Shown in pieces: positions 1-64,000 of a DNA stretch of 64,000 nucleotides; positions within the stretch are counted from its first letter, which is position 1; each line of letters begins with the position of its first letter. Source of the stretch: Actinomycetota bacterium (GTDB taxonomy: Bacteria; Actinomycetota; Geothermincolia; Geothermincolales; RBG-13-55-18). The DNA lies in contig JACIXC010000003.1 in assembly GCA_014360655.1 (NCBI GenBank), forward strand, positions 186,001 through 250,000, in the 5' to 3' direction. The notes below the pieces were generated by a model, which was not told where the DNA came from, ran no database searches, and was given only the letters and a program-made list of their open reading frames with translations. The position numbers and the translations under genes are program-made.

Positions 1-177
1 GAAGGGGGGATGGATGAGGTGGTGGTCACGGTAATCCTCGTCGAACTCGCGGCGGTAGGGCATGACGTCCTTTTCCACCCAGTCGCGGAAGATGGAACCC
101 AGGAGGCCGTCCATGGGCGAGACGTATTCCAGGGGTCGGGTGAAATCGTCGATGCTCCTCGCGTCGTTGCTTCCCAC
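1..177 (-). CDS. acyl-CoA dehydrogenase-like protein, N-terminal part (runs off window)
   Basis: Only the first 59 codons are inside the window. The GTG start at 177 has a strong ribosome site (GGAGGTGA, 5 nt away). The visible part begins MGSNDARSIDDFTRPLEYV and contains FRDWVEKDVMPYRREFDEDY, which resembles the helical N-terminus of acyl-CoA dehydrogenases. It lies 13 bp downstream of another acyl-CoA dehydrogenase gene on the same strand, so the two are probably co-transcribed and may form a heteromeric enzyme. The family call rests on this context and a short stretch, so it is tentative. Confidence 0.5.
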   Translation of the reverse strand, partial: MGSNDARSIDDFTRPLEYVSPMDGLLGSIFRDWVEKDVMPYRREFDEDYRDHHLIHPPF

Positions 178-190
178 GTGCGTCACCTCC

Positions 191-1426
191 TCACAGTGTC
201 CGGGCCCCGTAGAACCGGCGGGCGAAATCGTGCTTGGCCAGCTCGTAGGCGCCCAGGTAGCACTGCAGGGTCTTCACGTCGCGCCAGTAGCGCTCGAGCT
301 GCCATTCCTTGGCGTAGCCGGCGGAGGCCATGAGCTCCATGGTGCGGTGGATGGCGTATTCCGCCGAGGCGAGGACCTGGTGGGCGATCATGAGGGCGGC
401 GGTGAAGACGCCCTCGGAGTCGGCGTCCCCGTAAGTGTCCGGCTCGGCCAGCATCTCCGCCAGGTCGTAGGCCAGGAGGCGGTCCACGGCGATCTCCTTG
501 GCGATTTCCCCCATGAGGGCGCCGGTGAGCGGGTTTTCCTTGAAGATGTTGCCGGTGCCCTTGATCACCCGGTTATCGCCCCACTCCCTGAGGATGCGGT
601 AGGAGGCGAGGAGCGCACCGACCGCGGAAGCCGTCACTCCCAGGTAATACCAGGATAGGAGGTGTCGGTACTCATCCTCCTCGCGGAAGAGGCAGTTGCC
701 GGCGGGGAGCTCCACCCCCTCGAGGTCGAGGTCCGCGTTGCGGCTGGCGGCGAGGCCGGTCTTCTTGAATTCCGGCCCGCGCGAGACACCCTTCGCGTCG
801 CCGGGGACGAGGATGAAGGCCGGCCGCTCTTCCCCCTCCACCGCGCACCACGCCCCGAAGAGGTCGGCGTCGGCCCCGGAGCAGGTGGGCCGCGCGCGCC
901 TGCCGGAGAGCTTCCACCCCGTTGCCGTGGGCGTGGCCTTCACCTGGTAACTTTTCCCATGCCAGGCGGGCGCATCCTCCTCTTCCCCGAAGGCGGGGAG
1001 GAGGAAGGAGACGATGACCGGGGACCCGTTTGCGCAGAAGAGGGGGGCGAAACGGTCGCAGGCCTCCTGCTTGCGGTGGCCGTCCGCGGCGAGCGAGGCC
1101 TGCAGGGCGAAGCTGTGGGCGGCCAGGAAGGCCAGCCCGACGTCGGCCCTGCCGACCTGCTCCAGCGCCGCCGTCACCGTGAAGGCGGCCTCCGGCCCGC
1201 TGTGTCCGTCCCCGCCCAGTTCCTCCGGCCAGAACATCCTCTGCAGCCCCATGTCCGCCATCAGCCTGGCGTAGGCCGGCCCGAGGAGCCCCTCGTAGTC
1301 CTCCTTGAGTTCCAACCGCTTTTCCACGATCTCCTTTTCCACCAGGCCCTGCAGCCCCGCCGCCAGGTCGAGGTCGGGTTCCTGCAGGCGCCCCCGGGGA
1401 TAGGGGAACAGGTCCAGTCCGCTCAT
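191..1426 (-). CDS. acyl-CoA dehydrogenase family flavoprotein
   Basis: A 411-residue soluble flavoenzyme of the acyl-CoA dehydrogenase family, which oxidises acyl-CoA thioesters to the 2-enoyl form and passes electrons to ETF. The N-terminal helical domain includes FWPEELGGDGHSGPEAA, the middle beta domain has the WKLSGRR type segment, and the C-terminal helical domain includes ELMASAGYAKEWQLERYWRD, the usual end of the family. The ATG at 1426 is preceded by AAAGGGAGGTGCGT, and a longer upstream reading frame lacks a ribosome site. It precedes a second, truncated relative by 13 bp. Substrate cannot be read from sequence; a catalytic glutamate was not assigned with confidence. Confidence 0.85.
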   Translation of the reverse strand: MSGLDLFPYPRGRLQEPDLDLAAGLQGLVEKEIVEKRLELKEDYEGLLGPAYARLMADMGLQRMFWPEELGGDGHSGPEAAFTVTAALEQVGRADVGLAFLAAHSFALQASLAADGHRKQEACDRFAPLFCANGSPVIVSFLLPAFGEEEDAPAWHGKSYQVKATPTATGWKLSGRRARPTCSGADADLFGAWCAVEGEERPAFILVPGDAKGVSRGPEFKKTGLAASRNADLDLEGVELPAGNCLFREEDEYRHLLSWYYLGVTASAVGALLASYRILREWGDNRVIKGTGNIFKENPLTGALMGEIAKEIAVDRLLAYDLAEMLAEPDTYGDADSEGVFTAALMIAHQVLASAEYAIHRTMELMASAGYAKEWQLERYWRDVKTLQCYLGAYELAKHDFARRFYGARTL

Positions 1427-1723
1427 ACGCACCTCCCTTTCGGTACTTCCGACAAGTGTTTCGCAGAGGCCGACGGGACGGCACGGGCGGGCGTCCAACG
1501 GTTAAGCGGATGGGCGAGTCTCAGCGGGTGGAGCAAGAGCACCTCCCCTTAGGATTCATCCCTGCTGCGAGCATCGGCCGGCCCTGTTGGCGGGAACCTT
1601 ACTGCGAGACATGCCCGCGGTGCGGGCAAGTAGAGCACCGTTCGCCCCGTTACGGGAGCAGCCTCCTTCCCGATTTATAACTTTATCCCCTCGGGCGGTT
1701 ATTCTCAAACCAATCCATTCTTT
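1427..1723. other. intergenic region, no gene recognised
   Basis: This region holds the leader of the acyl-CoA dehydrogenase operon on the minus strand and the terminus of an insertion-sequence remnant at its right edge. Several short hairpins are possible, but I recognise no riboswitch class, terminator or RNA gene. Confidence 0.4.
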
Positions 1724-2885
1724 GGTTGCTGTCCGGAAAAGGTAGGCACCCCATCCCGGCAAAACCTCAACACGCAATCCTCTCATGGCCGGCTAAGACC
1801 CTGAGGACATCCTTCACCCAGGGGTCACCGCTCCTCGCCTCGAGCAGCGGCATGTTCTTCTTGAGCCAGGCCTCCGGGTTCCTCCTCGCCTCCCCTCTGA
1901 GGGAAGCCATGGCCGCCACGGCCGCCTTCTCGTCTGCCTGCCTCCTTGCGGTGACGTAGGATCCGAGTTCCCCGTTCTCCCTGAGCTCGATGATCTGGCA
2001 CATGTGATCGGCGCCCTGTGGCCTCCGGCCCATGCCCCGCTTCTTGAAGCGGTCTGAGGCGAGCTTGTCCACGTTTGACTCGATGGCCCCGGGGGAGCGG
2101 CCTTCTTCTCCCGGCGGAAGCACGTCCTTCCAGTCGCGCAGCCAGGCGGAGAGGGAGGAGATGCAGGCGATGGCCTCGGAGATGCGCCTCCTCTTCCCCT
2201 CGTCGGCGGCTTTCTCCAGGTGTTCCTCGAGGGCGGCCACGACCTCGGAAGCCTTGCCCTCCTTGGTCGGGGAGAAGAGGCGGAAGGCCTCGCGGGAAAA
2301 GCCGAGGGCCCCGGTGAGCGACCTTGCCAGGTGGGAGCGGTCCAGCCGGGCGTGGGTGCAGGCGAAGAGTCCGGGGCCCTGCTTGAGCCAGGAGGACCCG
2401 TCCGAGGACCGGATGACCTCGCCTACCCTGGAGTGCTCGTAGACGGCGGCGAGATCGGCGCTCCAGCAGGAAAGGAAGGTGGCTCCGTCGGTGGCGGAGA
2501 GGCAGGTCCGCCTGCCCAGGGTTCTCCACTTGTCCTCCCCGACCTGTGACCAGCCCTCGTAGGAGATGCCCACCTTGAGCTCGTGCTTCCTCCTTTCTCC
2601 TGATTGTTTAGCTTTCACCCATGAATAATTGAGTGGCCTCTCCTCTTCTTCCTTCTCGGACCTGCCTACGAAAGAATTACAGCAACTTGACCTTGGGTTA
2701 ATGGGGCCAGATCTCCAATCCGCAGTCACGAGAAACATCGGGGCCAAAACCTGCGGGCGCCGGAAGTTAACGGGGGCTTGAGATTGAAGATGCACCCTGA
2801 GTTTGTTGTGCTGGGGACAGGTTAGCATCCCCCTCCCAGCGCTTCGGCGTGTGCCGCACGTGTTCGATGCCGCTTGAGGCAGCAT
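1724..2885 (-). pseudogene. ISLre2/UPF0236-family transposase remnant, copy 1 (N-terminus lost)
   Basis: The reading frame 1767-2885 carries the central and C-terminal parts of an ISLre2 (UPF0236) transposase: ELKVGISYEGW, then SSDGSSWLKQG and SNVDKLASDRFKKRGMGRR. Homology appears to begin near 2640; the residues before it do not look like the family, and the usual N-terminal domain (seen in copy 2) is missing. The element end at about 1724 (GTTGCTGTCCGG...) is nearly identical to the end of copy 2 at about 5938. The gene is probably inactive. It lies in the same orientation as copy 2, and the two flank a secreted-protein gene. Confidence 0.75.
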
Positions 2886-2950
2886 CGCCGCGCAGCGGGA
2901 TCACCGATACGGCATCCCGCGGAAGCGACGGCATTTGATCTGACTGGGGG

Positions 2951-5785
2951 TCAGTGCAGCGCCGCGGAATCTTCCTGGATCGCCGTCTGGATATCGCCCC
3001 ACGAAGTAGTGTCGTAGAACCACTGCCAGAAGGTGAAGGTCACCGTTTCTCCAGGGTCCACCGCTTCGAAGACCTTGTCGAAGAAGATGTTCGAGGCATA
3101 GGCGCCGCTGTCGTTGTCGTCCGGCCGGTACTCGGTCCCGTAGTTAACCCATTCGTAGGATGTTTGAGCAAGAGCGGGAGCCGAAAGGAAATAGCCGTAC
3201 CTCGCGGGGACGGCCGCCTGGAATATCAAGCCCTGGGCGGCGAATACCCCTTGGTCGTAGGCGACCATCCAGGGTGCGGCCAGGGTGGACATGGCCACCG
3301 TTGACTCGACGGCCCGGTCGGAGGTGTCCCCGCAGTAGCGGCCCTCGTCATTCGTATCCCGGTCAGAGCCGATCCATTGCTCCCGGCCCCAGACCAGGGG
3401 GTAGGTATGGGTGGAGGAACCGTTGTTCACGAAGGAGAGTTCCTGTCGGATGTAGCGCCGTCCCGCGTAGAAGGTATGCGTCTTCGTCGCGGCGATCCCC
3501 GTATCCAGCTGTTGTTTCCATCCAGTGCCGGCGGTATCGTCGGAATGAACGGTGACCACGATGGAACCGTTATCCTCACTGGCGATATAGTCCATCCATT
3601 CCTGTTGTTTCCACTTGATGTCGTAGGCGTAGCTCCCGGAACCATCGTTGCGGGCGACGTTGTCGACGTGCACCGCGGTCCTCTCCATACAGTCGGTGGA
3701 GACATCGGGAGCGCCCGGCTCGTGGGCCCGGCTCTCCGCCTGCATGCCGGCATGCTCGTGTCCCCCACCGTAGACGAAGGTGGTCCAGTACCTGTTGGAG
3801 ATCATCAGGCCGTTGTAGAACTCACGGTTTCCCATGTCCGCGGTGTTGACCCGGTCGTAGCGGGTGGCGAAGAGGTCGGTGTCGGAATCAAAAGTGATGT
3901 CGACGTCTACCTCCGTCGCCGACAAGGACGCCTTCTGCAGGTACAGGGTATGGAGGGCGGGTTCCCACCACCAGCAGTCGCCATTCGACGCGGCCGTGCC
4001 TTGCGCGACCGCGGTCCCGTCGTATTTCACGGTAAAGTTGCCGACACTCGAGGTCACGGGGTGGAAGGGTATGGCCACGGCCACGTTGCTCTTGGCCGAT
4101 GCCGCGTGGATGACCAGATCGCTTATGGAGTAATCCCAATGGTCTCCGTTCCAAACCGGGTTGAAGTCGGTGTAATCGTAACCAGTCCCCTTGGAGCTCT
4201 TCCTCCTGGTCACGAAGGTGCTGAAACCGCCGGTGTCGGAATAGTAGTCGATGGAAGCGAAGCTCGGGCTGTCGTCCAGCTCCACCCTTACCGCGAAGGT
4301 GCCGGTATTTGGGTCGGCGCAACCAATACCGTAATTGGACCCCGGGTAGATCACCCCCTCGAAACGGCTGGCGCTGGCGTTCCAGCTCATCGGCGCATAG
4401 AAGATCTGCGCGGCGGGTGTCGTCACCTTTGCCCTGGCATAGGGATAATCAGCAACTTTCAAGGCGCTCAGGGTGGCATAGACGGGCACGGCTCCGCACC
4501 ACCCGTCCTCGCTCTTGCCCAGGGACCCGGTGATGCCGGGGACCGGCTGCGGCGGGGCCTGTGAAAGGGCGACGATGCGCGCATTGTCCATGCCGGCATC
4601 CGGGACGGCCGAGGCCCCGCTCCACACCCTCAACTTAAAGGTATGGGCGGACGCAGAAAGGCTCACCTTCTTCGCCACGGCAAAGGACAACCTGTCAGTA
4701 TCGTCCTTGAAACCCTTCTGCTCGTAGCCGACCGAGGTGCCGTCGGCGGTAAGGTCATAGTAACCGTTGTAGGCGGCCCCGTTCGCCTCATCGCCTCCGA
4801 CAATCGCGCTGGCCAGGATGTAGTAGTCGTCCTGGGACGGCGGCGTGAACTGCAGCGAGGCTGCATCGTAGGGTGTTCCGCCTCCGTTGGTGACATAGCC
4901 TTCCGCCGACGTGTACTGACAAGAGAGCCCATTGGTAGAAAGCGGGATTGCGGTCACCCGGGCATTGCGCGCTTTGTGCTTGGTCGTCCCTGAATTGCAG
5001 GCTTGGATCTTCAAGGTGTGGGAACCCGCGCTCAGGTTGCTCACCGAAATCACGAAGTGGTCAAGGAAATCGGTGGTGTCCTTCGCCTCTGATATGGTCT
5101 CTCCCAGGTTGACCGCATCTATTAAGGTTCTCACCCTTATGCTCTGGGAGGAGGACAGGGCGTTGAACTCGGCCGAGGAGACGAGCAGGTAATCCCCCGC
5201 GGCATCGACGCTGAACGTCTTGGAGACGATATCCTGGTAGCTGGGGTAGGTAGTGCTGATTGTCTGTGTGCTCGCTGCCTCCTGGGTCGCGAAACTGCTC
5301 ACAGGGATCGCCAATATCCGAGCCCGTCGGGCGTAGGCATAGGCGAACGCGCTCTCGCTCCGATACTGCAGTTTGATGGTGTGGCTGGCCGCGGTGAGGT
5401 TCACGACCTTCTGGGCAGCAAAGTGGTTGATGTATATGTTGGTCTGATCCGGTTCGCCAGTAAAGTCCGCGCAGGACGTGCCGTCCACGGTCATACGCGC
5501 CAGGACGCTGTAGGAGGAGCTGCTGCCTCTCAGTTCCGCGGTTCCGATGATGAGGTAGTAGCCCGGCACTTCCGGAGTGAAGGTCAAGACCGCCTTGTCC
5601 TGGTAAGAAGTCGAGCGCGTGGAGGATTCGGCCTCTGCCTCGGCATACTTTATGGTACTGGACGCGGCCTGGGCGCGGTTGTCGCCCGCCAGGAAAGAAC
5701 ACGGAAATTCCAGCAAAGATATGGTCAACACAAAGACAAGGATAACGAAAAACCTGGCATAACTGGGCTTTGAGCGCAGTTTCAT
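2951..5785 (-). CDS. large secreted protein with three N-terminal beta-type repeats
   Basis: A 944-residue exported protein. The ATG at 5785 has AGGAGG 6 nt upstream, and a TTG two codons earlier is less well placed. A signal peptide (basic start, hydrophobic run VILVFVLTISLLEF, AQA cleavage near residue 41) is followed by three related modules of roughly 120-130 residues, each ending in a motif like ARILAIPVSS, ARVTAIPLST and ARIVALSQAP, suggesting carbohydrate- or ligand-binding beta-sandwich folds. The C-terminal ~500 residues are Trp/Tyr/Asp-rich without recognised catalytic motifs. There is no LPxTG or obvious anchor. Composition (Ser/Thr/Asn-rich, lower GC) differs from neighbours, and transposase remnants flank it, so recent acquisition is likely. 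Function unknown. Confidence 0.8.
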   Translation of the reverse strand: MKLRSKPSYARFFVILVFVLTISLLEFPCSFLAGDNRAQAASSTIKYAEAEAESSTRSTSYQDKAVLTFTPEVPGYYLIIGTAELRGSSSSYSVLARMTVDGTSCADFTGEPDQTNIYINHFAAQKVVNLTAASHTIKLQYRSESAFAYAYARRARILAIPVSSFATQEAASTQTISTTYPSYQDIVSKTFSVDAAGDYLLVSSAEFNALSSSQSIRVRTLIDAVNLGETISEAKDTTDFLDHFVISVSNLSAGSHTLKIQACNSGTTKHKARNARVTAIPLSTNGLSCQYTSAEGYVTNGGGTPYDAASLQFTPPSQDDYYILASAIVGGDEANGAAYNGYYDLTADGTSVGYEQKGFKDDTDRLSFAVAKKVSLSASAHTFKLRVWSGASAVPDAGMDNARIVALSQAPPQPVPGITGSLGKSEDGWCGAVPVYATLSALKVADYPYARAKVTTPAAQIFYAPMSWNASASRFEGVIYPGSNYGIGCADPNTGTFAVRVELDDSPSFASIDYYSDTGGFSTFVTRRKSSKGTGYDYTDFNPVWNGDHWDYSISDLVIHAASAKSNVAVAIPFHPVTSSVGNFTVKYDGTAVAQGTAASNGDCWWWEPALHTLYLQKASLSATEVDVDITFDSDTDLFATRYDRVNTADMGNREFYNGLMISNRYWTTFVYGGGHEHAGMQAESRAHEPGAPDVSTDCMERTAVHVDNVARNDGSGSYAYDIKWKQQEWMDYIASEDNGSIVVTVHSDDTAGTGWKQQLDTGIAATKTHTFYAGRRYIRQELSFVNNGSSTHTYPLVWGREQWIGSDRDTNDEGRYCGDTSDRAVESTVAMSTLAAPWMVAYDQGVFAAQGLIFQAAVPARYGYFLSAPALAQTSYEWVNYGTEYRPDDNDSGAYASNIFFDKVFEAVDPGETVTFTFWQWFYDTTSWGDIQTAIQEDSAALH

Positions 5786-5936
5786 GACCAACCTCCTGAA
5801 TGAATCATGCGTCCTATCGTCAACCTATAATTCCGTGCCGACACACATCAAGAGATCTGTCCGGCTTCCCATATGCACTTCGCCTTCACAATATTCTACA
5901 ACCAAGCGTGCAAATTGGCACCTCGCGAATTAAGAG

Positions 5937-6745
5937 GGTTGCTGTCCGGAAAAGGTAGGCACCCCATCCTGGCAAAACCTCAACACGCCATCCTCTCATG
6001 GCCGGCTAAGACCCTGAGGACATCCTTCACCCAGGGGTCACCGCTCCTCGCCTCGAGCAGCGGCATGTTCTTCTTGAGCCAGGCCTCCGGGTTCCTCCTC
6101 GCCTCCCCTCTGAATGAGGCCGCGGCCACCTCGGCCGCCCCATCATCTGCCCTCCTTCTCCTGGAGATGAGATTGCCCAGCTCCCCGTTCTCCCTGAGCT
6201 CGATGATCTGGCACATGTGATCGGCGCCCTGTGGCCTCCGGCCCATGCCCCGCTTCTTGAAGCGGTCTGAGGCGAGCTTGTCCACGTTTGACTCGATGGC
6301 CCCGGGGGAGCGGCCTTCTTCTCCCGGCGGAAGCACGTCCTTCCAGTCGCGCAGCCAGGCGGAGAGGGAGGAGATGTAGGCGATGGCCTCGGAGATGCGC
6401 CTCCATGGCGGGGGTCACGGCCATACCCCCCTTATCCCAGCCCAGGGCCTCGTCCAGGAGGAAGCGGCATCTTCCCTCCGCGTCCCGGTATACCTTCTTC
6501 CCACCCTCACCACCCCGAGGCGGGTGAGCACATCCCTCTCCCTTGCTCCCACCATGCGCAGTCCCTTGCCCCTCCGCTTCGCCAGCCTCCAATCCAGGTA
6601 GGCAAAGACCGCCTCGAGCATCCGCCGCCCCGGCTCAAACACGAGCCTTGCGATCTTCTCCTCGATCTCTTCGATGCCCTTCGCTTCGGAAACCAGACGT
6701 GGTACCACGGTTGTCAGGTTGAACATTTGGGAGATCACCCCTTTC
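5937..6745 (-). pseudogene. ISLre2/UPF0236-family transposase remnant, copy 2 (internal deletion and frameshift)
   Basis: The N-terminal part is intact from ATG 6726 (MFNLTTVVPRLVSEAKGIEE, then RRMLEAVFAYLDWRLAKR). The frame shifts near 6500 (VGRR to KKVYRDAEGRCRFLLDEALG), and around 6405 the sequence jumps to the C-terminal segment seen in copy 1 (RISEAIAYISSLSAWLRDW), removing the whole central catalytic region. The 3' end from about 5938 to 6400 is almost identical to copy 1, differing mainly in a stretch near 6118-6180. Imperfect terminal inverted repeats are visible: CACCCCATCCTGGCAAAACC at the left end and a matching complement around 6755-6785. It is non-functional. Confidence 0.75.
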
Positions 6746-6754
6746 TTCCTTGTT

Positions 6755-6850
6755 GAGTGGTTTTGGCAGGATGATAGGGTGGTCTTCAACCTTTTTCAAA
6801 CCGGAAAGCGCCTACCGAAACGATACGGCATCCATTCTTTGCGCAGTCGG
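6755..6850 (+). repeat. dispersed intergenic repeat, copy C
   Basis: The core CGGAAAGCGCCTACCG with following ACGATACGGCATCC matches copies near 11.9 kb (same strand) and 21.1 kb (opposite strand). This copy directly abuts the end of the transposase remnant, and the repeat's 5' half resembles the element terminus, so the family may derive from insertion-sequence ends. Confidence 0.55.
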
Positions 6851-7275
6851 CGCCCGCGGGACGGGGGTCGCCGTGAGGATGTCCCGGGAGCGGTCAACGC
6901 GATGCCCGCCGGCACGTACCGGCTGGGCCGGGTTATTTCGCGTTGTGCGTCCACGCCTTGAAGCGCTTCGGGTCGCTCGCACCGTTCCGCATCGGCGACA
7001 TCGGCGGTGCCGGCGCGAACCACCCTTTTACGGCGCGAGGACGAGGGGACGGCTTTCCCGGGTACGGTCTTGCTGGAGAGATACACGAGAGCGGCCGTTG
7101 CCTCGATGAAAACATGCGAAAAGCGCTTTCGTCAGAACATGAGGGTCTGCTCGAAAGCCGCTTCTTGCTCTGCCCCCTGGCTTCGGACACATGATGGACA
7201 GCGTAACGCGTCCTCCTTTATCGTAATGGTTGTCCGCGCATGTTCCGGCAACGGCTACCGGCAGGGAGGGTGAAG
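6851..7275. other. intergenic region, no gene recognised
   Basis: About 425 bp between the repeat and the iron-sulfur protein gene. Reading frames here are arginine/proline-rich shadows without ribosome sites. No terminator or RNA gene is evident. Confidence 0.4.
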
Positions 7276-8193
7276 ATGAAGGAATCGACGAAAAAAATCT
7301 TCCGGCTGCACGGTTGGAGGCTGGACCGAGCCGTGCACAACTACTTCTATTTCCTCTTCTACGACCTCTACGTGAAGGCGGCGCTCTATCTCACCAGGGC
7401 GGTGGTGGCTCTCTTCTCCCGTTTCGAGGCCACCAAGCACGTACCGAAGTTCATCTTCGAGCGCTACCACGCCAAGGTGCTTTCCCGCGGGGACGTCACC
7501 AAGATCCTCGACCTGGAGGAGTCGGTGGAGCTGGGGCCGGACACCACCAAGCGCATCATCCCCTTCCGTTACGCGAACAAGATCGTGCTGCGCGAACCCA
7601 CCCACCTGGCGGTGATGGACTGCCCGTGCAAGCTGGAGATGGACGATCCCTGCCGGCCGGTGGCCTCGTGCATCGCCGTGGGAAGGCCCGTGGTGGACTT
7701 CTGGCTGGAGCATTGCGGCAAGTACCACGCGCGCAGGATAAGCAAGGAGGAGGCGCTGGCCATCATCGATGAATACCGCCGCAATGGCCACATCAACCAG
7801 GCCTTCTTCAAGGTAGCCACGGGTGGGAGCATGGGTGTCATCTGCAACTGCTGCCCGCGTTGCTGCGTGAGCATGCGGGCCACCGCCCTGGTCGGGCGCA
7901 TCAAGGGGGCAGAGGGCATTTCCCAGTACGCCCCGTCCGGGTACACCGTGCGGCACGACACGGCGAAGTGCGACCTGTGCGGCACCTGCGTGCAGCGTTG
8001 CCACTTCGGGGCGGTGGAGATCGTGGGCGGGGAGCGCCGTTACCATCCCGAGAAGTGCTACGGTTGCGAACTCTGCGTGGAGGGGTGCCCGCAGGGGGCC
8101 CTTTCCCTGGTGCTCGAGGAGGGCGGCCTGCTGCCGCTGGACATGGACCGGGTGGAGGTTTGGCTGCGAGCGGACTCACACGGCGACCCGTAA
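7276..8193 (+). CDS. 4Fe-4S ferredoxin-domain iron-sulfur protein
   Basis: A 305-residue protein with two C-terminal [4Fe-4S] motifs of ferredoxin type (CDLCGTCVQRCHFGAVEI and CYGCELCVEGCPQGALSL). The N-terminal two thirds carries extra cysteine groups (MDCPCK, CRPVASC, ICNCCPRCC) that could bind further clusters or metal. It probably shuttles electrons in anaerobic metabolism. The ATG at 7276 follows GGGAGGGTGAAG; the first ~50 residues are aromatic and hydrophobic but show no clear transmembrane pair. No partner gene is adjacent, so the redox partner is unknown. Confidence 0.8.
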   Translation: MKESTKKIFRLHGWRLDRAVHNYFYFLFYDLYVKAALYLTRAVVALFSRFEATKHVPKFIFERYHAKVLSRGDVTKILDLEESVELGPDTTKRIIPFRYANKIVLREPTHLAVMDCPCKLEMDDPCRPVASCIAVGRPVVDFWLEHCGKYHARRISKEEALAIIDEYRRNGHINQAFFKVATGGSMGVICNCCPRCCVSMRATALVGRIKGAEGISQYAPSGYTVRHDTAKCDLCGTCVQRCHFGAVEIVGGERRYHPEKCYGCELCVEGCPQGALSLVLEEGGLLPLDMDRVEVWLRADSHGDP

Positions 8194-8266
8194 TCGGTCG
8201 AAGCGGCTAGCTCGATGACCCTGGCCCCCGGCGCTGAAGAAGCCCAGCGCCCGTGCCCGGAGGCCG

Positions 8267-9619
8267 TTATTCGCCCTTGCGCGGGCTGTAATTGAGGAAG
8301 CGCGCGTACTGGGCCTGGAAGGTGAGTCGCACGGGCCCGATGGGCCCGTTGCGGTGCTTGGCCACCTTGACGTCCGCCCGCCCCTTCAGCTCCTCGTTGT
8401 CCGGGTCGTAGACCTCCTTGCGGTGGATGAAGATGATGAGGTCGGCATCCTGCTCGATGGCCCCGGATTCCCTCAGGTCCGAGAGGATGGGTTCGCGGTT
8501 GTGCTTCTCGGGCTCGCGGGAGAGCTGGGAGACGGCGATGACGGGGATGTTGAAGTCCCTGCCGATCACCTTCAGCCCCCGCGAGATGGCGGCGATCTCC
8601 TGCACGCGGTTCTCCATGCGCCGGTCGGAGCTCATGAGCTGTATGTAGTCTATGATGACCAGCCCGATGTCGTGTTGCGACTTGAGGCGGCGCAGCTTGG
8701 AGCGCAGTTCCATGATGCCGATGTCGGCGCTGTCGTCGATGAAGATGGAGGCGGACGCCAGGTCGCCGGCCGCCTCCGAGAGGCGTTCCCAGACGTCGTC
8801 GTCCTTGAAACTGGACTTGAGTTTCTGGCTGTTCACGCGCGCCCTGGAGCAGAGCAACCTCTTTGCCACCTCCTGGGCGCTCATCTCCAGGCTGAAGATG
8901 GCCACGGGGATGCCTTCCTCCACCGCCACGTAGTCGGCGATGTTCAATGCCAGCGAGGTCTTGCCCATGGAGGGGCGGGCGGCGATGACGATGAGGTCGG
9001 AGGGCTGCAGGCCCATGGTCAGCCGGTCGAGGTCGGTGAAGCCGGTGTAGATGCCCGTGTCCTCCCCGCCCTCGGCGATCCTTTCAAGCTCCTCGAAGGT
9101 GTCCTCCATGACTTCCTTCATCAGCTTGACGTTGTCCTTCCTGCGGTGCTGCGCGACGTTGAAGATGATGTCCTCGGCCTCGTCCAGCGCCTCCATGATG
9201 TCCTCGGGAGCCCGGTAGCCCACGGCGGCCACCTTGCCCGCGGCCTCGATGAGGCGTCGGTAGGTGGCCAGCTTTGAGACCACCTCGGCGTAATACCTCG
9301 CGTTTGCCGGGGTGGGGACGGATGACATGAGGTTCACTATGTAGGGCCGATCCCCCACCTTTTCCAGGTTTCCCTGCGCGCGCAGGGATTCGGAGAGGGT
9401 CACCGGGTCCACGGGTTCCCCGGAAGCGAAGAGCTGCAGGGCCGCCCGGTAGATGATGGCATGGGCTTCCTTGTAGAAGTCCTCGGGCGCAACGATCTCT
9501 GATATCTCCAGGATGGCCTCCTGGGAGAGCAACATGGACCCGAGCACGGACTGCTCGGCCTCTATGCTGTGCGGCGGAAGCTGGTCGTGACGGTCAAACG
9601 CCTGGATAACCGTGCTCAT
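8267..9619 (-). CDS. dnaB: replicative DNA helicase DnaB
   Basis: Hexameric 5'-3' helicase of the replisome, about 450 residues, the usual length. The N-terminal domain starts QLPPHSIEAEQSVLGSMLLS. The RecA-like C-terminal domain has Walker A AARPSMGKTSLALN, Walker B LVIIDYIQLM and the QEIAAISRGLK/SQLSREPE segments. Of two in-frame ATGs, the one at 9619 sits 6 nt after GGGGGGAG and is preferred over 9625. It is the last gene of the rpsF-ssb-rpsR-rplI-dnaB operon, 85 bp after rplI. Confidence 0.97.
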   Translation of the reverse strand: MSTVIQAFDRHDQLPPHSIEAEQSVLGSMLLSQEAILEISEIVAPEDFYKEAHAIIYRAALQLFASGEPVDPVTLSESLRAQGNLEKVGDRPYIVNLMSSVPTPANARYYAEVVSKLATYRRLIEAAGKVAAVGYRAPEDIMEALDEAEDIIFNVAQHRRKDNVKLMKEVMEDTFEELERIAEGGEDTGIYTGFTDLDRLTMGLQPSDLIVIAARPSMGKTSLALNIADYVAVEEGIPVAIFSLEMSAQEVAKRLLCSRARVNSQKLKSSFKDDDVWERLSEAAGDLASASIFIDDSADIGIMELRSKLRRLKSQHDIGLVIIDYIQLMSSDRRMENRVQEIAAISRGLKVIGRDFNIPVIAVSQLSREPEKHNREPILSDLRESGAIEQDADLIIFIHRKEVYDPDNEELKGRADVKVAKHRNGPIGPVRLTFQAQYARFLNYSPRKGE

Positions 9620-9704
9620 GCCCATCTCCCCCCGTCTCGACTCGCGATCCTTCAGCGCATCATGCCCCGCATAGCGCCCGGGACCATGTCCGCATCCGGT
9701 CGAT

Positions 9705-10154
9705 CTACTCTTCCGGCACCACCTTGAGGTGGACGATCGCTTCCACCTGGGGATGCAGTTTCAAACGGGCTTCGTGAAAGCCCAGGGTCTTGATGTGCTC
9801 GTCGAGATGGATCTTCTTGCGATCTATCTCCAGTCCCAGCTCCCTGTGGACCAGCTCGGCCACGTCGCGCGAGGTTATGGTGCCGAAGAGCTTCCCCCCC
9901 TCACCTGCCTTCGCGGCTACCTCGAAGGTGTGGCCCGAGATGGTCTGGGCGGCCTCCTCGGCTTTCTTCAACTCGCGGTCGGCGCGGGCCATCTTTTCCC
10001 TGGCCAGCTGCTCGGCCTCCCTGGCCTTCCCCTTGCTGTAGCGTACGGCAAGACCCCTGGGGATGAGGTAGTTGTTGGCGTACCCGTCCTTGACCTCGAT
10101 GATCTCGCCGCGGTTTCCCAGCCCTTCCACCTGCGCGGTAAGGATAACTTTCAA
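9705..10154 (-). CDS. rplI: 50S ribosomal protein L9
   Basis: Structural protein of the large subunit, 149 residues. The N-terminal rRNA-binding domain reads LKVILTAQVEGLGNRGEI followed by NNYLIPRGLA, then a long charged helix and the C-terminal domain HEARLKLHPQVEAIVHLKV. The start is TTG at 10154, with GAGGAG nearby; the longer upstream frame adds 29 residues not found in the family. It sits between rpsR and dnaB in the usual order. Confidence 0.97.
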   Translation of the reverse strand: MKVILTAQVEGLGNRGEIIEVKDGYANNYLIPRGLAVRYSKGKAREAEQLAREKMARADRELKKAEEAAQTISGHTFEVAAKAGEGGKLFGTITSRDVAELVHRELGLEIDRKKIHLDEHIKTLGFHEARLKLHPQVEAIVHLKVVPEE

Positions 10155-10388
10155 GGCGCACTCCTCGTTTTCCAAGACCTCCGTCGCGTCAAGTATAACA
10201 TCACTCCCGCGCGCGGAACCCGCCCGTCTCAGCTTTTTCACCCCGCGGGCCCTACCCGGCGCGATATCCCGCCGGAACCTACCCTTTCGCCCGGGCGCCC
10301 CTATCCGTGCGGCTTCACCCGGCTGGCCCTGCCTCGGTGGTCTCTTCCCCGGACGGACATCACCCGTCCGGCACCGCCCGCCGCTTCG

Positions 10389-10682
10389 CTACTTTATCTC
10401 TCCCTGGCGGGAGGTGTAGGGTATGAGGGCCATTTCCCGGGCGCTCTTGATGGCCAGTGCCAATCTCTTCTGGTGCCGGGCACAGTTACCGGTGACCCTG
10501 CGGGGACGTATCTTCCCCTTCTCGGAAAGGAATTTCTTGAGAAGGTTGGTATCCTTGTAATCGATGAAATCCATCTTTTCCGAGCAGAAGAAGCACACCT
10601 TCCTCCGCTGCTTGCGGGCGTAACCCTCGCGGGATTTCTTGTCCTGCTTGGCCGCGGCCTTCTTGCTCTGGTTTGAACTCAT
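10389..10682 (-). CDS. rpsR: 30S ribosomal protein S18 (zinc-motif form)
   Basis: A 97-residue S18 that sits on the small-subunit platform next to S6. The family core [18 protein letters not shown] and [20 protein letters not shown] is present. The CxxC plus the later CxxH suggest the zinc-binding (C+) type. ATG 10682 follows CAGGAGGAGGT. Downstream of ssb by 208 bp, an unusually long gap for this operon, in which I see no further gene. Confidence 0.97.
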
Positions 10683-10890
10683 ACCTCCTCCTGTTGCTAT
10701 TCTACGTTCTCCCGTGCGTCGTGCAAGCCTTTCCCCGGCTTCCCCGCGGCGTCCCGCCCGGAAGCGCCCGGGTGCCTCGCCCCCGTGCGGCCGGCGCCGC
10801 CGGGAAGCCGTTTACGGACAGGCGCCGCGGGCCGTGAAGCCCGCGTCGCGTGCCCGTTTCCAGCGCGAGGGGTCGGGTAGGCCGGCGTCT

Positions 10891-11319
10891 TCAGTAGACT
10901 ACCTCGTCCTCCACCCGGGGCTCGAGGTCCGCCGAGAACTCGTCCTCCGTGAGGTCGACATCCGGCAGGCCGCCTGCCATATCCTCGACGCGGTCGCGGC
11001 GCCCGAGAAAGACGATGCGGTCCGCCACGATCTCGATGGTGGTCCTCTTCTGGCCGTCCGCCCCCTCCCAGCTCCTGCTCTGGAGCCTTCCGGTCACGGC
11101 GACCTGGCGCCCCTTGCTCAGGTACTCCGCGCACTTCTCGGCCTGGTTGCGCCATACGATGACGTTGAAGTAATCGGTCTCCACTTCCCCCTGCTGGTTG
11201 GTGAAGTTGCGGTTCACCGCCAGGCGCAGGGTGCACACCGGGACGCCGCTCGGCGTGTACCTGAGTTCCGGATCCCGGGTGAGGTTGCCTATCAACACCA
11301 CGCTGTTCAGACCGGCCAT
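10891..11319 (-). CDS. ssb: single-stranded DNA-binding protein
   Basis: A 142-residue SSB with the OB fold: MAGLNSVVLIGNLTRDPELR, TDYFNVIVWRNQAEKCAEYL, KGRQVAVTGRLQSRSW. It coats single-stranded DNA during replication and repair. The acidic C-terminal tail ends VEDEVVY instead of the canonical DDDIPF-type tip that recruits partner proteins, so partner binding may differ. ATG 11319 follows GGGAGGATGTC. Second gene of the rpsF operon. Confidence 0.95.
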   Translation of the reverse strand: MAGLNSVVLIGNLTRDPELRYTPSGVPVCTLRLAVNRNFTNQQGEVETDYFNVIVWRNQAEKCAEYLSKGRQVAVTGRLQSRSWEGADGQKRTTIEIVADRIVFLGRRDRVEDMAGGLPDVDLTEDEFSADLEPRVEDEVVY

Positions 11320-11401
11320 GACATCCTCCCTTGTCGCTCTTTCCGACTGACAGCTTCATTGTAGGACGCGGCAGTGACAGCCAGTCGGCCGGGGAGCGGG
11401 G

Positions 11402-11695
11402 CTAACCGCGATGGTCCACGCGGAATATCTTGTGGCGGAGGAACTCGTCGGTGATGGAAAGGATGCGCCCCAGTTCCTGCACCAGCTCCTCGCCGCCCTT
11501 GAAGGTGAGGACGACGTAGTGGCCTTCGCTCTCGTGCTTGATGGGATAGGCGAGTTTCCTTTTCCCCCAGACGTCGAGGCCGGTCACCTCCCCGCCATCG
11601 CGGGCGATGAGGCCGGTGACCCTTTCCTGCAGCGCCTCGTATTGCTCGGGCTCCAGGTTGGGCCGGACGATGTACATGAGCTCGTACTCGCGCAT
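11402..11695 (-). CDS. rpsF: 30S ribosomal protein S6
   Basis: About 97 residues: MREYELMYIVRPNLEPEQ and WGKRKLAYPIKHESEGHYVV are family signatures. GTG ATG ATG occur in a row after AGGAGG; the second ATG (11695) has the best spacing. First gene of the operon, 82 bp upstream of ssb. Confidence 0.96.
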   Translation of the reverse strand: MREYELMYIVRPNLEPEQYEALQERVTGLIARDGGEVTGLDVWGKRKLAYPIKHESEGHYVVLTFKGGEELVQELGRILSITDEFLRHKIFRVDHRG

Positions 11696-11766
11696 CATCA
11701 CCTCCTGTGGTCTTTGCGGCCCCCGGACCGCCCGGGAGCAGGAGCGTTTCTCGCGCGCAAGTGGTA

Positions 11767-11775
11767 ATTATAGCA
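11767..11775 (-). promoter_or_regulatory. extended -10 promoter for the rpsF operon
   Basis: On the minus strand TGC-TATAAT (an extended -10) lies about 70 nt upstream of rpsF. No good -35 hexamer is visible, as expected for extended -10 promoters. Confidence 0.5.
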
Positions 11776-11814
11776 CCGCCTCCGCCACGAGGCGAGGGGC
11801 ATGCGGTACCGTAT

Positions 11815-11950
11815 CACCCGGGTCGGACATGCGGGGGATCGCCCCTTTCCTCCTGCCGGGTTGGCTTGTTTTGCCGGGAGGGCCGGGTGACCTCCCGGCC
11901 TCTTTCAAGCCGGAAAGCGCCTGCCGGGACGATGCGACATCCCGGCGCGC
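11815..11950 (+). repeat. dispersed intergenic repeat, copy A
   Basis: This stretch aligns with the complement of about 21000-21170: shared blocks include a GGGTCGGACATGCG-like start, a CCCTTTCCT block, and the core CCGGAAAGCGCCTGCCGGGA followed by CGATGCGACATCC. It lies between the rpsF promoter and comFB and contains no gene. Confidence 0.55.
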
Positions 11951-12058
11951 TTGCGCGGATCGTTCAAAGAATAGGTGGGGCGTGGGTGGGGCGTGCGGGC
12001 GGGACCCCGCGGTTGTGTGGTATGTTAGTGACGATGATACGAGCGAGGAGGTGCTGCC

Positions 12059-12334
12059 GTGCTCCTGAGGAATTACATGGAGGAGGTCGTGGATTCCACG
12101 ATCGAGGAGATACTGGCACGGCGCGACGATGTCTGCAAGTGCGAACGCTGCAAGCTCGACATCAAGGCGCTGGCCCTGAATCACCTGCCGGCGAAGTACG
12201 TGGTGACGGACAAGGGCTACGTTTACACCAAGATAAACGAGCTGGAAACGCAGTTCAAGGCGGACGTCACCGTGGCCGTCACCAATGCCCTGAAGGTGAT
12301 CCGCGCCAATCCCCGCCACGGGAACAAGGGCTGA
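12059..12334 (+). CDS. late competence development ComFB-family protein
   Basis: A 91-residue ComFB-like protein. The cysteine-containing core CKCERCKLDIKALALNHLP and AKYVVTDKGYVYTKIN are typical of the family; the cysteines may bind zinc. In Bacillus ComFB is encoded in the late-competence comF operon, and in cyanobacteria relatives bind c-di-nucleotides; neither role can be read here. GTG 12059 follows GAGGAGGT with good spacing. No competence genes are adjacent. Confidence 0.85.
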   Translation: MLLRNYMEEVVDSTIEEILARRDDVCKCERCKLDIKALALNHLPAKYVVTDKGYVYTKINELETQFKADVTVAVTNALKVIRANPRHGNKG

Positions 12335-12475
12335 TACGGGCAAGAGAGCCGCGGAGAGGCTTTCACCGTCCCTTTACCTGCGAGCATCACGCGGTCACGC
12401 GGATAGAGGGTAGCGCGATGTCGGCGTCCCTGCGTGGAGCGGCGTTTGAGCGACGGGCAGCACGGAGGCCCTGAG

Positions 12476-13168
12476 ATGAGGCTCGCCCTTTCCCACCCGA
12501 TGGATGTCGGCACCTCGGAGGCCAGGAGCTTGCAGCAGAGGCTGCGGGAGAAAGTGATAAGCGACCGGCCTCTGGACCTCGCTCGAGTGGAAAAGGTGGC
12601 GGGGACGGACATCTCCTACCTGCGCGAGAAAAGGCTGGCGCTGGGCGCGGTGGTGCTCATGAGCTATCCCCGCCTGGAGGTGCTGGAGACGGCCACGTCG
12701 CGCGTGGAAGTGCTCTTTCCCTACGTGCCAGGCCTTCTCTCCTTCCGCGAGCTCCCCGCGCTCCTGCCGGCCCTGGAGAAGCTGGAGAGCGTCCCGGACC
12801 TCATCCTCGTGGACGGCCAGGGGATAGCGCATCCGCGCGGGTTCGGGCTGGCTTCCCACCTGGGGGTCCTGGCCGGGGTCCCCACCATCGGCTGCGCCAA
12901 GTCGCGGCTGCTGGGGGAGGCCGGGGAGCCGGGGCGGGATGTGGGCGACTGGGTGCCCCTGCTGCACGAGGGGAGGACGGTGGGCGCGGTGCTGAGGACC
13001 CGCGCCGGCGTGAAACCGCTCTACGTTTCGGTTGGACACATGGTAGATCTTGCCAGCGCGGTGGAGGCGGTCCTCGCCTGCCTGCGCGGCTTCCGTCTCC
13101 CGGAGCCCCAGCGCAGGGCGCACCTCCTGACGGAGGAGTTGAAGCGCGGGGAAAAGGCGCGGAAATAG
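12476..13168 (+). CDS. nfi: endonuclease V (deoxyinosine 3'-endonuclease)
   Basis: About 230 residues. It nicks DNA at the second phosphodiester bond 3' to deoxyinosine in repair of adenine deamination. Motifs in order: KVAGTDISYLREKRLALG with the first catalytic Asp, FRELPALLPALEKL, DLILVDGQGIAHPRGFGLAS with the second Asp and conserved HPR, and GCAKSRLLGE. ATG 12476 is preceded by GGAGGCCCTGAG. The gene stands alone, 140 bp after comFB. Confidence 0.93.
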   Translation: MRLALSHPMDVGTSEARSLQQRLREKVISDRPLDLARVEKVAGTDISYLREKRLALGAVVLMSYPRLEVLETATSRVEVLFPYVPGLLSFRELPALLPALEKLESVPDLILVDGQGIAHPRGFGLASHLGVLAGVPTIGCAKSRLLGEAGEPGRDVGDWVPLLHEGRTVGAVLRTRAGVKPLYVSVGHMVDLASAVEAVLACLRGFRLPEPQRRAHLLTEELKRGEKARK

Positions 13169-13216
13169 CGCGGCGCGGCGGCGCCACGGGCTGCACGCCG
13201 TTCGCCGTACATGCGC

Positions 13217-13852
13217 TCAGTGCCGCGGACGCTTGACCACCCTGGCGGGCACGCCGCAGGCAAGGCAGCCAGGGGGGACCGAATCGAGCACCAGGGAGTG
13301 AGCGCCTATCACCGCCCCCGCGCCTATCTCCACGTTCCCCAGCACCGTCACGCCCGTGTAGAGGATGGCCCCGTCACCTACGCGGGGATATCCCTCCTCC
13401 CCGGGGTTGAAGGGAGAGCCGCCCCTGCCTCCCAGGGTCACGTTATGCAGGATCCACACGTCGCGGCCGATCTTCACTCCCCGGCCGATGGTCACCCCCG
13501 CCGTGTGCCAGATGTGGCACCCCGGGCCTATCTCCGCTCCCGGGTCTATCTCCGCCCCGGTGAGGAAGAAGTTGACGCGCGCCAGGAACTCCGGAAGCAG
13601 CCTCATGCCGCGCAGGTGGAGCCAGCGGTAGAAACGGTAGAGGAGGAGGGCCTGCACGCCCGGTTTCACCAGGAGGATACGCAGGGCCTCGCGCGGGCCG
13701 GCGGGGCCTCGCAGGGTCCCCTGCTCGCTGAAGAGGGTTTCGATGTCGCCGGCCAGCTCGCCACGCGGCAACCTCGCGATCGCCGCGGCGAGGAGCCGTC
13801 GCGAGACGTCCCGCATGCTTCCGGCGGTGCCTTCCGATCTGTCGCCGCCCAA
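13217..13852 (-). CDS. serine O-acetyltransferase-like hexapeptide-repeat acetyltransferase
   Basis: About 211 residues. An N-terminal helical part (KPGVQALLLYRFYRWLHLRG) precedes a left-handed beta-helix of hexapeptide repeats (TGAEIDPGAEIGPGCHIWHT, then VTIGRGVKIGRDVWI, VLGNVEIGAGAVIGA). The layout is that of CysE, which acetylates serine for cysteine synthesis, but the usual DHGxGVVIGETA segment is replaced by WHTAGVTIGRGV, so another acceptor is possible. TTG 13852 follows AGGAGGTGGGGA, which decides the start over weaker upstream codons. No cysK lies next to it. Confidence 0.7.
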   Translation of the reverse strand: MGGDRSEGTAGSMRDVSRRLLAAAIARLPRGELAGDIETLFSEQGTLRGPAGPREALRILLVKPGVQALLLYRFYRWLHLRGMRLLPEFLARVNFFLTGAEIDPGAEIGPGCHIWHTAGVTIGRGVKIGRDVWILHNVTLGGRGGSPFNPGEEGYPRVGDGAILYTGVTVLGNVEIGAGAVIGAHSLVLDSVPPGCLACGVPARVVKRPRH

Positions 13853-14289
13853 TCCCCACCTCCTGGCGAGACGTTCCTTCAGCCAGGCGCCAGCCTGCCG
13901 CGGCGGAACGCCCACTCGGGACGGAATCCGCCCTTGCTGGCCCGCAGCGGCCGGCCCCACGGTACGGGAAGCCGCAGCGCGGCCACGGCATGATCGCGAC
14001 CACTGGCGACCACTAAGAGTTTACCACCCGTCGCTGTCCCGGGGCATGCAAAGAGGAAGAAACATGGGAATTCCTCCCGTTAGGAACCTGTCCCTCGGCC
14101 CCATCATCGTCCTCCCGGCGGTGCTGGGCGATGGATGCGGCGATGGTTGCGGCGCCGCAAGAGGCGACGTGGCCAACGGGTGGCGAGAAAGGCGACATCG
14201 AGAGGCGTCACGGCAAAGAGGAGATGCGACAGGAAAGGCGATGTGCGGGGGAGTGATCGCCGGCCGGCCTGCGCTGCCTGCTGCCTGCC

Positions 14290-14318
14290 TTGACAAGCGG
14301 GGATGGAGGTTCGATAAT
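14290..14318 (+). promoter_or_regulatory. sigma-70-type promoter of the trp leader
   Basis: TTGACA at 14290-14295, a 17-nt spacer, and GATAAT at 14313-14318: an almost perfect consensus. Transcription would begin near 14325, about 27 nt before the leader-peptide ATG. Confidence 0.85.
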
Positions 14319-14351
14319 CTTTCCATCGTTTCATGCAAGGGAGCAGCGGAG

Positions 14352-14444
14352 ATGCCTGGAAAAGATTCCTACGAGGCGAGGGGAGGATGCTCCTGGTGGT
14401 GGCGGAGCCGCCGTGGCGGTGCCCGTCCACCCTGCGTCTGGTGA
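14352..14444 (+). CDS. trpL: Trp-rich leader peptide (trpL-like) of the trpB attenuator
   Basis: A 30-codon ORF begins at ATG 14352 with AAGGGAG upstream. Codons 15-17 are three consecutive TGG (14394-14402) and the last codon is a fourth Trp. It lies between a consensus promoter and a terminator-type hairpin, upstream of trpB. This is the architecture of a ribosome-mediated tryptophan attenuator: a ribosome stalled on the Trp codons when charged tRNA-Trp is scarce changes the folding of the following RNA. Confidence 0.85.
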   Translation: MPGKDSYEARGGCSWWWRSRRGGARPPCVW

Positions 14445-14494
14445 TCCGCTGACAGGCACCGAGAGCCACGGAGAGGCAGACTCCGTGGCTTTTT
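14407..14494 (+). promoter_or_regulatory. tryptophan transcription attenuator (antiterminator/terminator)
   Basis: Terminator: AGCCACGGAG (14464-14473) pairs perfectly with CTCCGTGGCT (14481-14490), followed by TTTTATATAT. Antiterminator: CCGTGGCGGTGCC (14411-14423) pairs with GGCACC and GCCACGG inside 14455-14471, with only a GAGA bulge, consuming the 5' arm of the terminator. The 14407-14420 segment can instead fold locally (GCCGC/GCGGT). The two structures exclude each other, as needed for attenuation controlled by the leader peptide. Confidence 0.85.
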
Positions 14495-14623
14495 ATATAT
14501 GGCGCGCATGGCAAGAGGCAGGGCGGGAAGGGACGGCATATGACGGCTCGCAAAGGAAAACCAGTAGACGGGAACGGCGAAGGCCAAGAGTAGGAGCCAG
14601 AAGGAGGATTAAGAGGAGGAGAG

Positions 14624-15931
<1,308 letters not shown>

Positions 15932-16035
15932 GACGGGGGAAGCCGCGGGGGTGCGGGAGCCGTCCCGGTCGCCGGGAGCGACCGCCCCGGCGGCGTCCTG
16001 GCCGAGGCGGCAGGATCCGGAACGAGGCCGCCCGG

Positions 16036-16075
16036 GGAGGGGAGCCGGAGGTAAGCCCGGGCTCCCCTCCTCTTT
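16036..16075 (+). terminator. intrinsic terminator after trpB
   Basis: GGAGGGGAGCC (16036-16046) pairs with GGCTCCCCTCC (16060-16070), followed by TCTTT. It lies about 105 nt after the trpB stop codon. Confidence 0.7.
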
Positions 16076-16322
16076 GCCCTGCTCTCCCGGCGGCGTTTGG
16101 AAGCCGGGTCCTGCGGGGCGCGCATCCTCGTCCTGCGCGCGGCGACATCGAACGGCGCCGTAAAAAGATGCGATCATTGACGGCGGTAAGCGCATCATGT
16201 CGAGGCCCTTCCCGGGTTCCGTCGCATTCGATATGCCGTGTTGGCGATGAAGCTGCGCCTCGTGCGCGGATCCCGTTGCCGGGCCGGGGCCTTCCCCGGC
16301 GCCTTCCGCCCGCCCGCGCCGC

Positions 16323-16351
16323 TTGGGGCGTCCACGGCGGAAGATTATAAT
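16323..16351 (+). promoter_or_regulatory. promoter for a probably leaderless lipoprotein mRNA
   Basis: TTGGGG (16323-16328), 17-nt spacer, TATAAT (16346-16351). The expected start of transcription coincides within a base or so with the ATG at 16359, so the mRNA would have no 5' leader. Confidence 0.6.
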
Positions 16352-16358
16352 GGGTTAC

Positions 16359-16865
16359 ATGGATCACGGGAAAAGAAGCGGGGTCCTCCCCCTCGTGCTC
16401 GCCCTAGCGGCATGCGCCGCGCTTGTCGTCTCCGGCTGCGGCAAGGAGGCCGCGGGGGGAACGGAAGAGCAACTGGTAGATTATACCATCAAGGACATAC
16501 TCGTGCCCCGGGAAGGGGAGAGAGAATTCGTCGTCGCCTGGCTGCGCAGGTCCACGGGGGCCGGCGACGTTTCCTTCGACGCCCTGGCCCAGCGTTTCTG
16601 GAAGTGGGAGGGGGGACAGCTCACGGAGATAGGCAGGGAAGAATACGATTCCCTCACCGGGACCCAGGAAAAAGGGGGAAAGGGCACCTGGCTCTACGCG
16701 CAGCACTCGGTGACCGTCCTCTCGCTGGACGAGGGGAAGGGCGAGGCTGTGGTGGAGGTGGGATCGATGTACGGGCCGCTCGCCGGAAAGGGAGTCCGCT
16801 ACCTATTGAGGCGGGAAGGCGGTTCCTGGAAGAAGGTATCCGAGGAGACGGTGTGGATAAGCTGA
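16359..16865 (+). CDS. small lipoprotein of unknown function
   Basis: About 168 residues. A lipoprotein signal peptide (MDHGKRSGVLPLVLALAACA, then LVVSGC lipobox) indicates export and lipid anchoring. The mature part is a compact alpha/beta domain with no recognised family (WLRRSTGAGDVSFDALAQRF, YLLRREGGSWKKVSEETVW). I chose ATG 16359 because the TATAAT box lies 7 nt before it; an ATG at 16350 would overlap the -10 box. It is followed 95 bp later by another lipoprotein of similar design, and the two may share function. Confidence 0.7.
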   Translation: MDHGKRSGVLPLVLALAACAALVVSGCGKEAAGGTEEQLVDYTIKDILVPREGEREFVVAWLRRSTGAGDVSFDALAQRFWKWEGGQLTEIGREEYDSLTGTQEKGGKGTWLYAQHSVTVLSLDEGKGEAVVEVGSMYGPLAGKGVRYLLRREGGSWKKVSEETVWIS

Positions 16866-16960
16866 GGTGCGGGCGGGAACGCGGGTAAGGTCACGGCGGG
16901 GGGCCGGCCGTGAGGGACTGCGACGCACACCATGCGGGGTTTGCGAGGAGGTGGACGGGG

Positions 16961-17524
16961 ATGCTCCAGGCACGGGGCGGGAGGAGTGGAAGAGGTCGCG
17001 GGAAAGCGGAACCCGCCCGGGAGCCCTGGACAGCAAGCCGTGCGTGGAGGAATCCGCGCCGGGGAGCCGGTATCCCTTGCCCGCTCGTGGCCGCCGTGGC
17101 GGTGCTCCTGGCGCTGCTCGTGGGGTCGGTGATGTGCGGGTGCGGAGGCGATTCCCGGGCGCTCAGCGAGGAAGAACAGGTGGCGGAGCGGGCCCTGCGG
17201 AGCGCCTTCGCTGGCGAGGGCGGGGCTTTCCTGCGCCTGGTGGACCCCTCCTTCGTGCAGGAGGCGAGGGCGGAGATGCCGGACGCCGACGACGAGACCC
17301 TGGGCGCGATACTGCTGTCGGGCTTCCTCCGGGACATCCCTTATAGCGGGGTGTCGCGCCCCGTGTACCAGGTGGACCGGGAGGGGGAGAAGGCGGTGGT
17401 CCACGTCTGGGGTTCGTTCCTGGACGGGGAGGGGCGCGAGGTGGAGGTCGCGGAGGGGGAGGCGCTGCGCGTGCCCCTGCTGCGCGAGGGGGGGCGCTGG
17501 TACCTCGACCTGCTGGACATCTGA
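16961..17524 (+). CDS. small lipoprotein of unknown function
   Basis: About 187 residues from ATG 16961 (GAGGTGGACGGGG upstream). A long, arginine-rich n-region precedes the hydrophobic stretch PLVAAVAVLLALLVGSVMC and a cysteine at GSVMCGC that fits a lipobox. The mature domain contains VQEARAEMPDADDETLGAIL and ends VPLLREGGRWYLDLLDI, reminiscent of small NTF2/DUF4878-like stress lipoproteins; this is only a resemblance. The start is uncertain: a GTG 17 codons upstream is also open. Confidence 0.6.
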   Translation: MLQARGGRSGRGRGKAEPAREPWTASRAWRNPRRGAGIPCPLVAAVAVLLALLVGSVMCGCGGDSRALSEEEQVAERALRSAFAGEGGAFLRLVDPSFVQEARAEMPDADDETLGAILLSGFLRDIPYSGVSRPVYQVDREGEKAVVHVWGSFLDGEGREVEVAEGEALRVPLLREGGRWYLDLLDI

Positions 17525-17626
17525 CGCCGTCTTACGCGCTCCGGCGAAGGACGCGAAGGCGGCATGCGCACACGAGGCGCCGTGCGCGTAGCCTGCCGGC
17601 CCCGCGTTCTCCCCGCGCCACGCGTT

Positions 17627-20600
17627 TCATGCGTTTTCGGCGAAGAACTCCCTGACCGCCTCGCGCAGCTCGCGCGCCGTCACCACCTCCACGCGCATGC
17701 CCGGGGGCAGAGCCGCGCGGAAGTTGCGGGAATAACCCCGCGTCAGGAAGCGCGGGTCCAGCAGCACCACGACGCCGCTGTCGGTGGAGCGGCGGATGAG
17801 CCTCCCGATACCCTGCCGGAAGAGGGTGACCGCGAGGGGCAGGTAATAGGCGTTCCAGCCGTCGCCGCAGGCGCGCTCGTAGTGATCCACGCGTCCCGCC
17901 GTGACGGGGTCCTGCGGGTGACGGAAAGGGAGCTTCGCCATGATCACCGCGGAAAGCGATTCACCCGGCACATCCACCCCCTCCCAGAAGGCCTCCGTGG
18001 CCAGCAGCACGGAATCCCTGTCCTCGCGGAACCTTTCCAGTAGGAGCGCATTGGGGACGTCCCTGCGCTGGCACAGGCAGCTTATGCCCATCTTCTCCAG
18101 GCGGGGCCGCAGCAGGGAGTGCAGGCGGCGTACCTGGCGGTGGGAGGTGAGGAGCACCAGGGCCCTGCCTCCCGTGGCCGCGAGGACCTCCTCGATCGCG
18201 GCGCACAGTTCTTCGTGGGGAACCTCGCGGAAGCGCCCCGGGGAGGCACGTCCGGCAGCCGGGTCGGGCATGTCGGGGACGGCGAAGAGCCGCGACTGGC
18301 GGGCATAGTCGAAGGGGGAATCGAGGGAGAGCAGGCGCAACTCGCGCCCCCGCTCCTCGACCTGGTCCAGGCCCGTGCGGCGCAGGAAGAAGGCGAAGCC
18401 GTCCCTTTCCCCGGGCACGCGCAGGGAGGCCGAGGTCAGCACCGCGGCGGAGAGGTTGTCGGTGAAAAACGATGCCAGCTCCCCGCCGACGTTCACGGGA
18501 GCGCATTTCAGGTAAAGGGCGGGAGGCGCCCCCCCGCGGACTTGCGACGCCGCGGTCTCCAACCAGCGGATGTGCAGCGAAAAGTCGGGGTCCTGCGGGT
18601 CCTGGAAGAAGACGAGAAGGGCCGACGCCTCGCGCTCCAGCTTCCTTGCCAGGGCCTCCGCCCGGTGGACCACGTGCGTGACCTCGTCCTGCCCGTCATC
18701 ACGGCAGCGGGGAGGGACCTTCCCAGCGGTCTCCGCCAGGCGGTCGGCGATGCGTTGCAACCGTGCCGCGAGCGCCCTGCCCCTCTCGCACAGGGACTCC
18801 CAGTCGGGATGGGCGAACTCGCTCGCGGTGAGGCGTCGGCGCTGCGGCTCGCCGCCCTCCCGTGGCGGGTCGCCCGCGTCGGGGAGGAGGGGTAGGAGGT
18901 CGCGCGTGGCGAATTCCATGAACTGGCATGAGAGCTCCCGCGCCTCGCCGCCGGGCTCCTCCAGTTCGCGGAGGAGGGGCTCATGCGGGGAAAGTTCGTT
19001 CCATGCCGCGTGGAAGCGGCCTGCCGGAGATACCTCTTCCAGGTTGTGCAGGCACGAGGAAAGGGAGAAGGAGGCCCCGAAGGCGTCGGTGGCCACGTCC
19101 TCGAGGTGGTGCGCCTCGTCGATGACCAGGTGGCGGTGAGGGGGGACCGCGGGTGTGGAGGACGCCGGCTCGCCGGCTGCGGCCTGCGAGAGAAGAAGGG
19201 CGTGGTTGACCACCACCACGTCGCTGCGGGCGGCCAGGTGCCGCGCCCTCTCCACCCTGCATCTCTCGCGCAGGGGACAGCGCGCGCGGGGGCACTCGTC
19301 GGGATCGGAGGAAATCTCTTCCAGGAAGCCGGCGAGGCAAAGGCGGAGGCTCATGGATATCTCCTCCAGGTCCCCGCTCGGGGACCTCACCATCCAGGAG
19401 ACGAGGAATGCGTACCCCTCGGCGGGAGCCAGCCCCGCGAGGGGGAGCACGGGCTGCCCGCGGGAGAGCGTATCGCACCATGAGGACCACTTGCGCAGGC
19501 AGATGTAGTTGCTCCTTCCCTTGAGGAGGGAGAAGTCGAGGGAACCCATGGCGCGGGCGAGCAGGGGCAGGTCGCGGTGGAAGAGCTGCTCCTGGAGGTT
19601 GCGGGTATAGGTGGAGACCACGAGGGGGACGCCTGCGGCACGGGCATAGAGCGCGCCGGGCACCAGGTACGCAAGGGACTTCCCCACCCCCGTGCCCGCC
19701 TCCACGGCGAGGAAGGCGGAGTCGTTGAGGGCCTCGGCCACGGCCCTGGCCATGGCCACCTGCTGGGGGCGGGTCTCGTGGAACGGGTAGTGCCGGGAAA
19801 GGGCGCCTCCGGGGGCGAGGAAGCGCTCGACGTCCTCGGGGGAGACGTGCGTCCCCCCCGTTGCGCGCTCGCCCGGGGGGACGGGGTGCGCGGCGGTGTC
19901 GGCGTCGCCCGCCGCCGTGGCGGCGCGCGGCGCGCCGGGGAGGCCAGGGGCGTCTCCCGGGCCGCTCGTGGCGGGGAGGAGTTCGACCAGGTCGGGAAAG
20001 CGGGGCGGGGCGTCCCGTTCCGCCCGGGTGCGCCCCCCGGCACGTTTCCCCGCACCTTCCCCGGCAAGGAAAAAGTACCAGGGATTGCCGGCCACCCGCA
20101 GGGAGGCGAGGACGGCGGCCCGCAGCCTCGGGTGTCCCTCCATCCAGGCCTCGCGGCAGGCGGCGAGCAGACGGTGGATTAGAAGCGCCTCCTCCAGGGC
20201 CCTCCAGGGAAGTCTCTCCTGCAGGAGGGAGGAGACCACCGCGTCGAGGGAATGGTCACGCAGGTAGGGGAGGGCGAGCCAGGCGAGCTGCCGCGCGTCC
20301 GCCAGGCCGGCCGCGGCGGCCGCGGGCGCGCCGTCGGCCGGAAAAGACGCCTCCAAGTTCTCTCTCCCGTAGACGACGACGGGGAGGCCCTCGATGTGTC
20401 CGCGTACGCGCATCGCCGCCTCCTGCGGGGAGATGCCGCGGCGGTGTTCTTCCTCGCTCCTGCCGCTGCGCTCGCGCAGCGAGACGGGGACCGGGACGCC
20501 GGGGTCGATGAGCCAGGAGTCGCGCCACGCCTCGCGGCCGCCGCGCACGCGCAGCACCGCCGCCTCCACGGGGAGGGCGCTTCCTTCCTCCGGACCGTCC

Positions 20601-20653
20601 TGCCCGGCGGCTATAATCCTCAGGATGCAGTATTCCCCGGTCCAGTCGTTCAC
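17627..20653 (-). CDS. dinG: DinG-family ATP-dependent helicase with degenerate exonuclease domain
   Basis: About 1008 residues. The helicase half has Walker A EAGTGVGKSLAYLVP, DEAH box VIDEAHHLED, and motif VI near RQGIGRLIRR. Four cysteines (YICL, then DECPRARCPLRERC) are placed as in the XPD/DinG [4Fe-4S] cluster that supports unwinding. The N-terminal ~200 residues sit where Firmicute DinG proteins have a DnaQ-like 3'-5' exonuclease, but the DxE motif is gone (YCILRIIAAG replaces the VVxDxETTG pattern), so nuclease activity is unlikely. GTG 20653 follows GAGCGGGTGA. Likely acts on R-loops or forked DNA in repair. Confidence 0.88.
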   Translation of the reverse strand: MNDWTGEYCILRIIAAGQDGPEEGSALPVEAAVLRVRGGREAWRDSWLIDPGVPVPVSLRERSGRSEEEHRRGISPQEAAMRVRGHIEGLPVVVYGRENLEASFPADGAPAAAAAGLADARQLAWLALPYLRDHSLDAVVSSLLQERLPWRALEEALLIHRLLAACREAWMEGHPRLRAAVLASLRVAGNPWYFFLAGEGAGKRAGGRTRAERDAPPRFPDLVELLPATSGPGDAPGLPGAPRAATAAGDADTAAHPVPPGERATGGTHVSPEDVERFLAPGGALSRHYPFHETRPQQVAMARAVAEALNDSAFLAVEAGTGVGKSLAYLVPGALYARAAGVPLVVSTYTRNLQEQLFHRDLPLLARAMGSLDFSLLKGRSNYICLRKWSSWCDTLSRGQPVLPLAGLAPAEGYAFLVSWMVRSPSGDLEEISMSLRLCLAGFLEEISSDPDECPRARCPLRERCRVERARHLAARSDVVVVNHALLLSQAAAGEPASSTPAVPPHRHLVIDEAHHLEDVATDAFGASFSLSSCLHNLEEVSPAGRFHAAWNELSPHEPLLRELEEPGGEARELSCQFMEFATRDLLPLLPDAGDPPREGGEPQRRRLTASEFAHPDWESLCERGRALAARLQRIADRLAETAGKVPPRCRDDGQDEVTHVVHRAEALARKLEREASALLVFFQDPQDPDFSLHIRWLETAASQVRGGAPPALYLKCAPVNVGGELASFFTDNLSAAVLTSASLRVPGERDGFAFFLRRTGLDQVEERGRELRLLSLDSPFDYARQSRLFAVPDMPDPAAGRASPGRFREVPHEELCAAIEEVLAATGGRALVLLTSHRQVRRLHSLLRPRLEKMGISCLCQRRDVPNALLLERFREDRDSVLLATEAFWEGVDVPGESLSAVIMAKLPFRHPQDPVTAGRVDHYERACGDGWNAYYLPLAVTLFRQGIGRLIRRSTDSGVVVLLDPRFLTRGYSRNFRAALPPGMRVEVVTARELREAVREFFAENA

Positions 20654-20999
20654 GGGATCACCCGCTCGTGATGCCTTCTACAGCGATGCGCACCTCGGAT
20701 GAGCCTCGCGGCCGCTCCCCTTAAGGACGGGCATGCATAGGCGGGAACGGGCCGCGGCGGCAGCCACAGTGATTAATCTAGCAGCGCCCGCTGACAGCAT
20801 CACGGGGCCTCGCGGGACCGGGGCGCGTTCATGTCCGGGAGAGGGCGGGGAGACGGCCGGGTGCGTGGCGGGGAGCGGGACGCGTCAAGCAGAGGTACGG
20901 TAGCGAACGGATATCGTGCGTTCAAAGGGAAGAATGCCGAGGCCGTGAAAACGGCAAAGGGTTTCGCGGAGAAAACGCGCGACGGAGAAAAACCGGGCG

Positions 21000-21170
21000 C
21001 ATCGGCGGATGTCGTATGGTCGCGGCAGGCGTTTTCCGTGTCGAAAAAGATCGAGAGACCGCCATCCCGTCCCGGCAGGCCTGGCAGATCCGACAAGGGG
21101 AAAGGGGATGTCCAGGAAAAGGGATATCCCTCGCATGCCCGATCCGGGAACCGTGGTCCATGCCCGGCGC
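21000..21170 (-). repeat. dispersed intergenic repeat, copy B
   Basis: Read on the minus strand it matches copy A near 11.9 kb: a CGGATCGGGCATGCGAGGGA-like start, a CCCTTTTCCT block, and the core CACGGAAAACGCCTGCCGCG followed by ACCATACGACATCC. Copy C near 6.8 kb shares the core. Confidence 0.55.
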
Positions 21171-21202
21171 GCTGGCGCGCTGAGCCAGGAGCGGGTGCAG
21201 GG

Positions 21203-21238
21203 GATCCGCGTCGGCGGGTGGATCCGCGTCAGCGGGTG
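21203..21238 (+). repeat. 18-bp tandem duplication
   Basis: GATCCGCGTCGGCGGGTG occurs twice in tandem with one G/A difference. Confidence 0.8.
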
Positions 21239-21285
21239 GAAAGGTTGTTGGCGTTGGGATATCATTTTCCTGAAGGGGAAAATTT

Positions 21286-21357
21286 CCATCTGCCGTCAGA
21301 CTGCGGCCGGAACAGGGAAAAAATACCATCTGCCGTCAGACAGCGGCCGGAACGGAA
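21286..21357 (+). repeat. 40-bp period tandem duplication
   Basis: CCATCTGCCGTCAGAC followed by GCGGCCGGAAC occurs at 21286 and again 40 bp later, just upstream of the enolase-superfamily gene. Position near a start suggests it could be a pair of regulator sites. Confidence 0.75.
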
Positions 21358-21381
21358 GAGCCTTTAGGGGAGGGATGCCTT

Positions 21382-22518
21382 ATGAAGATCGTGGACGTGG
21401 AGGGTTACCTGTGCCGCTTTCCCCTGCGCGAGCCCTTCCACCCCAGTTGGATCCCGGGCCTGCCTTCCCACGACAACAGCGCCGTCATCCTCCGCCTGCT
21501 CACCGACGAGGGTATCGAGGGCGCCTGTGCGGGCGTCGCCTTCGCCGGGGAATGGAAGGGTTTTCCAGAGCTCATCAAGCTCTTCCTGGTGGGAAGGGAC
21601 CCCTTCCGGGTCGAGGATTTCGTGCAGGTCCTGCGCTCGGCCAAGGTGATCGGCTTCCGGGCCTGGTTCGTGGAAGTGGCCCTCTGGGACATCATCGGCA
21701 GGGCCGCCGGCCAGCCCGTATACCGCCTGCTGGGGGGTTCCCGCGACCGCGTGAAGGCCTACGCCTCCACGGGGGAGCTGCGCGACCCCGAGACGAGGGC
21801 GCACGACGCGGTGCGGCTGGTGGAGGAAGGCTTCCGGGCCATCAAGCTGCGCATCCGCGACGAGGACGTGCGCCGCGACCTGGCGGTGGTTGAGGCGGTG
21901 CGCGTGGCGGTGGGGGACGACGTGGAGATCATGGTGGACGCCAACCAGGCCTGGCTCATCCACGGCTTCGGCGCCTACCCCAAGTGGGACCTCAAGCGGG
22001 CCCTCGAGGTGGCGAGGGAGCTGGAACACCTCGGGGTGGCCTGGCTGGAGGAGCCCCTGCGCATGCGGGACTACGAGGGGCTGGCCCTGCTGCGGCGCTC
22101 CACCTCCATCCCCATAAGCGGCGGGGAGCTCAACGACGACCTGGACGACTTCCGCGAGCTCATCAACCGGGGCTGCTACGACATCATCCAGCCAGACGTG
22201 ACCTTCGCGGGGGGCATCCTCATGGGGCGCAAGATCGCGGGCATGGCCGAGGCCTCCCACATCATCTACAACCCGCACACCTGGACCAACGGGCTGGGGC
22301 TGGCGGCCAACCTGCAGCTCATGGGGGCCATCCCCAACTGCACCCACTGCGAGTTCCCCTACGACCCCCCGGGGTGGACGCCGGAAGGCAGGGACGCCAT
22401 GCTCGCGGAGCCCATCACCGTGGACGCCGAAGGCTACGTGGCCGTCCCCGACGGGCCGGGGCTGGGGGTGGAGGTGGACTGGGAAAAGGTGCGCGCCCAC
22501 GGCGAAAGGATAGTCTGA
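21382..22518 (+). CDS. mandelate racemase/muconate-lactonizing enzyme family protein
   Basis: 378 residues, enolase superfamily. After the N-terminal capping domain (FPLREPFHPSWIPGLPSHDN) the barrel carries the KxK/R-like motif KLRIR at the end of strand 2, the metal ligands in EIMVDANQAW, WLEEPLR and SGGELNDDLDD, and a late NPHTW that may act as a base. The reaction is abstraction of an alpha-proton from a carboxylate, but the substrate is unknown; sugar-acid dehydratases and lactonizing enzymes are both possible. ATG 21382 has GGGAGGGATG nearby. No sugar-acid pathway genes are adjacent. Confidence 0.85.
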   Translation: MKIVDVEGYLCRFPLREPFHPSWIPGLPSHDNSAVILRLLTDEGIEGACAGVAFAGEWKGFPELIKLFLVGRDPFRVEDFVQVLRSAKVIGFRAWFVEVALWDIIGRAAGQPVYRLLGGSRDRVKAYASTGELRDPETRAHDAVRLVEEGFRAIKLRIRDEDVRRDLAVVEAVRVAVGDDVEIMVDANQAWLIHGFGAYPKWDLKRALEVARELEHLGVAWLEEPLRMRDYEGLALLRRSTSIPISGGELNDDLDDFRELINRGCYDIIQPDVTFAGGILMGRKIAGMAEASHIIYNPHTWTNGLGLAANLQLMGAIPNCTHCEFPYDPPGWTPEGRDAMLAEPITVDAEGYVAVPDGPGLGVEVDWEKVRAHGERIV

Positions 22519-22610
22519 GGGCGCGGCTCCTTGCCCCGCGCATCAGCGGTCCGCGCGGTTCTCGTGCTCACCCGTCGTTTGGCGGCCGCCCGTGGTCTGC
22601 CGGGACCGTT

Positions 22611-24221
22611 TCATGTTCCGTAGTTGATCTTGAGAAGGAGGCGGTAGGCCTGCGGGTAATAGCCGGAACGGGTGGTGACGGTGGGGCCCAGTTCCTGGTA
22701 GAGGTCGTTCTCCGCCGAGAACCGCGGCCAGGGGGGCTCCGTCCCCCCGTTGGGATCCCCGCTCGCGGCGAAACGGGTCCAGTAGTTCATCATCACCTCG
22801 GAGAGGGCCTGGTCCTCGGGGCGGAGGTATCTCACCAGGGTGCCGAAGACGAAGGGAAGCTCGTAACCGTGGTAGGCTCCCATGTGCTCCGTCCGCGGCT
22901 GGCTCGATCGCATGGTGAAGAGGTAGACGAACACGGGCATGCCCGCCTCGGCCATCTTCTCGGCGGCGAAGCGCGAGGGAGCGGCGAACCCCATGGCGGT
23001 GAAGAGGCGGCTGAAAGCCTCTTTCGGCGTGCCCCCATCCACGGGGAAGAGCGCGGTCACCTCGTCGGCGTACGTCCCGTACGCGTACCTGACAAGGCCC
23101 TCGTATTGCCCGGCGTTCAAGTCCTGCGAGGCGAGGAAGAGCATGGCCTCGTCGGCGTTGGTCCCGATGAGGAGGGGGATCTTGTGCTGCTTTCCGGCCG
23201 CGAATATGTCCTGCGGCCTCTCGGGTAGCGCGTATCCGTCCGCCACGGGCCCGATGGAGGGTCTCCCCGGCGCGTAAGGCGCCACCTTGTCGAAGGCCGC
23301 GAGGAGCTCCTCCGGTGACCTGGAACGCAGCGCGGCCAGCTCGTCCTCCTCGCGGTCGCATCCCAGCTCGCGGGAGACCTTCTCGCCCAACTCCTCCGCT
23401 TCCTCGAGGGTCTCGCCGCGGCGGTCGGCGGCGGTGCTCATGGAGAGGAAGGCGCCGCTTTCCGCGATGGCGCGGTGGAAGAGCCCCTCGGCCAGCGGGC
23501 TGGCCAGGAGGGCGCAGACGCTGGCGCCGCCGGCTGACTCGCCGAATATGGTCACGTTGCCGGGATCGCCCCCGAAGGCCGCGATGTTGTTCCGCACCCA
23601 ACGCAGGGCCTGCACCTGGTCAAGCAGGCCGTAGTTGCCGGAGACCCCGTGGGGGGATTCCTCGCTCAGCCTGGGATGGGCCATGAAACCGAAGGGCCCC
23701 AGGCGGTAGTTCATGGTGACCACCACCACCCCCTTGCGGGCCAGGTACTTTCCCTCGTAGAGGACCTGCGAGCCCGAGCCTATGGTGAAGCCTCCCCCGT
23801 GGATCCACACCATCACCGGCAGCCTGTCGTCCGGGCTCGCGGCCGGCGTCCACACGTTGAGGTAGAGGCAGTCCTCGTCCTGGTCCGTTATGCGGAAGAT
23901 GTCGCTCTGGACCTGGTAGGGCCATTCCGCCTGCGGGCATGCCGGTCCGTACTCCGTGCAGGCGCGCACCTCTTTCCAGGGCGGCACCGGCTGCGGCTCC
24001 TTCCAGCGCAGCTCTCCCACGGGCGGGGCGGCGTAGGGTATGCCCTTGTAAACCCAGACGCCGTCCTCCTGGATGCCGCTTATGGGCCCGCTGTCCAGCT
24101 GGGGGACCTCCAGGGTCGAGGGTGGCCTCGCGGACTCCCGGCGGCCGCAGCCCGACGCCGGGAGGGCGAGCAGGGTGATCAGGAGCGCGGCCGTGAAAAG
24201 GGAAGCGCATTTTCTGAGCAT
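22611..24221 (-). CDS. secreted type-B carboxylesterase lipoprotein
   Basis: 536 residues. The signal peptide with lipobox LALPASGC indicates a lipid-anchored extracellular enzyme. The alpha/beta-hydrolase body has the carboxylesterase signatures EDCLYLNVWTP, oxyanion hole WIHGGGFTIGSG, nucleophile elbow FGESAGGASV, an acid residue region GTNADEAMLFL and HGYELPFVFG carrying the catalytic His. It hydrolyses carboxylic esters; the natural substrate is unknown. ATG 24221 follows AAGGAGGACGCCC. Convergent with the preceding gene. Confidence 0.92.
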   Translation of the reverse strand: MLRKCASLFTAALLITLLALPASGCGRRESARPPSTLEVPQLDSGPISGIQEDGVWVYKGIPYAAPPVGELRWKEPQPVPPWKEVRACTEYGPACPQAEWPYQVQSDIFRITDQDEDCLYLNVWTPAASPDDRLPVMVWIHGGGFTIGSGSQVLYEGKYLARKGVVVVTMNYRLGPFGFMAHPRLSEESPHGVSGNYGLLDQVQALRWVRNNIAAFGGDPGNVTIFGESAGGASVCALLASPLAEGLFHRAIAESGAFLSMSTAADRRGETLEEAEELGEKVSRELGCDREEDELAALRSRSPEELLAAFDKVAPYAPGRPSIGPVADGYALPERPQDIFAAGKQHKIPLLIGTNADEAMLFLASQDLNAGQYEGLVRYAYGTYADEVTALFPVDGGTPKEAFSRLFTAMGFAAPSRFAAEKMAEAGMPVFVYLFTMRSSQPRTEHMGAYHGYELPFVFGTLVRYLRPEDQALSEVMMNYWTRFAASGDPNGGTEPPWPRFSAENDLYQELGPTVTTRSGYYPQAYRLLLKINYGT

Positions 24222-24656
24222 GGGCGTCCTCCTTGGTCGCTTGCCCGGACGCGAAATCCTTGCCTGGAAATATTTTACTTGAAGTGGGGTGCCAAGGGAA
24301 CGGCACCTCCACGAACCAGTTATGAACGGCGTTCTTGCAGCCGCTCACGCCGCCGTTTTCTCCGGTGCCGGCAGGGGCGGGAGGCGGCCGGCGAACACGC
24401 CCATGGTTTCACCGGCGCCCGGAATGAAAGGCGTCGTACGTTTCCACGTGGCGGCATTCCGGCCGAAAGGGGCCGGACGGGATTGCGTCGCCGCGGGCCG
24501 CTCGGGTAAAGAGGTGCAGGGCCGCCCACGCTCCGGAGAATCTGCAGGGGCTGCGCCGCAGGAGCCCTATCGGGTAGAATAATATGGTAATGATGGGGAT
24601 TATATCCACGTGATCGCTGGCCGCCGGAGATCACGCGGGAAAGGACGTCGGGCGCC
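24222..24656. other. divergent intergenic region, no gene recognised
   Basis: It separates the esterase (-) from the histidine kinase (+) and should hold both promoters. A GATTAT box at 24598-24603 lies 7 nt before a GTG that opens a 20-codon frame overlapping the kinase start; this could be a leaderless upstream ORF but is weak. An ATATGGTAAT half-site occurs near 24585. Confidence 0.35.
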
Positions 24657-26438
24657 GTGCAGGTGCAGTTGAACCCCGTAAACGTCACGGAGATCGTGGC
24701 CATCGTGGGCTCCGGCATGCTGGGGTTCCTGGTTCTCGCCGGCCACTGGCGCGACAGGCGCGGCCGCCTTTTCGGCCTGCTGTGCCTCCTTCTTGCCGTC
24801 TGGAAAGGCTTCGACTTCGCCCATCCCCTGCTCACGCAGGAGACCTGGGTTGACTCGCTTTCCTGGGCCACCGGCTCCCTTGCCATCTACCTGGCGGTAC
24901 ACTTCTTCGTGGCGTATGCCTTTGAGGAAAAGGGCAGGCACGACTTCATATACCGCGGCGCTTTTCTCGCCTCGCTTGTCTTCGTGGTCGCCGCGCTCAC
25001 GGACGTACTGGGGAAGTCGGATCCCTGGAAGGGCGCCTTTGCGGCGTTCCTCTTTCTCTCCAGTGGGCTCATCGTGGGGTTGACGGCCTGGAAGTTCAAC
25101 CGCGAGAAGGACCGGCGCCTGCTGCTGATGCTGCTGGGGGCGATATTCATCACCCTGGGGGTATGTCTCCAGGTGGTGGACATCATCTGGGACCTGTGGG
25201 AGCTCCGTCCCCAGACCTACGGCATGTTGGCCTTCGAGGCCTGCTTCGCCTACGACATCCTGGTGGCGGGCCTGTTGCGCGAGCGGAAGGAGCGCCTGCA
25301 GGCCCTGGAGGAGCTCGGCCTGCGCGAGAGGCGGCTGGAGATGGCGGAAGCGCGCTTCCGCAAGATGATGGACAACAGCTACGACGTCATCTTCACCATG
25401 GACCGCGAGGGAAACATCCTGGCCATCAACACCGAGGCCAAGGAGGTGCTCGGATTCCCGGTGGAGCGGATGCTGGGGAAGGGATACCTCGATTTCCTGG
25501 ACGAGGAGGAACGCGCCAGGGCCTTCGACGCACTCGCCCGCGGCCTGCAGGGCGAGAAGATAAGGTTCTACGACATCACCCTTCAGAGGCCGGACGGCAG
25601 GCCGGTGATCCTATCCCTCACCGGCACCCGCCTCTACAGCGAGAAAGAGGCGGCCCTGGTCATCGCCCGTGACGTCACCGGGTCGCGCGAGATGGAGAAG
25701 GAGCTGCGGGAGAGGAACCTGTTGCTGCAGGAGGCGAACAGGAGGCTGCGCGAGCTGGACCAGCTCAAGACGGAGCTCGTCGGCATCGTCGGTCACGAGC
25801 TGCGCTCGCCGCTCACGGTGATCAACAGCTACGCCGCGGCCCTCAAGGACCACTGGGATAAGATGGGCGAGGAGCGCAAGCTCGCCTGCATCGACCACGT
25901 GCTGCGCGAGTGCGGACGCCTCAACCGCATGGTGGAGAACGTCCTGGACATGAGCCGCATCGAGTCGGAGCAGGTTTTCCTCGACCGGCGCCGGGGTGAC
26001 CTGGTGCTCTTCCTGGACGACGTCACCAGGGAGATGGCCATGACCCCGGGCTCCCGGCCCATGCACCTGGTCACCTCGCAGCGCAGCATAGAGCTGGAGG
26101 CAGACTGGGACAAGATCAAGCAGGTGCTCATCAACCTGCTGGACAACGCCTTCCGCTACAGCCCTCCCTGGGGCAGGGTGGTCGTCACCGGGGACGTGCA
26201 GGACGCCATGGCGGTGGTGCGCGTGAAGGACCAGGGCCCCGGCATCCCGCGCGAGGGACGCGAGCACCTCTTCGAGAAGTTCACCCAGAACAAGCCGGAG
26301 GGGATGGAGCGCGGGTTGGGCCTGGGGCTCTACATCGTGCGCACCTTCGTTGAAGCGCACGGCGGAAAGGTCTGGGTGGAGGACGAGGAGGGGATGGGAG
26401 CCGTGCTCGCCTTTTCCCTCCCCCTGCGGGAGCAGTGA
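24657..26438 (+). CDS. membrane-bound PAS-domain sensor histidine kinase
   Basis: 593 residues. The N-terminal ~205 residues contain about seven hydrophobic segments (for example EIVAIVGSGMLGFLVL, LAIYLAVHFFVAYAF, LLLMLLGAIFITLGVCL) like the 7TM input domain of histidine kinases. A linker coiled coil leads to a PAS domain (FRKMMDNSYDVIFTMDREGN onwards), a second coiled coil, HisKA with the phospho-acceptor in VGHELRSPLTV (about residue 380), and HATPase with N-box LINLLDNAFRYSPP and G-boxes DQGPGIP and GLGLGLYIV. No response regulator is adjacent, so it is an orphan kinase. The GTG start has a poor ribosome site; TTG four codons later is an alternative. Confidence 0.9.
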   Translation: MQVQLNPVNVTEIVAIVGSGMLGFLVLAGHWRDRRGRLFGLLCLLLAVWKGFDFAHPLLTQETWVDSLSWATGSLAIYLAVHFFVAYAFEEKGRHDFIYRGAFLASLVFVVAALTDVLGKSDPWKGAFAAFLFLSSGLIVGLTAWKFNREKDRRLLLMLLGAIFITLGVCLQVVDIIWDLWELRPQTYGMLAFEACFAYDILVAGLLRERKERLQALEELGLRERRLEMAEARFRKMMDNSYDVIFTMDREGNILAINTEAKEVLGFPVERMLGKGYLDFLDEEERARAFDALARGLQGEKIRFYDITLQRPDGRPVILSLTGTRLYSEKEAALVIARDVTGSREMEKELRERNLLLQEANRRLRELDQLKTELVGIVGHELRSPLTVINSYAAALKDHWDKMGEERKLACIDHVLRECGRLNRMVENVLDMSRIESEQVFLDRRRGDLVLFLDDVTREMAMTPGSRPMHLVTSQRSIELEADWDKIKQVLINLLDNAFRYSPPWGRVVVTGDVQDAMAVVRVKDQGPGIPREGREHLFEKFTQNKPEGMERGLGLGLYIVRTFVEAHGGKVWVEDEEGMGAVLAFSLPLREQ

Positions 26439-26710
26439 CCTTACCGGGACAAGGGGTGCCGGGAGCGTTGCGGCGGATCCCGCCGCCACGTGCGGGGAAA
26501 CGCTTGAGGTCATGCACCTCTCGGGTCGACCTCGATGACGCGCTCGGTCGGTTCCACGCGCGCGGGTCCGCCCGATATGTCGGGGTAAGCCGGCCTTCAT
26601 GCGAAGGCGGCGTTTTTCCGTCCTTCCCCGTGGGTATATTGCGTATGTCGGCATGGATCGAGGAAAGGCGGGCTCAAGATCAGCCGCCCGGGCCTGGATA
26701 AGGAGGTATC

Positions 26711-27187
26711 ATGTTCAGACGCAGGAGGAAAGCGCTGGTCGTCTATCACAGCAAGACCGGGCATACCGCGGAGGCCGCGGAAGCCGTGGCCAGGGGGCTG
26801 CGATCCGCGGGGGTCACCGCGGACGTGAAGGCCGTTTCCGAGGTCAGCGGGGAAGATATGTCAGAATATTCCATTCTGGCGGTGGGGAGCCCCACGCGCG
26901 GCGCGCGGCCGGCGCGCGTGGTGAAGAAGTTCATCAAGGGCCTGGACAAGAAAGCCCTCAAGGGCAAGTCGGCCACCGTCTTCACGGCCTACGCGGCGCT
27001 TCGAGGCCGTACCACCCTGCGCCGCATGCGGCGCCTCTTGAGGAGGAAGAAGGCGAAAGTCGTGCTGCGCGGCGTCGCGGTGAAGGCGGGAGCCCCCCTC
27101 AGCCTCTGGAGGGGACCGCAGGCCTCGCCCGAGGACGTGGCGCGCCTCGAGGAACTGGGCCGCAAGCTCGCAAAGAAGTCCAGGTAG
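26711..27187 (+). CDS. flavodoxin-family protein
   Basis: 158 residues. The FMN phosphate-binding loop is VVYHSKTGHTAEAAEAVARG near the N-terminus, followed by the flavin-contact loop AVGSPTRGARPARVVKKF. The protein is unusually rich in lysine and arginine, including a basic insert TLRRMRRLLRRKKAKVVLRG, which might bind nucleic acid or a negatively charged partner. It probably carries electrons in the cytoplasm. ATG follows GGAGGTATC. Confidence 0.8.
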   Translation: MFRRRRKALVVYHSKTGHTAEAAEAVARGLRSAGVTADVKAVSEVSGEDMSEYSILAVGSPTRGARPARVVKKFIKGLDKKALKGKSATVFTAYAALRGRTTLRRMRRLLRRKKAKVVLRGVAVKAGAPLSLWRGPQASPEDVARLEELGRKLAKKSR

Positions 27188-27511
27188 CGGGAAACGCCAT
27201 GCGCCTGCGGCCTTCCGGGGTCGCGGGCTGCGTCCCGAGGGGCCGTTCACGACGGGGACCCCACGGTGAGCGATGGCCCCCTGTACTAAAGGGGTCGCAG
27301 GTTGCGGTCTGCAGGGCGTGCGGGCGTCCCTTCGCTGAAGATGCACGTGCCGCCAAGGATCCTGGGAATCATGGTACCCGCACGGTCGTTCCGGCATCAC
27401 GGGAATCCTCGTGGGAAGCGCCCTTTGAGGGCACATGCGGATGGAGAGACGCTTTCCTCGTGTGGCCTGAATGGCGTCATGCGGCGTCGCCGCGCTTGCG
27501 GGCGGCGCGGC
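27188..27511. other. intergenic region, no gene recognised
   Basis: About 320 bp between the flavodoxin (+) and the repressor gene (-). I see no terminator, RNA gene or ORF with a ribosome site. Confidence 0.4.
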
Positions 27512-27793
27512 TCAAGTCCTCATGGAGTGGGTGAAGCGGAGGAACGAGTCGATGGCCTCTCCCACCGCCTCGTCACAGGGAGAAGCTACATCGCCCTGTA
27601 GGCATTCCTTCATGCGGCGGGTGATGATGTGCACTCCCACGCTTTCCATGGCGGAGCGCACGGCCGCGATCTGGTTGAGGACCTCTTCGCAGTCTTTCCC
27701 TTCCTCCACCATGCGGATGATACCGCGTACCTGGCCTTCGATGCGATGAAGTCGGTGCAGGACCGCTTTCTTGGAGTCCCTGTCCTCTGACAT
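27512..27793 (-). CDS. CsoR/CstR-family transcriptional repressor, persulfide-sensor-like motif
   Basis: 93 residues, all-helical repressor family (CsoR, RcnR, FrmR, CstR). The core KAVLHRLHRIEGQVRGIIRM and CEEVLNQIAAVRSAMES is clear. The two cysteines in DCEEV and KECLQ are exactly 29 residues apart, matching the X and Z positions (Cys36 and Cys65 of CsoR), but the Y position 4 residues before the second cysteine is Arg instead of His. That C-(non-His)-C pattern resembles CstR, which senses persulfides, more than copper-sensing CsoR. ATG 27793 follows GAGGAGGGCAG. No target transporter or rhodanese is adjacent. Confidence 0.85.
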   Translation of the reverse strand: MSEDRDSKKAVLHRLHRIEGQVRGIIRMVEEGKDCEEVLNQIAAVRSAMESVGVHIITRRMKECLQGDVASPCDEAVGEAIDSFLRFTHSMRT

Positions 27794-28220
27794 CTGCCCT
27801 CCTCGCGAAAACCAGGGATATTATATAACGGCCTTCGCACGTTTGCATCCACTGCTCCGCGCTTACTCCGCGCTCCGCGCCGGCCGCCGTTCCGCGCTTA
27901 TTGCGAGCAGTTCCACGCCGCGCCAGAGACTCCCCGCGCCCCGGCCGCCTCTCTCCACCGCCTGTTTGTCCCGCGCGTGAAAGGGGTATTCATCTATATG
28001 CCCCGTTTCGCGACGTGCCCTGGTCCGTATGTCCCGGCGGCACGCGTGCTGCGACCGTGACGGCGCATCGCGCGGTGCGACCGGGGGAAAAGGCGCGCGG
28101 GAGACCGGGGCGTGGAACAAGCAGATCGCGAGGGGTTGCAGGAACGGCGGAGCGGCCCAGCGAAAGCCTTATGGGGCGGCGGTCCGCGGAGAGACGGCGA
28201 CGGGCGCGAGGAGGTGAAAG
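27794..28220. other. divergent intergenic region
   Basis: On the minus strand, TATAAT (complement of about 27820-27826) lies upstream of the repressor start and is embedded in an AT-rich patch that could hold its operator. The remainder has no recognised gene. Confidence 0.4.
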
Positions 28221-28475
28221 ATGGAAAAGCAGGTCGGCAGGGTCACCCACTACTTCGGCAAGGTGGGCGTGGCCGCCATAGAGCTCGAGGACGAGCTGAG
28301 GGTCGGCGATACCATTCACATCAAGGGACACACCTCGGACTGGACGCAGAAAGTCGATTCCATGCAGATCGAGCACCAGCAGGTCCAGGAGGCGAAGGCG
28401 GGAGACGTCATCGGCATAAAGGTGAGCGAGCACGCCCGCGAGCACGACGTGGTCTACAAGGTGGTGGAAGACTAG
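28221..28475 (+). CDS. small EF-Tu-domain-2-like (translation-factor-like) protein
   Basis: 84 residues forming one beta-barrel of the translation-factor domain 2 type: VGRVTHYFGKVGVAAIELED, LRVGDTIHIKGHTSDW, and AKAGDVIGIKVSEHAREHD. Stand-alone versions of this domain occur widely in anaerobes and archaea, sometimes near U32 peptidases; none is adjacent here. Function is unproven. ATG follows GAGGAGGTGAAAG. Confidence 0.8.
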   Translation: MEKQVGRVTHYFGKVGVAAIELEDELRVGDTIHIKGHTSDWTQKVDSMQIEHQQVQEAKAGDVIGIKVSEHAREHDVVYKVVED

Positions 28476-28617
28476 CCGGGGCGGCGCGCCCGCGTGAGCA
28501 CAAGGCGGGGCAGGCGGTTCCCGCGGCCATGTGCGGCATAGGCCGAAGGGCGAGGCTCCGCGCACGGATGCCGCGCCGCTCGGGCGGGTGCTGGCGGGGA
28601 CGGACCGACGCATGCTT

Positions 28618-28623
28618 TATAAT
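28618..28623 (+). promoter_or_regulatory. -10 box of a leaderless transcript
   Basis: TATAAT with ATG 28630 beginning exactly 7 nt after the box. No -35 consensus is visible. Confidence 0.5.
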
Positions 28624-28629
28624 GCTTCT

Positions 28630-28746
28630 ATGATGCTTCTGTGGTCGTGCGGTCAACGCCCCGCGGTAAGCGCTTCCATGGACGCGACCCCCGCGGGTCG
28701 GCCGCGAGGAGCGGGAACGAGACGCGGAGAGATGCCCCGGTCATGA
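28630..28746 (+). CDS. leaderless upstream mini-ORF overlapping the next gene (ATGA)
   Basis: 38 codons from ATG 28630, with no ribosome site but a TATAAT box placed for transcription to start at the ATG. The TGA stop (28744-28746) overlaps the ATG (28743) of the membrane protein in an ATGA. The peptide shows no recognised family; the arrangement suggests translational coupling. Similar arrangements occur at 49063, 53370 and 61192. Confidence 0.45.
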   Translation: MMLLWSCGQRPAVSASMDATPAGRPRGAGTRRGEMPRS

Positions 28747-29291
28747 CTGACCAGACGGAAAAACGCGAGTTCGAGGTGCGGGGAGGCGCCTGGGAGGCGC
28801 TCCACGCCCTCATATTCTACGCGGCCGTGGCCTGCGCGGTTCTCTCCACCGCGGGCGTGGCCAGGCTGGCCACGGGGATAAGCGCGGTCACCCTGCTCTT
28901 CTACAGCATCTTCGCCGTGTTCTCATCGCCCACCTACCTGGTCATCGACCCCGAGAGGAAGACGTTGACCTGGGAAACCTACCGTTATTTCATCCCCATG
29001 CGCCGGGAGATGACGCGCGGGGACGTGGCGGGCGTCGAGGTGGTGGAGGCGAGGCGCATGGGGGAGGCGGGTGAGGACCCCGGGCCGCGGCGTGACCTTT
29101 CCTACTTCGTGCGGGTCTACCTGAGACTCTCCGACGGCAGGAGGCGCAGGGTTTTCCGTTCGGGGACCACGGGGTCCCCCCAGGACAACCGCGCCGCCGC
29201 CTTCCTCATCGTGGAGGCGCTGGCGCAGGCTCTGTCACTTCCCATATTTTACCATGCAAAGGGCGGCGGGGGCGCGGAGGGGGTTACCTGA
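28743..29291 (+). CDS. two-helix membrane protein of unknown function
   Basis: 182 residues. Two adjacent hydrophobic segments (LHALIFYAAVACAVLSTAGV and ISAVTLLFYSIFAVF) are followed by a cytoplasmic beta-rich domain starting YLVIDPERKTLTWETY, which resembles a pleckstrin-homology-like fold of bacterial membrane proteins. The start overlaps the stop of the upstream mini-ORF; its own ribosome site is weak (GGAGAG), which fits coupling. It overlaps the following lipoprotein frame. Confidence 0.65.
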   Translation: MTDQTEKREFEVRGGAWEALHALIFYAAVACAVLSTAGVARLATGISAVTLLFYSIFAVFSSPTYLVIDPERKTLTWETYRYFIPMRREMTRGDVAGVEVVEARRMGEAGEDPGPRRDLSYFVRVYLRLSDGRRRRVFRSGTTGSPQDNRAAAFLIVEALAQALSLPIFYHAKGGGGAEGVT

Positions 29292-30432
29292 ATTGTCACC
29301 AGGGTCGGGGCTCTCGCGGCGCCGGTACAGGGGAGCGACGGGTGCAGGCTGCGGCCGCCGGGGCCTTCTCGCCGCCGCGGCCGCCCTCGCATTCCTCGTG
29401 GCCGTTTCGTGCGCCGCGTGCGGGGACGGCGCTCCCGGGCGCACATGGCAGAGCGACCCCATAGTCCCCGGCTATTCCATGGCGTACATCGACATAGGAG
29501 ACCCCTTCTCGGCCGTGCAGGAGGTCCACGGCGACCCGGACGAGCACCGCAGGGACGGGGGCTACCTCTATGCATACTACGGACGCACGGGCGAGGAAGG
29601 GGGCATCGACGCCCCCGCCTCGTGGCTCCTCGTGGTGACCCTGTACGACCAGGGGAACGGGTACCTCGATCCCGAGGACGAGGTGGGCGCGGTGGAGGTA
29701 TCCGGCCCCTACCGCGGGAGGACATCGGGCGGCGTCGGCATCGGCAGCACCGCGCAGGATATAGAAGGGGAATTCGGCGCGTGCCGGAGCATCTCCTCCT
29801 CGTCGGCGCCCGGCGGCGGGGAGCTCCTGCTCTACTCCTACGCGGAAAGGGGGGTGGAGTTCCTGGTCTCGCCCTCGGAAGGGGTGGTGACGGTGATGGT
29901 CACCGCCTACGGCGGCCTGCGGCCCGTGCGGGAGGGGGAGGGGGAAGACGAGGGGCAGGGAGGGCTTTTCGGCGCGCACCAGGGAGACCCCATCGTTCCG
30001 GGAAGGTCGGCGGCCGGCATCGACATAGGGGACGACTTCCACGTCGCCAGGAGGATATACGGTCCCCCCGACGCCTCGGGATCGACCACGGAGGGCCTGG
30101 TCTATGCCGCCTACACCGGCGGTTACGGGCCCTGGAAGCTCACCCTCTACCTGGAGGATACGGACGGCGACGACGGGCTGGGCGATTTCGACGTCGTGGT
30201 ATCCATATGCCTGCGCCATCCCTACGCCGGGAAGACGCCCAAGGGAGCGAGGATCGGGGCTCTCCAGGCCGACGTCCTCAAGGAGTTCGGAACTCCCCAG
30301 AGGCAGAGCACCGCCATGCACCAGGGCGAGCAGACCACCATCATGGAATATAATTCCACGGGCATCGTCTTCGCCGTGAAGACGACGACCGGCGAGGTGA
30401 TCGAGATCGACGTCAACCGGCCCCTCCTCTGA
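29254..30432 (+). CDS. two-repeat lipoprotein of unknown function
   Basis: About 392 residues. A basic n-region and the hydrophobic run LLAAAAALAFLVAVSC lead to a cysteine, CAACGD, fitting a lipoprotein. The mature protein contains two copies of a ~150-residue module: each starts DPIVPG and IDIGD(P/D)F and ends with a TGIVFAVKT or GVEFLVSPSE strand, so it arose by duplication. The glycine and aspartate pattern suggests calcium binding but no canonical loop is certain. The start is ambiguous: ATG 29254 overlaps the previous gene by 38 nt, whereas TTG 29293 begins just after its stop. Confidence 0.65.
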   Translation: MQRAAGARRGLPELSPGSGLSRRRYRGATGAGCGRRGLLAAAAALAFLVAVSCAACGDGAPGRTWQSDPIVPGYSMAYIDIGDPFSAVQEVHGDPDEHRRDGGYLYAYYGRTGEEGGIDAPASWLLVVTLYDQGNGYLDPEDEVGAVEVSGPYRGRTSGGVGIGSTAQDIEGEFGACRSISSSSAPGGGELLLYSYAERGVEFLVSPSEGVVTVMVTAYGGLRPVREGEGEDEGQGGLFGAHQGDPIVPGRSAAGIDIGDDFHVARRIYGPPDASGSTTEGLVYAAYTGGYGPWKLTLYLEDTDGDDGLGDFDVVVSICLRHPYAGKTPKGARIGALQADVLKEFGTPQRQSTAMHQGEQTTIMEYNSTGIVFAVKTTTGEVIEIDVNRPLL

Positions 30433-30576
30433 ACGACGGTTCCCCGCGCAGGCGCACGGCGGCCGCCGGCGGCCCCGCACCCTTGCGTCCCGCCCGCACC
30501 CGTGCACGCGACGACCGGGGCACGCGACGGTGATGTGCGCGAGGTCATACCGGGAGGTCCGCGCGGGGTGCCCCCT

Positions 30577-31788
30577 TCACGCCAGGCGGCGGCGCAGGGC
30601 GCGACGGTCTCTCCTTTCGCGGCGGCCGCGCGGCGAGGCCAGCGCGGAGACGTCGAGCTCCCCCACCTTCCCCGCGAAGCGGCGGCGCTGCGCGATCTCC
30701 CTTTCCAGGAGCGGCTGCATGAGGTACCGGTACCTGAGGTGGGGGGTGATGTTCTCGCCCGCGCTGTCGGCGATGGCCGCCGCCGCCGTGCGGCCGCTTT
30801 CCAGGGCCAGGCGGATGCCGAAGCCCCAGGGGTCGACGAGGCCAGCCGCCTCCCCGACCAGCAGGGCGCATCCGGCACCCAGGCTGTAGTGGCCCGCCGC
30901 GGCCATGCGGTTGCGCAGGGCGGCGGAGCGCACGACACCGCCGCGCAGGACGAGTCCGACCCTGCGGGAGAGGAAAGCCTGCAGGTCCTCGAGCTCCTCC
31001 CGCCAACCCCGTCCGCCGCGGAGATGCACCGCCATCCCTACGCGCCCGCCGCGGACGAAAAAGGAGGCCGGCGCGGAGCCCTCCCTGGTCAGCGCCAGGC
31101 CCATCCAGCCCTCGTCCCAGTCCGCCTCGCCCTCGCCCGTCACCAGCATCCCTCTCTCCAGGTGCGGCGCCGCGTAGAGGCGGTGGAACTCCGGCCTCAG
31201 CAGGCGCAGTGAGAGGCTGTCCGCGCCGTCCGCCCCCACAAGGTAGGTGGCTTCCAACCTCTCCTCCGACCCTCCCCTGCGGAGGAGCATCTCCACGCGG
31301 AAGCGCCCCAGGTCGAAGTCGACCACCTCGCAACCGTCGGCGACGTCGGCCCCGCATTTCCCGGCGAGGAAAGCATCCAGGATAGAGCGCTTCACAGCGA
31401 GCCCCTCGCCGGGGAAACGACCCTTGCCCGGGGAGGCGTTCCCACCGCTGGTGGCGTTCTCGCCCGGGGAAGGACCTTCGCCCGGGAAAGGACCCCCACC
31501 CGGAGGAGGAGCTTCGCCGGAAAAGGGAAGGTCGTAAGTGCCGCCGCCCTCGCAGAGAAGGCGCACGCCCCGCACCTGCGCGGGACCCTCCAGGCAGTCA
31601 CGGGGAAGGGGCCCGAAGGAATCCTCGATGAGGCGCGCGGCCTCCGCGGAGAGGAAACCACCGCAGGCCTTGTCGCGGGGCAGGGCCTCCCTTTCCACCA
31701 GGAGGACCTTGAAGCCGCGCTCCGAGAGCTCCCGCGCTGCCATGCATCCCCCGGGGCCTGCCCCGATGACAATGACGTCGTAATGCAT
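30577..31788 (-). CDS. geranylgeranyl reductase-family FAD oxidoreductase with low-complexity insert
   Basis: 403 residues. The N-terminal dinucleotide fold is HYDVIVIGAGPGGCMAAREL, followed by DKACGGFLS (typical of geranylgeranyl reductases), the DG motif LVGADGADSLSLR, and GEAAGLVDPWGFGIRLALES in the FAD-binding C-half. Such enzymes reduce isoprenoid double bonds, for example in menaquinone side chains or lipids. Between about residues 88 and 130 a Pro/Gly/Ser/Glu-rich stretch of PSPGE- and PFPGE-like repeats is inserted, encoded by imperfect short tandem repeats. ATG 31788 follows GGCGGGCGGC. Confidence 0.85.
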   Translation of the reverse strand: MHYDVIVIGAGPGGCMAARELSERGFKVLLVEREALPRDKACGGFLSAEAARLIEDSFGPLPRDCLEGPAQVRGVRLLCEGGGTYDLPFSGEAPPPGGGPFPGEGPSPGENATSGGNASPGKGRFPGEGLAVKRSILDAFLAGKCGADVADGCEVVDFDLGRFRVEMLLRRGGSEERLEATYLVGADGADSLSLRLLRPEFHRLYAAPHLERGMLVTGEGEADWDEGWMGLALTREGSAPASFFVRGGRVGMAVHLRGGRGWREELEDLQAFLSRRVGLVLRGGVVRSAALRNRMAAAGHYSLGAGCALLVGEAAGLVDPWGFGIRLALESGRTAAAAIADSAGENITPHLRYRYLMQPLLEREIAQRRRFAGKVGELDVSALASPRGRRERRDRRALRRRLA

Positions 31789-32027
31789 GCCGCCCGCCTT
31801 TCCCGGTGTCCCGTCCTTCCGTCAATGTACAGGTGTCGGCGCCCGCGAGGCAATGACGGTGCGCGCCGCGCCGCACGTTCTTTCCACCGGGGGTGGGAAC
31901 GCAAGTCCGTTTGAGGGCGGGGAAGAGAACGGCAGCGCCGCCGTGCCTCCCGAGGCGGCTCGACGACCGCCGCCGCGGGCTCGGGGATTTCCCGGCCCCG
32001 GCGGTTCCCACGCGTCGTGGTCGCCGC

Positions 32028-33092
32028 TCAGGCGGGGCGCACGTGGGTGGGCCGCAGGCGCGAGCGGTGCGCCTCGAGCGCCCTGGTATAGATTTCCAGA
32101 TAACTCTCGGCCATCGCCCGCGGGCTGAAGCGCTCCTCCGCCGCGCGGCGGCAGGCGCGGGGGTCTATCTCGTCGATGCGTTCCAGGTACTCCTGCAGTC
32201 CCTCGGGGGTGTCCGCCAGGAAGCCGGTCACGCCGTGCTCCACCACCTCCGGCGCCGCCCCCCAGCGCGTGGCGAGCACCGGGGTCCCGCAGGCCAGGGC
32301 CTCCGCCATCACCAGCCCGAAGGGCTCCTCCCACTGGATGGGGAAGAGGAAGGCGCGGGCGCGGGCGATCAGGCGCACTTTCTCCTCCTGGGACACCTCT
32401 CCCAGGTAGATCGCCCTCTCCCCGTCGAGGTGGGGGCGTACCCGCTGCTCGAAGTAGGCGCGATCCGTTCCCGGATCGATCTTGCCCGCGAGCACTATGC
32501 GGCAACCCGCGCGCCTGGCCAGGAGTACCGCGTTCTCCGTCCCCTTCGCCTCGCAGATGCGGCTCACGCAGACCAGGTAGTCCTCCTTTTCCGGCGAGGG
32601 ACGGTGCTCCTCCACGTCCACGGCGTTGGGCACCACGCCCAGGTAGTTGAGGTCGGGGCACCCCTCCCGCTGCCGCCTGCTTATGGCCACGTAGTAGCAG
32701 TCGTTGCGGAAGGCGGTATAGAACATGCGGACGTCCCGCGTAAAGGGGCCGTGCAGGGTGTGCACCACCGGCTGGGGTATGAGTCCCGCGAAGGCCGGGC
32801 CGAGGAAGCCGGAATGGTCGTGCACCAGGTCGTAGGGGCCCTTGGCGACGGAGCGGTAGGCCTGTCCCACGTGGTAGGCGTCGAAAAGGGTCTCGCCCAT
32901 GTGCTCCGTGGGCGCCGGGTCCAGGTAGATGACCTGCCTGGCGCGGGTCTTGGAAGGGCCGGCGGCGAAGAGGGTCACCTCCTCGCCCCTTTCCGCCAGT
33001 TCGTCCACCAGGAGCTTGAGCACCCTTTCTATCCCCCCGTATCCCTCGGGCGGGACCGGGATCCACACCGGCGCGATCATGGCTATGCGCAT
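32028..33092 (-). CDS. glycosyltransferase family 4 protein
   Basis: 354 residues, GT-B fold. The N-terminal acceptor domain has PVWIPVPPEGYGGIERVLKL and HDHSGFLGPA; the C-terminal donor domain has the characteristic PFGLVMAEALACGTPVLATR with the conserved Glu pair. The enzyme transfers a sugar from a nucleotide sugar; the acceptor is unknown. ATG 33092 follows GGAGGTCTTGTTAC. Divergent from a glycogen-debranching-like gene, so a role in glycan metabolism is possible. Confidence 0.9.
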   Translation of the reverse strand: MRIAMIAPVWIPVPPEGYGGIERVLKLLVDELAERGEEVTLFAAGPSKTRARQVIYLDPAPTEHMGETLFDAYHVGQAYRSVAKGPYDLVHDHSGFLGPAFAGLIPQPVVHTLHGPFTRDVRMFYTAFRNDCYYVAISRRQREGCPDLNYLGVVPNAVDVEEHRPSPEKEDYLVCVSRICEAKGTENAVLLARRAGCRIVLAGKIDPGTDRAYFEQRVRPHLDGERAIYLGEVSQEEKVRLIARARAFLFPIQWEEPFGLVMAEALACGTPVLATRWGAAPEVVEHGVTGFLADTPEGLQEYLERIDEIDPRACRRAAEERFSPRAMAESYLEIYTRALEAHRSRLRPTHVRPA

Positions 33093-33454
33093 GTAACAAG
33101 ACCTCCTCTGAACGTATTCGTTAACCCCCAAGGGGGTTGTTCGTCCTCTGACGGGAAAATCAAGTGCCGCGGGACAAGCGGCTTTTCCCCGCCGCGGCTG
33201 CCGCAAGAGCGCGGCTCCCACCCGTGGCGCTGCGGCGGCGTCGATTTCGCGGTTATTAAGCGACCGTCCTATCCTTTAATGTTTTCCCTTTTCGAGCTCG
33301 TATAAACCATGACGCTGCAGGTGCCTCGCCGGTTCCCGGAAAAGGGGTCTTGCGGCGGAAAAGGTGCAATCGAGACCGTATTATGGGTATAAACAAGTAA
33401 AACGGCATCGACCGTGGTGCGGCATCGGTTCCGAGGGACGAGGTCGGGTGCGAT
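33093..33454. other. divergent intergenic region
   Basis: Lies between the glycosyltransferase (-) and debranching-like (+) genes. AT-rich patches at 33275-33300 and 33380-33400 (TATTAT) probably hold promoters, but no pair of consensus hexamers is convincing. No gene seen. Confidence 0.4.
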
Positions 33455-35635
33455 ATGGCGAAAGGAACGGAGGCGCTCTGCCTGGAGGGCGGCGGGGGTC
33501 TCCCCTTCATCGTGAGCGAGGTCCCCCGCCAGTCGCTGATCATCAAGGAGGGGGAGTACTTCCTCTTCACCTACGAGAACGGGGACATGGCCCACGGCAA
33601 CCGCGCCGGGCTCGGCCTCTATTACCGCGATACCCGCTTCCTCTCCACCCTGGAGACGCGCATCGAGGGCATGCAGCCGCTCTTCCTCTCCTCCTCCGTG
33701 GAACGGGGATACATGGCCAACATCCACCTCTCCAACCCGGACATCGTGACGGGCGAGGAACTCTCCATCCCCCAGGACGCCATCAGCATACGGCGCAGCC
33801 GCCTCATCCAGGACGGCCTCGTGGAGAGGATATACGTGCGCAACTACCACACCGCGCCGGTGCACGTGCACCTGGGCCTCAGCCTGGCCAACGACTTCGC
33901 GGACATCTTCGAGGTGCGCGGCATGCGCCGCCCGCGGCGGGGGAGGGTGCACCGCCCCCGCGTGCAGGAGAAGGAGGTGCTCCTCTCCTACACGGGGACC
34001 GACCGCCTGCGCCGCCTCACGCGCATCCTCTTCTCCCGCGAGCCCGCGGAGGTGCGCGGGGGCAGGGCCGGGGTGGAGGTGGTCTTCGCCTTCCTCCTAG
34101 CCGCGGGCGAGGTGGATTTCATAGATATGCACGTCATCCCCCTGGAGGAGGGGGAAGAAAAGGCGCCCGCCAAGTTCCTCGCGGCGAGGATGGCCCTGCG
34201 CCGCTCCTACGAGGAATGGGTGGAGGGCACCGCCCGCATCGAGACGGACAACAACGTCTTCAACCTCATCGTGCAGCGCAGCATGCGCGACCTGCGCGCA
34301 TTGCATACCCGCACGCGCTACGGGGACATCGTGGTGGGGGGCGTGCCCTGGTATTCCGCTCCCTTCGGGAGGGATGCCCTCATCGCCTGCTACCAGACCC
34401 TCATGCTCAAGCCGGAGCTGGCGCGGGACAGCCTCTTCTTCCTGGCCGCCTTCCAGGGAAGGGAAGTCAACGACTGGCGGGACGAGGAGCCGGGGAAGAT
34501 CATCCACGAGATACGCCAGGGGGAGATGGCCCGCATGAACGAGATACCCCACACCCCCTACTACGGGTCGGTGGATTCCACCCCGCTCTTCCTCATCCTG
34601 GTGAGCGAGTACCTGAAGTGGACCGGCGACCTGGAGACCTTCCGCCGCCTGGAGGAGAACGTGGAACTCGCCCTGCGCTGGATCGACGAGTACGGCGACC
34701 AGGACGGCGACGGGCTGGTGGAGTACAGCAGCCGCAGCTCCATGGGGCTTTCCAACCAGTACTGGAAGGACTCGGGGGATTCCATACTCCTCCCGGGAGG
34801 GCGCCTGCCCTGCATGCCCGTGGCCACCGTGGAGACGCAGGGGTACGTTTACTACGCCAAGCGGCGCATGGGGGAGCTCTACCTCGACCTCGGCGAGGAG
34901 GAAAAGGGGAAGCGCCTCCAGGCGGAGGCCGAGGAGGTGAGGCGCAAGGTGGAGGAGCTCTTCTGGGATGAGGAGCTCGGCATCTACGTCCTCGCCCTGG
35001 ACGGCGAGAAGCAGCCGGTGCGCGTGGTGTCCTCCAACGCCGGCCAGCTCCTCTTCACCGGTCTGCCCTCCCTGGAGAGGGCGCGCAGGGTGATACGGCG
35101 GCTGATGGAGAGCGACATGTTCTCGGGATGGGGCATACGCACCCTGAGCGAGAAGGAGCATTACTACAACCCCATGAGCTACCACAACGGCAGCATCTGG
35201 CCCCACGACAACGCCATCATCCTGCGGGGGATGAAGCGCTACGGCGGGGAGGAGGCCTGCATGAAGCTGGTGGAAGGGCTTTCCAGGGCCTGCATGCGCA
35301 TGGAGAACCTCCGCCTCCCGGAGCTCTTCTGCGGCTTCCGGCGCACCCTCTTCGACGAGCCGGTGCCCTACCCGGTGGCCTGCAGCCCGCAGGCCTGGGC
35401 GTCCGGGAGCGTCTTCCTCATCCTCCAGTCCATGCTGGGCATCTCCCCCGACGCGCGCCGCGGGGCGGTATACGTCAACAAGCCATGCCTGCCGGGCTGG
35501 CTGGAGAGGGTGCACCTGCGGAACCTGCGGGTGGGGGACGCGCGCCTGGGCCTGCTCTTCCGCTACGAGGCCGGCCTCACCGTCTTCAGCGTCACCGAGA
35601 AGGAGGGCGACATCCGCGTGGTCATCGAGGAATGA
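33455..35635 (+). CDS. glycogen-debranching-type amylo-alpha-1,6-glucosidase family protein
   Basis: 726 residues. The N-terminal beta-domain (GEYFLFTYENGDMAHGNRAG, GLYYRDTRFLSTLETR) is the bacterial-type GDE N-terminal domain. The C-terminal (alpha/alpha)6 barrel has AGGVPWYSAPFGRDALI-like GVPWYSAPFGRDALIACYQT, DSTPLFLILVSEYLKWTGD, DQDGDGLVEYSSRSSMGLSN and YHNGSIWPHDNAIILRGMKR, with acidic catalytic candidates in these motifs. It probably trims alpha-1,6 or related glucosidic bonds in storage or capsular glucans. ATG 33455 has GAGGTCGG upstream. Cytoplasmic, no signal peptide. Confidence 0.88.
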   Translation: MAKGTEALCLEGGGGLPFIVSEVPRQSLIIKEGEYFLFTYENGDMAHGNRAGLGLYYRDTRFLSTLETRIEGMQPLFLSSSVERGYMANIHLSNPDIVTGEELSIPQDAISIRRSRLIQDGLVERIYVRNYHTAPVHVHLGLSLANDFADIFEVRGMRRPRRGRVHRPRVQEKEVLLSYTGTDRLRRLTRILFSREPAEVRGGRAGVEVVFAFLLAAGEVDFIDMHVIPLEEGEEKAPAKFLAARMALRRSYEEWVEGTARIETDNNVFNLIVQRSMRDLRALHTRTRYGDIVVGGVPWYSAPFGRDALIACYQTLMLKPELARDSLFFLAAFQGREVNDWRDEEPGKIIHEIRQGEMARMNEIPHTPYYGSVDSTPLFLILVSEYLKWTGDLETFRRLEENVELALRWIDEYGDQDGDGLVEYSSRSSMGLSNQYWKDSGDSILLPGGRLPCMPVATVETQGYVYYAKRRMGELYLDLGEEEKGKRLQAEAEEVRRKVEELFWDEELGIYVLALDGEKQPVRVVSSNAGQLLFTGLPSLERARRVIRRLMESDMFSGWGIRTLSEKEHYYNPMSYHNGSIWPHDNAIILRGMKRYGGEEACMKLVEGLSRACMRMENLRLPELFCGFRRTLFDEPVPYPVACSPQAWASGSVFLILQSMLGISPDARRGAVYVNKPCLPGWLERVHLRNLRVGDARLGLLFRYEAGLTVFSVTEKEGDIRVVIEE

Positions 35636-35685
35636 AGAGCGCGCGCATATAAGACCATTGCATAAAACCGCCCGTTAGAGCCACT

Positions 35686-35838
35686 CTAAGAGTGCACAGC
35701 CACCAGGTCCAGGAGCCTCGGGATGGGCATGACGCACCTGTAGAGCTCGGCGTTCGCCACTCCCCGCCCGTCCACGGTGGTGATCACCGTCCCCGGCAAG
35801 GGGAGCATGAGCTTGAATTGATCGGGCTGCAATTCCAT
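35686..35838 (-). pseudogene. truncated flavin reductase-like ORF
   Basis: A 50-codon ORF with a good ribosome site (GGTGGAAGGAA before ATG 35838). It encodes LPLPGTVITTVDGRGVANAE and MPIPRLLDL, which match the N-terminus of flavin reductase-like (DIM6/NTAB) FMN-binding proteins, then stops at TAG. The rest of that ~170-residue family is absent downstream. Probably a gene remnant; a functional micro-protein is less likely. Confidence 0.5.
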
Positions 35839-35972
35839 TTCCTTCCACCTCTGTATCACGCTCCGTGCACGCGACCCGCGCGCACCGGCCGCAAAGGCGG
35901 CGAGCCCGCGCCCATTCCCCGGGACGCTCTCGCCCCGGCATCGGGAGCTCTATCCTCGCACCGCGGGGACTG

Positions 35973-36446
35973 CTACCCCCGCCCTTCCTCGAACCAGCCG
36001 ATGGTTGCGTCGGGGATGGAGTCTATCTTCGCGCTGTAGGGCTTGATGTCGACGATGGCGCTCCCGTCCACGGCGTCCAGCCCCCGCACCACCAGGCGGT
36101 TCCCCTCGCGCCGCAGCAGCTCCACCACGCAGAACTCCACCGGGTTGGGACGCGAGGGGGAACGGCAGGCGAACACCCCGCGCACCTCGGGCCCCCAGGG
36201 CGTGACCGTCTGCAGAACGCCGCGGTCAGCGAGGTGGCCCCAGTAGAGCAGGATGAGGTAACGCGAAGCCTCCACGTCCTTGAGGCCGTCCGCGTAGTCC
36301 TCGTATATCTCCAGCTCCGCCTCCTCGCGGGAGAAGCGTCCCTGGAAGGGCGCCTCGTCCATGGTGCGGTAGGGCGACCTTATCACCCCTATGGCCACGA
36401 GCTCCATCCCGCCGCGCTCACCGGGACCGTTATCACCTTTTTCCAT
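35973..36446 (-). CDS. trmO: tRNA (adenine(37)-N6)-methyltransferase TrmO/TsaA family
   Basis: 157 residues, a beta-barrel SAM-dependent enzyme that methylates t6A37 in some tRNAs. MELVAIGVIRSPYRTMDEAPFQG and the SAM-binding SRPNPVEFCVVELLRREGN are diagnostic, as is DVKPY-like VDIKPYSAKIDSIPDA. ATG 36446 follows GGAGGGAGAGGTG. It overlaps the 3' end of the ABC ATPase gene and is the last gene of the metal-uptake operon; in several anaerobes TsaA-like genes sit in similar places, so a metal-linked role is possible. Confidence 0.88.
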   Translation of the reverse strand: MEKGDNGPGERGGMELVAIGVIRSPYRTMDEAPFQGRFSREEAELEIYEDYADGLKDVEASRYLILLYWGHLADRGVLQTVTPWGPEVRGVFACRSPSRPNPVEFCVVELLRREGNRLVVRGLDAVDGSAIVDIKPYSAKIDSIPDATIGWFEEGRG

Positions 36447-37245
36447 CGCCTGCACCTCTCCCTCCGACGTCTCCCCCGGCATGGCGGCACGCGCTCACCG
36501 GTACCACCATCCTCGTGTCTCCCCGTGTCTCCACCTCCACCTTCACGCCGTAGACCTTCTCCATGCTCTCCTCGTCGATGATCTCCGGGCCACCGCAGGC
36601 GAAGACGGAACCCCCTCTCAAAAGGATGAACTTGTGCGAGAAACGCAGGGCGAGGTTGACGTCGTGGATGGCCATGAGGGCCGCGATGCCCCTCTCCGCC
36701 ACCACCCTCCCCAGCGTCTCCATCACCTCGAACTGGTTCCTGAGGTCCAGGTTGCTCGTGGGCTCGTCCAGCAGCAGGATCCCGGGCTCCTGTGCCAGGG
36801 CCCTGGCGAGCATCACCTTCTGTTGCTCCCCCCCGCTCAGCTCGTCCAGGTAGCGGAGGGCCAGGTCCTCGAGGTTGAGGGCGCCCAGCACCTCCTCCAC
36901 CACCTTCAGGTCCCCGGCGCCCGTGCCCCAGCCGATGTGCGGCCTGCGGCCCATGAGCACGGCGTCGAAGACGGTGAGCCGGCGGCCGCCGCCGTCCCTC
37001 TGGGCCACGTAGCCCATGCGTCGCGCCACCTCCATGCGTGCCAGGCGGGAGGTATCCTCCCCCGCCAGGAGCACCACGCCCGAGCGCGGCCGCAGGATGC
37101 CCAGGATGCACTTGAGCAGGGTGGTTTTCCCTGCCCCGTTGTTCCCCAGGATGGAGCAGATCTCCCCCCTCTTGACATCGATGGAGACCGACTCCAGCAC
37201 CGGCCTGGTGCCGTAACTGAAAGCGATGCCGTCGACCGTCAGCAT
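36433..37245 (-). CDS. iron/metal-chelate ABC importer, ATP-binding protein
   Basis: 270 residues, FecE/BtuD type. Walker A SILGNNGAGKTTLL, Q-loop VAQRDG, signature LSGGEQQKVMLARAL, Walker B ILLLDEPTSNLDL and H-loop MAIHDVNLALRFSH. It powers the adjacent FecCD permease. ATG 37245 shares its A with the permease stop TGA. The C-terminal ~25 residues after VEVETRGDTRMVV look disordered. Confidence 0.93.
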   Translation of the reverse strand: MLTVDGIAFSYGTRPVLESVSIDVKRGEICSILGNNGAGKTTLLKCILGILRPRSGVVLLAGEDTSRLARMEVARRMGYVAQRDGGGRRLTVFDAVLMGRRPHIGWGTGAGDLKVVEEVLGALNLEDLALRYLDELSGGEQQKVMLARALAQEPGILLLDEPTSNLDLRNQFEVMETLGRVVAERGIAALMAIHDVNLALRFSHKFILLRGGSVFACGGPEIIDEESMEKVYGVKVEVETRGDTRMVVPVSACRHAGGDVGGRGAGDGKR

Positions 37246-38318
37246 CACGCCCTCCTGTATCCCTTGGCCAGCAGGTAGAGGAAGAGGGGAGCGCCCATGA
37301 AGGAGGTTATCGCTCCCACCGGGAGCACCACCGGGGCGATGATGGTCCTGCTCAGGGTATCCGAGGCGAGAAGGAGGAAGGCCCCCATGGCGCACGCGCC
37401 GGGGATCAGGTAACGGTAATCGCCCCCGATCACGCGCCGGACGAGGTGGGGGCTCACCAGCCCCACGAAGGCGATGATGCCCAGGAAGGAGACCGCCACC
37501 GCGGTCACCAGGGAGGCCAGGAACATTCCCACCATGCGCGTGCGCCCCACGTTCACCCCCAGGCTCCTGGCGGTGTCGTCGCCGCTCTCGAGCGTATTGT
37601 AATTCCAGCGGTTGAGGATGAAAAAGGCGGCGACGGGAAGGGTGACCGCGGTCATGATCGCCAGTTCCTGCCAGGAGGCCCTTCCCACGTCGCCGAAGGT
37701 CCAGAAGACGATGGACGCCACCTGCACGTCGTTGGCGAAGTACTGCGTGATGACCGTCCCCGCGGAGAAGAGCGAGCCGAAGGCTATGCCCGCCAGGATC
37801 ATGGCCTCGGGCGAGATCCCCTTGTACCTGGCCAGGAAGAGGACGGCCAGGGTGGCGGAGATGGCGCCGGCAAAGGCGGCCACGGTGACCAGGTAAGGGT
37901 TCTTGATGAGAACCGCGTCGGCGCCCGTGCTCTGCACGCTTCCCGCCCCCATGGCCACGATGGCCAGGGCGGCGCCGAAGGCCGCCCCCTGCGAGACCCC
38001 CAGGGTGTAGTCGGAGGCGAGGGGGTTGAGGAGCACCCCCTGCATGACGCATCCCGCCACCGCCAGACCGATCCCGGCCACCACGGCCGCAAGGACGCGC
38101 ACCAGCCTGATGTGGATGACGATCTGCGTGGTGCGCTGGTCCGCCTGCCCGAAAAGCGCCTTCAGCACCTCGAGGGGAGTGACGCCCGCGGAACCGATGG
38201 TCATGGAAATTATTCCCAGTATAAGGGTGGCGCATGCGACGCCGGCGATGAAGAGCGCCCTGCGCCGCGTGTAGGCGCGGTACGCGCTCCCCGCGGAACC
38301 CGTGGCCGCCGTGTCCAC
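37245..38318 (-). CDS. iron/metal-chelate ABC importer, FecCD-family permease
   Basis: 357 residues with about ten membrane helices. Family motifs include LASDYTLGVSQGAAFGAALA, GGDYRYLIPGACAMGAFLLL and LPVGAITSFMGAPLFLYLLA near the end. It forms the dimeric channel for siderophore, cobalamin or other chelates together with the ATPase and binding protein. GTG 38318 follows AGGTGAGGACA. Only one permease gene is present, so it is likely a homodimer. Confidence 0.93.
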   Translation of the reverse strand: MDTAATGSAGSAYRAYTRRRALFIAGVACATLILGIISMTIGSAGVTPLEVLKALFGQADQRTTQIVIHIRLVRVLAAVVAGIGLAVAGCVMQGVLLNPLASDYTLGVSQGAAFGAALAIVAMGAGSVQSTGADAVLIKNPYLVTVAAFAGAISATLAVLFLARYKGISPEAMILAGIAFGSLFSAGTVITQYFANDVQVASIVFWTFGDVGRASWQELAIMTAVTLPVAAFFILNRWNYNTLESGDDTARSLGVNVGRTRMVGMFLASLVTAVAVSFLGIIAFVGLVSPHLVRRVIGGDYRYLIPGACAMGAFLLLASDTLSRTIIAPVVLPVGAITSFMGAPLFLYLLAKGYRRA

Positions 38319-38382
38319 CTGTCCTCACCTTACCCGTGCATGCCCTATGCCTGCCGGGCGAGCTTCGCCCGCGACCCCGTGC

Positions 38383-39519
38383 CTACAGCGAACCCAGGTC
38401 GATCTTCTTGAAGCCTCCGAAGTCGGCCGCCATGCGCCGGTACAGGGCCTCGCCCAGCAGGAACCCGTAGATCTCGTCGGCCTTCGCCTCCGGGTCGACA
38501 TCCTCGAAGGCCTCCGGGAACACGGCCTTGCCCATGAAATAGGCGTCGGCGATGGCGGTGTCGATGTTGGTGGTGTAGTAGTTATAGGGCAGGTAACCAT
38601 AGACCTTCCCTTCCTTCACCGCCTTTAGGGAGTTGTAGAATCCCGGGTTGCCCGCGTAGTCGTCCCTCACCATCTGCAGCCCCGACTCGTCTATGAAGAT
38701 GATGTCGGGGTTCCAGGCTATGAGCTTTTCCTTGTCGATCATCACGCTTCCCTTGCTGCCCGTCTCGTCCACCACGTTGACGGCTCCGATGGAGGCCAGG
38801 GGCGGGAAGTTGCCCTGGGTGCTCTCGATGCCGTGGGTGCCCTTCATGCCTATGGCCCCCACGTAGACCCTCGGCTTCTCGCCAGCCGGGATATCCGCGG
38901 TGCGCCCTGCGAGGTCGTCCCGGCATCCCTTGATGTAGGCGATGACCTCCTCCGCCCTCTCTTCTTCGCCGATGATCTCCCCGATGAGGGAGATGGAATC
39001 GTATATCTCCCGGTCGAAGGTGCCGAGCTGGCCGTAGCTCAGCACCACCACGGGGATGCCCGTCTTCGACTGCAGCTCGTCGGCCTTGGCCGCATCCACC
39101 AGGTAGGCCACGAAGATCACGTCCGGGTCCACGCTGAGCAGCATCTCCGGATCGGGGGTGGAGTCGGGGCCTCCCTGCCCGATCACCGGCAGGTTGAGCA
39201 GCTCGGGGTGGGCCATGATGTACGGCCTCCCCGTGGACCACTGTTTCTCCACGTTCTCGATCCCCACCACCTTGTCCGCGCCACCCGCGTAGCAGACCAG
39301 CCGCAGAGCGCCGGGCCCGATGGCCGTGACCCTCTCCGCGGGCACGGTGACCTCCACCTCGCGCCCCGCGAGGTCGGTGATGATCCTGCTCCCCGGCCCG
39401 GAGGCCTCGCCCCCGCCCTTGCCGCCGCAGCCGGCGAGCGACAGCGCCGCCAGAAGGACCGCCGAAAGCAGGATCAGGGTGATGGTGCCTCTCAGCAACT
39501 TCCTTGCCTCTCCCTTCAT
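38383..39519 (-). CDS. metal-chelate ABC importer, lipoprotein substrate-binding protein
   Basis: 378 residues. Signal peptide with lipobox ALSLAGC, then a periplasmic-binding domain of the cluster A-II (FepB/BtuF) type: ITDLAGREVEVTVPAERVTA, GPGALRLVCYAGGADKVVGI, DPEMLLSVDPDVIFVAYL. ATG 39519 follows AAAGGAGAGGGCGGC; an in-frame ATG 10 codons upstream lacks such a site. Co-occurrence with CooC and a methyltransferase suggests nickel, cobalamin or another cofactor metal as cargo rather than plain siderophore iron. Confidence 0.9.
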   Translation of the reverse strand: MKGEARKLLRGTITLILLSAVLLAALSLAGCGGKGGGEASGPGSRIITDLAGREVEVTVPAERVTAIGPGALRLVCYAGGADKVVGIENVEKQWSTGRPYIMAHPELLNLPVIGQGGPDSTPDPEMLLSVDPDVIFVAYLVDAAKADELQSKTGIPVVVLSYGQLGTFDREIYDSISLIGEIIGEEERAEEVIAYIKGCRDDLAGRTADIPAGEKPRVYVGAIGMKGTHGIESTQGNFPPLASIGAVNVVDETGSKGSVMIDKEKLIAWNPDIIFIDESGLQMVRDDYAGNPGFYNSLKAVKEGKVYGYLPYNYYTTNIDTAIADAYFMGKAVFPEAFEDVDPEAKADEIYGFLLGEALYRRMAADFGGFKKIDLGSL

Positions 39520-39696
39520 GCCGCCCTCTCCTTTCGCGTCATCTTCCATTGCCTTGCTTGCGTTTTTCCGCCACGGGCGCCGCGTTTACCTGCCCACACG
39601 GGGGTTTTGCGCGGCATGCCCTCGCGGGCCGGCAAGCGTGGGCCACGCCTCGGGCGCCGTTTCCATCCCCCGCACGCGCGCCGCTCCCCCCGGCGT

Positions 39697-40482
39697 TCAG
39701 GGCCTGAGGCCGGCTTCCACCGCCGCCAGGACGCCGCGCACGGCTTCGCCCAGCCTTTCATCCGCCACGGGTCCGCCCTCGAGGTTCGCCCGCGCCACTG
39801 TCTCCGAATAGGGGACCTCGGCGATGGCGGCCAGCCCCGCCTGGGCCAGCTTATCCACCAGAACCTGCCTTACCCTTTCATCCACCTTGCTGAGTACCAC
39901 CCCGCACGGTTTCCCTGCCTCCTCCGCGAGGCGGCATGCCTTCTCCGCGAGGGAAACCGCCTCCCGCGAGGGATCGACCACCGCCAGGACGTAATCCGCT
40001 CCCTCCAGGACGCCGCGTCCGAAGTGCTCGATGCCCGCCTCGGTGTCCACCAGCACCCATTCCCCGTCCCCGGCGGCTATGCTCTTCAGGAACGAGCGCG
40101 CCACAACGCCCATGGGACAGGCGCAGCCCTCCATGCTGTGCTCGATCTTACCGATCCTCACCATGGACAGAACGCCGTTACCGCCGGCGACGTCCGCGGG
40201 CAGGCCCGCCGGGTCCAGGCTCTCCTCGAAGAGCCGCAGTTCCTCGTCACCCTCCCCCCTCAGGCGGGCCATGAGCTTCTCGCCCACCGCCCGCTTGCCG
40301 CCCAGGTAGCCCATGACGGTGTTCGCCGGCGGCTCCACCCCCAGCATCCCGGCCAGGCCGAGGTTGGACTCGTCCGCGTCCACCACCAGCACCTTCCCCC
40401 GTTCGCCCAGCTCCCTCGCGAGGAGGGCCACCAGGGTGCTCTTACCGCTTCCACCGCGGCCACAAACCAAGACCTTAGGCAT
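39697..40482 (-). CDS. cooC: CooC-type nickel-insertion/maturation ATPase
   Basis: 261 residues of the MinD/CooC family. Deviant Walker A CGRGGSGKSTLVALLA, VVDADESNLG, the CxC metal/dimer motif GCACPMGVVAR, and VDTEAGIEHFGRG. CooC inserts nickel into CO dehydrogenase. ATG 40482 follows GGAGGTGAAACGA; the frame is open 34 codons upstream to a TTG that overlaps the methyltransferase stop, but those residues are not family-like. Second gene of the metal-uptake operon. Confidence 0.88.
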   Translation of the reverse strand: MPKVLVCGRGGSGKSTLVALLARELGERGKVLVVDADESNLGLAGMLGVEPPANTVMGYLGGKRAVGEKLMARLRGEGDEELRLFEESLDPAGLPADVAGGNGVLSMVRIGKIEHSMEGCACPMGVVARSFLKSIAAGDGEWVLVDTEAGIEHFGRGVLEGADYVLAVVDPSREAVSLAEKACRLAEEAGKPCGVVLSKVDERVRQVLVDKLAQAGLAAIAEVPYSETVARANLEGGPVADERLGEAVRGVLAAVEAGLRP

Positions 40483-40580
40483 TCGTTTCACCTCCGTTAC
40501 CGGTACGCTTTCCTTTCCTCCCGTTCGGGGTCCGACCGCGGACCTCCGCGCAACGGCTTCCCTGAGGCGCGGTAAAGGCC

Positions 40581-41216
40581 TCAAGCCTTATCCCCGGCCC
40601 CGTCAAGCCCTTTCGGTCCGGGTTTGCGCGCCACCAGAACGAACATGTCCTCGCCGTCGTGCACGCGGACCTCCACGAACCCGGCGCAAGAGAACATCTC
40701 CTCCATCTCGTCCATGCCGGGAAGCATGTCCAGGCCCACCTCGCCCCCGATGAAGCGGTGCAGGGCATTGACCTCCTCCCGGCTCTCGTTGTGGCATACC
40801 GTCGCCCTTCCCCCCGGCCTGAGGATGCGGAACATCTCCTGGGCGGCACCCCGCTTGTCGGCCACGTGCGGAAAACAGTTGTGGCACACCACCTCGTCGA
40901 AGGAACAGTCGAGGAACGGGGTGTCCGCGAGGTCGGCGTGTATGAACTCCAGGTTGGGGCCCGCGTGTTTCTCGCGCGCCAGGGCCAACATGCGCTCCGC
41001 GATGTCCAGGGCGGTGACGTGCCCGGCCTCCCCAACCGCCTCCAGCAACCAGGGTATGATGAGGCCGGTGCCGCATCCCGCGTCCAGCACCCTGCTTCCC
41101 GGCCTGATCCCGAGGCCGCGGATGATGCGTTCGCTCACCGCCTTCCTCTCCACGGCGTTCTCGTCGTCCCAGGTATCCGCCCTCTGGTTGAAGAAGTCGC
41201 TTACCGCCGTCATCAT
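40581..41216 (-). CDS. class I SAM-dependent methyltransferase
   Basis: 211 residues. Motif I VLDAGCGTGLIIPWLLEAVG, acidic motif VTALDIAERMLALAREK, and motif post-I VVCHNCFPHVADK. Substrate unknown. Starts at ATG 41216 (GGAG upstream); a second ATG follows directly. First gene of the CooC/ABC operon, behind a structured leader and terminator. In this context it might modify a metallophore or cofactor, but that is inference. Confidence 0.85.
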   Translation of the reverse strand: MMTAVSDFFNQRADTWDDENAVERKAVSERIIRGLGIRPGSRVLDAGCGTGLIIPWLLEAVGEAGHVTALDIAERMLALAREKHAGPNLEFIHADLADTPFLDCSFDEVVCHNCFPHVADKRGAAQEMFRILRPGGRATVCHNESREEVNALHRFIGGEVGLDMLPGMDEMEEMFSCAGFVEVRVHDGEDMFVLVARKPGPKGLDGAGDKA

Positions 41217-41285
41217 GGTCCGCGCTCCCTCGTCTCCTCCACCCAAGGCCGCCCCCTTCGGGCGGCTGTGACCCGGTAAAAACAA

Positions 41286-41385
41286 GGCCACGAAGGCCGT
41301 AGCCTTCGTGGCCACAATCTATGCTACGTCGAAACCGCTCTTCACGCGGCGGCTTCTCGCCGCCCATGCTTCTTTCCCAAGCGGT
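41286..41385 (-). promoter_or_regulatory. riboswitch-like leader with intrinsic terminator
   Basis: On the minus strand the RNA begins near 41385 with a compact domain: helix P1 ACCGCTT (41385-41379) with GAGCGGT (41340-41334), an asymmetric loop GGGAAAGAAG opposite AA, and P2 CATG-GGCGGC closed by GAGAA with GCCGCC-CGTG. A linker follows, then a perfect 12-bp hairpin GGCCACGAAGGC/GCCTTCGTGGCC (41313-41286) with a TTGTTTTT tail. CGTAGC in the linker (41328-41323) can pair with GCTACG of the terminator loop (41303-41298), an alternative fold. No known class was recognised; it is too short for a cobalamin riboswitch. Confidence 0.65.
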
Positions 41386-41389
41386 AAAT

Positions 41390-41418
41390 ATTTTAGGACG
41401 GTTCCCTTTACATTACAA
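41390..41418 (-). promoter_or_regulatory. promoter of the methyltransferase-cooC-ABC operon
   Basis: On the minus strand: -35 TTGTAA (41418-41413), 17-nt spacer, -10 TAAAAT (41395-41390). It would start transcription within a few bases of the P1 helix of the leader. Confidence 0.65.
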
Positions 41419-41798
41419 TAGGAAGATGATGAGGGGCAGGTAGATCCCGGCAAGGAGGCACGTGCTCACGCGACGTGCCGCCATCACAGACGCCCATCAT
41501 CGCCGCGCCGTCACCCTACGTTGCCGTTCCCCCTCTGTGCCTCGCGCCGCATGTCCTTGAAGTGAGCCGGAGCGATATGGCGAGCTGCCTGGAAGGTGCC
41601 GCCATGAATAGCGGTAACCCACTGCCCGGGCGAAGCGAGAAAGCATGGCCCGCGTTCCCGGACCGACAGAAGCTGCGGCACGGGTCGCTGCGTGCATCCT
41701 GAATCTGTCGACGCGTGAACGGCCATCGCGATGCAGGGACGCTCTTCCCGCCGTCCCTTCCGCCTCTTACGTCCCGGTGTGGGCCGGTTGACGGGAGG
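41419..41798. other. intergenic region, no gene recognised
   Basis: Between the operon promoter and the 3' end of the zinc-ribbon membrane protein gene. Only short shadow frames without ribosome sites. Confidence 0.4.
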
Positions 41799-42548
41799 TC
41801 AGCCGGAGAGCGACATCCCTCCCCCCACCAGGCCCATGAAAGAGAAGACCAGGAAGAGGTACATGCCGACTCCCAGGGTGATGCCCTCGGTGCGCAGGAT
41901 GGTGGTGAGGTTGGTGACCGCCATGCCCAGGGCGAAGATGGCGAAGAGCAGGGCGACGCCCCCCAGCGCCTTGCTCCTGGCCAGTAGCGTGAGCAGCCCG
42001 AGAAAGGCCAGCAACCCCCCAGCGATGAGGGAACAGAGGCCGGTGAAGACGGGATAACCCTCGGAGTAGACGAAGAAGGGGTTGACGATATCCCCCGATG
42101 TCCCCCCACCGGACCTTCCGATGTCGAACCAGTCCCACCCGGAGAGGGAAAGATAGCCGCGCGGACCGGTGCCCCAGCTCATAAAGGTGCTTATCAGGAT
42201 GAGGACGCCGGCGACCAGGATGATCACGGCCCCGATCCAGAAGGCCGCACCCCTGGTCTTCCCTGCCGCTCTCGCCATCGGCGGGGCCACGGGAGGCCTC
42301 GCCGCCGCGGCCGGAGCGGCCACGGCCTGTGAATAGGGAGGCGTTGCGGGAGGAGTGGCCGTGGCCTGCGGATAGGGCGCTGCCGCTGGGAGTGGTTGCG
42401 CCGGGGGCGGCGCCGTGGGCGGCGCAGCGGCGGGAGCCGTCGGTTGCGGCGGCGGCGCCTGCGCCTCCAGGACGGCGCCGCATCTCGCGCAGAAGCGCGA
42501 CTCCGGGCGGTTTTCGTTCCCGCACTGTGGACAGGTCTTCATCTCCAT
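41799..42548 (-). CDS. zinc-ribbon membrane protein with Pro/Ala-rich linker
   Basis: About 249 residues. An N-terminal zinc ribbon (CPQCGNENRPESRFCARCGA) is joined by a ~65-residue Pro/Ala/Gln-rich linker to a membrane region with four hydrophobic helices (GAAFWIGAVIILVAGVLILI, then SLIAGGLLAFLGLLTLLA, VALLFAIFALGMAV, MYLFLVFSFMGLVGGG). The domain layout is common among actinobacterial and other bacterial proteins of unknown function. Start among ATG 42548 and ATG 42542 is uncertain. Transcribed towards the metal operon but separated by 380 bp. Confidence 0.75.
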   Translation of the reverse strand: MEMKTCPQCGNENRPESRFCARCGAVLEAQAPPPQPTAPAAAPPTAPPPAQPLPAAAPYPQATATPPATPPYSQAVAAPAAAARPPVAPPMARAAGKTRGAAFWIGAVIILVAGVLILISTFMSWGTGPRGYLSLSGWDWFDIGRSGGGTSGDIVNPFFVYSEGYPVFTGLCSLIAGGLLAFLGLLTLLARSKALGGVALLFAIFALGMAVTNLTTILRTEGITLGVGMYLFLVFSFMGLVGGGMSLSG

Positions 42549-42750
42549 CAACCCCTTGACGTCCTTTCTTGTCCGGCTCCCGCAAGGCCTTCCGGGACAA
42601 GACGCATGAAACCCTCTACGTTCGGCGACGTGAAAAGCAGGAACGAAAAGTGCAAGAATTGCTCTCCCATATTATACTCCTTGCTTCGCGGAACATCCTT
42701 TCCATCGCGACAACTCGGACGTGGAAGGGTTCGAGCCTCGTTCATGGCCG

Positions 42751-43337
42751 TCCTTCTTGCGGCGGCCGGGCCGCCGGGTAACGGTCTCGCTCGCAGGCTC
42801 GCTGCGACCGACCCGGTCGTTCCCGGCCTCGGTCGGGTTGTTATAGTTCCTTCTTCCGGCCCGGGGCCTCAGGGTAACGGTCTCGCTCGGCGCCGCGTAC
42901 CTTTCTCATAAATCCGAAACCCTGGGTAAGGCGACCTCGCTGCGACCGACCCTGTAGTTCCCCGGGCTGGTTGGGTGGGAATACGTCCTTCTTGCGGCGG
43001 CCGGGCCGCCGGGTAACGGTCTCGCTCGCAGGCTCGCTGCGACCGACCCGGTCGTTCCCGGCCTCGGTCGGGTTGTTATAGTTCCTTCTTCCGGCCCGGG
43101 GCCTCAGGGTAACGGTCTCGCTCGGCGCCGCGTACCTTTCTCATAAATCCGAAACCCTGGGTAAGGCGACCTCGCTGCGACCGACCCTGTAGTTCCCCGG
43201 GCTGGTTGGGTGGGAATACGTCCTTCTTGCGGCGGCCGGGCCGCCGGGTAACGGTCTCGCTCGCAGGCTCGCTGCGACCGACCCGGTCGTTCCCAGCCTC
43301 GGTCGGGTTGTTATAGTTCCTTCTTCCGGCCCGGGGA
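42751..43337. repeat. 235-bp tandem repeat, two full copies and one half copy
   Basis: TCCTTCTTGCGGCGGCCGGG recurs at 42751, 42986 and 43221, exactly 235 bp apart, and copies are almost identical. Each unit has two related halves (about 96 and 139 bp): both contain GTAACGGTCTCGCTCG and CTCGCTGCGACCGACCC. The units include the palindrome GGCGGCCGGGCCGCC and several GACCG/CGGTC hairpins. No frame is open through the array on either strand. It sits just 3' of the metallo-hydrolase gene. Confidence 0.92.
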
Positions 43338-43350
43338 GTGGCTCTCACGC

Positions 43351-44286
43351 TCAAGGAACGAGCTCCACCAGGAAATCCTTCTCCCGGCCGTGCAGGCGCA
43401 CGCGGCCCTCCGCCTGCAGCTTGTCCAGGTGGCACTGGAGTATCTGGGGTCCGGGGAAGAGGTGGATCAGGGGATTCTTAAAGGCGCGCCGCACGAGCTC
43501 CGGGAAGGTGAGCGGACCCGTCGCGAGCTCCCGCAGCACCCTTTCCTCGCGGCGCAGAAGGTAGGCCCTGGTCCTGGCGATCTCCTCGCCGGGTCGCTCG
43601 CTTATTCTTCCGTGGGAGGGCACGAGGAGGGTGGCCGGCAATCTGGAAAGTCTATCCAGCCCATCCAGGAATCCCGTGAGGCCCCCCGAGGACGGGGAGT
43701 ACCATGCCGTCACATCCCCCACGGCATCGGCGGTGAAGAGCATGCCGCTCCCCGGCTCGAAGAGGGAGACGAGGCCGTTGGCATGCCCCGGGGTGTTGAT
43801 CACTAGAAAGGTAAATTTACCCAGCTCTATTTCTTCCCCGGGCAAAAGCACGTCGGTGGCCTCGGCGCTGGCCATGGGGCAGAGGTGGCGGAAGTACTCG
43901 ATGATGTCCGCCCGCTCCCGGGGGATGTCCGCCATGCCGTAGCGGAAGGGCAGGTCCATGTCGAAGGTGTGGTTGAGCCGCGAGGGATCGGCGGCCAGCG
44001 GAACCTCCACGGGATGCAGGAACACACGCGGCGATATCTCCTCCAGGAGAAAGCGCATGGCGCCCATGTGGTCCGGGTGGGCGTGGGTGAGCACCACGGT
44101 GTGCACGTCGCCGATCCCCAGGCCGTGGGAGGCGAGGAAATCCTTGAGGCCGAGGTAGACCTCCTCGCGCCCGCAGCCCACGTCCACCAGGACCGCGCCG
44201 TCTTGGTCCCGGATCATGAGCACGTTGGCCGAGGCCGGCCAGACCGTCTCCTCGTCCCTGTGCAGAAAGATTCCGTCGGGAAGCAA
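43351..44286 (-). CDS. MBL-fold metallo-hydrolase
   Basis: 311 residues. The metal-binding signature THAHPDHMG (HxHxDH), later INTPGHANG and DAVGD supply the remaining ligands of a dinuclear metallo-beta-lactamase-fold hydrolase. The C-terminal segment QCHLDKLQAEGRVRLHGREK resembles a small winged-helix-like module seen in LACTB2-type hydrolases. The start is TTG 44286 with AAAGGACCAGGT upstream. Substrate unknown. Confidence 0.87.
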   Translation of the reverse strand: MLPDGIFLHRDEETVWPASANVLMIRDQDGAVLVDVGCGREEVYLGLKDFLASHGLGIGDVHTVVLTHAHPDHMGAMRFLLEEISPRVFLHPVEVPLAADPSRLNHTFDMDLPFRYGMADIPRERADIIEYFRHLCPMASAEATDVLLPGEEIELGKFTFLVINTPGHANGLVSLFEPGSGMLFTADAVGDVTAWYSPSSGGLTGFLDGLDRLSRLPATLLVPSHGRISERPGEEIARTRAYLLRREERVLRELATGPLTFPELVRRAFKNPLIHLFPGPQILQCHLDKLQAEGRVRLHGREKDFLVELVP

Positions 44287-44485
44287 ACCTGGTCCTTTCC
44301 TGGATCCCACCGGAGATATTCTACCGCACGTTCGCCGTGCGTGAACCGTGCGCGCTGCCGGAGAAGCGCATCGTGCCGACACCGCATGCCGCCGCGCTCG
44401 GGTTCGCACCGCCTCTCGAACATCCTTTCCCGCAGCGCTAAAGGAAGTGCCGCAGGTACTCGATGAAAGCATTGAATTGAAAAAT

Positions 44486-44508
44486 CCCGAAACGGCCAAA
44501 GTTTCGGG
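44486..44508 (-). terminator. terminator-like hairpin
   Basis: CCCGAAAC (44486-44493) pairs with GTTTCGGG (44501-44508). Only the minus strand has a following T-run (ATTTTT), yet no minus-strand gene ends here; on the plus strand it is a hairpin in the 5' leader of the next gene. Confidence 0.5.
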
Positions 44509-44540
44509 GATATGCCGCGCACTTATTGGAGGAGGTGTTT

Positions 44541-44591
44541 ATGGCTGCGATAACAAGGCGGCGATGGAACATCGAGACATGGGGGTGGTAA
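44541..44591 (+). CDS. short leader ORF with three Trp codons
   Basis: 16 codons from ATG 44541, which has a near-perfect ribosome site (GGAGGAGGTGTTT). Trp occurs at codons 9, 14 and 16. It stops at TAA two bases before the GTG start of the lipoprotein gene, whose own ribosome site GGGGGTGG lies inside this ORF. This implies coupled translation. Confidence 0.45.
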   Translation: MAAITRRRWNIETWGW

Positions 44592-44593
44592 CC

Positions 44594-45226
44594 GTGGGTA
44601 TGACAGGCAAGAGATGGCTCGTCCCAGTGCTCCTGGGGGCACTCGCCCTGTCCTCGGTCGCGGCCACGCTGGGATTGCAGGGATGCGGCAAGGACCAGGC
44701 GAAACAAGATTTCGTGGACGGTGTGATCGCCATCATCGAGGAGAACCAGTCGCAGCCGGAGATCGCCGCACAGGGGCAGGCGGCGTTGACGGCCTACTAC
44801 GAATCCGGCTTCACCGACCTGGCGAGCGCGGCCGCCGCGGCGCAATCCTTCATCGCGAGCAACGAGAAGGACACTCGGTCGCTTGATGATCTACGGGTAC
44901 TGCAAAAACCCGACGGCGAGGCCGGGGAGATAGCGGATACCCTCCGCTCGGGAATAGAGATCATGGACGAGGGCAACTCCGTCTTCGCGTCGGAGCTGGA
45001 AAAAGCCCCCAGACAGAGCGTGGAGGAGCGGTCGGAGTTGTTAGGGTCCACGATGGAAGCCATGAACCTCTATCTCGAAGGCATAAGCGCCATCATCTCC
45101 TCGTGCGAGATGCTCCGGGACTACGCGAAAAAGTATGGTCTCGACGGCCATGAGGATATCCAGACCTGGATCGACAAGTTTACCGGGGAGAAGGAATCGA
45201 TCGAAAAGGCCATCCAGTATATGTGA
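44594..45226 (+). CDS. helical lipoprotein of unknown function
   Basis: About 210 residues. Signal peptide KRWLVPVLLGALALSSVAAT and lipobox LGLQGC. The mature part is alpha-helical and acidic (AKQDFVDGVIAIIEENQSQP, ISAIISSCEMLRDYAKKYG), similar in style to four-helix lipoproteins, but no family is recognised. GTG 44594 is 5 nt after GGGGGTGG; ATG 44600 is an alternative. Preceded by a leader ORF. Confidence 0.65.
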   Translation: MGMTGKRWLVPVLLGALALSSVAATLGLQGCGKDQAKQDFVDGVIAIIEENQSQPEIAAQGQAALTAYYESGFTDLASAAAAAQSFIASNEKDTRSLDDLRVLQKPDGEAGEIADTLRSGIEIMDEGNSVFASELEKAPRQSVEERSELLGSTMEAMNLYLEGISAIISSCEMLRDYAKKYGLDGHEDIQTWIDKFTGEKESIEKAIQYM

Positions 45227-45339
45227 TGGCGGTTATGCCCTGTTCCAGGCACGGGGCTCGGACCTGAGCCTAAAACAACCGCCCTTCTCGTAAAAGACCC
45301 CCTGGACAAGGCCGGGAAGGGCGCCCTGCCGAAAGCGCG

Positions 45340-45371
45340 AAAAGGCGGCTCCCGCGGGGGAGCCGCCTTTT
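45340..45371. terminator. bidirectional intrinsic terminator
   Basis: AAAAGGCGGCTCCC pairs with GGGAGCCGCCTTTT around a GCGG loop. Flanking A- and T-runs make it work in both directions, ending the lipoprotein (+) and the beta-oxidation genes (-). Confidence 0.85.
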
Positions 45372-45402
45372 CCGTGGTCTTGCCTGAACACCTGGGCGTC
45401 GA

Positions 45403-47445
45403 CTAGGCGTCGGGGTGGAATTTCTTCCCCCGCACTTTCTCGGAGTATCCCGCGTAGTCCAGGTAACGGGTGAGGCCGCCCATGTAGAAGGGATAGCCGG
45501 CGCCGAAGATCATGCAGATGTCGATCTCCTGCGGGGCGCCCACCACGCCGTCCTCGAGCATGCGCCAGCACTCGTCGGCCAGCGCCTCGCTCACGCGGTC
45601 GCGCATCTCCTGGGGGCTGATCTTCTTGGGCGGGTCGGCCTGCTTCCAGAACTCGCGCACCTCGGGGTCCACCTCGCCGTCCAACCCGTAGATGCCGGGC
45701 TTCTTACGCGCCACCAGCTCCTTGAAGTTCTCGCTGACGGCGTAGCGGTCCGGGAAGGCGGCGGCCAGGGTCTCGTTGGTGTGCAGGGCGATGGCCGGCC
45801 CGACCAGGGCCAGGAGGGTGAAGGGGGACATGGGGGTGCCCAGCTCCCACAGCGCCTGGTCCACTTCCTTGAAGTCGTTGCCCTCGTCCACCAGCTTCAG
45901 CGTCTCCACCATGGAGCGGAGGAGCAGGCGGTTGACGATGAAGGCGGGGGCGTCGTTGCAGAGCACGCAGCGCTTGCCCAGCTTTCTCCCCGTGTCCACC
46001 GCGGTGATGAGGGTGGGGTCGTTGGTCTTCTCGGCCTTTATGATCTCCAAAAGGGGCATGGCGGCCACCGGGTTGAAGAAGTGGAAGCCCACCACGCGCT
46101 CGGGATGCTTGAGATCGGAGGCCATCTCCGTCACCGAGAGGGAGGAGGTGTTGGTGGCCAGGATGGCCGTCTCCGCGACGTGCTCCTCGATCTCCCCGAA
46201 GACCTGCTTCTTGATGGGCATCTCCTCCAGCACGGCCTCGATGATGAAATCGCAGTCGGCCATGTCCTTGTAGTCCAGGGTGGGCTCCACCAGGCTGAGC
46301 AGCCAGGCCACCCGGTCCTTGTCGATGCGCCCTTTCTCCGCCTGGCGGTTTATCTCCTGCTGGATGTAGTTCATCCCCTTGTCCACGAACTCCTGCTTGA
46401 TGTCCTTGATGACCACCGGCACCTGCATGCGGCGCAGGAAGAGCACCGCCAGCTGGCTGCCCATGAGCCCTGCGCCCAGGATGCCCACCTTGCGCACCGG
46501 CAGCGGCTGGCCCTCGGGCACCCCCACCGGCTTCTTGGCCCGGCGCTGCGTGAGGTCGAAGGCGTAGGCGCCCGCCTGCATCTGCGGGGAGGGGATGAGC
46601 TCCGCCAGGGCCTCGTCCTCAAGGGCGAAGCCCTCCTCCACCGTGTTGTCCCTGGCGGCGCGGATGTTCTCGATGGCCATGTAGGGCGCCCGGGAGTTGC
46701 CGTGCACCTTGGAATCGGCGAAGGCCTTGGCCTGCTCGCAGAGGGCGTCCAGGTTGGACCAGTCGGGCTCGGGCCGCTCCACCTTCTCCGTGCCCTGCAG
46801 CAGGCCCACCGTGAAGGCGATGCTCTTGTCCAGGAAATCCACGGGCTCGAAGAGGCGGTCGGCGATGCCCAGCTCAAAGGCTTTCTTGCCGTCGATCATG
46901 CGGTTGTTGTTGAGGGCGTTGTGGATGATGATCTGGAGCGCCTTCTCGGGACCGATGAGCTTGGGCAGCAGGGTGGTCCCTCCCCATCCCGGGATGAGCC
47001 CCAGGAAGCACTCCGGGAATCCGATGGCCGCGGCCCCGGTAGAGACGGTGCGGTAATCACACGCCAGGGCGATCTCGAGCCCCCCTCCCAGGGCGACGCC
47101 GTTGATGGCGGCGACCGTGGGGAAGGGCAGGTCCATGATGCGCTTGAAGGCGGCGTGGCCCGCCTGGGCTATCTCCCTCGCCTGTTCCCTGGTCTTGATG
47201 AGGGGCACCTGGGTGAGATCGGCTCCCGCGCCGAAGATGAAGGGCTTGCCCGTGAGGACCATGGCTTTGACGTCGGGCTCCGCCGCGACGCGGTCCAGGC
47301 ACTCGTTGAGGCTGGCCAGGCCGCCCAAGCCGAAGCTGTTGGGCTTGCGGTAGTCCTCGCCGTTGTCCATGGTGACGATGGCTATCTTGCCGGCCGGCGA
47401 GTCGTAGTACGTATCCTTAAACTGGGTTACCAGTTCCTCGGGCAT
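45403..47445 (-). CDS. fadB: FadB-like enoyl-CoA hydratase / 3-hydroxyacyl-CoA dehydrogenase fusion
   Basis: 680 residues. The N-terminal crotonase domain has the oxyanion loops GKPFIFGAGADLTQV and NGVALGGGLEIALACDYR and the GFPECFLGLIPGWGG catalytic region. From about residue 318 the NAD fold VGILGAGLMGSQLAVLF begins the dehydrogenase, with HFFNPVAAMPLLEII and the C-terminal GTPMSPFTLLALVG segment. It catalyses hydration and oxidation steps of fatty acid beta-oxidation. ATG 47445 follows AAAGGAGGTTGTC. 27 bp downstream of the thiolase, its usual partner. Confidence 0.95.
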   Translation of the reverse strand: MPEELVTQFKDTYYDSPAGKIAIVTMDNGEDYRKPNSFGLGGLASLNECLDRVAAEPDVKAMVLTGKPFIFGAGADLTQVPLIKTREQAREIAQAGHAAFKRIMDLPFPTVAAINGVALGGGLEIALACDYRTVSTGAAAIGFPECFLGLIPGWGGTTLLPKLIGPEKALQIIIHNALNNNRMIDGKKAFELGIADRLFEPVDFLDKSIAFTVGLLQGTEKVERPEPDWSNLDALCEQAKAFADSKVHGNSRAPYMAIENIRAARDNTVEEGFALEDEALAELIPSPQMQAGAYAFDLTQRRAKKPVGVPEGQPLPVRKVGILGAGLMGSQLAVLFLRRMQVPVVIKDIKQEFVDKGMNYIQQEINRQAEKGRIDKDRVAWLLSLVEPTLDYKDMADCDFIIEAVLEEMPIKKQVFGEIEEHVAETAILATNTSSLSVTEMASDLKHPERVVGFHFFNPVAAMPLLEIIKAEKTNDPTLITAVDTGRKLGKRCVLCNDAPAFIVNRLLLRSMVETLKLVDEGNDFKEVDQALWELGTPMSPFTLLALVGPAIALHTNETLAAAFPDRYAVSENFKELVARKKPGIYGLDGEVDPEVREFWKQADPPKKISPQEMRDRVSEALADECWRMLEDGVVGAPQEIDICMIFGAGYPFYMGGLTRYLDYAGYSEKVRGKKFHPDA

Positions 47446-47472
47446 GACAACCTCCTTTCCTTCCTCCGCCTG

Positions 47473-48663
47473 TCAGCCCTGCACGTTTTCCCAGATCACG
47501 GCGCCGCCCTGTCCCAGCCCCACGCAGAGGGCGGTGAGGCCGTACCTGGCCTTGGGGTTCTCCTCGAACTCGTAGGCCAGGTGAGCCATGAGCCGGCATC
47601 CGGAGGAGGCCAGGGGATGCCCGAAGGCGATGGCCCCTCCCCAGGGATTGAGGCGCGGATCGTCCAGCAGCTTCATGCCGAACTCCTTCATGAAGGCCAC
47701 GCACTGCACGGCGAAGGCCTCGTTGAGCTCGATGATGTCCAGGTCGTCGAAGTCCATGCCCGCCCTCTCCAGGACTTTTTTGGTGGCCGGTATGGGGCCC
47801 AGCCCCATGATCTCCGGCTTCACCGCGGCGAAGGCGTACTGCACCAGGCGCATCCTGGGCTTGAGCCCGTACTCCTTCACCGCCTTCTCCGAGGCCAGCA
47901 GGACGCCGGCGGCCCCGTCGTTGAGGCCGGAGGCGTTGCCCGGGGTCACCCTTCCCTTCACCCGGAAGGGGGTGCGCAGATCCCTCATGCCCTCCATGGT
48001 GGCCTCGGGGCGGGGCTGCTCGTCCCTGTCCGCCACCCTCCAGCCGTTGCCCGACCAGACGGTCATGGGCACGATGGTCCTGCCGAGTTTCCCCTCGTCC
48101 AGGGCCTTCTTGGCCTTCTGCTGGCAGAGCAGGGAGTACTCGTCGCACATCTCCTTGGTGATGTCCGGGTACATGTCGTGCAGGTTCTCGGCAGTCATGC
48201 CCATGTTCAGCGCGCTCTGGTCCACGATCTTCTCCGCCAGGAAACGCGGGTTGGGGTCCGCACCCTCTCCCATGGGATGGCGGAACATGTGCTCGACGCC
48301 TCCCGCGATCACCAGGTCGGCGGCTCCCACCTGGATCTCCGATGCCCCGAAGCAGGCTGCGGTGAGGCCGCCGGCGCACATGCGATCTACGGCGCAACCC
48401 GGTGTGGTCACCGGCAGCCCTGCCAGGATGGCCGTGGTCCTCCCGATGGTCAACCCCTGGTCTCCCCACTGCGTGGTGGCCGCCCAAACGTTGTCGTCGA
48501 TCCTGTCCCTGGGTACCTCGGGGTTCCTCTCCAGGAGGGAGCGGATGACCTTGACCACCATGTCGTCGGCCCGCGTGTTGGCGAAGATGCCGTCCGGGCG
48601 CGACTTGCCGAAGACGGTGCGGCAGGCGTCTATGAGGTAGACTTCCTTCAACTCCCTGGCCAT
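47473..48663 (-). CDS. fadA: acetyl-CoA acyltransferase (thiolase)
   Basis: 396 residues. Active-site cysteine in VDRMCAGGLTA, NEAFAVQCVAF, the GHPLASSGCR His motif and C-terminal catalytic Cys in LCVGLGQGGAVIWE. It cleaves 3-ketoacyl-CoA with CoA. ATG 48663 follows GAAGGAGGTTACGTT. First gene of the fadA-fadB pair; a promoter is visible about 200 nt upstream. Confidence 0.95.
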   Translation of the reverse strand: MARELKEVYLIDACRTVFGKSRPDGIFANTRADDMVVKVIRSLLERNPEVPRDRIDDNVWAATTQWGDQGLTIGRTTAILAGLPVTTPGCAVDRMCAGGLTAACFGASEIQVGAADLVIAGGVEHMFRHPMGEGADPNPRFLAEKIVDQSALNMGMTAENLHDMYPDITKEMCDEYSLLCQQKAKKALDEGKLGRTIVPMTVWSGNGWRVADRDEQPRPEATMEGMRDLRTPFRVKGRVTPGNASGLNDGAAGVLLASEKAVKEYGLKPRMRLVQYAFAAVKPEIMGLGPIPATKKVLERAGMDFDDLDIIELNEAFAVQCVAFMKEFGMKLLDDPRLNPWGGAIAFGHPLASSGCRLMAHLAYEFEENPKARYGLTALCVGLGQGGAVIWENVQG

Positions 48664-48868
48664 AACGTAACCTCCTTCACAGAAATTGCCGCTCTATCTC
48701 CTCGTGCCGTTCTTCCATGCGGTTTCTCCGGAATTCCGGGATGTATGTAAAGGGGACCGAAACCCCGTCTGTCCCGGCGGGTGACTGGCGAGGGGCGGGA
48801 AAGCGCTCTGCTTCGTCCATGGCTGCGACCCTGCTTTACTTCCGCGGTTGCGTGACATTTCCGCGAAC

Positions 48869-48898
48869 ATTATAGTTTTCCGCCCGTCCTAAAAGCAA
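48869..48898 (-). promoter_or_regulatory. promoter of the thiolase/FadB pair
   Basis: Minus strand: -35 TTGCTT (48898-48893), 18-nt spacer, -10 TATAAT (48874-48869), about 205 nt upstream of the thiolase start. The long leader may hold regulation; CAGGTAAAC and GAGGTAAAC near-repeats sit just upstream of the promoter (48910-48940). Confidence 0.6.
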
Positions 48899-49027
48899 CC
48901 GCCGCCGGGTGTAGCCTCGAGGTAAACCTCCAGGTAAACAAAGGGATATTCTACACGACCGCGATTACGACCGCGACGCGTAGCGTGCCTTGACCGGCAG
49001 CCCGGCCCAGCCTTTGCGCGACGAGGA

Positions 49028-49056
49028 TTCCGCCCGGCGCACTATATACCTATCAT
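49028..49056 (+). promoter_or_regulatory. promoter of a leaderless transcript (radical SAM gene)
   Basis: TTCCGC (49028-49033), 17-nt spacer, TATCAT (49051-49056). Transcription would begin at ATG 49063, 7 nt after the -10 box. Confidence 0.5.
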
Positions 49057-49062
49057 CGAGTT

Positions 49063-49095
49063 ATGAAGGCGAGGTTGATAGAGAGGTGGGCATGA
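49063..49095 (+). CDS. leaderless 10-codon mini-ORF overlapping the radical SAM start
   Basis: Reads MKARLIERWA and stops at a TGA that forms ATGA with the radical SAM start at 49092. It arose from a 29-bp tandem duplication of the gene's own start region (49063-49091 and 49092-49120), which put the first copy out of frame. Confidence 0.5.
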   Translation: MKARLIERWA

Positions 49096-50228
49096 AGGCG
49101 AGGGTGATAGAGAGGCGCACGCCGACGCTGCACGATTTCCCCTACCGCGGGGATGGGCGCAAGTGCTACCACAAGTGGATCGTGAACGTCACCCCTCCGG
49201 GTGGGCCGCACTGCACGCACGCGTGCGCATACTGCTATGCGCGCGACGCCGTCTATTCCCGTGCGCGCGGCGACGGCCCCGCCGTCTACGGTAACCTGGC
49301 GGTACTGGTGGACGGCGAACTCGAGAGGCTCGAGCTCTGCCCCCCGATTTCCATATCCAACGTCACCGACCCCTGCCAGGCCCTGCCGGAGCTGCGCCGT
49401 GTCGTCAGGGAGCTGGTGGAGGTGCTGGTGAGCTGGGGGGTGAGCTTCCACGTCATCACCAAGGGCGACCCTTCCTTCCTCGAGGAGGTCGCCTCCTTCC
49501 CCGGCCCGGGCCGCTTTTTCCTCGCTGTGACCGTCGAGGGCCCCCCGGAGGTGCTGTCCGTCCTCTCCCCGCGCGCCCCCTCCTACGAGCGCAGGCTCGA
49601 CGCTCTGCGCTGGGCGTCGTCGCTGGGGCTACCCGCCATGGTGCGGCTGGACCCGGTCATCCCTCCCCTCTGGCAGGCTCTCTATGGAGAGGAATGGAGG
49701 CTGAAGGCGGTGGAGGTGCTGTCGGATTGCGCCGCTGCGGGGGCGAGGCACGCGGTCAGCTCGACCGGCCGCTTCACCGCCTCCACCCGGAAATCCCTGG
49801 CGGATACGCTCAGGGGGATGAGGCTCGGGAGCACGGGGAGAGGGACGGCCGCATACGGCGATATGCTGCTGGCGTCGTACGCCTACGACCGCTCCTATAC
49901 CTCCGCGGGTTACATGTTGCGCCACGACCTGCGCCTGGGGTTCCACCGCGCCATGCGCGACGCCGCGCGGCGCCTGGGCATGACCTATGCCGTCTGCCAG
50001 GAGCTGGCCTCCCACGAGGCGGACACGCCCGGTCTCCCCCACTGCGAGGCTTTCTCCATGCCCTTCTCACGCCGCACCGGGCGGCGCGAGTTCTTGCCCG
50101 TCCCGGGCTGCACCGCCAACTGCCACGCCACCTGCCCCGAGCCCGCCTCGCCTCCCTGCGGCAGGCCGGGACTCGCCTTCCCCCGTCCCTTTGCCCCGGC
50201 GCTCCTGAAAAAGGGGAGGGGCGGATGA
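49092..50228 (+). CDS. radical SAM protein (spore photoproduct lyase/Rv2578c-like)
   Basis: About 378 residues. The [4Fe-4S]/SAM motif is CTHACAYCYAR (Cx3Cx2C) after YHKWIVNVTPPGGPH; NVTDPCQALPELRR and VSFHVITKGDPSFLEEV continue the barrel, as in the SplB-like / Rv2578c group of unknown reaction. The C-terminus carries an extra cysteine cluster (CTANCHATCPEPASPPCG) that could bind another metal centre. Start chosen at ATG 49092, whose upstream GAGAGGTGGGC is a ribosome site contained in the duplicated mini-ORF. Confidence 0.87.
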   Translation: MKARVIERRTPTLHDFPYRGDGRKCYHKWIVNVTPPGGPHCTHACAYCYARDAVYSRARGDGPAVYGNLAVLVDGELERLELCPPISISNVTDPCQALPELRRVVRELVEVLVSWGVSFHVITKGDPSFLEEVASFPGPGRFFLAVTVEGPPEVLSVLSPRAPSYERRLDALRWASSLGLPAMVRLDPVIPPLWQALYGEEWRLKAVEVLSDCAAAGARHAVSSTGRFTASTRKSLADTLRGMRLGSTGRGTAAYGDMLLASYAYDRSYTSAGYMLRHDLRLGFHRAMRDAARRLGMTYAVCQELASHEADTPGLPHCEAFSMPFSRRTGRREFLPVPGCTANCHATCPEPASPPCGRPGLAFPRPFAPALLKKGRGG

Positions 50229-50443
50229 TCCCGCATCCCGTGCCACGTGATGGTGGTGCGAGCTGGCGCCGGCATCGACCGGCCGCCGGGCGGCGTGGGG
50301 ATGATGCGGCCCGTTGGGTTTTTCCTCCGCGGATGGTAGATTGGATGTGGAGAACACGGCGTTGCCCGCCGGCGTCCGACGGCATGTAGGTAACCAAAAT
50401 ATGGAAGAAACGCGGGATCGAGAACCTGGCCCCAAGAGGAGAT

Positions 50444-51253
50444 ATGGATGCTCTGATCGACGAGAGGATGGTCGAGACCATAAGGGAAACGGGCAATGCC
50501 ACGCCTGGAATGCCGCCCCGCGGCGAAGTGCTGGAAAAGCACGGGCTCGCCTATGACCGCGAGGCGGAGAACGTCATCATCACCGGGTGCCAGATCATCC
50601 ACCTGCTCCCCGGCGTGCTCTCTTCGCTGGCGCGCGTGCTCGAGCGCGGCGGCATCTCCTACACCTTCCTGTCGCGCGAGTACTGCTGCGGGAACTACCT
50701 ATACCGCCCCGCCATCAGGGCAAGGGACGATGAGGCGCTGGCGAGATGCCGCGAACTCTCACGGGAGTTCGTGGCCCTCAACGTGGAAAGGGCCCGGGAG
50801 CTGGGGGCGAAGCGGCTGGTCGTTTTCTGCTCCCCCTGCTACCCCATCTACCGGCATGCCTTTCCCGGCGAGGATATCGTCTTCTATCCGCGCGCCCTGG
50901 CCGAGTCCCTGGAGGGGATGCACTTCGACGGGGAAACGGACTGGGAGATCGACTATTACGCCGGCTGTTACCGGCTGCACCGCAGGTTCTCGCCGGTTCC
51001 CATGGACCTCGCCTCCACGGACGAGGTCTTCTCGCGCCTGAGGGGCCTGAAGGTAAACCGCATAGATGCGCCGCAGTGCTGTTATACACCGCAGGGGTCG
51101 GCGCACATCGCCGCAAACGCGAGAACGGGCACCCTGGTCACCATCTGCACCGGCTGCTACGGCCAGGCGCTGACGGTGCTGCCTCCCGGAGGGGAAAGCG
51201 AGGTCCTCATGCTCCCCGAGCTCGTGGAGAGGGCACTGGGACAAAAGGGGTAA
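50444..51253 (+). CDS. HdrB/GlpC-like cysteine-rich (CCG) domain protein
   Basis: 269 residues with two cysteine-rich halves: ITGCQIIHLLPG ... REYCCGNYLYRP ... FCSPCYPIY, and YYAGCYRLHRRF ... APQCCYTPQG ... ICTGCYGQ. Such CCG domains bind unusual [4Fe-4S] clusters in heterodisulfide reductase HdrB and related subunits that handle thiols or quinones. ATG 50444 follows AAGAGGAGAT. No HdrA or HdrC is next to it, so its redox partner is elsewhere; the upstream radical SAM gene may be functionally linked. Confidence 0.82.
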   Translation: MDALIDERMVETIRETGNATPGMPPRGEVLEKHGLAYDREAENVIITGCQIIHLLPGVLSSLARVLERGGISYTFLSREYCCGNYLYRPAIRARDDEALARCRELSREFVALNVERARELGAKRLVVFCSPCYPIYRHAFPGEDIVFYPRALAESLEGMHFDGETDWEIDYYAGCYRLHRRFSPVPMDLASTDEVFSRLRGLKVNRIDAPQCCYTPQGSAHIAANARTGTLVTICTGCYGQALTVLPPGGESEVLMLPELVERALGQKG

Positions 51254-51378
51254 GAGCGCGGCCACAGCGGCGGGCTTCAGCCGGGAACGGAAGCCGGCGG
51301 GCGATCTCCCCGCCGTTTCGTCCTCGCCCTTCGCTCCATCCTCGCCACGTGACCGAGATGAAAACGAGGAAAAAATAA

Positions 51379-51398
51379 GGAGGCGCCGCAGCGCCTCC
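51379..51398 (-). terminator. intrinsic terminator (minus strand)
   Basis: GGAGGCGC and GCGCCTCC pair around a 4-nt loop; on the minus strand it is followed by TTATTTTTT. It may end the lipid-kinase transcript (about 420 nt away) or a minus-strand RNA. Confidence 0.7.
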
Positions 51399-51405
51399 AA
51401 AAGGA

Positions 51406-51549
51406 GCTATTAGCCACCGGCGGATAGGGCTATTCAGGGGGTGGAATGTGCTGATTTCATCTCATGCTATAGGGCATATGGGGTTGGCCGGCAGCTAATA
51501 GCGTAGGGCCTATGTCAATGTTCAAAAATAATCAGCCCCGGATGGGGCT
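51406..51549 (+). ncRNA. candidate structured non-coding RNA (four-way junction)
   Basis: GCTATTAGC-CA-CCGGC (51406-51421) pairs with GCCGG-CA-GCTAATAGC (51487-51502): 9 bp, a symmetric CA/CA loop, then 5 bp. Inside are three hairpins: GGATA/TATTC, GGAAT/ATTTC and ATGC/GCAT. About 30 nt later AGCCCC-GGAT-GGGGCT (51534-51549) with TTTGCTTGTT resembles a terminator. G-U pairs in two hairpins become mismatches on the other strand, favouring the plus strand. No coding frame uses the region, and no plus-strand gene follows for nearly 2 kb, so a free-standing RNA is more likely than a riboswitch. The area is AT-rich relative to neighbours. Confidence 0.55.
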
Positions 51550-51820
51550 TTGCTTGTTACACATCGTCCGATCCCCACCCATCGACTTGAAAGTATCAGA
51601 GATGTTTTCGACTGTCAAGATAATCGGGGTTAACATGTATGCTTTCATATTGATAAATATCATGGAACCCTTGTTCCCCGGCCGGGGTTGCGGCGTTTAC
51701 TTCGTGTCCCGTCGCAGGCACCGCTTACGCGCCGTCGCCCGCGCCGCATCTCCCCCCGTAAGCCGGTCCCGCCCCCCGTTGCGCCGGCGTTTTCCCGCCG
51801 TTCCGCGCGGCGCGTCCTCA

Positions 51821-53023
51821 TCAGCGCCGCATCTCCTTCCTCAGGAACCTGGCCGCCCGCCGCACCAGCCTCTCCTCGCGCGCGAAGTCGAACGCCTGCT
51901 GCCTTCCCGTCGGCGTGCTCTCCCGGCGCGTGAAGCCCCGGCGCCCCCTCGTCGCCTCCATGGCCCGTTCCACCCTCTCCTTTACCCTGCGGGACAGCAA
52001 CTCCAGGTCCTCGGCGACGCCCTCCCGCCGCGGCATGAGGCGGAGCTGCACCGGTTCGGGCGGTTCCTCCCGCGGGACGAAGGGCAGCTTCCTGTTGCGC
52101 AGGGACGCGGGGGGCACCAGCACGCGCAGGGCCATGGGCACAACGGATAGGTCTATCACCCTCCCGGCGTCGAACCTGTAGACCTCGCCGTCGATCTGGG
52201 CGTAGGTGTCCGACTTGCATTCCACGCGCATGCGGCGCACCTGGTGGAAGGAGACCTTGCGCGAGAAGCCGTGCCTTCCGCCCATGCAGGCGAAGGCGAA
52301 GAGGACAAGGCCGTAAACGTTGGGCATCTCCCTCCCGATGGTCAACCCGAGGATGCCGTCGTTCATCTTCGCCTCGGGGTGGATCTTGATGTACCTGCCG
52401 AAGAGGGGGGCGTTGCAGAGGATGGCGATGAGCACCCAGTCGTCGAAGGTCTGGTCCTCGTAGTCGAAGCGAACGTGGTAGCGCTTGCGTTCCTCGAAGA
52501 AGCATTTCTTCAGGCCGCTGTAGAAATAGGCGGGGATACGGAAACGCTTCCACTTGTACGCGCCGTCGGCGATCTCGGAGTCGACGCCGAGTCCGAAGGA
52601 GACGGCGGCGTAGCGGTCATCGTAACGGATGAGGTCTATGGTGCGGCAGGTGTCTCCCAGGATGGCGCGCAGCGCCTGCTCCTTGTCCTTGCGGTCGTAG
52701 CCCATGTTGCATGCGAAATCGTCCGCGGTCCCGGCGGGGAACATGGCCAGCCTGAGGTCGGCGCGGGGGACCTTCATGATGCCGTTGATGATCTCGTTGG
52801 TGGTGCCGTCGCCCGATACGGACACCACCACGTCGAAGTCCTCCGCCCACTTCACCACCATCTCCTCCGCGTGCCCGGCGCGTTCGGTGAAAAGCGCCTC
52901 GTAATCCACGCCGGCGCGCTTGAGGCGGTTGATGAGCCAGATCCCTTCCTCCTGCGCCTTGCCGCCGCGGGACACGGGATTGACGATGACCAGGTATCTC
53001 CTGTCCTCCCCCTCCTTGGGCAT
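51821..53023 (-). CDS. diacylglycerol kinase-family lipid kinase (YegS/DgkB-like)
   Basis: 400 residues. YLVIVNPVSRGGKAQEEG, the nucleotide-binding SGDGTTNEIINGIMKV and PAGTADDFACNMGYDR are the catalytic-domain signatures. It phosphorylates diacylglycerol or a related lipid with ATP at the membrane face. The C-terminal ~90 residues after SVVPMALRVLVPP are an extra Arg/Glu-rich helical tail (RRVKERVERAMEATRGRRGF). ATG 53023 follows GGGGGTCACCC. Confidence 0.9.
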   Translation of the reverse strand: MPKEGEDRRYLVIVNPVSRGGKAQEEGIWLINRLKRAGVDYEALFTERAGHAEEMVVKWAEDFDVVVSVSGDGTTNEIINGIMKVPRADLRLAMFPAGTADDFACNMGYDRKDKEQALRAILGDTCRTIDLIRYDDRYAAVSFGLGVDSEIADGAYKWKRFRIPAYFYSGLKKCFFEERKRYHVRFDYEDQTFDDWVLIAILCNAPLFGRYIKIHPEAKMNDGILGLTIGREMPNVYGLVLFAFACMGGRHGFSRKVSFHQVRRMRVECKSDTYAQIDGEVYRFDAGRVIDLSVVPMALRVLVPPASLRNRKLPFVPREEPPEPVQLRLMPRREGVAEDLELLSRRVKERVERAMEATRGRRGFTRRESTPTGRQQAFDFAREERLVRRAARFLRKEMRR

Positions 53024-53186
53024 GGGTGACCCCCTGAAGCATCGGGTCATGGCCTACGGACCGACGGGAAAATATTAGCACGCGGCCCGCTTACGGGTAA
53101 ACAATATCCACCTGCCTGTTCGTTTTTATGACCTGGAAAAAGTCCGAGCCGCCCGGCTGCGGAAAGGAAAACCTCCCGCAGCCTGG

Positions 53187-53207
53187 ATATGGTAATTATT
53201 ACCATAT
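53187..53207. promoter_or_regulatory. perfect inverted repeat, candidate operator
   Basis: ATATGGTAA-TTA-TTACCATAT, a 9-3-9 palindrome in an otherwise GC-rich spacer between the divergent lipid kinase and CooC/NfnA-like genes. Partial half-sites ATATGGTAAT and ATATGGTGAT occur near 24585 and 55238. Dimension and symmetry fit a dimeric repressor site; the regulator is unknown. Confidence 0.5.
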
Positions 53208-53357
53208 GGATGGAAGGCGATCATACATCCGGGGGACACGGCCATCCCTTCCAGGCGGAGGTCGGGCGGAGACCTGGTGCCCGGGCATCGTGCCGCTTCA
53301 CCCGGGGCGCAAGGCCGGGCATGAACTGCCCGACAGGGAGGGGTGACGGGGTTATAG

Positions 53358-53363
53358 TATAAT
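53358..53363 (+). promoter_or_regulatory. -10 box of a leaderless transcript
   Basis: TATAAT with GTG 53370 starting 7 nt after it, so transcription would begin at the start codon of the mini-ORF. Confidence 0.5.
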
Positions 53364-53369
53364 CCTTGC

Positions 53370-53453
53370 GTGGATCCCTGCGCGGAGAGCCGCGCGGGGC
53401 GGCTCGGGTCCCGGGGTATCCGGGCGCGCACGGGGCCTTTCGTTAAGGAGTGA
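53370..53453 (+). CDS. leaderless 27-codon mini-ORF before cooC
   Basis: GTG start at the expected transcript 5' end. The stop TGA (53451-53453) overlaps the GTG at 53450 of the cooC frame (GTGA), and AAGGAG at its end is the ribosome site for cooC. No family; probably a translational-coupling element. Confidence 0.45.
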   Translation: MDPCAESRAGRLGSRGIRARTGPFVKE

Positions 53454-53458
53454 GGGGA

Positions 53459-54253
53459 TTGAAGATAGCGGTTACCGGCAAGGGAGGCGTGGGCAAGACC
53501 ACCCTGGCGGGAGGGCTGGCGCGCCTGCTGGCCGCAGAAGGTTACAACGTGGTGGCGGTGGACGCCGACCCCGACGCCAACCTCGCCTCCAGCCTGGGGA
53601 TAAGCGAGGAGGAGATGGAGGGAGTGGTCCCCATCGCCGACATGAAGGAGCTCATCGCCGAGCGCACCGGCTCCAAGCCGGGCACCTTCGGCACCTATTT
53701 TAAGATGAACCCCAGGGTGGACGACCTGCCGGAAGCCCTCTCCAAGGTGCACGAGGGCGTGCGCCTGCTGGTGATGGGGACGGTGAAGGAGGGCGGGGGC
53801 GGCTGCGTCTGCCCGGAGTCGGTGATGCTCAAGGCCCTGCTGCAGCATCTTCTCCTGGCCCGCAAGGACGTGGTGATCATGGACATGGAGGCGGGGCTGG
53901 AGCACCTGGGGCGGGGGACGGCGGGGGCCGTCGACGCCATGATCGTGGTCATCGAGCCGGGCATGCGCAGCCTGCAGACGGCCAATTCCATACGGCGCCT
54001 GGCGGGGGACCTCAGGGTGCAGCGCGTTTTCGTGGTCCTCAACAAGGTGCAGAGCCCCGAGGAGGAGGAGCTGGTGAAAAGCCGCCTGGACGGCCTGCCC
54101 TTCCTGGGCTCCATCTCCTACAACCAGAACGTGCGCCGCGCCGACCTGGAGGGTACCAGCCCCTACGACGCCGACCCCGCTTTCGTGGAGGAGATACGCG
54201 CCATCAAAGAGAGGCTTTTCCAGGAACTGGGAATCGAGGCGGAGGGGGGATAG
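53459..54253 (+). CDS. cooC: CooC-type nickel-insertion/maturation ATPase
   Basis: 264 residues, second CooC homolog of the window. Walker A KIAVTGKGGVGKTTLAGGLA, VVAVDADPDANLASSLG, the CxC motif GGCVCPESVMLKALL and DMEAGLEHLGRGTAG are typical of the CO-dehydrogenase maturation factor. TTG 53459 is 8 nt after AAGGAG and gives the family-like MKIAVTGKGG start; GTG three codons earlier is the alternative. Followed by an NfnA-like gene; no CO dehydrogenase is visible. Confidence 0.9.
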   Translation: MKIAVTGKGGVGKTTLAGGLARLLAAEGYNVVAVDADPDANLASSLGISEEEMEGVVPIADMKELIAERTGSKPGTFGTYFKMNPRVDDLPEALSKVHEGVRLLVMGTVKEGGGGCVCPESVMLKALLQHLLLARKDVVIMDMEAGLEHLGRGTAGAVDAMIVVIEPGMRSLQTANSIRRLAGDLRVQRVFVVLNKVQSPEEEELVKSRLDGLPFLGSISYNQNVRRADLEGTSPYDADPAFVEEIRAIKERLFQELGIEAEGG

Positions 54254-54379
54254 GGATCCCGCGGGGCGGCGCGGGCTGCGGGGCGGCGCGCCCCGTGCGC
54301 GGGAAGGGGAACCGGGAAGGGAAACCGGGAAAAGGCTGTAGGAAAGGGATAACGGGGAAAGGACGACGGGAGCGGAGCA

Positions 54380-55195
54380 ATGGGCTACACCATACTGGAC
54401 AGGGAGAACATCGCGGAGAACATCTTCTCGACGAGGGTGCGGGCGGAGGAGATCGCCCGCCGTGCACGGGCGGGCCAGTTCGTCATCCTGCGCCTTGACG
54501 AGCGGGGGGAGCGCTTCCCTCTCACCCTGTGCGACTGGTCGGCGGAGGAGGGCTGGATACGCCTGGTCTTCCAGGTGGTGGGCCGTTCCACCGGGAAACT
54601 GAGCCGCATGGAGCCGGGCGAGGAAATCCTCGACCTGGTGGGCCCCCTGGGTAGGCCCACGGAGGTGGAGCGTTTCGGGCACGTCATCTGCGTGGGGGGC
54701 GGCGTGGGCATCGCCGCCATCTACCCCATCTGCCGCGCGATGCGCGATGCGGGCAACCGCGTCACGGGGATCATCGGTGCCCGCACCGCCGGCCTCCTCA
54801 TCCTGGAGGAGGAGATGGCGGAGGTGGTGGACGAGCTCGTGGTGACCACCGACGACGGAACGCGGGGGCTCAAGGGGCGCGTAACCTGGGCGCTGGAGGA
54901 GAGGCTGAAGGTAGAGGAGGCGGACCTGGTGATGGCCATCGGGCCGGCGATCATGATGAAGTTCGCCTCCGCGGTCACGCGGGAGTTCGGCGTGCCCACG
55001 AAGGTCAGCCTGAACTCCATCATGCTGGACGGCACGGGCATGTGCGGTACCTGCCGCTGCGAGGTGGACGGGAAGACCCGTTTCGCCTGCGTGGACGGCC
55101 CCGAGTTCGACGGCCACCAGGTGGACTGGAACCTCCTCCTCTCCCGCCTCGACCAGTACCTGGAGGAGGAAGAGGTCGCCCGCAACCTCCCGTGA
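54380..55195 (+). CDS. NfnA/SudB-like FAD/NAD-binding ferredoxin-NADP reductase subunit
   Basis: 271 residues, dihydroorotate dehydrogenase electron-transfer (PyrK)-like family. FAD-domain RFPLTLCDWSAEEGWIRLVF and GPLGRPTEVERFG, NAD-binding CVGGGVGIAAIYPICRA, and a [2Fe-2S] motif CGTCRCEVDGKTRFACVDG. It is the small subunit of NADH-dependent ferredoxin:NADP+ oxidoreductase or of related sulfide dehydrogenases. Its partner, usually adjacent, begins 8 kb away at 63097 in this window. ATG follows GAGCGGAGCA. Confidence 0.88.
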   Translation: MGYTILDRENIAENIFSTRVRAEEIARRARAGQFVILRLDERGERFPLTLCDWSAEEGWIRLVFQVVGRSTGKLSRMEPGEEILDLVGPLGRPTEVERFGHVICVGGGVGIAAIYPICRAMRDAGNRVTGIIGARTAGLLILEEEMAEVVDELVVTTDDGTRGLKGRVTWALEERLKVEEADLVMAIGPAIMMKFASAVTREFGVPTKVSLNSIMLDGTGMCGTCRCEVDGKTRFACVDGPEFDGHQVDWNLLLSRLDQYLEEEEVARNLP

Positions 55196-55398
55196 GAGGA
55201 GGGGGCGGCGCGGGAAGAAGGACGCCCGCACCGTAAGATATGGTGATCTTTTCCATGTGACGCGTCCCCGTTGGCCGCGCGCGGGAGATGCGGTCCCCAC
55301 CGGCGCGGCCCCGGCGGAGGCGCCCGGCGCGCGGTCGTCCCGCCGCGGGGGCGTGGCGTGGCGGGGCGAAAATGGGGGAGGAAGGCGGAGGCGGCGTC

Positions 55399-56535
55399 GT
55401 GCGCATCCTGGTGTGTCCCGACAAGTTCAAGGGTTCTCTCACTGCGGGCGAGGCATGCGAGGCCATCGTGCGGGGGGTCCGCGACGGGTGGCCGGAGGCG
55501 GAGACGGTCGCCTGCCCCCTGGCGGACGGTGGGGAGGGCACCCTCGAGGTGCTGGTGAGGGCCACGCGCGGCCGCGTGGTGGTCGTGGAGGCCACGGGAC
55601 CCCTGGGCGAGAAACTGCGGGCTCCCCTCGGCATCACCGGCGACGGAAGGACGGCGGTGGTGGAGATGGCCGCAGCCTCCGGCCTGGAGCTCGTGCCGCC
55701 CGGGAGCAGGGACCCCGGGGTGACCACCACCAGGGGAACGGGGGATCTCATACGCGGCGCCCTCGACCTGGGTTTGCGGCGCATCATCGTGGGCATCGGG
55801 GGCAGCGGGACCAACGACGGCGGCGCGGGGATGGCGGCCGCGCTGGGGGCGCGCTTCCTGGACGGCGAGGGGCGCGAACTTCCGCCGGGAGGGAGGGGGC
55901 TGCTGGGACTGGCGCGTATAGACCTCTCGTCAATGGACCCCCGCGTGCGCGAGACGGAGATCGTCGTCGCCAGTGACGTGGACAACCCCCTCCTCGGCCC
56001 GCGGGGGGCTGCTCGCGTCTACGCACCGCAGAAAGGCGCCGGTCCGGAGGACGTGGAGGTCCTGGAAAAAGGACTGGCCCGCCTGGTGGAGGTAGCTTCC
56101 TCGTGCGTCGCCCCGGGGCTGGAGGACATGCCGGGAGCCGGCGCCGCCGGGGGACTGGGTTTCGGGCTCGCGGCCTTCCTGGGAGCCCGCGTGCGCCCCG
56201 GTATCGAGGTGGTCATGGAAGCGCTGGGTTTCGAAGGGCTGTTGCGCTCCTGCGACCTGGTGGTGACGGGGGAGGGCAGGCTCGATGACCAGACGGCGCA
56301 CGGGAAGACGGTTTGCGGGGTGGCGAGGAAAGCCCGCGAGAGGAGGATACCCGTGCTGGCCCTGGGCGGGGAGGTGGCGGAGGGTGCGGAGGCCCTGCAC
56401 GCCCTGGGAGTGAGCGCGGTCCTGGGCATATGCCCCGGCCCGCTCAGCCGCGAGGTGTGCATGGAGCGGGCGGCCTCCATGCTGCGCCGCGCGGCGCGGG
56501 AGGCGGCGGGCCTGCTGCGGGCGCTCGCCGTCTGA
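55399..56535 (+). CDS. glycerate kinase (GckA/GarK type I family)
   Basis: 378 residues. ILVCPDKFKGSLTAGEACEA, LADGGEGTLEVLVRAT, GIGGSGTNDGGAGMAAALGA and VVTGEGRLDDQTAHGKTVCG are the family signatures. It phosphorylates glycerate to 2- or 3-phosphoglycerate. GTG 55399 gives the conserved start VRILVCPDK and the usual length; ATG 55372 in frame is also possible. Confidence 0.92.
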   Translation: MRILVCPDKFKGSLTAGEACEAIVRGVRDGWPEAETVACPLADGGEGTLEVLVRATRGRVVVVEATGPLGEKLRAPLGITGDGRTAVVEMAAASGLELVPPGSRDPGVTTTRGTGDLIRGALDLGLRRIIVGIGGSGTNDGGAGMAAALGARFLDGEGRELPPGGRGLLGLARIDLSSMDPRVRETEIVVASDVDNPLLGPRGAARVYAPQKGAGPEDVEVLEKGLARLVEVASSCVAPGLEDMPGAGAAGGLGFGLAAFLGARVRPGIEVVMEALGFEGLLRSCDLVVTGEGRLDDQTAHGKTVCGVARKARERRIPVLALGGEVAEGAEALHALGVSAVLGICPGPLSREVCMERAASMLRRAAREAAGLLRALAV

Positions 56536-56633
56536 CGCGCGGCGGCGCAGTACCGTGGCCGCCGTAACGGGGAGGGGATACGTGGCGGCGCACGGACATC
56601 ATGATGCCGCCGCCCGGCCGCTTTCCGGCGCTA

Positions 56634-56642
56634 TGCTATAAT
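56634..56642 (+). promoter_or_regulatory. extended -10 promoter of the thioredoxin/moa operon
   Basis: TGC-TATAAT, about 50 nt before ATG 56693, resembling the rpsF-operon promoter. Confidence 0.55.
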
Positions 56643-56692
56643 TACGCTGCATAATCACGGTTCCGCGTCGATTCGGGAGCGGAGGAGCACGC

Positions 56693-57082
56693 ATGCGGCA
56701 CACGGAAAAAGCGGCCTACCACGCCGTCGTGGTCCTTGCGGCGCTCGCGGCCTTCGCGTTCATGGCGGGTTGCGGGAAGCAGGCCGCAAGGGAGCGGGTG
56801 GAAACGGGGAAGCCGGCGGTGCTCAACTTCTGGCAGCCCGGCTGACCGCCGTGCAAGGCCATGGAGCCCGTGCTGGCTCAACTGCAGGAGGAATACGGGG
56901 AAGAGGTCGGCTTCCTCTCCTACAACGTCTACGAGGCGAGGGAGGAGGCCGGTTCGTACGGCATACGGGTCACCCCCACCTTCGTCTTCCTGGATGCGGA
57001 AGGACGGGAGGTGTCCAGGCTGACCGGGCAGCAACCGCCGGACACCATGCGTTCCCATATCCGGGAGGCGCTGGAGGAGTGA
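56693..57082 (+). CDS. thioredoxin-like lipoprotein, probable selenoprotein (Sec at in-frame TGA)
   Basis: 130 codons from ATG 56693 (GGAGGAGCACGC upstream) to TGA 57082. Signal peptide with lipobox FAFMAGC, then a thioredoxin fold: KPAVLNFWQPG-[TGA]-PPCKAMEPVLA, later GIRVTPTFVFLDAEG (cis-Pro) and a C-terminal helix. The TGA (56843-56845) is codon 51, exactly the first cysteine of WxxxCxxC; both sides are in the same frame and match the family. A hairpin follows at SECIS distance. So the active site is probably Sec-Pro-Pro-Cys, an extracytoplasmic thiol oxidoreductase. Alternatives are a nonsense mutation or sequencing error. First gene of a molybdenum-cofactor operon. Confidence 0.8.
56864..56879 (+). 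promoter_or_regulatory. candidate bacterial SECIS hairpin
   Basis: GAGCC (56864-56868), loop CGTGCT, GGCTC (56875-56879). It lies within the coding sequence, with its loop 23 nt after the TGA, and has a G in the first two loop positions, matching the general bacterial SECIS pattern. Confidence 0.6.
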
Positions 57083-57084
57083 AC

Positions 57085-57150
57085 ATGCGCTTCGGGACGC
57101 ACGTTTCCGTGCCGCAAGAGGTTGCGGGGAAAGGCAAGGACTTTCGATGA
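57085..57150 (+). CDS. 21-codon mini-ORF bridging thioredoxin and moaA
   Basis: ATG 57085 lies 2 nt after the thioredoxin stop and 5 nt after GGAGGAG. It ends at a TGA that overlaps the moaA ATG (ATGA at 57147-57150). The peptide (MRFGTHVSVPQEVAGKGKD...) has no known family. It seems to carry ribosomes across the 64-bp gap. Confidence 0.5.
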   Translation: MRFGTHVSVPQEVAGKGKDFR

Positions 57151-58118
57151 GCTCTCTCGTGGACCGCTTTTCGAGGCCGATAGATTACCTCCGCCTGGCG
57201 GTGACCGACCGCTGCAACCTCAGGTGCATCTACTGCATGCCCCCCGAGGGGGTGGAGCACCTGGCCCACGAGGATATCCTCACCTACGAGGAGATACTGC
57301 GTTTCCTGCGCGTGGCGGTGAGGGCGGGGATAAGCAAGGTGCGCCTGACGGGAGGGGAGCCCCTGGTGCGCAGGGACGTGGAGCACCTCGTCGAGGGGAT
57401 CGCGTCTCTCCTGCCGAGCCTGGACATATCCCTCACCACCAACGGCGTCCTCCTTGCCGGGAAGGCCGAGGCGCTGGCGCGGGCGGGGCTGAAAAGGGTC
57501 AATATCAGCATAGATTCGCTGCAGCCGGATACCTACCGCCGCATCACGCGCGTGGGAAAACTGCACGAGGCTCTGGCGGGCATGGAAGCCGCCCTGGAGG
57601 CGGGCCTCAGCCCGGTGAAGGTGAACGTGGTGGTGCTCGATCACCTCGTGGACGAACTGGAGGGCTTCGTGGACCTGGTGCACCGCCTGCCGGTGCACGT
57701 GCGCTTCATCGAGTACATGAGCCCCTGCGGGACGATGGACGGCTCCCATTACGTGCCGGCAGGCGAGATCAGGCGGGGACTGGAATCCTACGGCGACCTG
57801 CGGGAGGCCGCGCCGCCGCCGGGGGCGGGGCCGGCGCGCTACTTCAGGCTCCCGGGCGCCAGGGGGCTGTTCGGGTTCATATCGCCCGTCAGCTCGCACT
57901 TCTGCCCCGAGTGCAACCGGCTGCGTCTCACCGCCGACGGTAAGATGAGGCCCTGCCTCTTCTCCCGGGACGAGACCGACGTGAGGGAGGTCCTGCGGGG
58001 AGGGTGCACGGACGAGGAGGTCCTGCGCGTCATCAGGCGTTGCCTGGAAAAGAAACCCAGCGACCACGGGGGCATCTCTTCCTTCGCCGGGAGGACCATG
58101 TACCAGATAGGGGGCTGA
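57147..58118 (+). CDS. moaA: GTP 3',8-cyclase (molybdenum cofactor biosynthesis MoaA)
   Basis: 323 residues, radical SAM enzyme converting GTP to 3',8-cyclo-GTP. N-terminal cluster CNLRCIYCMPPEG, SAM region LTGGEPLVRRD, NISIDSLQPDTYRRIT, and the C-terminal substrate cluster HFCPECNRLRLTADGKMRPC. ATG 57147 lies in an ATGA shared with the preceding mini-ORF. The C-terminal double-glycine end (IGG) needed by MoaA is present. Confidence 0.96.
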   Translation: MSSLVDRFSRPIDYLRLAVTDRCNLRCIYCMPPEGVEHLAHEDILTYEEILRFLRVAVRAGISKVRLTGGEPLVRRDVEHLVEGIASLLPSLDISLTTNGVLLAGKAEALARAGLKRVNISIDSLQPDTYRRITRVGKLHEALAGMEAALEAGLSPVKVNVVVLDHLVDELEGFVDLVHRLPVHVRFIEYMSPCGTMDGSHYVPAGEIRRGLESYGDLREAAPPPGAGPARYFRLPGARGLFGFISPVSSHFCPECNRLRLTADGKMRPCLFSRDETDVREVLRGGCTDEEVLRVIRRCLEKKPSDHGGISSFAGRTMYQIGG

Positions 58119-58121
58119 GGG

Positions 58122-58643
58122 ATGGCTCGCGAAACGGGTCGGGGAAAGTCCGCGCAGGAAGGATTGACCCATCTCGACGAGAAGGGCAAGGCCAGGATGG
58201 TGGACGTCAGCGGCAAGAGGGTCACCACGCGCACCGCCGAGGCCGGGGCGAGGGTGCTCATGAAGGCGTCCACCCTGCGGCTCATCCTGGAGGGCGGGGT
58301 GGAGAAGGGCGACGTGCTCGCGGTGGCCCGCGTGGCGGGCATCATGGCCGCCAAGAGGACCAGCGAGATAATCCCCATGTGCCACCCCGTGGCCGTCACC
58401 TCCGTGGAGATCGACTTCCGCGTGGAGGAGGAGACGCCGGCCATCGCCGTGCTCGCCAGGGCGAAGACCCGCGACCGCACCGGCGTGGAGATGGAGGCCC
58501 TCACGGGCGCGGCGGCGGCGGCCCTCGCCATCTACGACATGTGCAAGGCGGTGGACCGCGCCATGACCGTGAGCGACCTGCGGCTGCTGAGAAAGGCCGG
58601 GGGCAGGTCCGGGACCTTCGTGAGAGGAGACGACGATGCCTGA
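58122..58643 (+). CDS. moaC: cyclic pyranopterin monophosphate synthase MoaC
   Basis: 173 residues. TRTAEAGARVLMKASTLRLI, SEIIPMCHPVAVTSVEIDF and YDMCKAVDRAMTVSDLRLL are the signatures, including the catalytic lysine region. It completes formation of cPMP with MoaA. Starts 3 nt after moaA and overlaps the MOSC gene by 8 nt. Confidence 0.96.
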   Translation: MARETGRGKSAQEGLTHLDEKGKARMVDVSGKRVTTRTAEAGARVLMKASTLRLILEGGVEKGDVLAVARVAGIMAAKRTSEIIPMCHPVAVTSVEIDFRVEEETPAIAVLARAKTRDRTGVEMEALTGAAAAALAIYDMCKAVDRAMTVSDLRLLRKAGGRSGTFVRGDDDA

Positions 58644-59082
58644 AGGCGAGATCGTCGCCGTGTGCCTGAGCGCCGAGAAGCACGTGCAGAAGGACGAGGT
58701 GGACGAGGTGCTGCTCCTGGAGGACCTGGGCATCGAGGGCGACGCGCATGCCGGTTTCGCCCACCGACAGGTCAGTCTCCTGGCGCAGGAAAGCGTGGAC
58801 AAGATGCGCGCCAGGGGCCTCGAGGACCTGCGCCCGGGAGCCTTCGGGGAGAACCTGTTGACACGGGGCATGGACCTCGTGAGCCTGGAGGTCGGCACCC
58901 GCCTGCGGGTGGGTGAAGAGGCGCTGCTGGAGGTGACCCAGATAGGGAAGGAGTGCGTGGACCGCTGCGCCATATACTACGCGGCCGGGGACTGTATCAT
59001 GCCCCGGGAGGGCATCTTCGCCCGCGTCCTGCGCGGGGGGCGCGTCAGGCCGGGGGACGTGATCGAGGTGGTGGAGGAATGA
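58636..59082 (+). CDS. MOSC-domain protein
   Basis: 148 residues. The MOSC fold is marked by GIEGDAHAGFAHRQVSLLAQ and GAFGENLLTRGMDL, with the conserved cysteine in TQIGKECVDRC. MOSC domains move sulfur to or from molybdenum or bind pterin cofactors. Part of the moa operon, overlapping moaC by 8 nt. Confidence 0.92.
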   Translation: MPEGEIVAVCLSAEKHVQKDEVDEVLLLEDLGIEGDAHAGFAHRQVSLLAQESVDKMRARGLEDLRPGAFGENLLTRGMDLVSLEVGTRLRVGEEALLEVTQIGKECVDRCAIYYAAGDCIMPREGIFARVLRGGRVRPGDVIEVVEE

Positions 59083-59141
59083 GCCCCGGCTGCCTACGGG
59101 TCGCGCTGCGGCGTGCGGGGAAAGGCGGGGAAAGGGCATGA
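59079..59141 (+). CDS. 20-codon mini-ORF bridging MOSC and mogA
   Basis: It starts within the MOSC stop (ATGA at 59079-59082) and ends at a TGA overlapping the mogA start (ATGA at 59138-59141), so every base of the gap is coding. Sequence is MSPGCLRVALRRAGKGGERA; no family. Confidence 0.5.
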   Translation: MSPGCLRVALRRAGKGGERA

Positions 59142-59653
59142 GCGGCCCGGCGATGGAACGGCCGGCCTTCCGCGTGGCCGTTCTCACGGTGAGCGACAGG
59201 GGGTCCACGGGCGAGAGGGAGGACCTCTCCGGGCGCGCCGTGGAAGAGCTGGTCCTCGCGCAGGGCTGGACGGTGGAGAGGCGCGAGGTGGTGCCCGACG
59301 AGGCGGTGAGGATAGAGGAGCGCCTCCGTTACTACTGTGACCGCCTGCGGGTGGACCTGGTGCTCACCACGGGGGGAACGGGCCTCAGTCCCCGCGACGT
59401 CACGCCGGAGGCGACGCGCGCCGTGCTGGAGAGGGAGGCGCCGGGCTTCACGGAGGCCATGCGGGCCGCCTCGTTGCGGGTGACCCCCCACGCCATGCTC
59501 TCGCGCGCCGTGAGCGGTATCCGAGGCGCGACCCTCATAGTCAACCTGCCGGGGAGTCCCCGCGGGGCGAGGGAGAACCTGGAGGTCATCCTGCCCGCCC
59601 TCCCCCACGGGCTGGACAAGCTGCGCGGCGACCCCTCGGAGTGCGCCGGCTGA
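59138..59653 (+). CDS. mog: molybdopterin adenylyltransferase MogA/MoaB family
   Basis: 171 residues. LTTGGTGLSPRDVTPEATRA and IVNLPGSPRGARENLEVILP are the MPT-binding and nucleotide motifs. It adenylates molybdopterin before molybdenum insertion. Starts inside the ATGA shared with the mini-ORF; there is an in-frame ATG five codons later as alternative. Last recognisable gene of the operon. Confidence 0.94.
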   Translation: MSGPAMERPAFRVAVLTVSDRGSTGEREDLSGRAVEELVLAQGWTVERREVVPDEAVRIEERLRYYCDRLRVDLVLTTGGTGLSPRDVTPEATRAVLEREAPGFTEAMRAASLRVTPHAMLSRAVSGIRGATLIVNLPGSPRGARENLEVILPALPHGLDKLRGDPSECAG

Positions 59654-59669
59654 GGCCGTTTCGCTCAAT

Positions 59670-59697
59670 TTGAAAAGGGTTTTGAAAAAGGTATAAT
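59670..59697 (+). promoter_or_regulatory. promoter
   Basis: TTGAAA (59670-59675), 16-nt spacer, TATAAT (59692-59697). About 59 nt upstream of the GTG at 59756, which has CTGGAGGT as ribosome site. Confidence 0.7.
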
Positions 59698-59755
59698 ATC
59701 TCTGTCTTGCGCCCCAAAGGGAACAGGGAGCGACGTTCTCACTCTGGAGGTAAAC

Positions 59756-60211
59756 GTGCTGACCAGGCGGTTCATCAAGATGATCGAGACCAGGGCGGAC
59801 AAGGTGGCGAAGCTCTGGCTCAAGGAAGTAAGGCAGTCCAAGTACACCCCCACCTACCACCACTTTCCAGAGGAGCTCCTCTTCGAAAGGGCGATGGCCG
59901 TCTACGAGCGCCTGGGGTACTGGTTGAGCCCGGAGACGCAGAAGGAGGAGATAAGGCATTTCTACATGAACCTCGGGCAGAGGCGTTACCAGGAGGGATT
60001 CCGCCTGGAAGAGGTGATCATGGCCATAATCCTCCTCAAGCGCTACCTGTGGCTCGAGGTGCTCTCGGAGGGTCTCACGCAGACGAACCTGGAGCTCTAC
60101 CAGGCACTGGAGCTGAACAACCAGGTGGTCCTCTATTTCGACCGGGCCATCTACTACACCACCCTCGGTTACATGGAGGCACTGGAGTCCGCCCGGGCCA
60201 TCAACCAGTGA
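59756..60211 (+). CDS. RsbRD N-terminal-like helical (non-haem globin-like) protein
   Basis: 151 residues, all helical. LTRRFIKMIETRADKVAKLW, YERLGYWLSPETQKEEIRHFY and FRLEEVIMAIILLKRYLWLE resemble the RsbRD N-terminal sensor domain family. Stand-alone; in stressosome proteins this region senses signals and feeds a STAS domain, which is missing here. GTG 59756 follows CTGGAGGTAAAC. Regulated by its own promoter. Confidence 0.7.
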   Translation: MLTRRFIKMIETRADKVAKLWLKEVRQSKYTPTYHHFPEELLFERAMAVYERLGYWLSPETQKEEIRHFYMNLGQRRYQEGFRLEEVIMAIILLKRYLWLEVLSEGLTQTNLELYQALELNNQVVLYFDRAIYYTTLGYMEALESARAINQ

Positions 60212-60438
60212 TGGTCACGGCGGCACCCCCGGTCCCCGCCCCGTATCCGTGCGGGAGAGTCCTTCGCGTGAGCGGCATCGTTGCCCCGCAGCCGCGGCCT
60301 GCTATATATTTTGGGAGGTTACGGGAGTTCCTGGAGCACGCGGGCGCGGGTGAAATGCCTTGAAAGGGAAGCGCCGGGCAGCCCCTGAGGGGGTTGTCAT
60401 CGCATGAGGGCACCAGGGCGGGCGGAAGGGAGAGAGGC

Positions 60439-61065
60439 TTGCAGCTGATACTGGTCAGGCACGGCGAGACGGAATATAACCGCGCGGACGTCTTCCGGGG
60501 ACGCGTGGACCTTCCCCTCAACGAACGCGGAAGGATGCAGGCGCGCGCGGCGGCTTCCTGTCTGCGCGAGACGGACTTCGAGGCCTTCTATTCCAGTCCC
60601 CTGAGGCGCTCCATGGAGACGGCACGGGCCATAGCGGAGCCGCACGGCGGCGAGGTGCGCCCGCTCGAGGAGTTCAACGACGTCGACTACGGGCTCTGGA
60701 GCGGGAAGAGCGTGGACGAGGTGCGCGAGGCCTGGCCGGAATTATTTTCCATATGGGTGGACAACCCGGAGGAGGTGGTCTTTCCGGAGGGCGAATCCCT
60801 GCGCGCGGTACGGGAGAGACTGCAGGCCGGGCTGGATCGACTGGCGGAACAACATGACGGGACGATCCTCCTGGTGGGACACAAGCTCATCAACCGCCTG
60901 CTCATCTGCATCGTCCTCGACCTCCCCACCGCGGCCTTCTGGCACGTTGACCAGTCCAACGGGGCCATCAACGTCATCGCGCACGGGGAACTGGGATGGG
61001 TGCTGCGCCGCATGAACGACGTCGGCCACCTCAAGGGGATGGAGAGCGCGGACCAGCGCACGTGA
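60439..61065 (+). CDS. histidine phosphatase family protein
   Basis: 208 residues. The catalytic LILVRHGETEYNRADVFRG motif, then YSSPLRRSMETARAI, and the second His in TILLVGHKLINR define the phosphoglycerate mutase/phosphatase superfamily; cobalamin (CobC-like) or other small-molecule phosphatases are possible. TTG 60439 follows GGGAGAGAGGC and begins right at the conserved core; upstream in-frame codons add unrelated residues. A 14-codon ORF (ATG 60404) overlaps this start. Confidence 0.85.
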   Translation: MQLILVRHGETEYNRADVFRGRVDLPLNERGRMQARAAASCLRETDFEAFYSSPLRRSMETARAIAEPHGGEVRPLEEFNDVDYGLWSGKSVDEVREAWPELFSIWVDNPEEVVFPEGESLRAVRERLQAGLDRLAEQHDGTILLVGHKLINRLLICIVLDLPTAAFWHVDQSNGAINVIAHGELGWVLRRMNDVGHLKGMESADQRT

Positions 61066-61177
61066 CGCCGCGGTTGAACCGCGGTGCAGGGCGTCGTCGA
61101 CGCGGGCAGCCGGGGCGATGCGGAGAGGGGGCCGGGGCCCGGCACGGGCTTCGCAGGTCGGGCATGGGCCGGTGGGG

Positions 61178-61183
61178 TATAAT
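61178..61183 (+). promoter_or_regulatory. -10 box of a (near-)leaderless transcript
   Basis: TATAAT with ATG 61192 starting 8 nt after it. Confidence 0.5.
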
Positions 61184-61191
61184 TAACCCGT

Positions 61192-61251
61192 ATGATCGAC
61201 CCGATAAAAGTGACCCGACGAGGTCAGGAGGGGACCCGGAAGCGGACATGA
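61192..61251 (+). CDS. leaderless 19-codon mini-ORF overlapping DUF5318 gene
   Basis: ATG 61192 has no ribosome site but a TATAAT just upstream. The stop TGA forms ATGA with the DUF5318 ATG at 61248; GGTCAGGAGGGG inside it serves as the downstream ribosome site. Sequence MIDPIKVTRRGQEGTRKRT has no family. Confidence 0.5.
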   Translation: MIDPIKVTRRGQEGTRKRT

Positions 61252-61631
61252 GAAGCGTCGCGACCACCGTGGACTACACGCTGCGCAAGCGTTCGCTCCT
61301 GCGCGACTTCCGCACCGGCCGCATCTCCGTCTACGACGTCTGCGACGCCCATCCGGAGATACGGCGCATCGCCAGGAACGTGGGGGAAAGCACCCGCGCC
61401 GTTTGCCCCGTCTGCCGGAGGGAGAACCTGCGCCTCTTGAATTTCGTTTACGGCGAGGAGCTCGACTACGATAACGGGAGGGTCTTCCCAACCAGCGCCA
61501 TCTTCAACGGGCTGCGGGAGAAGTACCGCAACTTCACCTGCTACGTGGTGGAGGTATGCGTGGGATGCAGCTGGAACCACCTGGTGCGCAGCATCCGCTT
61601 CGAGAACACGGGAGGGGAACGAGATGTGTGA
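61248..61631 (+). CDS. DUF5318 family zinc-ribbon protein
   Basis: 127 residues. VDYTLRKRSLLRDFRTGRIS and DVCDAHPEIRRIARNVGEST at the N-terminus and two CxxC pairs (CPVCRRENLRLLNFVYGEEL and CVGCSWNHLVRS) match DUF5318, a family found mainly in actinobacteria. The four cysteines probably bind zinc. Coupled to the upstream mini-ORF and overlapping the CooT gene by 8 nt. Function unknown. Confidence 0.8.
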   Translation: MRSVATTVDYTLRKRSLLRDFRTGRISVYDVCDAHPEIRRIARNVGESTRAVCPVCRRENLRLLNFVYGEELDYDNGRVFPTSAIFNGLREKYRNFTCYVVEVCVGCSWNHLVRSIRFENTGGERDV

Positions 61632-61818
61632 ATCCCATGCCTACATGATCGAGGGCGACCAGGAAAGGCTGGTCATGGAGGACGTGGTGAACATCAGGGA
61701 AGAGGGCGGCAAGGTCTATCTCTCCAGCATCATCGGCGAGGAGAGCGTGCTCGACGCGGAGATCGCCGCCATCACCTTCCTGGACCACAAGGTCCTGCTG
61801 CGTCCCCGCGGCGGCTGA
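61624..61818 (+). CDS. CooT-family nickel-binding protein
   Basis: 64 residues. The N-terminal MCESHAYMIEGDQERLVMED and C-terminal TFLDHKVLLRP are typical of CooT, a small dimeric nickel chaperone-like protein linked to CO dehydrogenase; the Cys2 residue is the metal ligand in characterised members. Overlaps the DUF5318 gene. With two CooC genes elsewhere in the window it supports a nickel CO-dehydrogenase system in this genome. Confidence 0.8.
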   Translation: MCESHAYMIEGDQERLVMEDVVNIREEGGKVYLSSIIGEESVLDAEIAAITFLDHKVLLRPRGG

Positions 61819-61946
61819 AGCCCTCCGCCGCTCCCCGCGGGGGCTCCCTCCAGACGCGGGTTCCGGCTTAGCCCGAGGCATCACGGCGGTCCAAGCCTTC
61901 CGCCGCTCCCCGCTGGATTCTCCCCAACCCTCCCAGACCCTTTCAC

Positions 61947-62885
61947 CTAAACGCTTTCCCCGGGGCCGCCGGGGCGGCGCAGCAGGCGGCGCACCAGGTA
62001 GAAGGCGAGTCCCGCCACCAGGAGGATGGCGAAGAGGTAGGGGAGCGCGTAGAAGAACCCCAGGGCCAGCGCGCGCAGACCCCGGCCGAAGGCCCTGAAT
62101 CCCCGCGCCACGGAATCCCAGAAGCCGCCGTCTTCCTCCTCGCCCACCTCGTCGACGGACAGGGTCAGGGTGGAGAATTCCACCTGCCGGTCCAGGAAGT
62201 TCATCCTCCCCTGGACCTGCTCCTTCTCCAGTTGCACGGATGAGAGGTGCTCGCGGATGGAGATCATCTCCTGCACCGACTTGGCCTCCCCGATGAGCGA
62301 GAGATAGAAGGCCTCCTCGGCCTGCAGGTGGCGCAGCCTGCTCTCAAGGTCCACGTACTCCGCGCTGACGTCGCTGGTGGAGACCTGTGCGGAGGTGACC
62401 TCTCCCAGCGCCGAGACCTCGTTCATCACCTCGTCGAACTCGGCTGCCGGTATGCGGAGGGTGAGGGTGGCATGGGTGAGGCCGTCGTCATCGCGGCCCG
62501 AGCTCTCGCCCTGCACGTAACCCCCCGCCCCGTTCGCCAGCGCCACCGCATCCTCACGGATGCGCACGTAGCCGCCCCGATCCGTTTCCATCTTGACCAG
62601 GGCGTTCTTGATCACCTTCAGCTGCAGTTCCGGCAGGGATGACCCGCCGGAAGTGCCCTGCAATGTGGGTCCCTCCGCCACCCCTTCCCTCGTCTCCAGG
62701 GTCCCCATGTCGGAGGAGTCGAAGAGACCTTCGCCGCTCCCGTCCTTTTCCCGGCCGGGAGATGCGGAACCCTCCTCGCGCACTGATTCCACGGACTCCT
62801 CGCCGCACCCGGCGAGCAGCGCCCCCAGGCACAGCGCAAGGACGGCAAGTGCCGCCGCCGCTTTCCATCCCCGTATCCCGGCCAT
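61947..62885 (-). CDS. DUF4349-family lipoprotein
   Basis: 312 residues. Signal peptide with LGALLAGC lipobox, a Ser/Glu-rich spacer, then the DUF4349 core (KNALVKMETDRGGYVRIRED, SRLRHLQAEEAFYLSLIGEA coiled coil, FLDRQVEFSTLTLSVDE) and a C-terminal hydrophobic helix FFYALPYLFAILLVAGLAFY with a basic tail. The coiled coil and two membrane attachments suggest an envelope scaffold. ATG 62885 follows AGGGAGGACAGG. Confidence 0.85.
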   Translation of the reverse strand: MAGIRGWKAAAALAVLALCLGALLAGCGEESVESVREEGSASPGREKDGSGEGLFDSSDMGTLETREGVAEGPTLQGTSGGSSLPELQLKVIKNALVKMETDRGGYVRIREDAVALANGAGGYVQGESSGRDDDGLTHATLTLRIPAAEFDEVMNEVSALGEVTSAQVSTSDVSAEYVDLESRLRHLQAEEAFYLSLIGEAKSVQEMISIREHLSSVQLEKEQVQGRMNFLDRQVEFSTLTLSVDEVGEEEDGGFWDSVARGFRAFGRGLRALALGFFYALPYLFAILLVAGLAFYLVRRLLRRPGGPGESV

Positions 62886-63042
62886 CCTGTCCTCCCTTCC
62901 CCGTCTCCCGGACCTGCCCTTTATGATGCCCCGCGGCGCGGCATGGTTCCTGGGCACGGACGGTCGCGCCCCCGTGCCCGGGGCGGGTGCTTGTGGAGGA
63001 AGCTTTAAAAAAAGGGGAGAGGTTGTTAGAATACCGCCGTGA

Positions 63043-64000
<958 letters not shown>

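Follow-up and report, generated by a model that had tools for sequence, protein, structure and literature searches.

A predicted attenuator RNA ahead of nickel and cobalt uptake genes in bacteria that nearly all lack NikR

The NiCo (czcD) riboswitch (RF02683) folds around a four-way junction and lies mostly before exporters, and the guanidine-II riboswitch (mini-ykkC) consists of two hairpins with ACGR-like loops. The target RNA of the ANTAR proteins (EutV, NasR, AmiR) is defined, as described in PMC3369931, by two hairpins with hexanucleotide loops carrying A1 and G4. At the level of DNA, NikR sites upstream of nikMQO and nikK have been described in other deltaproteobacteria (PMC545781), and, by the account given in 2009 in PMC2667541, more than half of the organisms that have NikABCDE lack NikR, from which NikR-independent control was inferred.

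The leader element described here can be set against each of these systems. It has the layout of an ANTAR target (PMC3369931), with two small hairpins of similar loops (hp1 and hp2), a variable linker, and a second hairpin that overlaps and excludes a terminator, but its loops (AUGAA, AGAA, CGAA, ACGAA, AAGAA, UGAA and ACGGA) are not hexanucleotides with A1 and G4, and the genes behind it serve metal uptake, whereas those of the ANTAR targets are eut, nas and ami genes. With guanidine-II it has in common the two hairpins and ACGR-like loops (ACGAA/ACGGA); however, it has pentaloops, the hp1 loop is not kept as ACGR, and no Rfam match was obtained. The NiCo riboswitch has the same nickel/cobalt theme, and some genomes hold both RNAs, but the NiCo model (cut-off 37 bits) has no match at the element sites: it exceeded its cut-off in 5 of 22 element genomes, and none of the places listed was an element site. 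Finally, the targets nikMQO, nikK and nikABCDE are those of the NikR regulon (PMC545781, PMC2667541), which differs in using a DNA operator instead of an RNA element; NikR_C was found in only 1 of the 22 element genomes, where it was marginally over the cut-off, compared with 5 of 14 control genomes.

The window analyzed was a 64-kb stretch (64,000 nt) of the genome of an Actinomycetota bacterium, and all features of the leader and its operon lie on its minus strand (Table 1). The promoter and strong terminator proposed in an earlier, sequence-only reading of this DNA are both present. The promoter pattern occurs once in the leader, compared with 0.2 expected from shuffles, and the RNA probably starts at about position 41383. 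This gives about 107 nt of RNA ahead of the operon, followed by the terminator, which is separated by 60 nt from the predicted ATG of the methyltransferase gene. The terminator stem is single-copy in the window's genome. The leader folds at -50 kcal/mol, compared with -35.5 kcal/mol in dinucleotide shuffles (z -4.3). Pfam agrees with the operon content given by the sequence-only reading (methyltransferase-CooC-ABC-TrmO). The solved chain nearest to the binding protein (38386-39549) is 2etv_A (E 1e-118), titled a putative iron(III) ABC transporter binding protein; what the window's protein really binds may be worth re-examining.

Table 1. Leader and operon features in the window.
Feature	Coordinates	Strand	Remarks
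Sigma-70-like promoter, -35 TTGTAA / 17-nt spacer / -10 TAAAAT	41390..41418	-	9/12 consensus bases
Hairpin hp1, GGCGGC-GAGAA-GCCGCC	41348..41364	-	Loop type (A)NGRA/NGAA (here GAGAA); kept in relatives
Hairpin hp2 (predicted antiterminator), GUGGCC-ACGAA-GGCUAC	41299..41315	-	-7.8 kcal/mol; predicted to exclude terminator; covariation
Intrinsic terminator, GGCCACGAAGGC-UACG-GCCUUCGUGGCC + U-run	41277..41313	-	-24.2 kcal/mol; 12-bp stem
Class I SAM methyltransferase, first operon gene	40581..41216	-	ATG at 41216 inferred from ribosome-binding site
CooC-like P-loop ATPase	39697..40482	-	Pfam; start inferred
Fec/BtuF-type substrate-binding lipoprotein (Peripla_BP_2)	38383..39549	-	Pfam
FecCD-type permease	37245..38318	-	Pfam
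ABC transporter ATPase	36433..37254	-	Pfam; start approximate
TrmO-domain protein	35973..36482	-	Pfam

Rfam 15, proposed earlier as a check on the leader, gave no family at its gathering score anywhere in the window and no match over the element at 19 further loci; the best sub-threshold match, isrL (19.6 of 35 bits), covers the terminator alone. NiCo, cobalamin and any other Rfam class were ruled out by the absence of matches at the element, and the suggestion that a cis-regulatory leader of no assigned class precedes a metal-importer operon proved to be correct. A literature search, with preprints and subscription journals outside its scope, found no published nickel-uptake leader of this kind, and the family is apparently undescribed.

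By DNA search, the leader was found in 6 of 39 genomes, the window's own counted, and the stem pattern CCACGAAGGN{4,8}CCTTCGTGG occurs in exactly one copy in each of 10 of the 15 family genomes. The ten family leaders share the terminator and a hairpin GNGG-loop-CCNC with a GAGAA-, AAGAA- or GGGAA-like loop, and by inspection most of the nine other than the window's own have a TATAAT-like box just 5′ of the leader. The next genes are in most cases those for the methyltransferase and CooC and, in one genome (G006), the binding protein. The leader is also present in Candidatus Solincola daggyaiensis and in an Actinomycetota MAG, both relatives of the window. Three family genomes have a cobalamin riboswitch (L011-L013, ~1865-2199; 107-113 bits) on the opposite strand, divergent to the leader.

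Comparison of the ten leaders bore out only part of the compact two-helix domain that had been proposed. The inner hairpin, hp1, is kept, whereas the outer helix, ACCGCTT/GAGCGGT, is present in the window yet forms no common helix in the family, and the asymmetric purine-rich loop between the two helices is not conserved among relatives. The proposed pairing of the terminator loop with the linker (CGTAGC/GCTACG) is likewise present in the window and not conserved. In the ten leaders, the longest upstream stretches complementary to the loop of the terminator measure 6, 5, 5, 4, 0, 4, 6, 4, 6 and 4 nt, and since each leader's complement differs in sequence, this pairing looks like chance. A leader peptide was also considered and rejected: the ATG frame found in the window and in G001 stops after 8 codons in G014, and by inspection G006 and G013 have no ATG, while G005 has a different frame.

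A covariance model built from the ten leaders (R1) found weaker copies when run over 396 genomes of the phylum, of which 26, counting those used for training, reached E <= 0.01. Most R1 matches lie just 5′ of CbiM, Fec-type, NikA-like or ZnuA-like genes. Three matches were set aside as doubtful (L040, which is coding, L042 and L038), L040 and L042 looking false, and two weak matches in the window's genome (C4 and C2), which precede unrelated genes, were dropped.

A wide scan of 84,980 species genomes with the pattern CCACGAAGGN{3,33}TTCGTGGTTTT yielded at least 118 sites in at least 117 stretches. The listed sites are mainly from Desulfobacterota and Clostridia, and also from Nitrospirota, Actinomycetota, Latescibacterota, Synergistota, Armatimonadota and Chloroflexota. 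Because the listed sites (at least 118) were collected with an exact pattern, they are bound to share CCACGAAGG/TTCGTGG. Matches occurred in 23 of 345 genomes from the phylum of Desulfosarcina (25 rows, two of them both strands of one site), compared with none for the reversed-pattern control. Twelve named genomes had 21 places compared with 0 for the reversed pattern; one of these places (G405:C11), without a U-run, looks like chance. A further model, R3, found the element in 22 of 22 genomes, which had been chosen as carriers, and found exactly two copies in the window's genome, the window leader and a cbiM leader.

The sequence-only reading had tied its proposal to a conserved structure in orthologous leaders. 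Such a structure was found: the conserved core is hp1 together with hp2 in competition with the terminator, and it extends across several phyla. The form of hp2 is NNCC-ACGRA-GGNN, and its 5′ arm and loop double as the 5′ arm of the terminator (CCACGRA/UYCGUGG). The alignments show a predicted antiterminator and a predicted terminator that are mutually exclusive and each covary, the arrangement of a transcription attenuator. Among 95 dereplicated listed sites, the hp2 pair -1/+1 was Watson-Crick in 73 (permuted mean 42.3, 0 of 5000 permutations as high), pair -2/+2 in 50 (31.9, 0 of 5000) and pair -3/+3 in 38 (27.2, 43 of 5000); in the same sites pairs -4 and -5 were not significant and slid registers were lower. 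The hp2 covariation score was 0.287 in an 88-sequence alignment, compared with 0.169 shuffled (0 of 500), and 0.391 compared with 0.188 (0 of 500) in 48 sequences with variants, in which the loop ACGAA changes to ACGGA or GCGAA and the partner arm changes along with it. The terminator helix scored 0.179 compared with 0.107 (0 of 500) in these 48 sequences, with A-U to G-C changes in 8 of the 48, part of the set having been picked by a pattern that requires the partner arm, which raises the terminator score. The CbiM leaders in the variant set were reached by gene.

For the hp1, hp2 and hp3 counts, 11 of the 118 listed sites, which have a gap of <18 nt and by eye are chance or coding matches, were left out, and two short-gap Solincola sites were retained. 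Eight further suspect loci were dropped from the alignment for a second model, R2, and kept in the hairpin counts where the gap allowed. At many sites hp2 is short (2-3 bp): over all 118 listed sites, false ones included, 31 have no extra pair and a further 31 have one. By a strict rule (stem of at least 5 bp, loop ANGRA or NGAA), hp1 was found 40-80 nt upstream of hp2 at 27 of 92 listed sites (shuffle mean 0.9, maximum 3), 0-40 nt upstream at 14 of 93 (shuffled 1.3) and 80-120 nt upstream at 5 of 91 (shuffled 1.1). No hairpins above shuffles were found beyond 130 nt upstream of the listed sites, and hairpins with other loops upstream of hp2 were not enriched there. The strict rule held at only 47 of 95 listed sites, with a C-G closing pair in 37. 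A third hairpin (hp3) with an NGAA loop lies inside the terminator at 29 of 93 listed sites, compared with 1.55 shuffled. By eye, tandem element units stand before one gene in five CbiM leaders (L227, L228, L230, L231 and L235, belonging to G012, G014, G004, G008 and G010), as if two attenuators were placed in series.

The genes behind the element were identified from 126 downstream ORFs, comprising the longest within 600 nt of each listed site and the 15 nearest alternatives. Pfam assigned 18 of these to DUF4198, which we take to correspond to NikK, 14 to CbiM, 7 to PDGLE, 6 to TonB plug and 6 to methyltransferases, as well as 5 each to SBP_bac_5, FmdE and ECF, 4 to BPD_transp_1, and 2 each to DUF3842 and Peripla_BP_2. 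NCBIfam names among them include CbiM and the nickel protein NikA, and one listed site (L060) appears to precede LarE, of nickel-pincer cofactor synthesis. Other downstream genes, those for TonB receptors, methyltransferases, a ZnuA-like SBP and DUF3450, have no obvious nickel link, and the substrates of ECF and Fec-type systems can include cobalt or corrinoids. With the reversed pattern as control, the element stands before nickel uptake genes above chance, and these assignments show that the element mainly precedes genes for nickel/cobalt uptake and handling, in genomes nearly all without NikR. From this gene context we infer nickel as the signal, as well as the sign of regulation; it points to nickel over Fe, Mo/W, cobalamin or SAM, which had been named with it as possible ligands.

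A prediction was set up that the CbiM genes of the family should carry the element even without the exact pattern. Pfam CbiM was found in all 15 family genomes (17 matches). The motif CC-ACGGA-GG was present in 14 of 14 readable CbiM leaders, that is, those with upstream DNA and a start codon, and a matching UCCGUG/CCGUGG arm in 11 of the 14, the others having shorter or different arms. In the window's own genome, the element lies 15 nt 5′ of cbiM-PDGLE-cbiQ-cbiO (L277; 43 bits with R3).

Clusters of the element occur in Desulfoscipio (L269-L271), Formimonas (L272-L274) and Desulfotruncus (L275-L276), where the copies precede CbiM, NikA/B/C/D/E-like, ZnuABC-like, FmdE and SAM methyltransferase genes. 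In Candidatus Formimonas warabiya (L272-L274) and Desulfoscipio geothermicus (L269-L271), long islands with many element copies hold repeated NikA-type transporters, FmdE and SAM methyltransferases of one family (IENYWxGxAxxYS); these islands might serve to produce a nickel chelate or to import one. Desulfotruncus has a TrmO-CooC fusion behind the element, 64% (TrmO) and 56% (CooC) identical to the window's proteins, and Desulfosarcina has an SBP behind it that is 43% identical to the window's binding protein. The window operon is therefore a member of the regulon and not a chance neighbor. The fusion, at L275:3004-4245 in Desulfotruncus arcticus, starts 7 nt 3′ of an element copy, and its existence suggests that TrmO and CooC in the window cooperate in handling metal and not in modifying tRNA.

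No known protein regulator, among NikR, ANTAR and CsrA, was common to all 22 element genomes. The ANTAR domain is missing from three (G004, 98% complete; G006, 97% complete; and G406) and CsrA from six, including the window's own (99.96% complete), so neither can be the general reader of the element.

We are confident that these leaders form a true family of attenuators that regulate nickel(/cobalt) uptake. Attenuation by competing hairpins is of a known kind; new are the sequence class, the target set and probably the sensor. The bare RNA is expected to terminate by default, given a difference in stability of about 20 kcal/mol in favor of the terminator over hp2: at 107 sites the median energies are -22.4 kcal/mol for the terminator and -2.5 kcal/mol for hp2, and the terminator was the more stable in 107 of 107 sites computed. 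With hp2 so much the weaker, antitermination would need a binder of hp1/hp2. Most likely this factor would be a putative RNA-binding protein, possibly dimeric, that recognizes the ANGRA loops in both hp1 and hp2. Under nickel scarcity, the factor would stabilize hp2, RNA polymerase would read through and the importers would be made; when nickel is sufficient, it would release the RNA. Since the targets are uptake genes, the binder should act at low nickel, which suits an apo-protein no less than a metal ligand. The full protein-antitermination mechanism we hold with only moderate confidence. The term "riboswitch-like", used in the sequence-only reading, is apt for a regulatory leader; in the strict sense, of an RNA that binds its ligand alone, it describes a candidate reading only.

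That candidate is best represented by a metal riboswitch, in which the RNA itself would bind Ni2+ (or Co2+) via the repeated ANGRA loops and shift the balance between hp2 and terminator. The recurrence of one loop type in as many as three hairpins is consistent with this, as are the nickel/cobalt gene context and the precedent of guanidine-II as a two-hairpin riboswitch, and no known protein regulator is common to all element genomes; but hp1/hp2 stabilized by metal would turn uptake genes on by nickel, and a terminator favored by metal would need a strong competitor, when hp2 is far weaker at every site computed. Given the weakness of hp2, a metal riboswitch would work only if the sign were reversed or if a competing fold lay hidden. 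Apart from short hairpins whose spacers vary, little of the architecture is conserved, and none of the element sites has an Rfam NiCo match. Overall, we consider a metal riboswitch unlikely, and it is slightly more doubtful still that tandem ANGRA hairpins, as a protein-free sensor, bind Ni2+ directly and set the hp2/terminator balance in place of NikR.

A small-molecule riboswitch, responding to a nickel-linked cofactor, metallophore or corrinoid and not to the ion, is improbable. A compound made by the cell is thinkable, with SAM methyltransferases, TrmO, FmdE and CooC recurring downstream and the window's Fec/BtuF-type importer belonging to a chelate-carrying family, but plain ion transporters (CbiM, DUF4198) stand behind the element without a synthesis gene, and no pocket-like junction is conserved. 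We regard it as very improbable that the element is a target of ANTAR proteins, acting by dual-hairpin antitermination, or of CsrA, whose site the CC-ACGGA-GG variant presumably resembles: the loops are of the wrong type for ANTAR, and each of the two genes is absent from some element genomes, as described above. Least credible is a plain terminator, repeat or leader peptide without a regulatory role, since, strong and palindromic as the terminator is, and although in the window and in G001 an ATG frame runs through the leader, the element is single-copy in each of ten family genomes before related operons, hp2 covaries, gene families are enriched downstream, and the frame is not maintained.

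The element may explain how nickel import is controlled in bacteria without the usual nickel regulator, and its position before the same transporter families in genomes without NikR makes NikR-independent control directly testable. Whether nickel is sensed for uptake by an RNA or by a nickel-responsive RNA-binding antiterminator, the answer would be new. If protein-free, it would be the first RNA to govern nickel uptake across Desulfobacterota, Clostridia, Nitrospirota and deep Actinomycetota. The regulon also provides candidate nickel-handling functions for the TrmO-CooC fusion, FmdE, the SAM methyltransferases and DUF3842, in anaerobes that depend on CODH and hydrogenases.

Follow-up and report, generated by a model that had tools for sequence, protein, structure and literature searches.

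Thioredoxin-like proteins with selenocysteine (Sec) in a UxxC active site are covered by reviews of 2022 and 2026 (PMC9312934, PMC13188914). A Sec thioredoxin of the PF00085 family (e.g. WP_010956703.1) is listed there as experimentally verified, and a UxxC thiol:disulfide interchange protein of the PF13098 family (e.g. WP_011366075.1) as predicted (PMC13188914). The word 'lipoprotein' is absent from both reviews, which does not mean that none of the listed proteins could be one (PMC9312934, PMC13188914). Here we describe an actinobacterial gene, found in a window of 64,000 nucleotides (the whole stretch of DNA that was analysed), which very probably encodes a selenoprotein, a membrane-tethered thioredoxin with Sec as its key catalytic residue.

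The gene (Table 1) encodes a 129-residue thioredoxin-family protein which, when translated through its one internal TGA, reads MRHTEKAAYHAVVVLAALAAFAFMAGC...NFWQPG[TGA]PPCK; the frame ends at a further TGA, at 57080-57082. As the initial annotation had described, the internal TGA takes the place of the first Cys of a WxxxCxxC site and the frame is unbroken on both sides. In profile searches the best family is Thioredoxin_2 (PF13098; 61.3 bits against a cut-off of 27), with Thioredoxin (PF00085) also well matched (58.5 bits, cut-off 23.5). Having passed a curated cut-off, and with a UPPC site and a TPT motif, the protein can be assigned to the thioredoxin superfamily; from general knowledge of the fold, we take the TPT proline to be the cis-proline. 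None of the NCBIfam models reaches its cut-off with the UxxC protein, the TrxA equivalog TIGR01068 scoring 59.8 of the 96.8 bits. An AlphaFold model made from the single sequence was poor (mean pLDDT 62) and is not drawn on.

Table 1. Coordinates of the UxxC gene, its parts and neighbours, the Sec genes and related loci. Positions without a prefix are those of the window.
Feature	Position	Strand	Basis
Glycerate kinase, conserved upstream neighbour (true start probably further in)	55288-56535	+	family search, synteny
GGAGGAG, Shine-Dalgarno-like, 5 nt before ATG	56681-56687	+	sequence
UxxC thioredoxin (putative lipoprotein) gene, 129 residues with predicted Sec51, TGA end	56693-57082	+	translation, homologues, family search
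Signal peptide with lipobox-like FMAG-C27 (putative lipidation)	56693-56773	+	motif
TGA probably read as selenocysteine (Sec51)	56843-56845	+	frame, homologue comparison, selection
Resolving Cys54 (TGC)	56852-56854	+	sequence, homologues
SECIS-like hairpin, 5 bp (GAGCC 56864-56868; loop CGTGCT 56869-56874, G at position 2; GGCTC 56875-56879)	56864-56879	+	folding and comparison
Presumed cis-proline of TPT motif	56975-56977	+	position by analogy with thioredoxins
moaA, conserved downstream neighbour	57147-58118	+	family search, synteny
moaC	58122-58643	+	family search, synteny
MOSC-domain gene	58636-59082	+	family search, synteny
mog/moaB-type molybdopterin-binding gene	59138-59653	+	family search, synteny
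selD, own in-frame TGA in context LSSKSG[U]AAK	C5:14179-15102
selA	C5:19381-20475		family search
selC, tRNA-Sec with UCA anticodon	C5:22650-22741		RNA family search
Fer4_5 gene, tail to tail with UxxC relative	L046:4428-5342
Fer4_5 gene, tail to tail with UxxC relative	L048:2964-3875
Fer4_5 gene, tail to tail with UxxC relative	L049:2824-3840
Fer4_5 gene, tail to tail with UxxC relative	L050:3069-3968
Fer4_5 gene, tail to tail with UxxC relative	L063:6519-7382

The Sec genes were located by family searches and contig stretches in the genome, a draft assembly of 35 contigs that totals 2.97 Mb and is 99.96% complete. All of selA, selB, selC and selD are present within about 9 kb, selB following selA on C5. 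Four genes of the same genome, selD and three formate dehydrogenases, have an in-frame TGA in their known Sec contexts, which in the dehydrogenases lies before HS.TVAG. Decoding of Sec in this genome is as well supported as sequence allows.

A second match to the RF01852 family was considered as another tRNA-Sec and ruled out, having a GCA anticodon and U73, and thus being no reader of UGA. This tRNA-Sec-shaped molecule (L072:1570-1658, minus strand; C5:58369-58457 in the genome itself; 59.3 bits, gathering threshold 47) occurs alongside an ordinary tRNA-Cys at C30. It is found also in G001, G004, G005 and G008, with further RF01852 matches in G009 and G011. It resembles the selC* tRNA-Cys, which has been listed from Firmicutes, Thermodesulfobacteria, Nitrospirae and Proteobacteria only (PMC7609411).

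A homologue search of 148 related genomes recovered seven genes of one clade, the query (G000) included. At the syntenic codon TGA is present in the query and in five of its six orthologues (G002, G005, G009, G011 and G013), while the sixth, from the sister species G001 (69% identical), has TGC at exactly the same position. When all homologues other than the query are considered, this alignment column holds TGA in 22 and Cys in 5, and TAA or TAG never; the 21 beyond the syntenic six have TGA or Cys there and nothing else. The TGA of the more distant homologues falls at exactly the same column, and most of these have a lipobox-like Cys; their Cys versions are those of G017, G018, G022 and G025. 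A protein scan of a wider contig collection gave distant matches only, the two with TGA being named Actinomycetes MAGs. A tRNA-Sec is retained in the Cys-version genomes G001, G022 and G025, and none scores over the Rfam cut-off in G017 or G018. When the variable column is masked for tree building, the distribution of Sec and Cys requires three changes, of which well-supported branches force at least two. The region downstream of the TGA is under purifying selection, with dN/dS values of 0.26 (G000/G001), 0.30 (G005/G011) and 0.27 (G005/G009), and no copy of the gene in the homologue set contains a further stop. On these alignments, the position of the TGA is beyond chance, and the gene shows the pattern by which bacterial selenoproteins are recognised: UGA at the catalytic Cys position, alternating with Cys among homologues.

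A published model of the bacterial SECIS (bSECIS) element specifies a stem of 4-16 bp, a loop of 3-9 nt with G in its first two positions and lying 16-37 nt after the UGA, and an energy of -7.5 kcal/mol or lower (PMC13188914). The hairpin noted in the initial annotation has this geometry, with five pairs, a 6-nt loop and G at position 2, although the distance of 23 nt from the TGA given there fits the apical loop, the stem starting at 18 nt. Folded in isolation it reaches -6.6 kcal/mol, short of the model's threshold, compared with -10.0 to -10.9 kcal/mol in three orthologues. An equal or better SECIS-like hairpin occurs at 18% of codon positions in neighbouring genes, and synonymous-codon shuffling of this gene gives p = 0.04. 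The hairpin of this gene alone is therefore weak evidence, being common by chance, and convinces only through comparison of orthologues and homologues. Across the Sec orthologues it is conserved: G009, G011 and G013 have seven pairs around the same loop position, G005 has one mismatch and G002 folds into a hairpin that differs somewhat and has a GTGT loop. In G001, the Cys orthologue, the loop G is gone, as are several pairs. Covariation is uninformative among the close orthologues, which show zero double changes. In 17 more distant UxxC genes, where the hairpin lies one codon further on, both partners have changed in five pairs. The covariation score there, 0.433, exceeds that of shuffles (0.127 +/- 0.030), a control inflated by relatedness, and that of slid controls (at most 0.135), which preserve relatedness and are still far below. 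Contiguous-stem scoring with synonymous shuffles gave a pooled Fisher p of 7e-8 for the Sec genes but, since these are related, we do not rely on it.

Could the TGA be a true nonsense mutation in a pseudogene, or a TGC miscalled in the assembly? The draft state of the genome and the TGC of its closest relative would allow it, but five other genomes share this TGA at the corresponding locus, no copy has any other stop and selection acts after the TGA, all of which make this extremely improbable. Equally, there is next to no chance that the UGA is decoded as a standard amino acid such as Cys or Trp, whether through readthrough or by some tRNA besides tRNA-Sec. Such a reading could draw on the tRNA-Sec-like tRNA-Cys of this genome, given that selC*-type tRNAs elsewhere can have a UCA anticodon (PMC7609411). 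Here, however, the anticodon is GCA, so UGA is not read by that tRNA. Moreover, of 10 genes counted in this stretch one stops at TAG and nine at TGA, which is thus an ordinary stop here and has undergone no general reassignment. The SECIS-like hairpin, too, accompanies the TGA, not the Cys orthologue. Against Sec itself stand the weakness of the single hairpin, the sister species that manages with Cys, and G023, whose gene has the TGA form yet whose incomplete assembly contains no tRNA-Sec over the Rfam cut-off. The initial proposal of a selenoprotein is nevertheless well supported by the Sec machinery, the Sec/Cys alternation and the conserved hairpin, and we regard it as almost certainly correct. 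The case is one of sequence throughout, comprising the open frame, thioredoxin family membership, Sec machinery, Sec/Cys alternation, purifying selection, hairpin conservation and synteny.

The N-terminus has a charged n-region, a hydrophobic stretch and a lipobox Cys, FMAG-C27 fitting a PS51257-like pattern. Among the orthologues the strict pattern fits G002, G009 and G013, whereas G001, G005 and G011 keep the Cys but fall outside; overall it fits some 60% of homologues, this protein among them. The lipoprotein assignment made at first is thus plausible on account of the conserved Cys after a hydrophobic stretch, and tempered by the share of homologues fitting the strict pattern. With such a signal peptide the protein should be extracytoplasmic, and its features support an exported, membrane-anchored UxxC thiol:disulfide oxidoreductase. 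In G023 (L065) and G024 (L054) the UxxC domain is preceded not by a lipobox but by a zinc-ribbon-like segment at the N-terminus and a hydrophobic helix, by sequence an alternative membrane anchoring.

From this record we infer Sec insertion itself, lipidation, the reductase direction, the electron donor and the substrate, in the following scheme. SelB and the UCA-anticodon tRNA-Sec would decode the internal UGA as Sec, directed by the hairpin just downstream, and the product would leave the cytoplasm, acquire a lipid on Cys27 and remain anchored to the outer side of the membrane. Sec51-Pro-Pro-Cys54 would then form a thioredoxin-type reductase site. Its nucleophile would be the Sec51 selenolate, directed at a disulfide (or another form of oxidised sulfur) in an extracytoplasmic substrate, and the resulting mixed selenosulfide would be resolved by Cys54. 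Once oxidised, the protein would probably be reduced again, across the membrane, by the single DsbD_TM/CcdA-type protein of the genome (C3:14380-15021), whose gene adjoins a Cys thioredoxin-like gene.

The order of glycerate kinase, UxxC gene, moaA, moaC, MOSC and mog is unchanged in all six near relatives, and the gap between the UxxC gene and moaA is 64 nt here, the relatives having gaps of about 23 to 65 nt. Between glycerate kinase and moaA, neither a promoter nor a terminator was detected by a simple consensus scan. The conserved order and short gaps make co-transcription with moaA likely, in agreement with the operon first suggested. Among UxxC relatives at other loci, several, from five of the related genomes, lie tail to tail with a gene for a membrane 4Fe-4S (Fer4_5) protein, a possible electron partner of the UxxC lipoprotein. 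At one locus (G087, L055:3945-5599) the order is a Cys thioredoxin, an FmdB-like zinc-ribbon ORF, the UxxC lipoprotein and a CsoR-type metal-sensing repressor. At another (G147, L056:4009-7627) two UxxC lipoprotein genes lie close together, about 1 kb from the start of a molybdopterin oxidoreductase which is stop-interrupted and may itself be a selenoprotein.

As to function, extracytoplasmic thioredoxin-fold proteins include oxidases and isomerases, and the UPPC site differs from CGPC, the classical site of thioredoxin. A selenoprotein acting as oxidase or isomerase of extracytoplasmic disulfides is unlikely, however: the best families are Thioredoxin_2 and Thioredoxin, not DsbA, and a search of the genome for VKOR and DsbD_TM found the DsbD_TM/CcdA-type protein and no VKOR. 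Sec is moreover a reactive, low-potential nucleophile, and its low redox potential favours reduction. Together these favour a reductase, a role which we consider reasonably likely. The initial annotation also proposed a link between selenium and molybdenum enzymology. Of this, the position beside the moa genes is real and conserved in the family, while a functional link is circumstantial only. A gene specific to molybdenum-cofactor or molybdoenzyme biology, maintaining, for example, a reduced thiol in an exported molybdoenzyme or maturation factor, would accord with the fixed place directly before moaA in seven genomes, with the formate dehydrogenases of this genome, which are of the molybdopterin family and have in-frame TGA, and with the one distant UxxC pair near a molybdopterin oxidoreductase start. 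Yet it too seems improbable, as the protein is predicted to lie outside the cell and the moa products are cytoplasmic, and as nothing matching these moa genes lies near the other UxxC relatives examined. Literature searches yielded nothing relevant on a selenothioredoxin tied to moaA. It is a still bolder and quite doubtful idea that a widespread membrane-anchored UxxC family serves this actinobacterial lineage as a dedicated extracytoplasmic reductant for selenium- and molybdenum-dependent enzymes. If true, it would explain the fixed place directly before the moa genes.

Annotation is likely to break genes of this kind into a truncated lipoprotein and a headless thioredoxin, so that counts of selenoproteins in this lineage are probably too low. 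The orthologues also amount to a clean natural experiment: at a single locus, one species has Sec and its sister has Cys, and the SECIS-like hairpin has decayed in the Cys copy. What an extracytoplasmic thioredoxin gains from Sec in place of Cys can thus be tested directly.

When compared with known systems by family and motif, the protein shares with the PF00085 Sec thioredoxin the thioredoxin fold, Sec at the N-terminal catalytic position and the resolving Cys, but differs in its signal peptide and lipobox-like Cys and in falling below the TrxA equivalog cut-off. SaoT (NF040730) is likewise a UxxC thioredoxin-like selenoprotein; its model is unmatched by this protein even at E = 0.01, and none of the identified neighbours is a sao gene. 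ResA and TlpA, which in known cases are fed by CcdA, would resemble it in working as membrane-tethered extracytoplasmic thioredoxin folds, but they have Cys, not Sec, and the protein lies far below their cut-offs (32 bits against 170 for ResA, 23.5 against 230 for TlpA). The closest described group is probably that of the PF13098 UxxC proteins, with which it shares both its best-matching Pfam family and the motif, and from which it is set apart by its locus beside moaA. Since UxxC thioredoxins of PF00085 and PF13098 are already known, the protein is a further case of a described selenoprotein type: not a new phenomenon, but a good fresh case with a notably complete comparative record.
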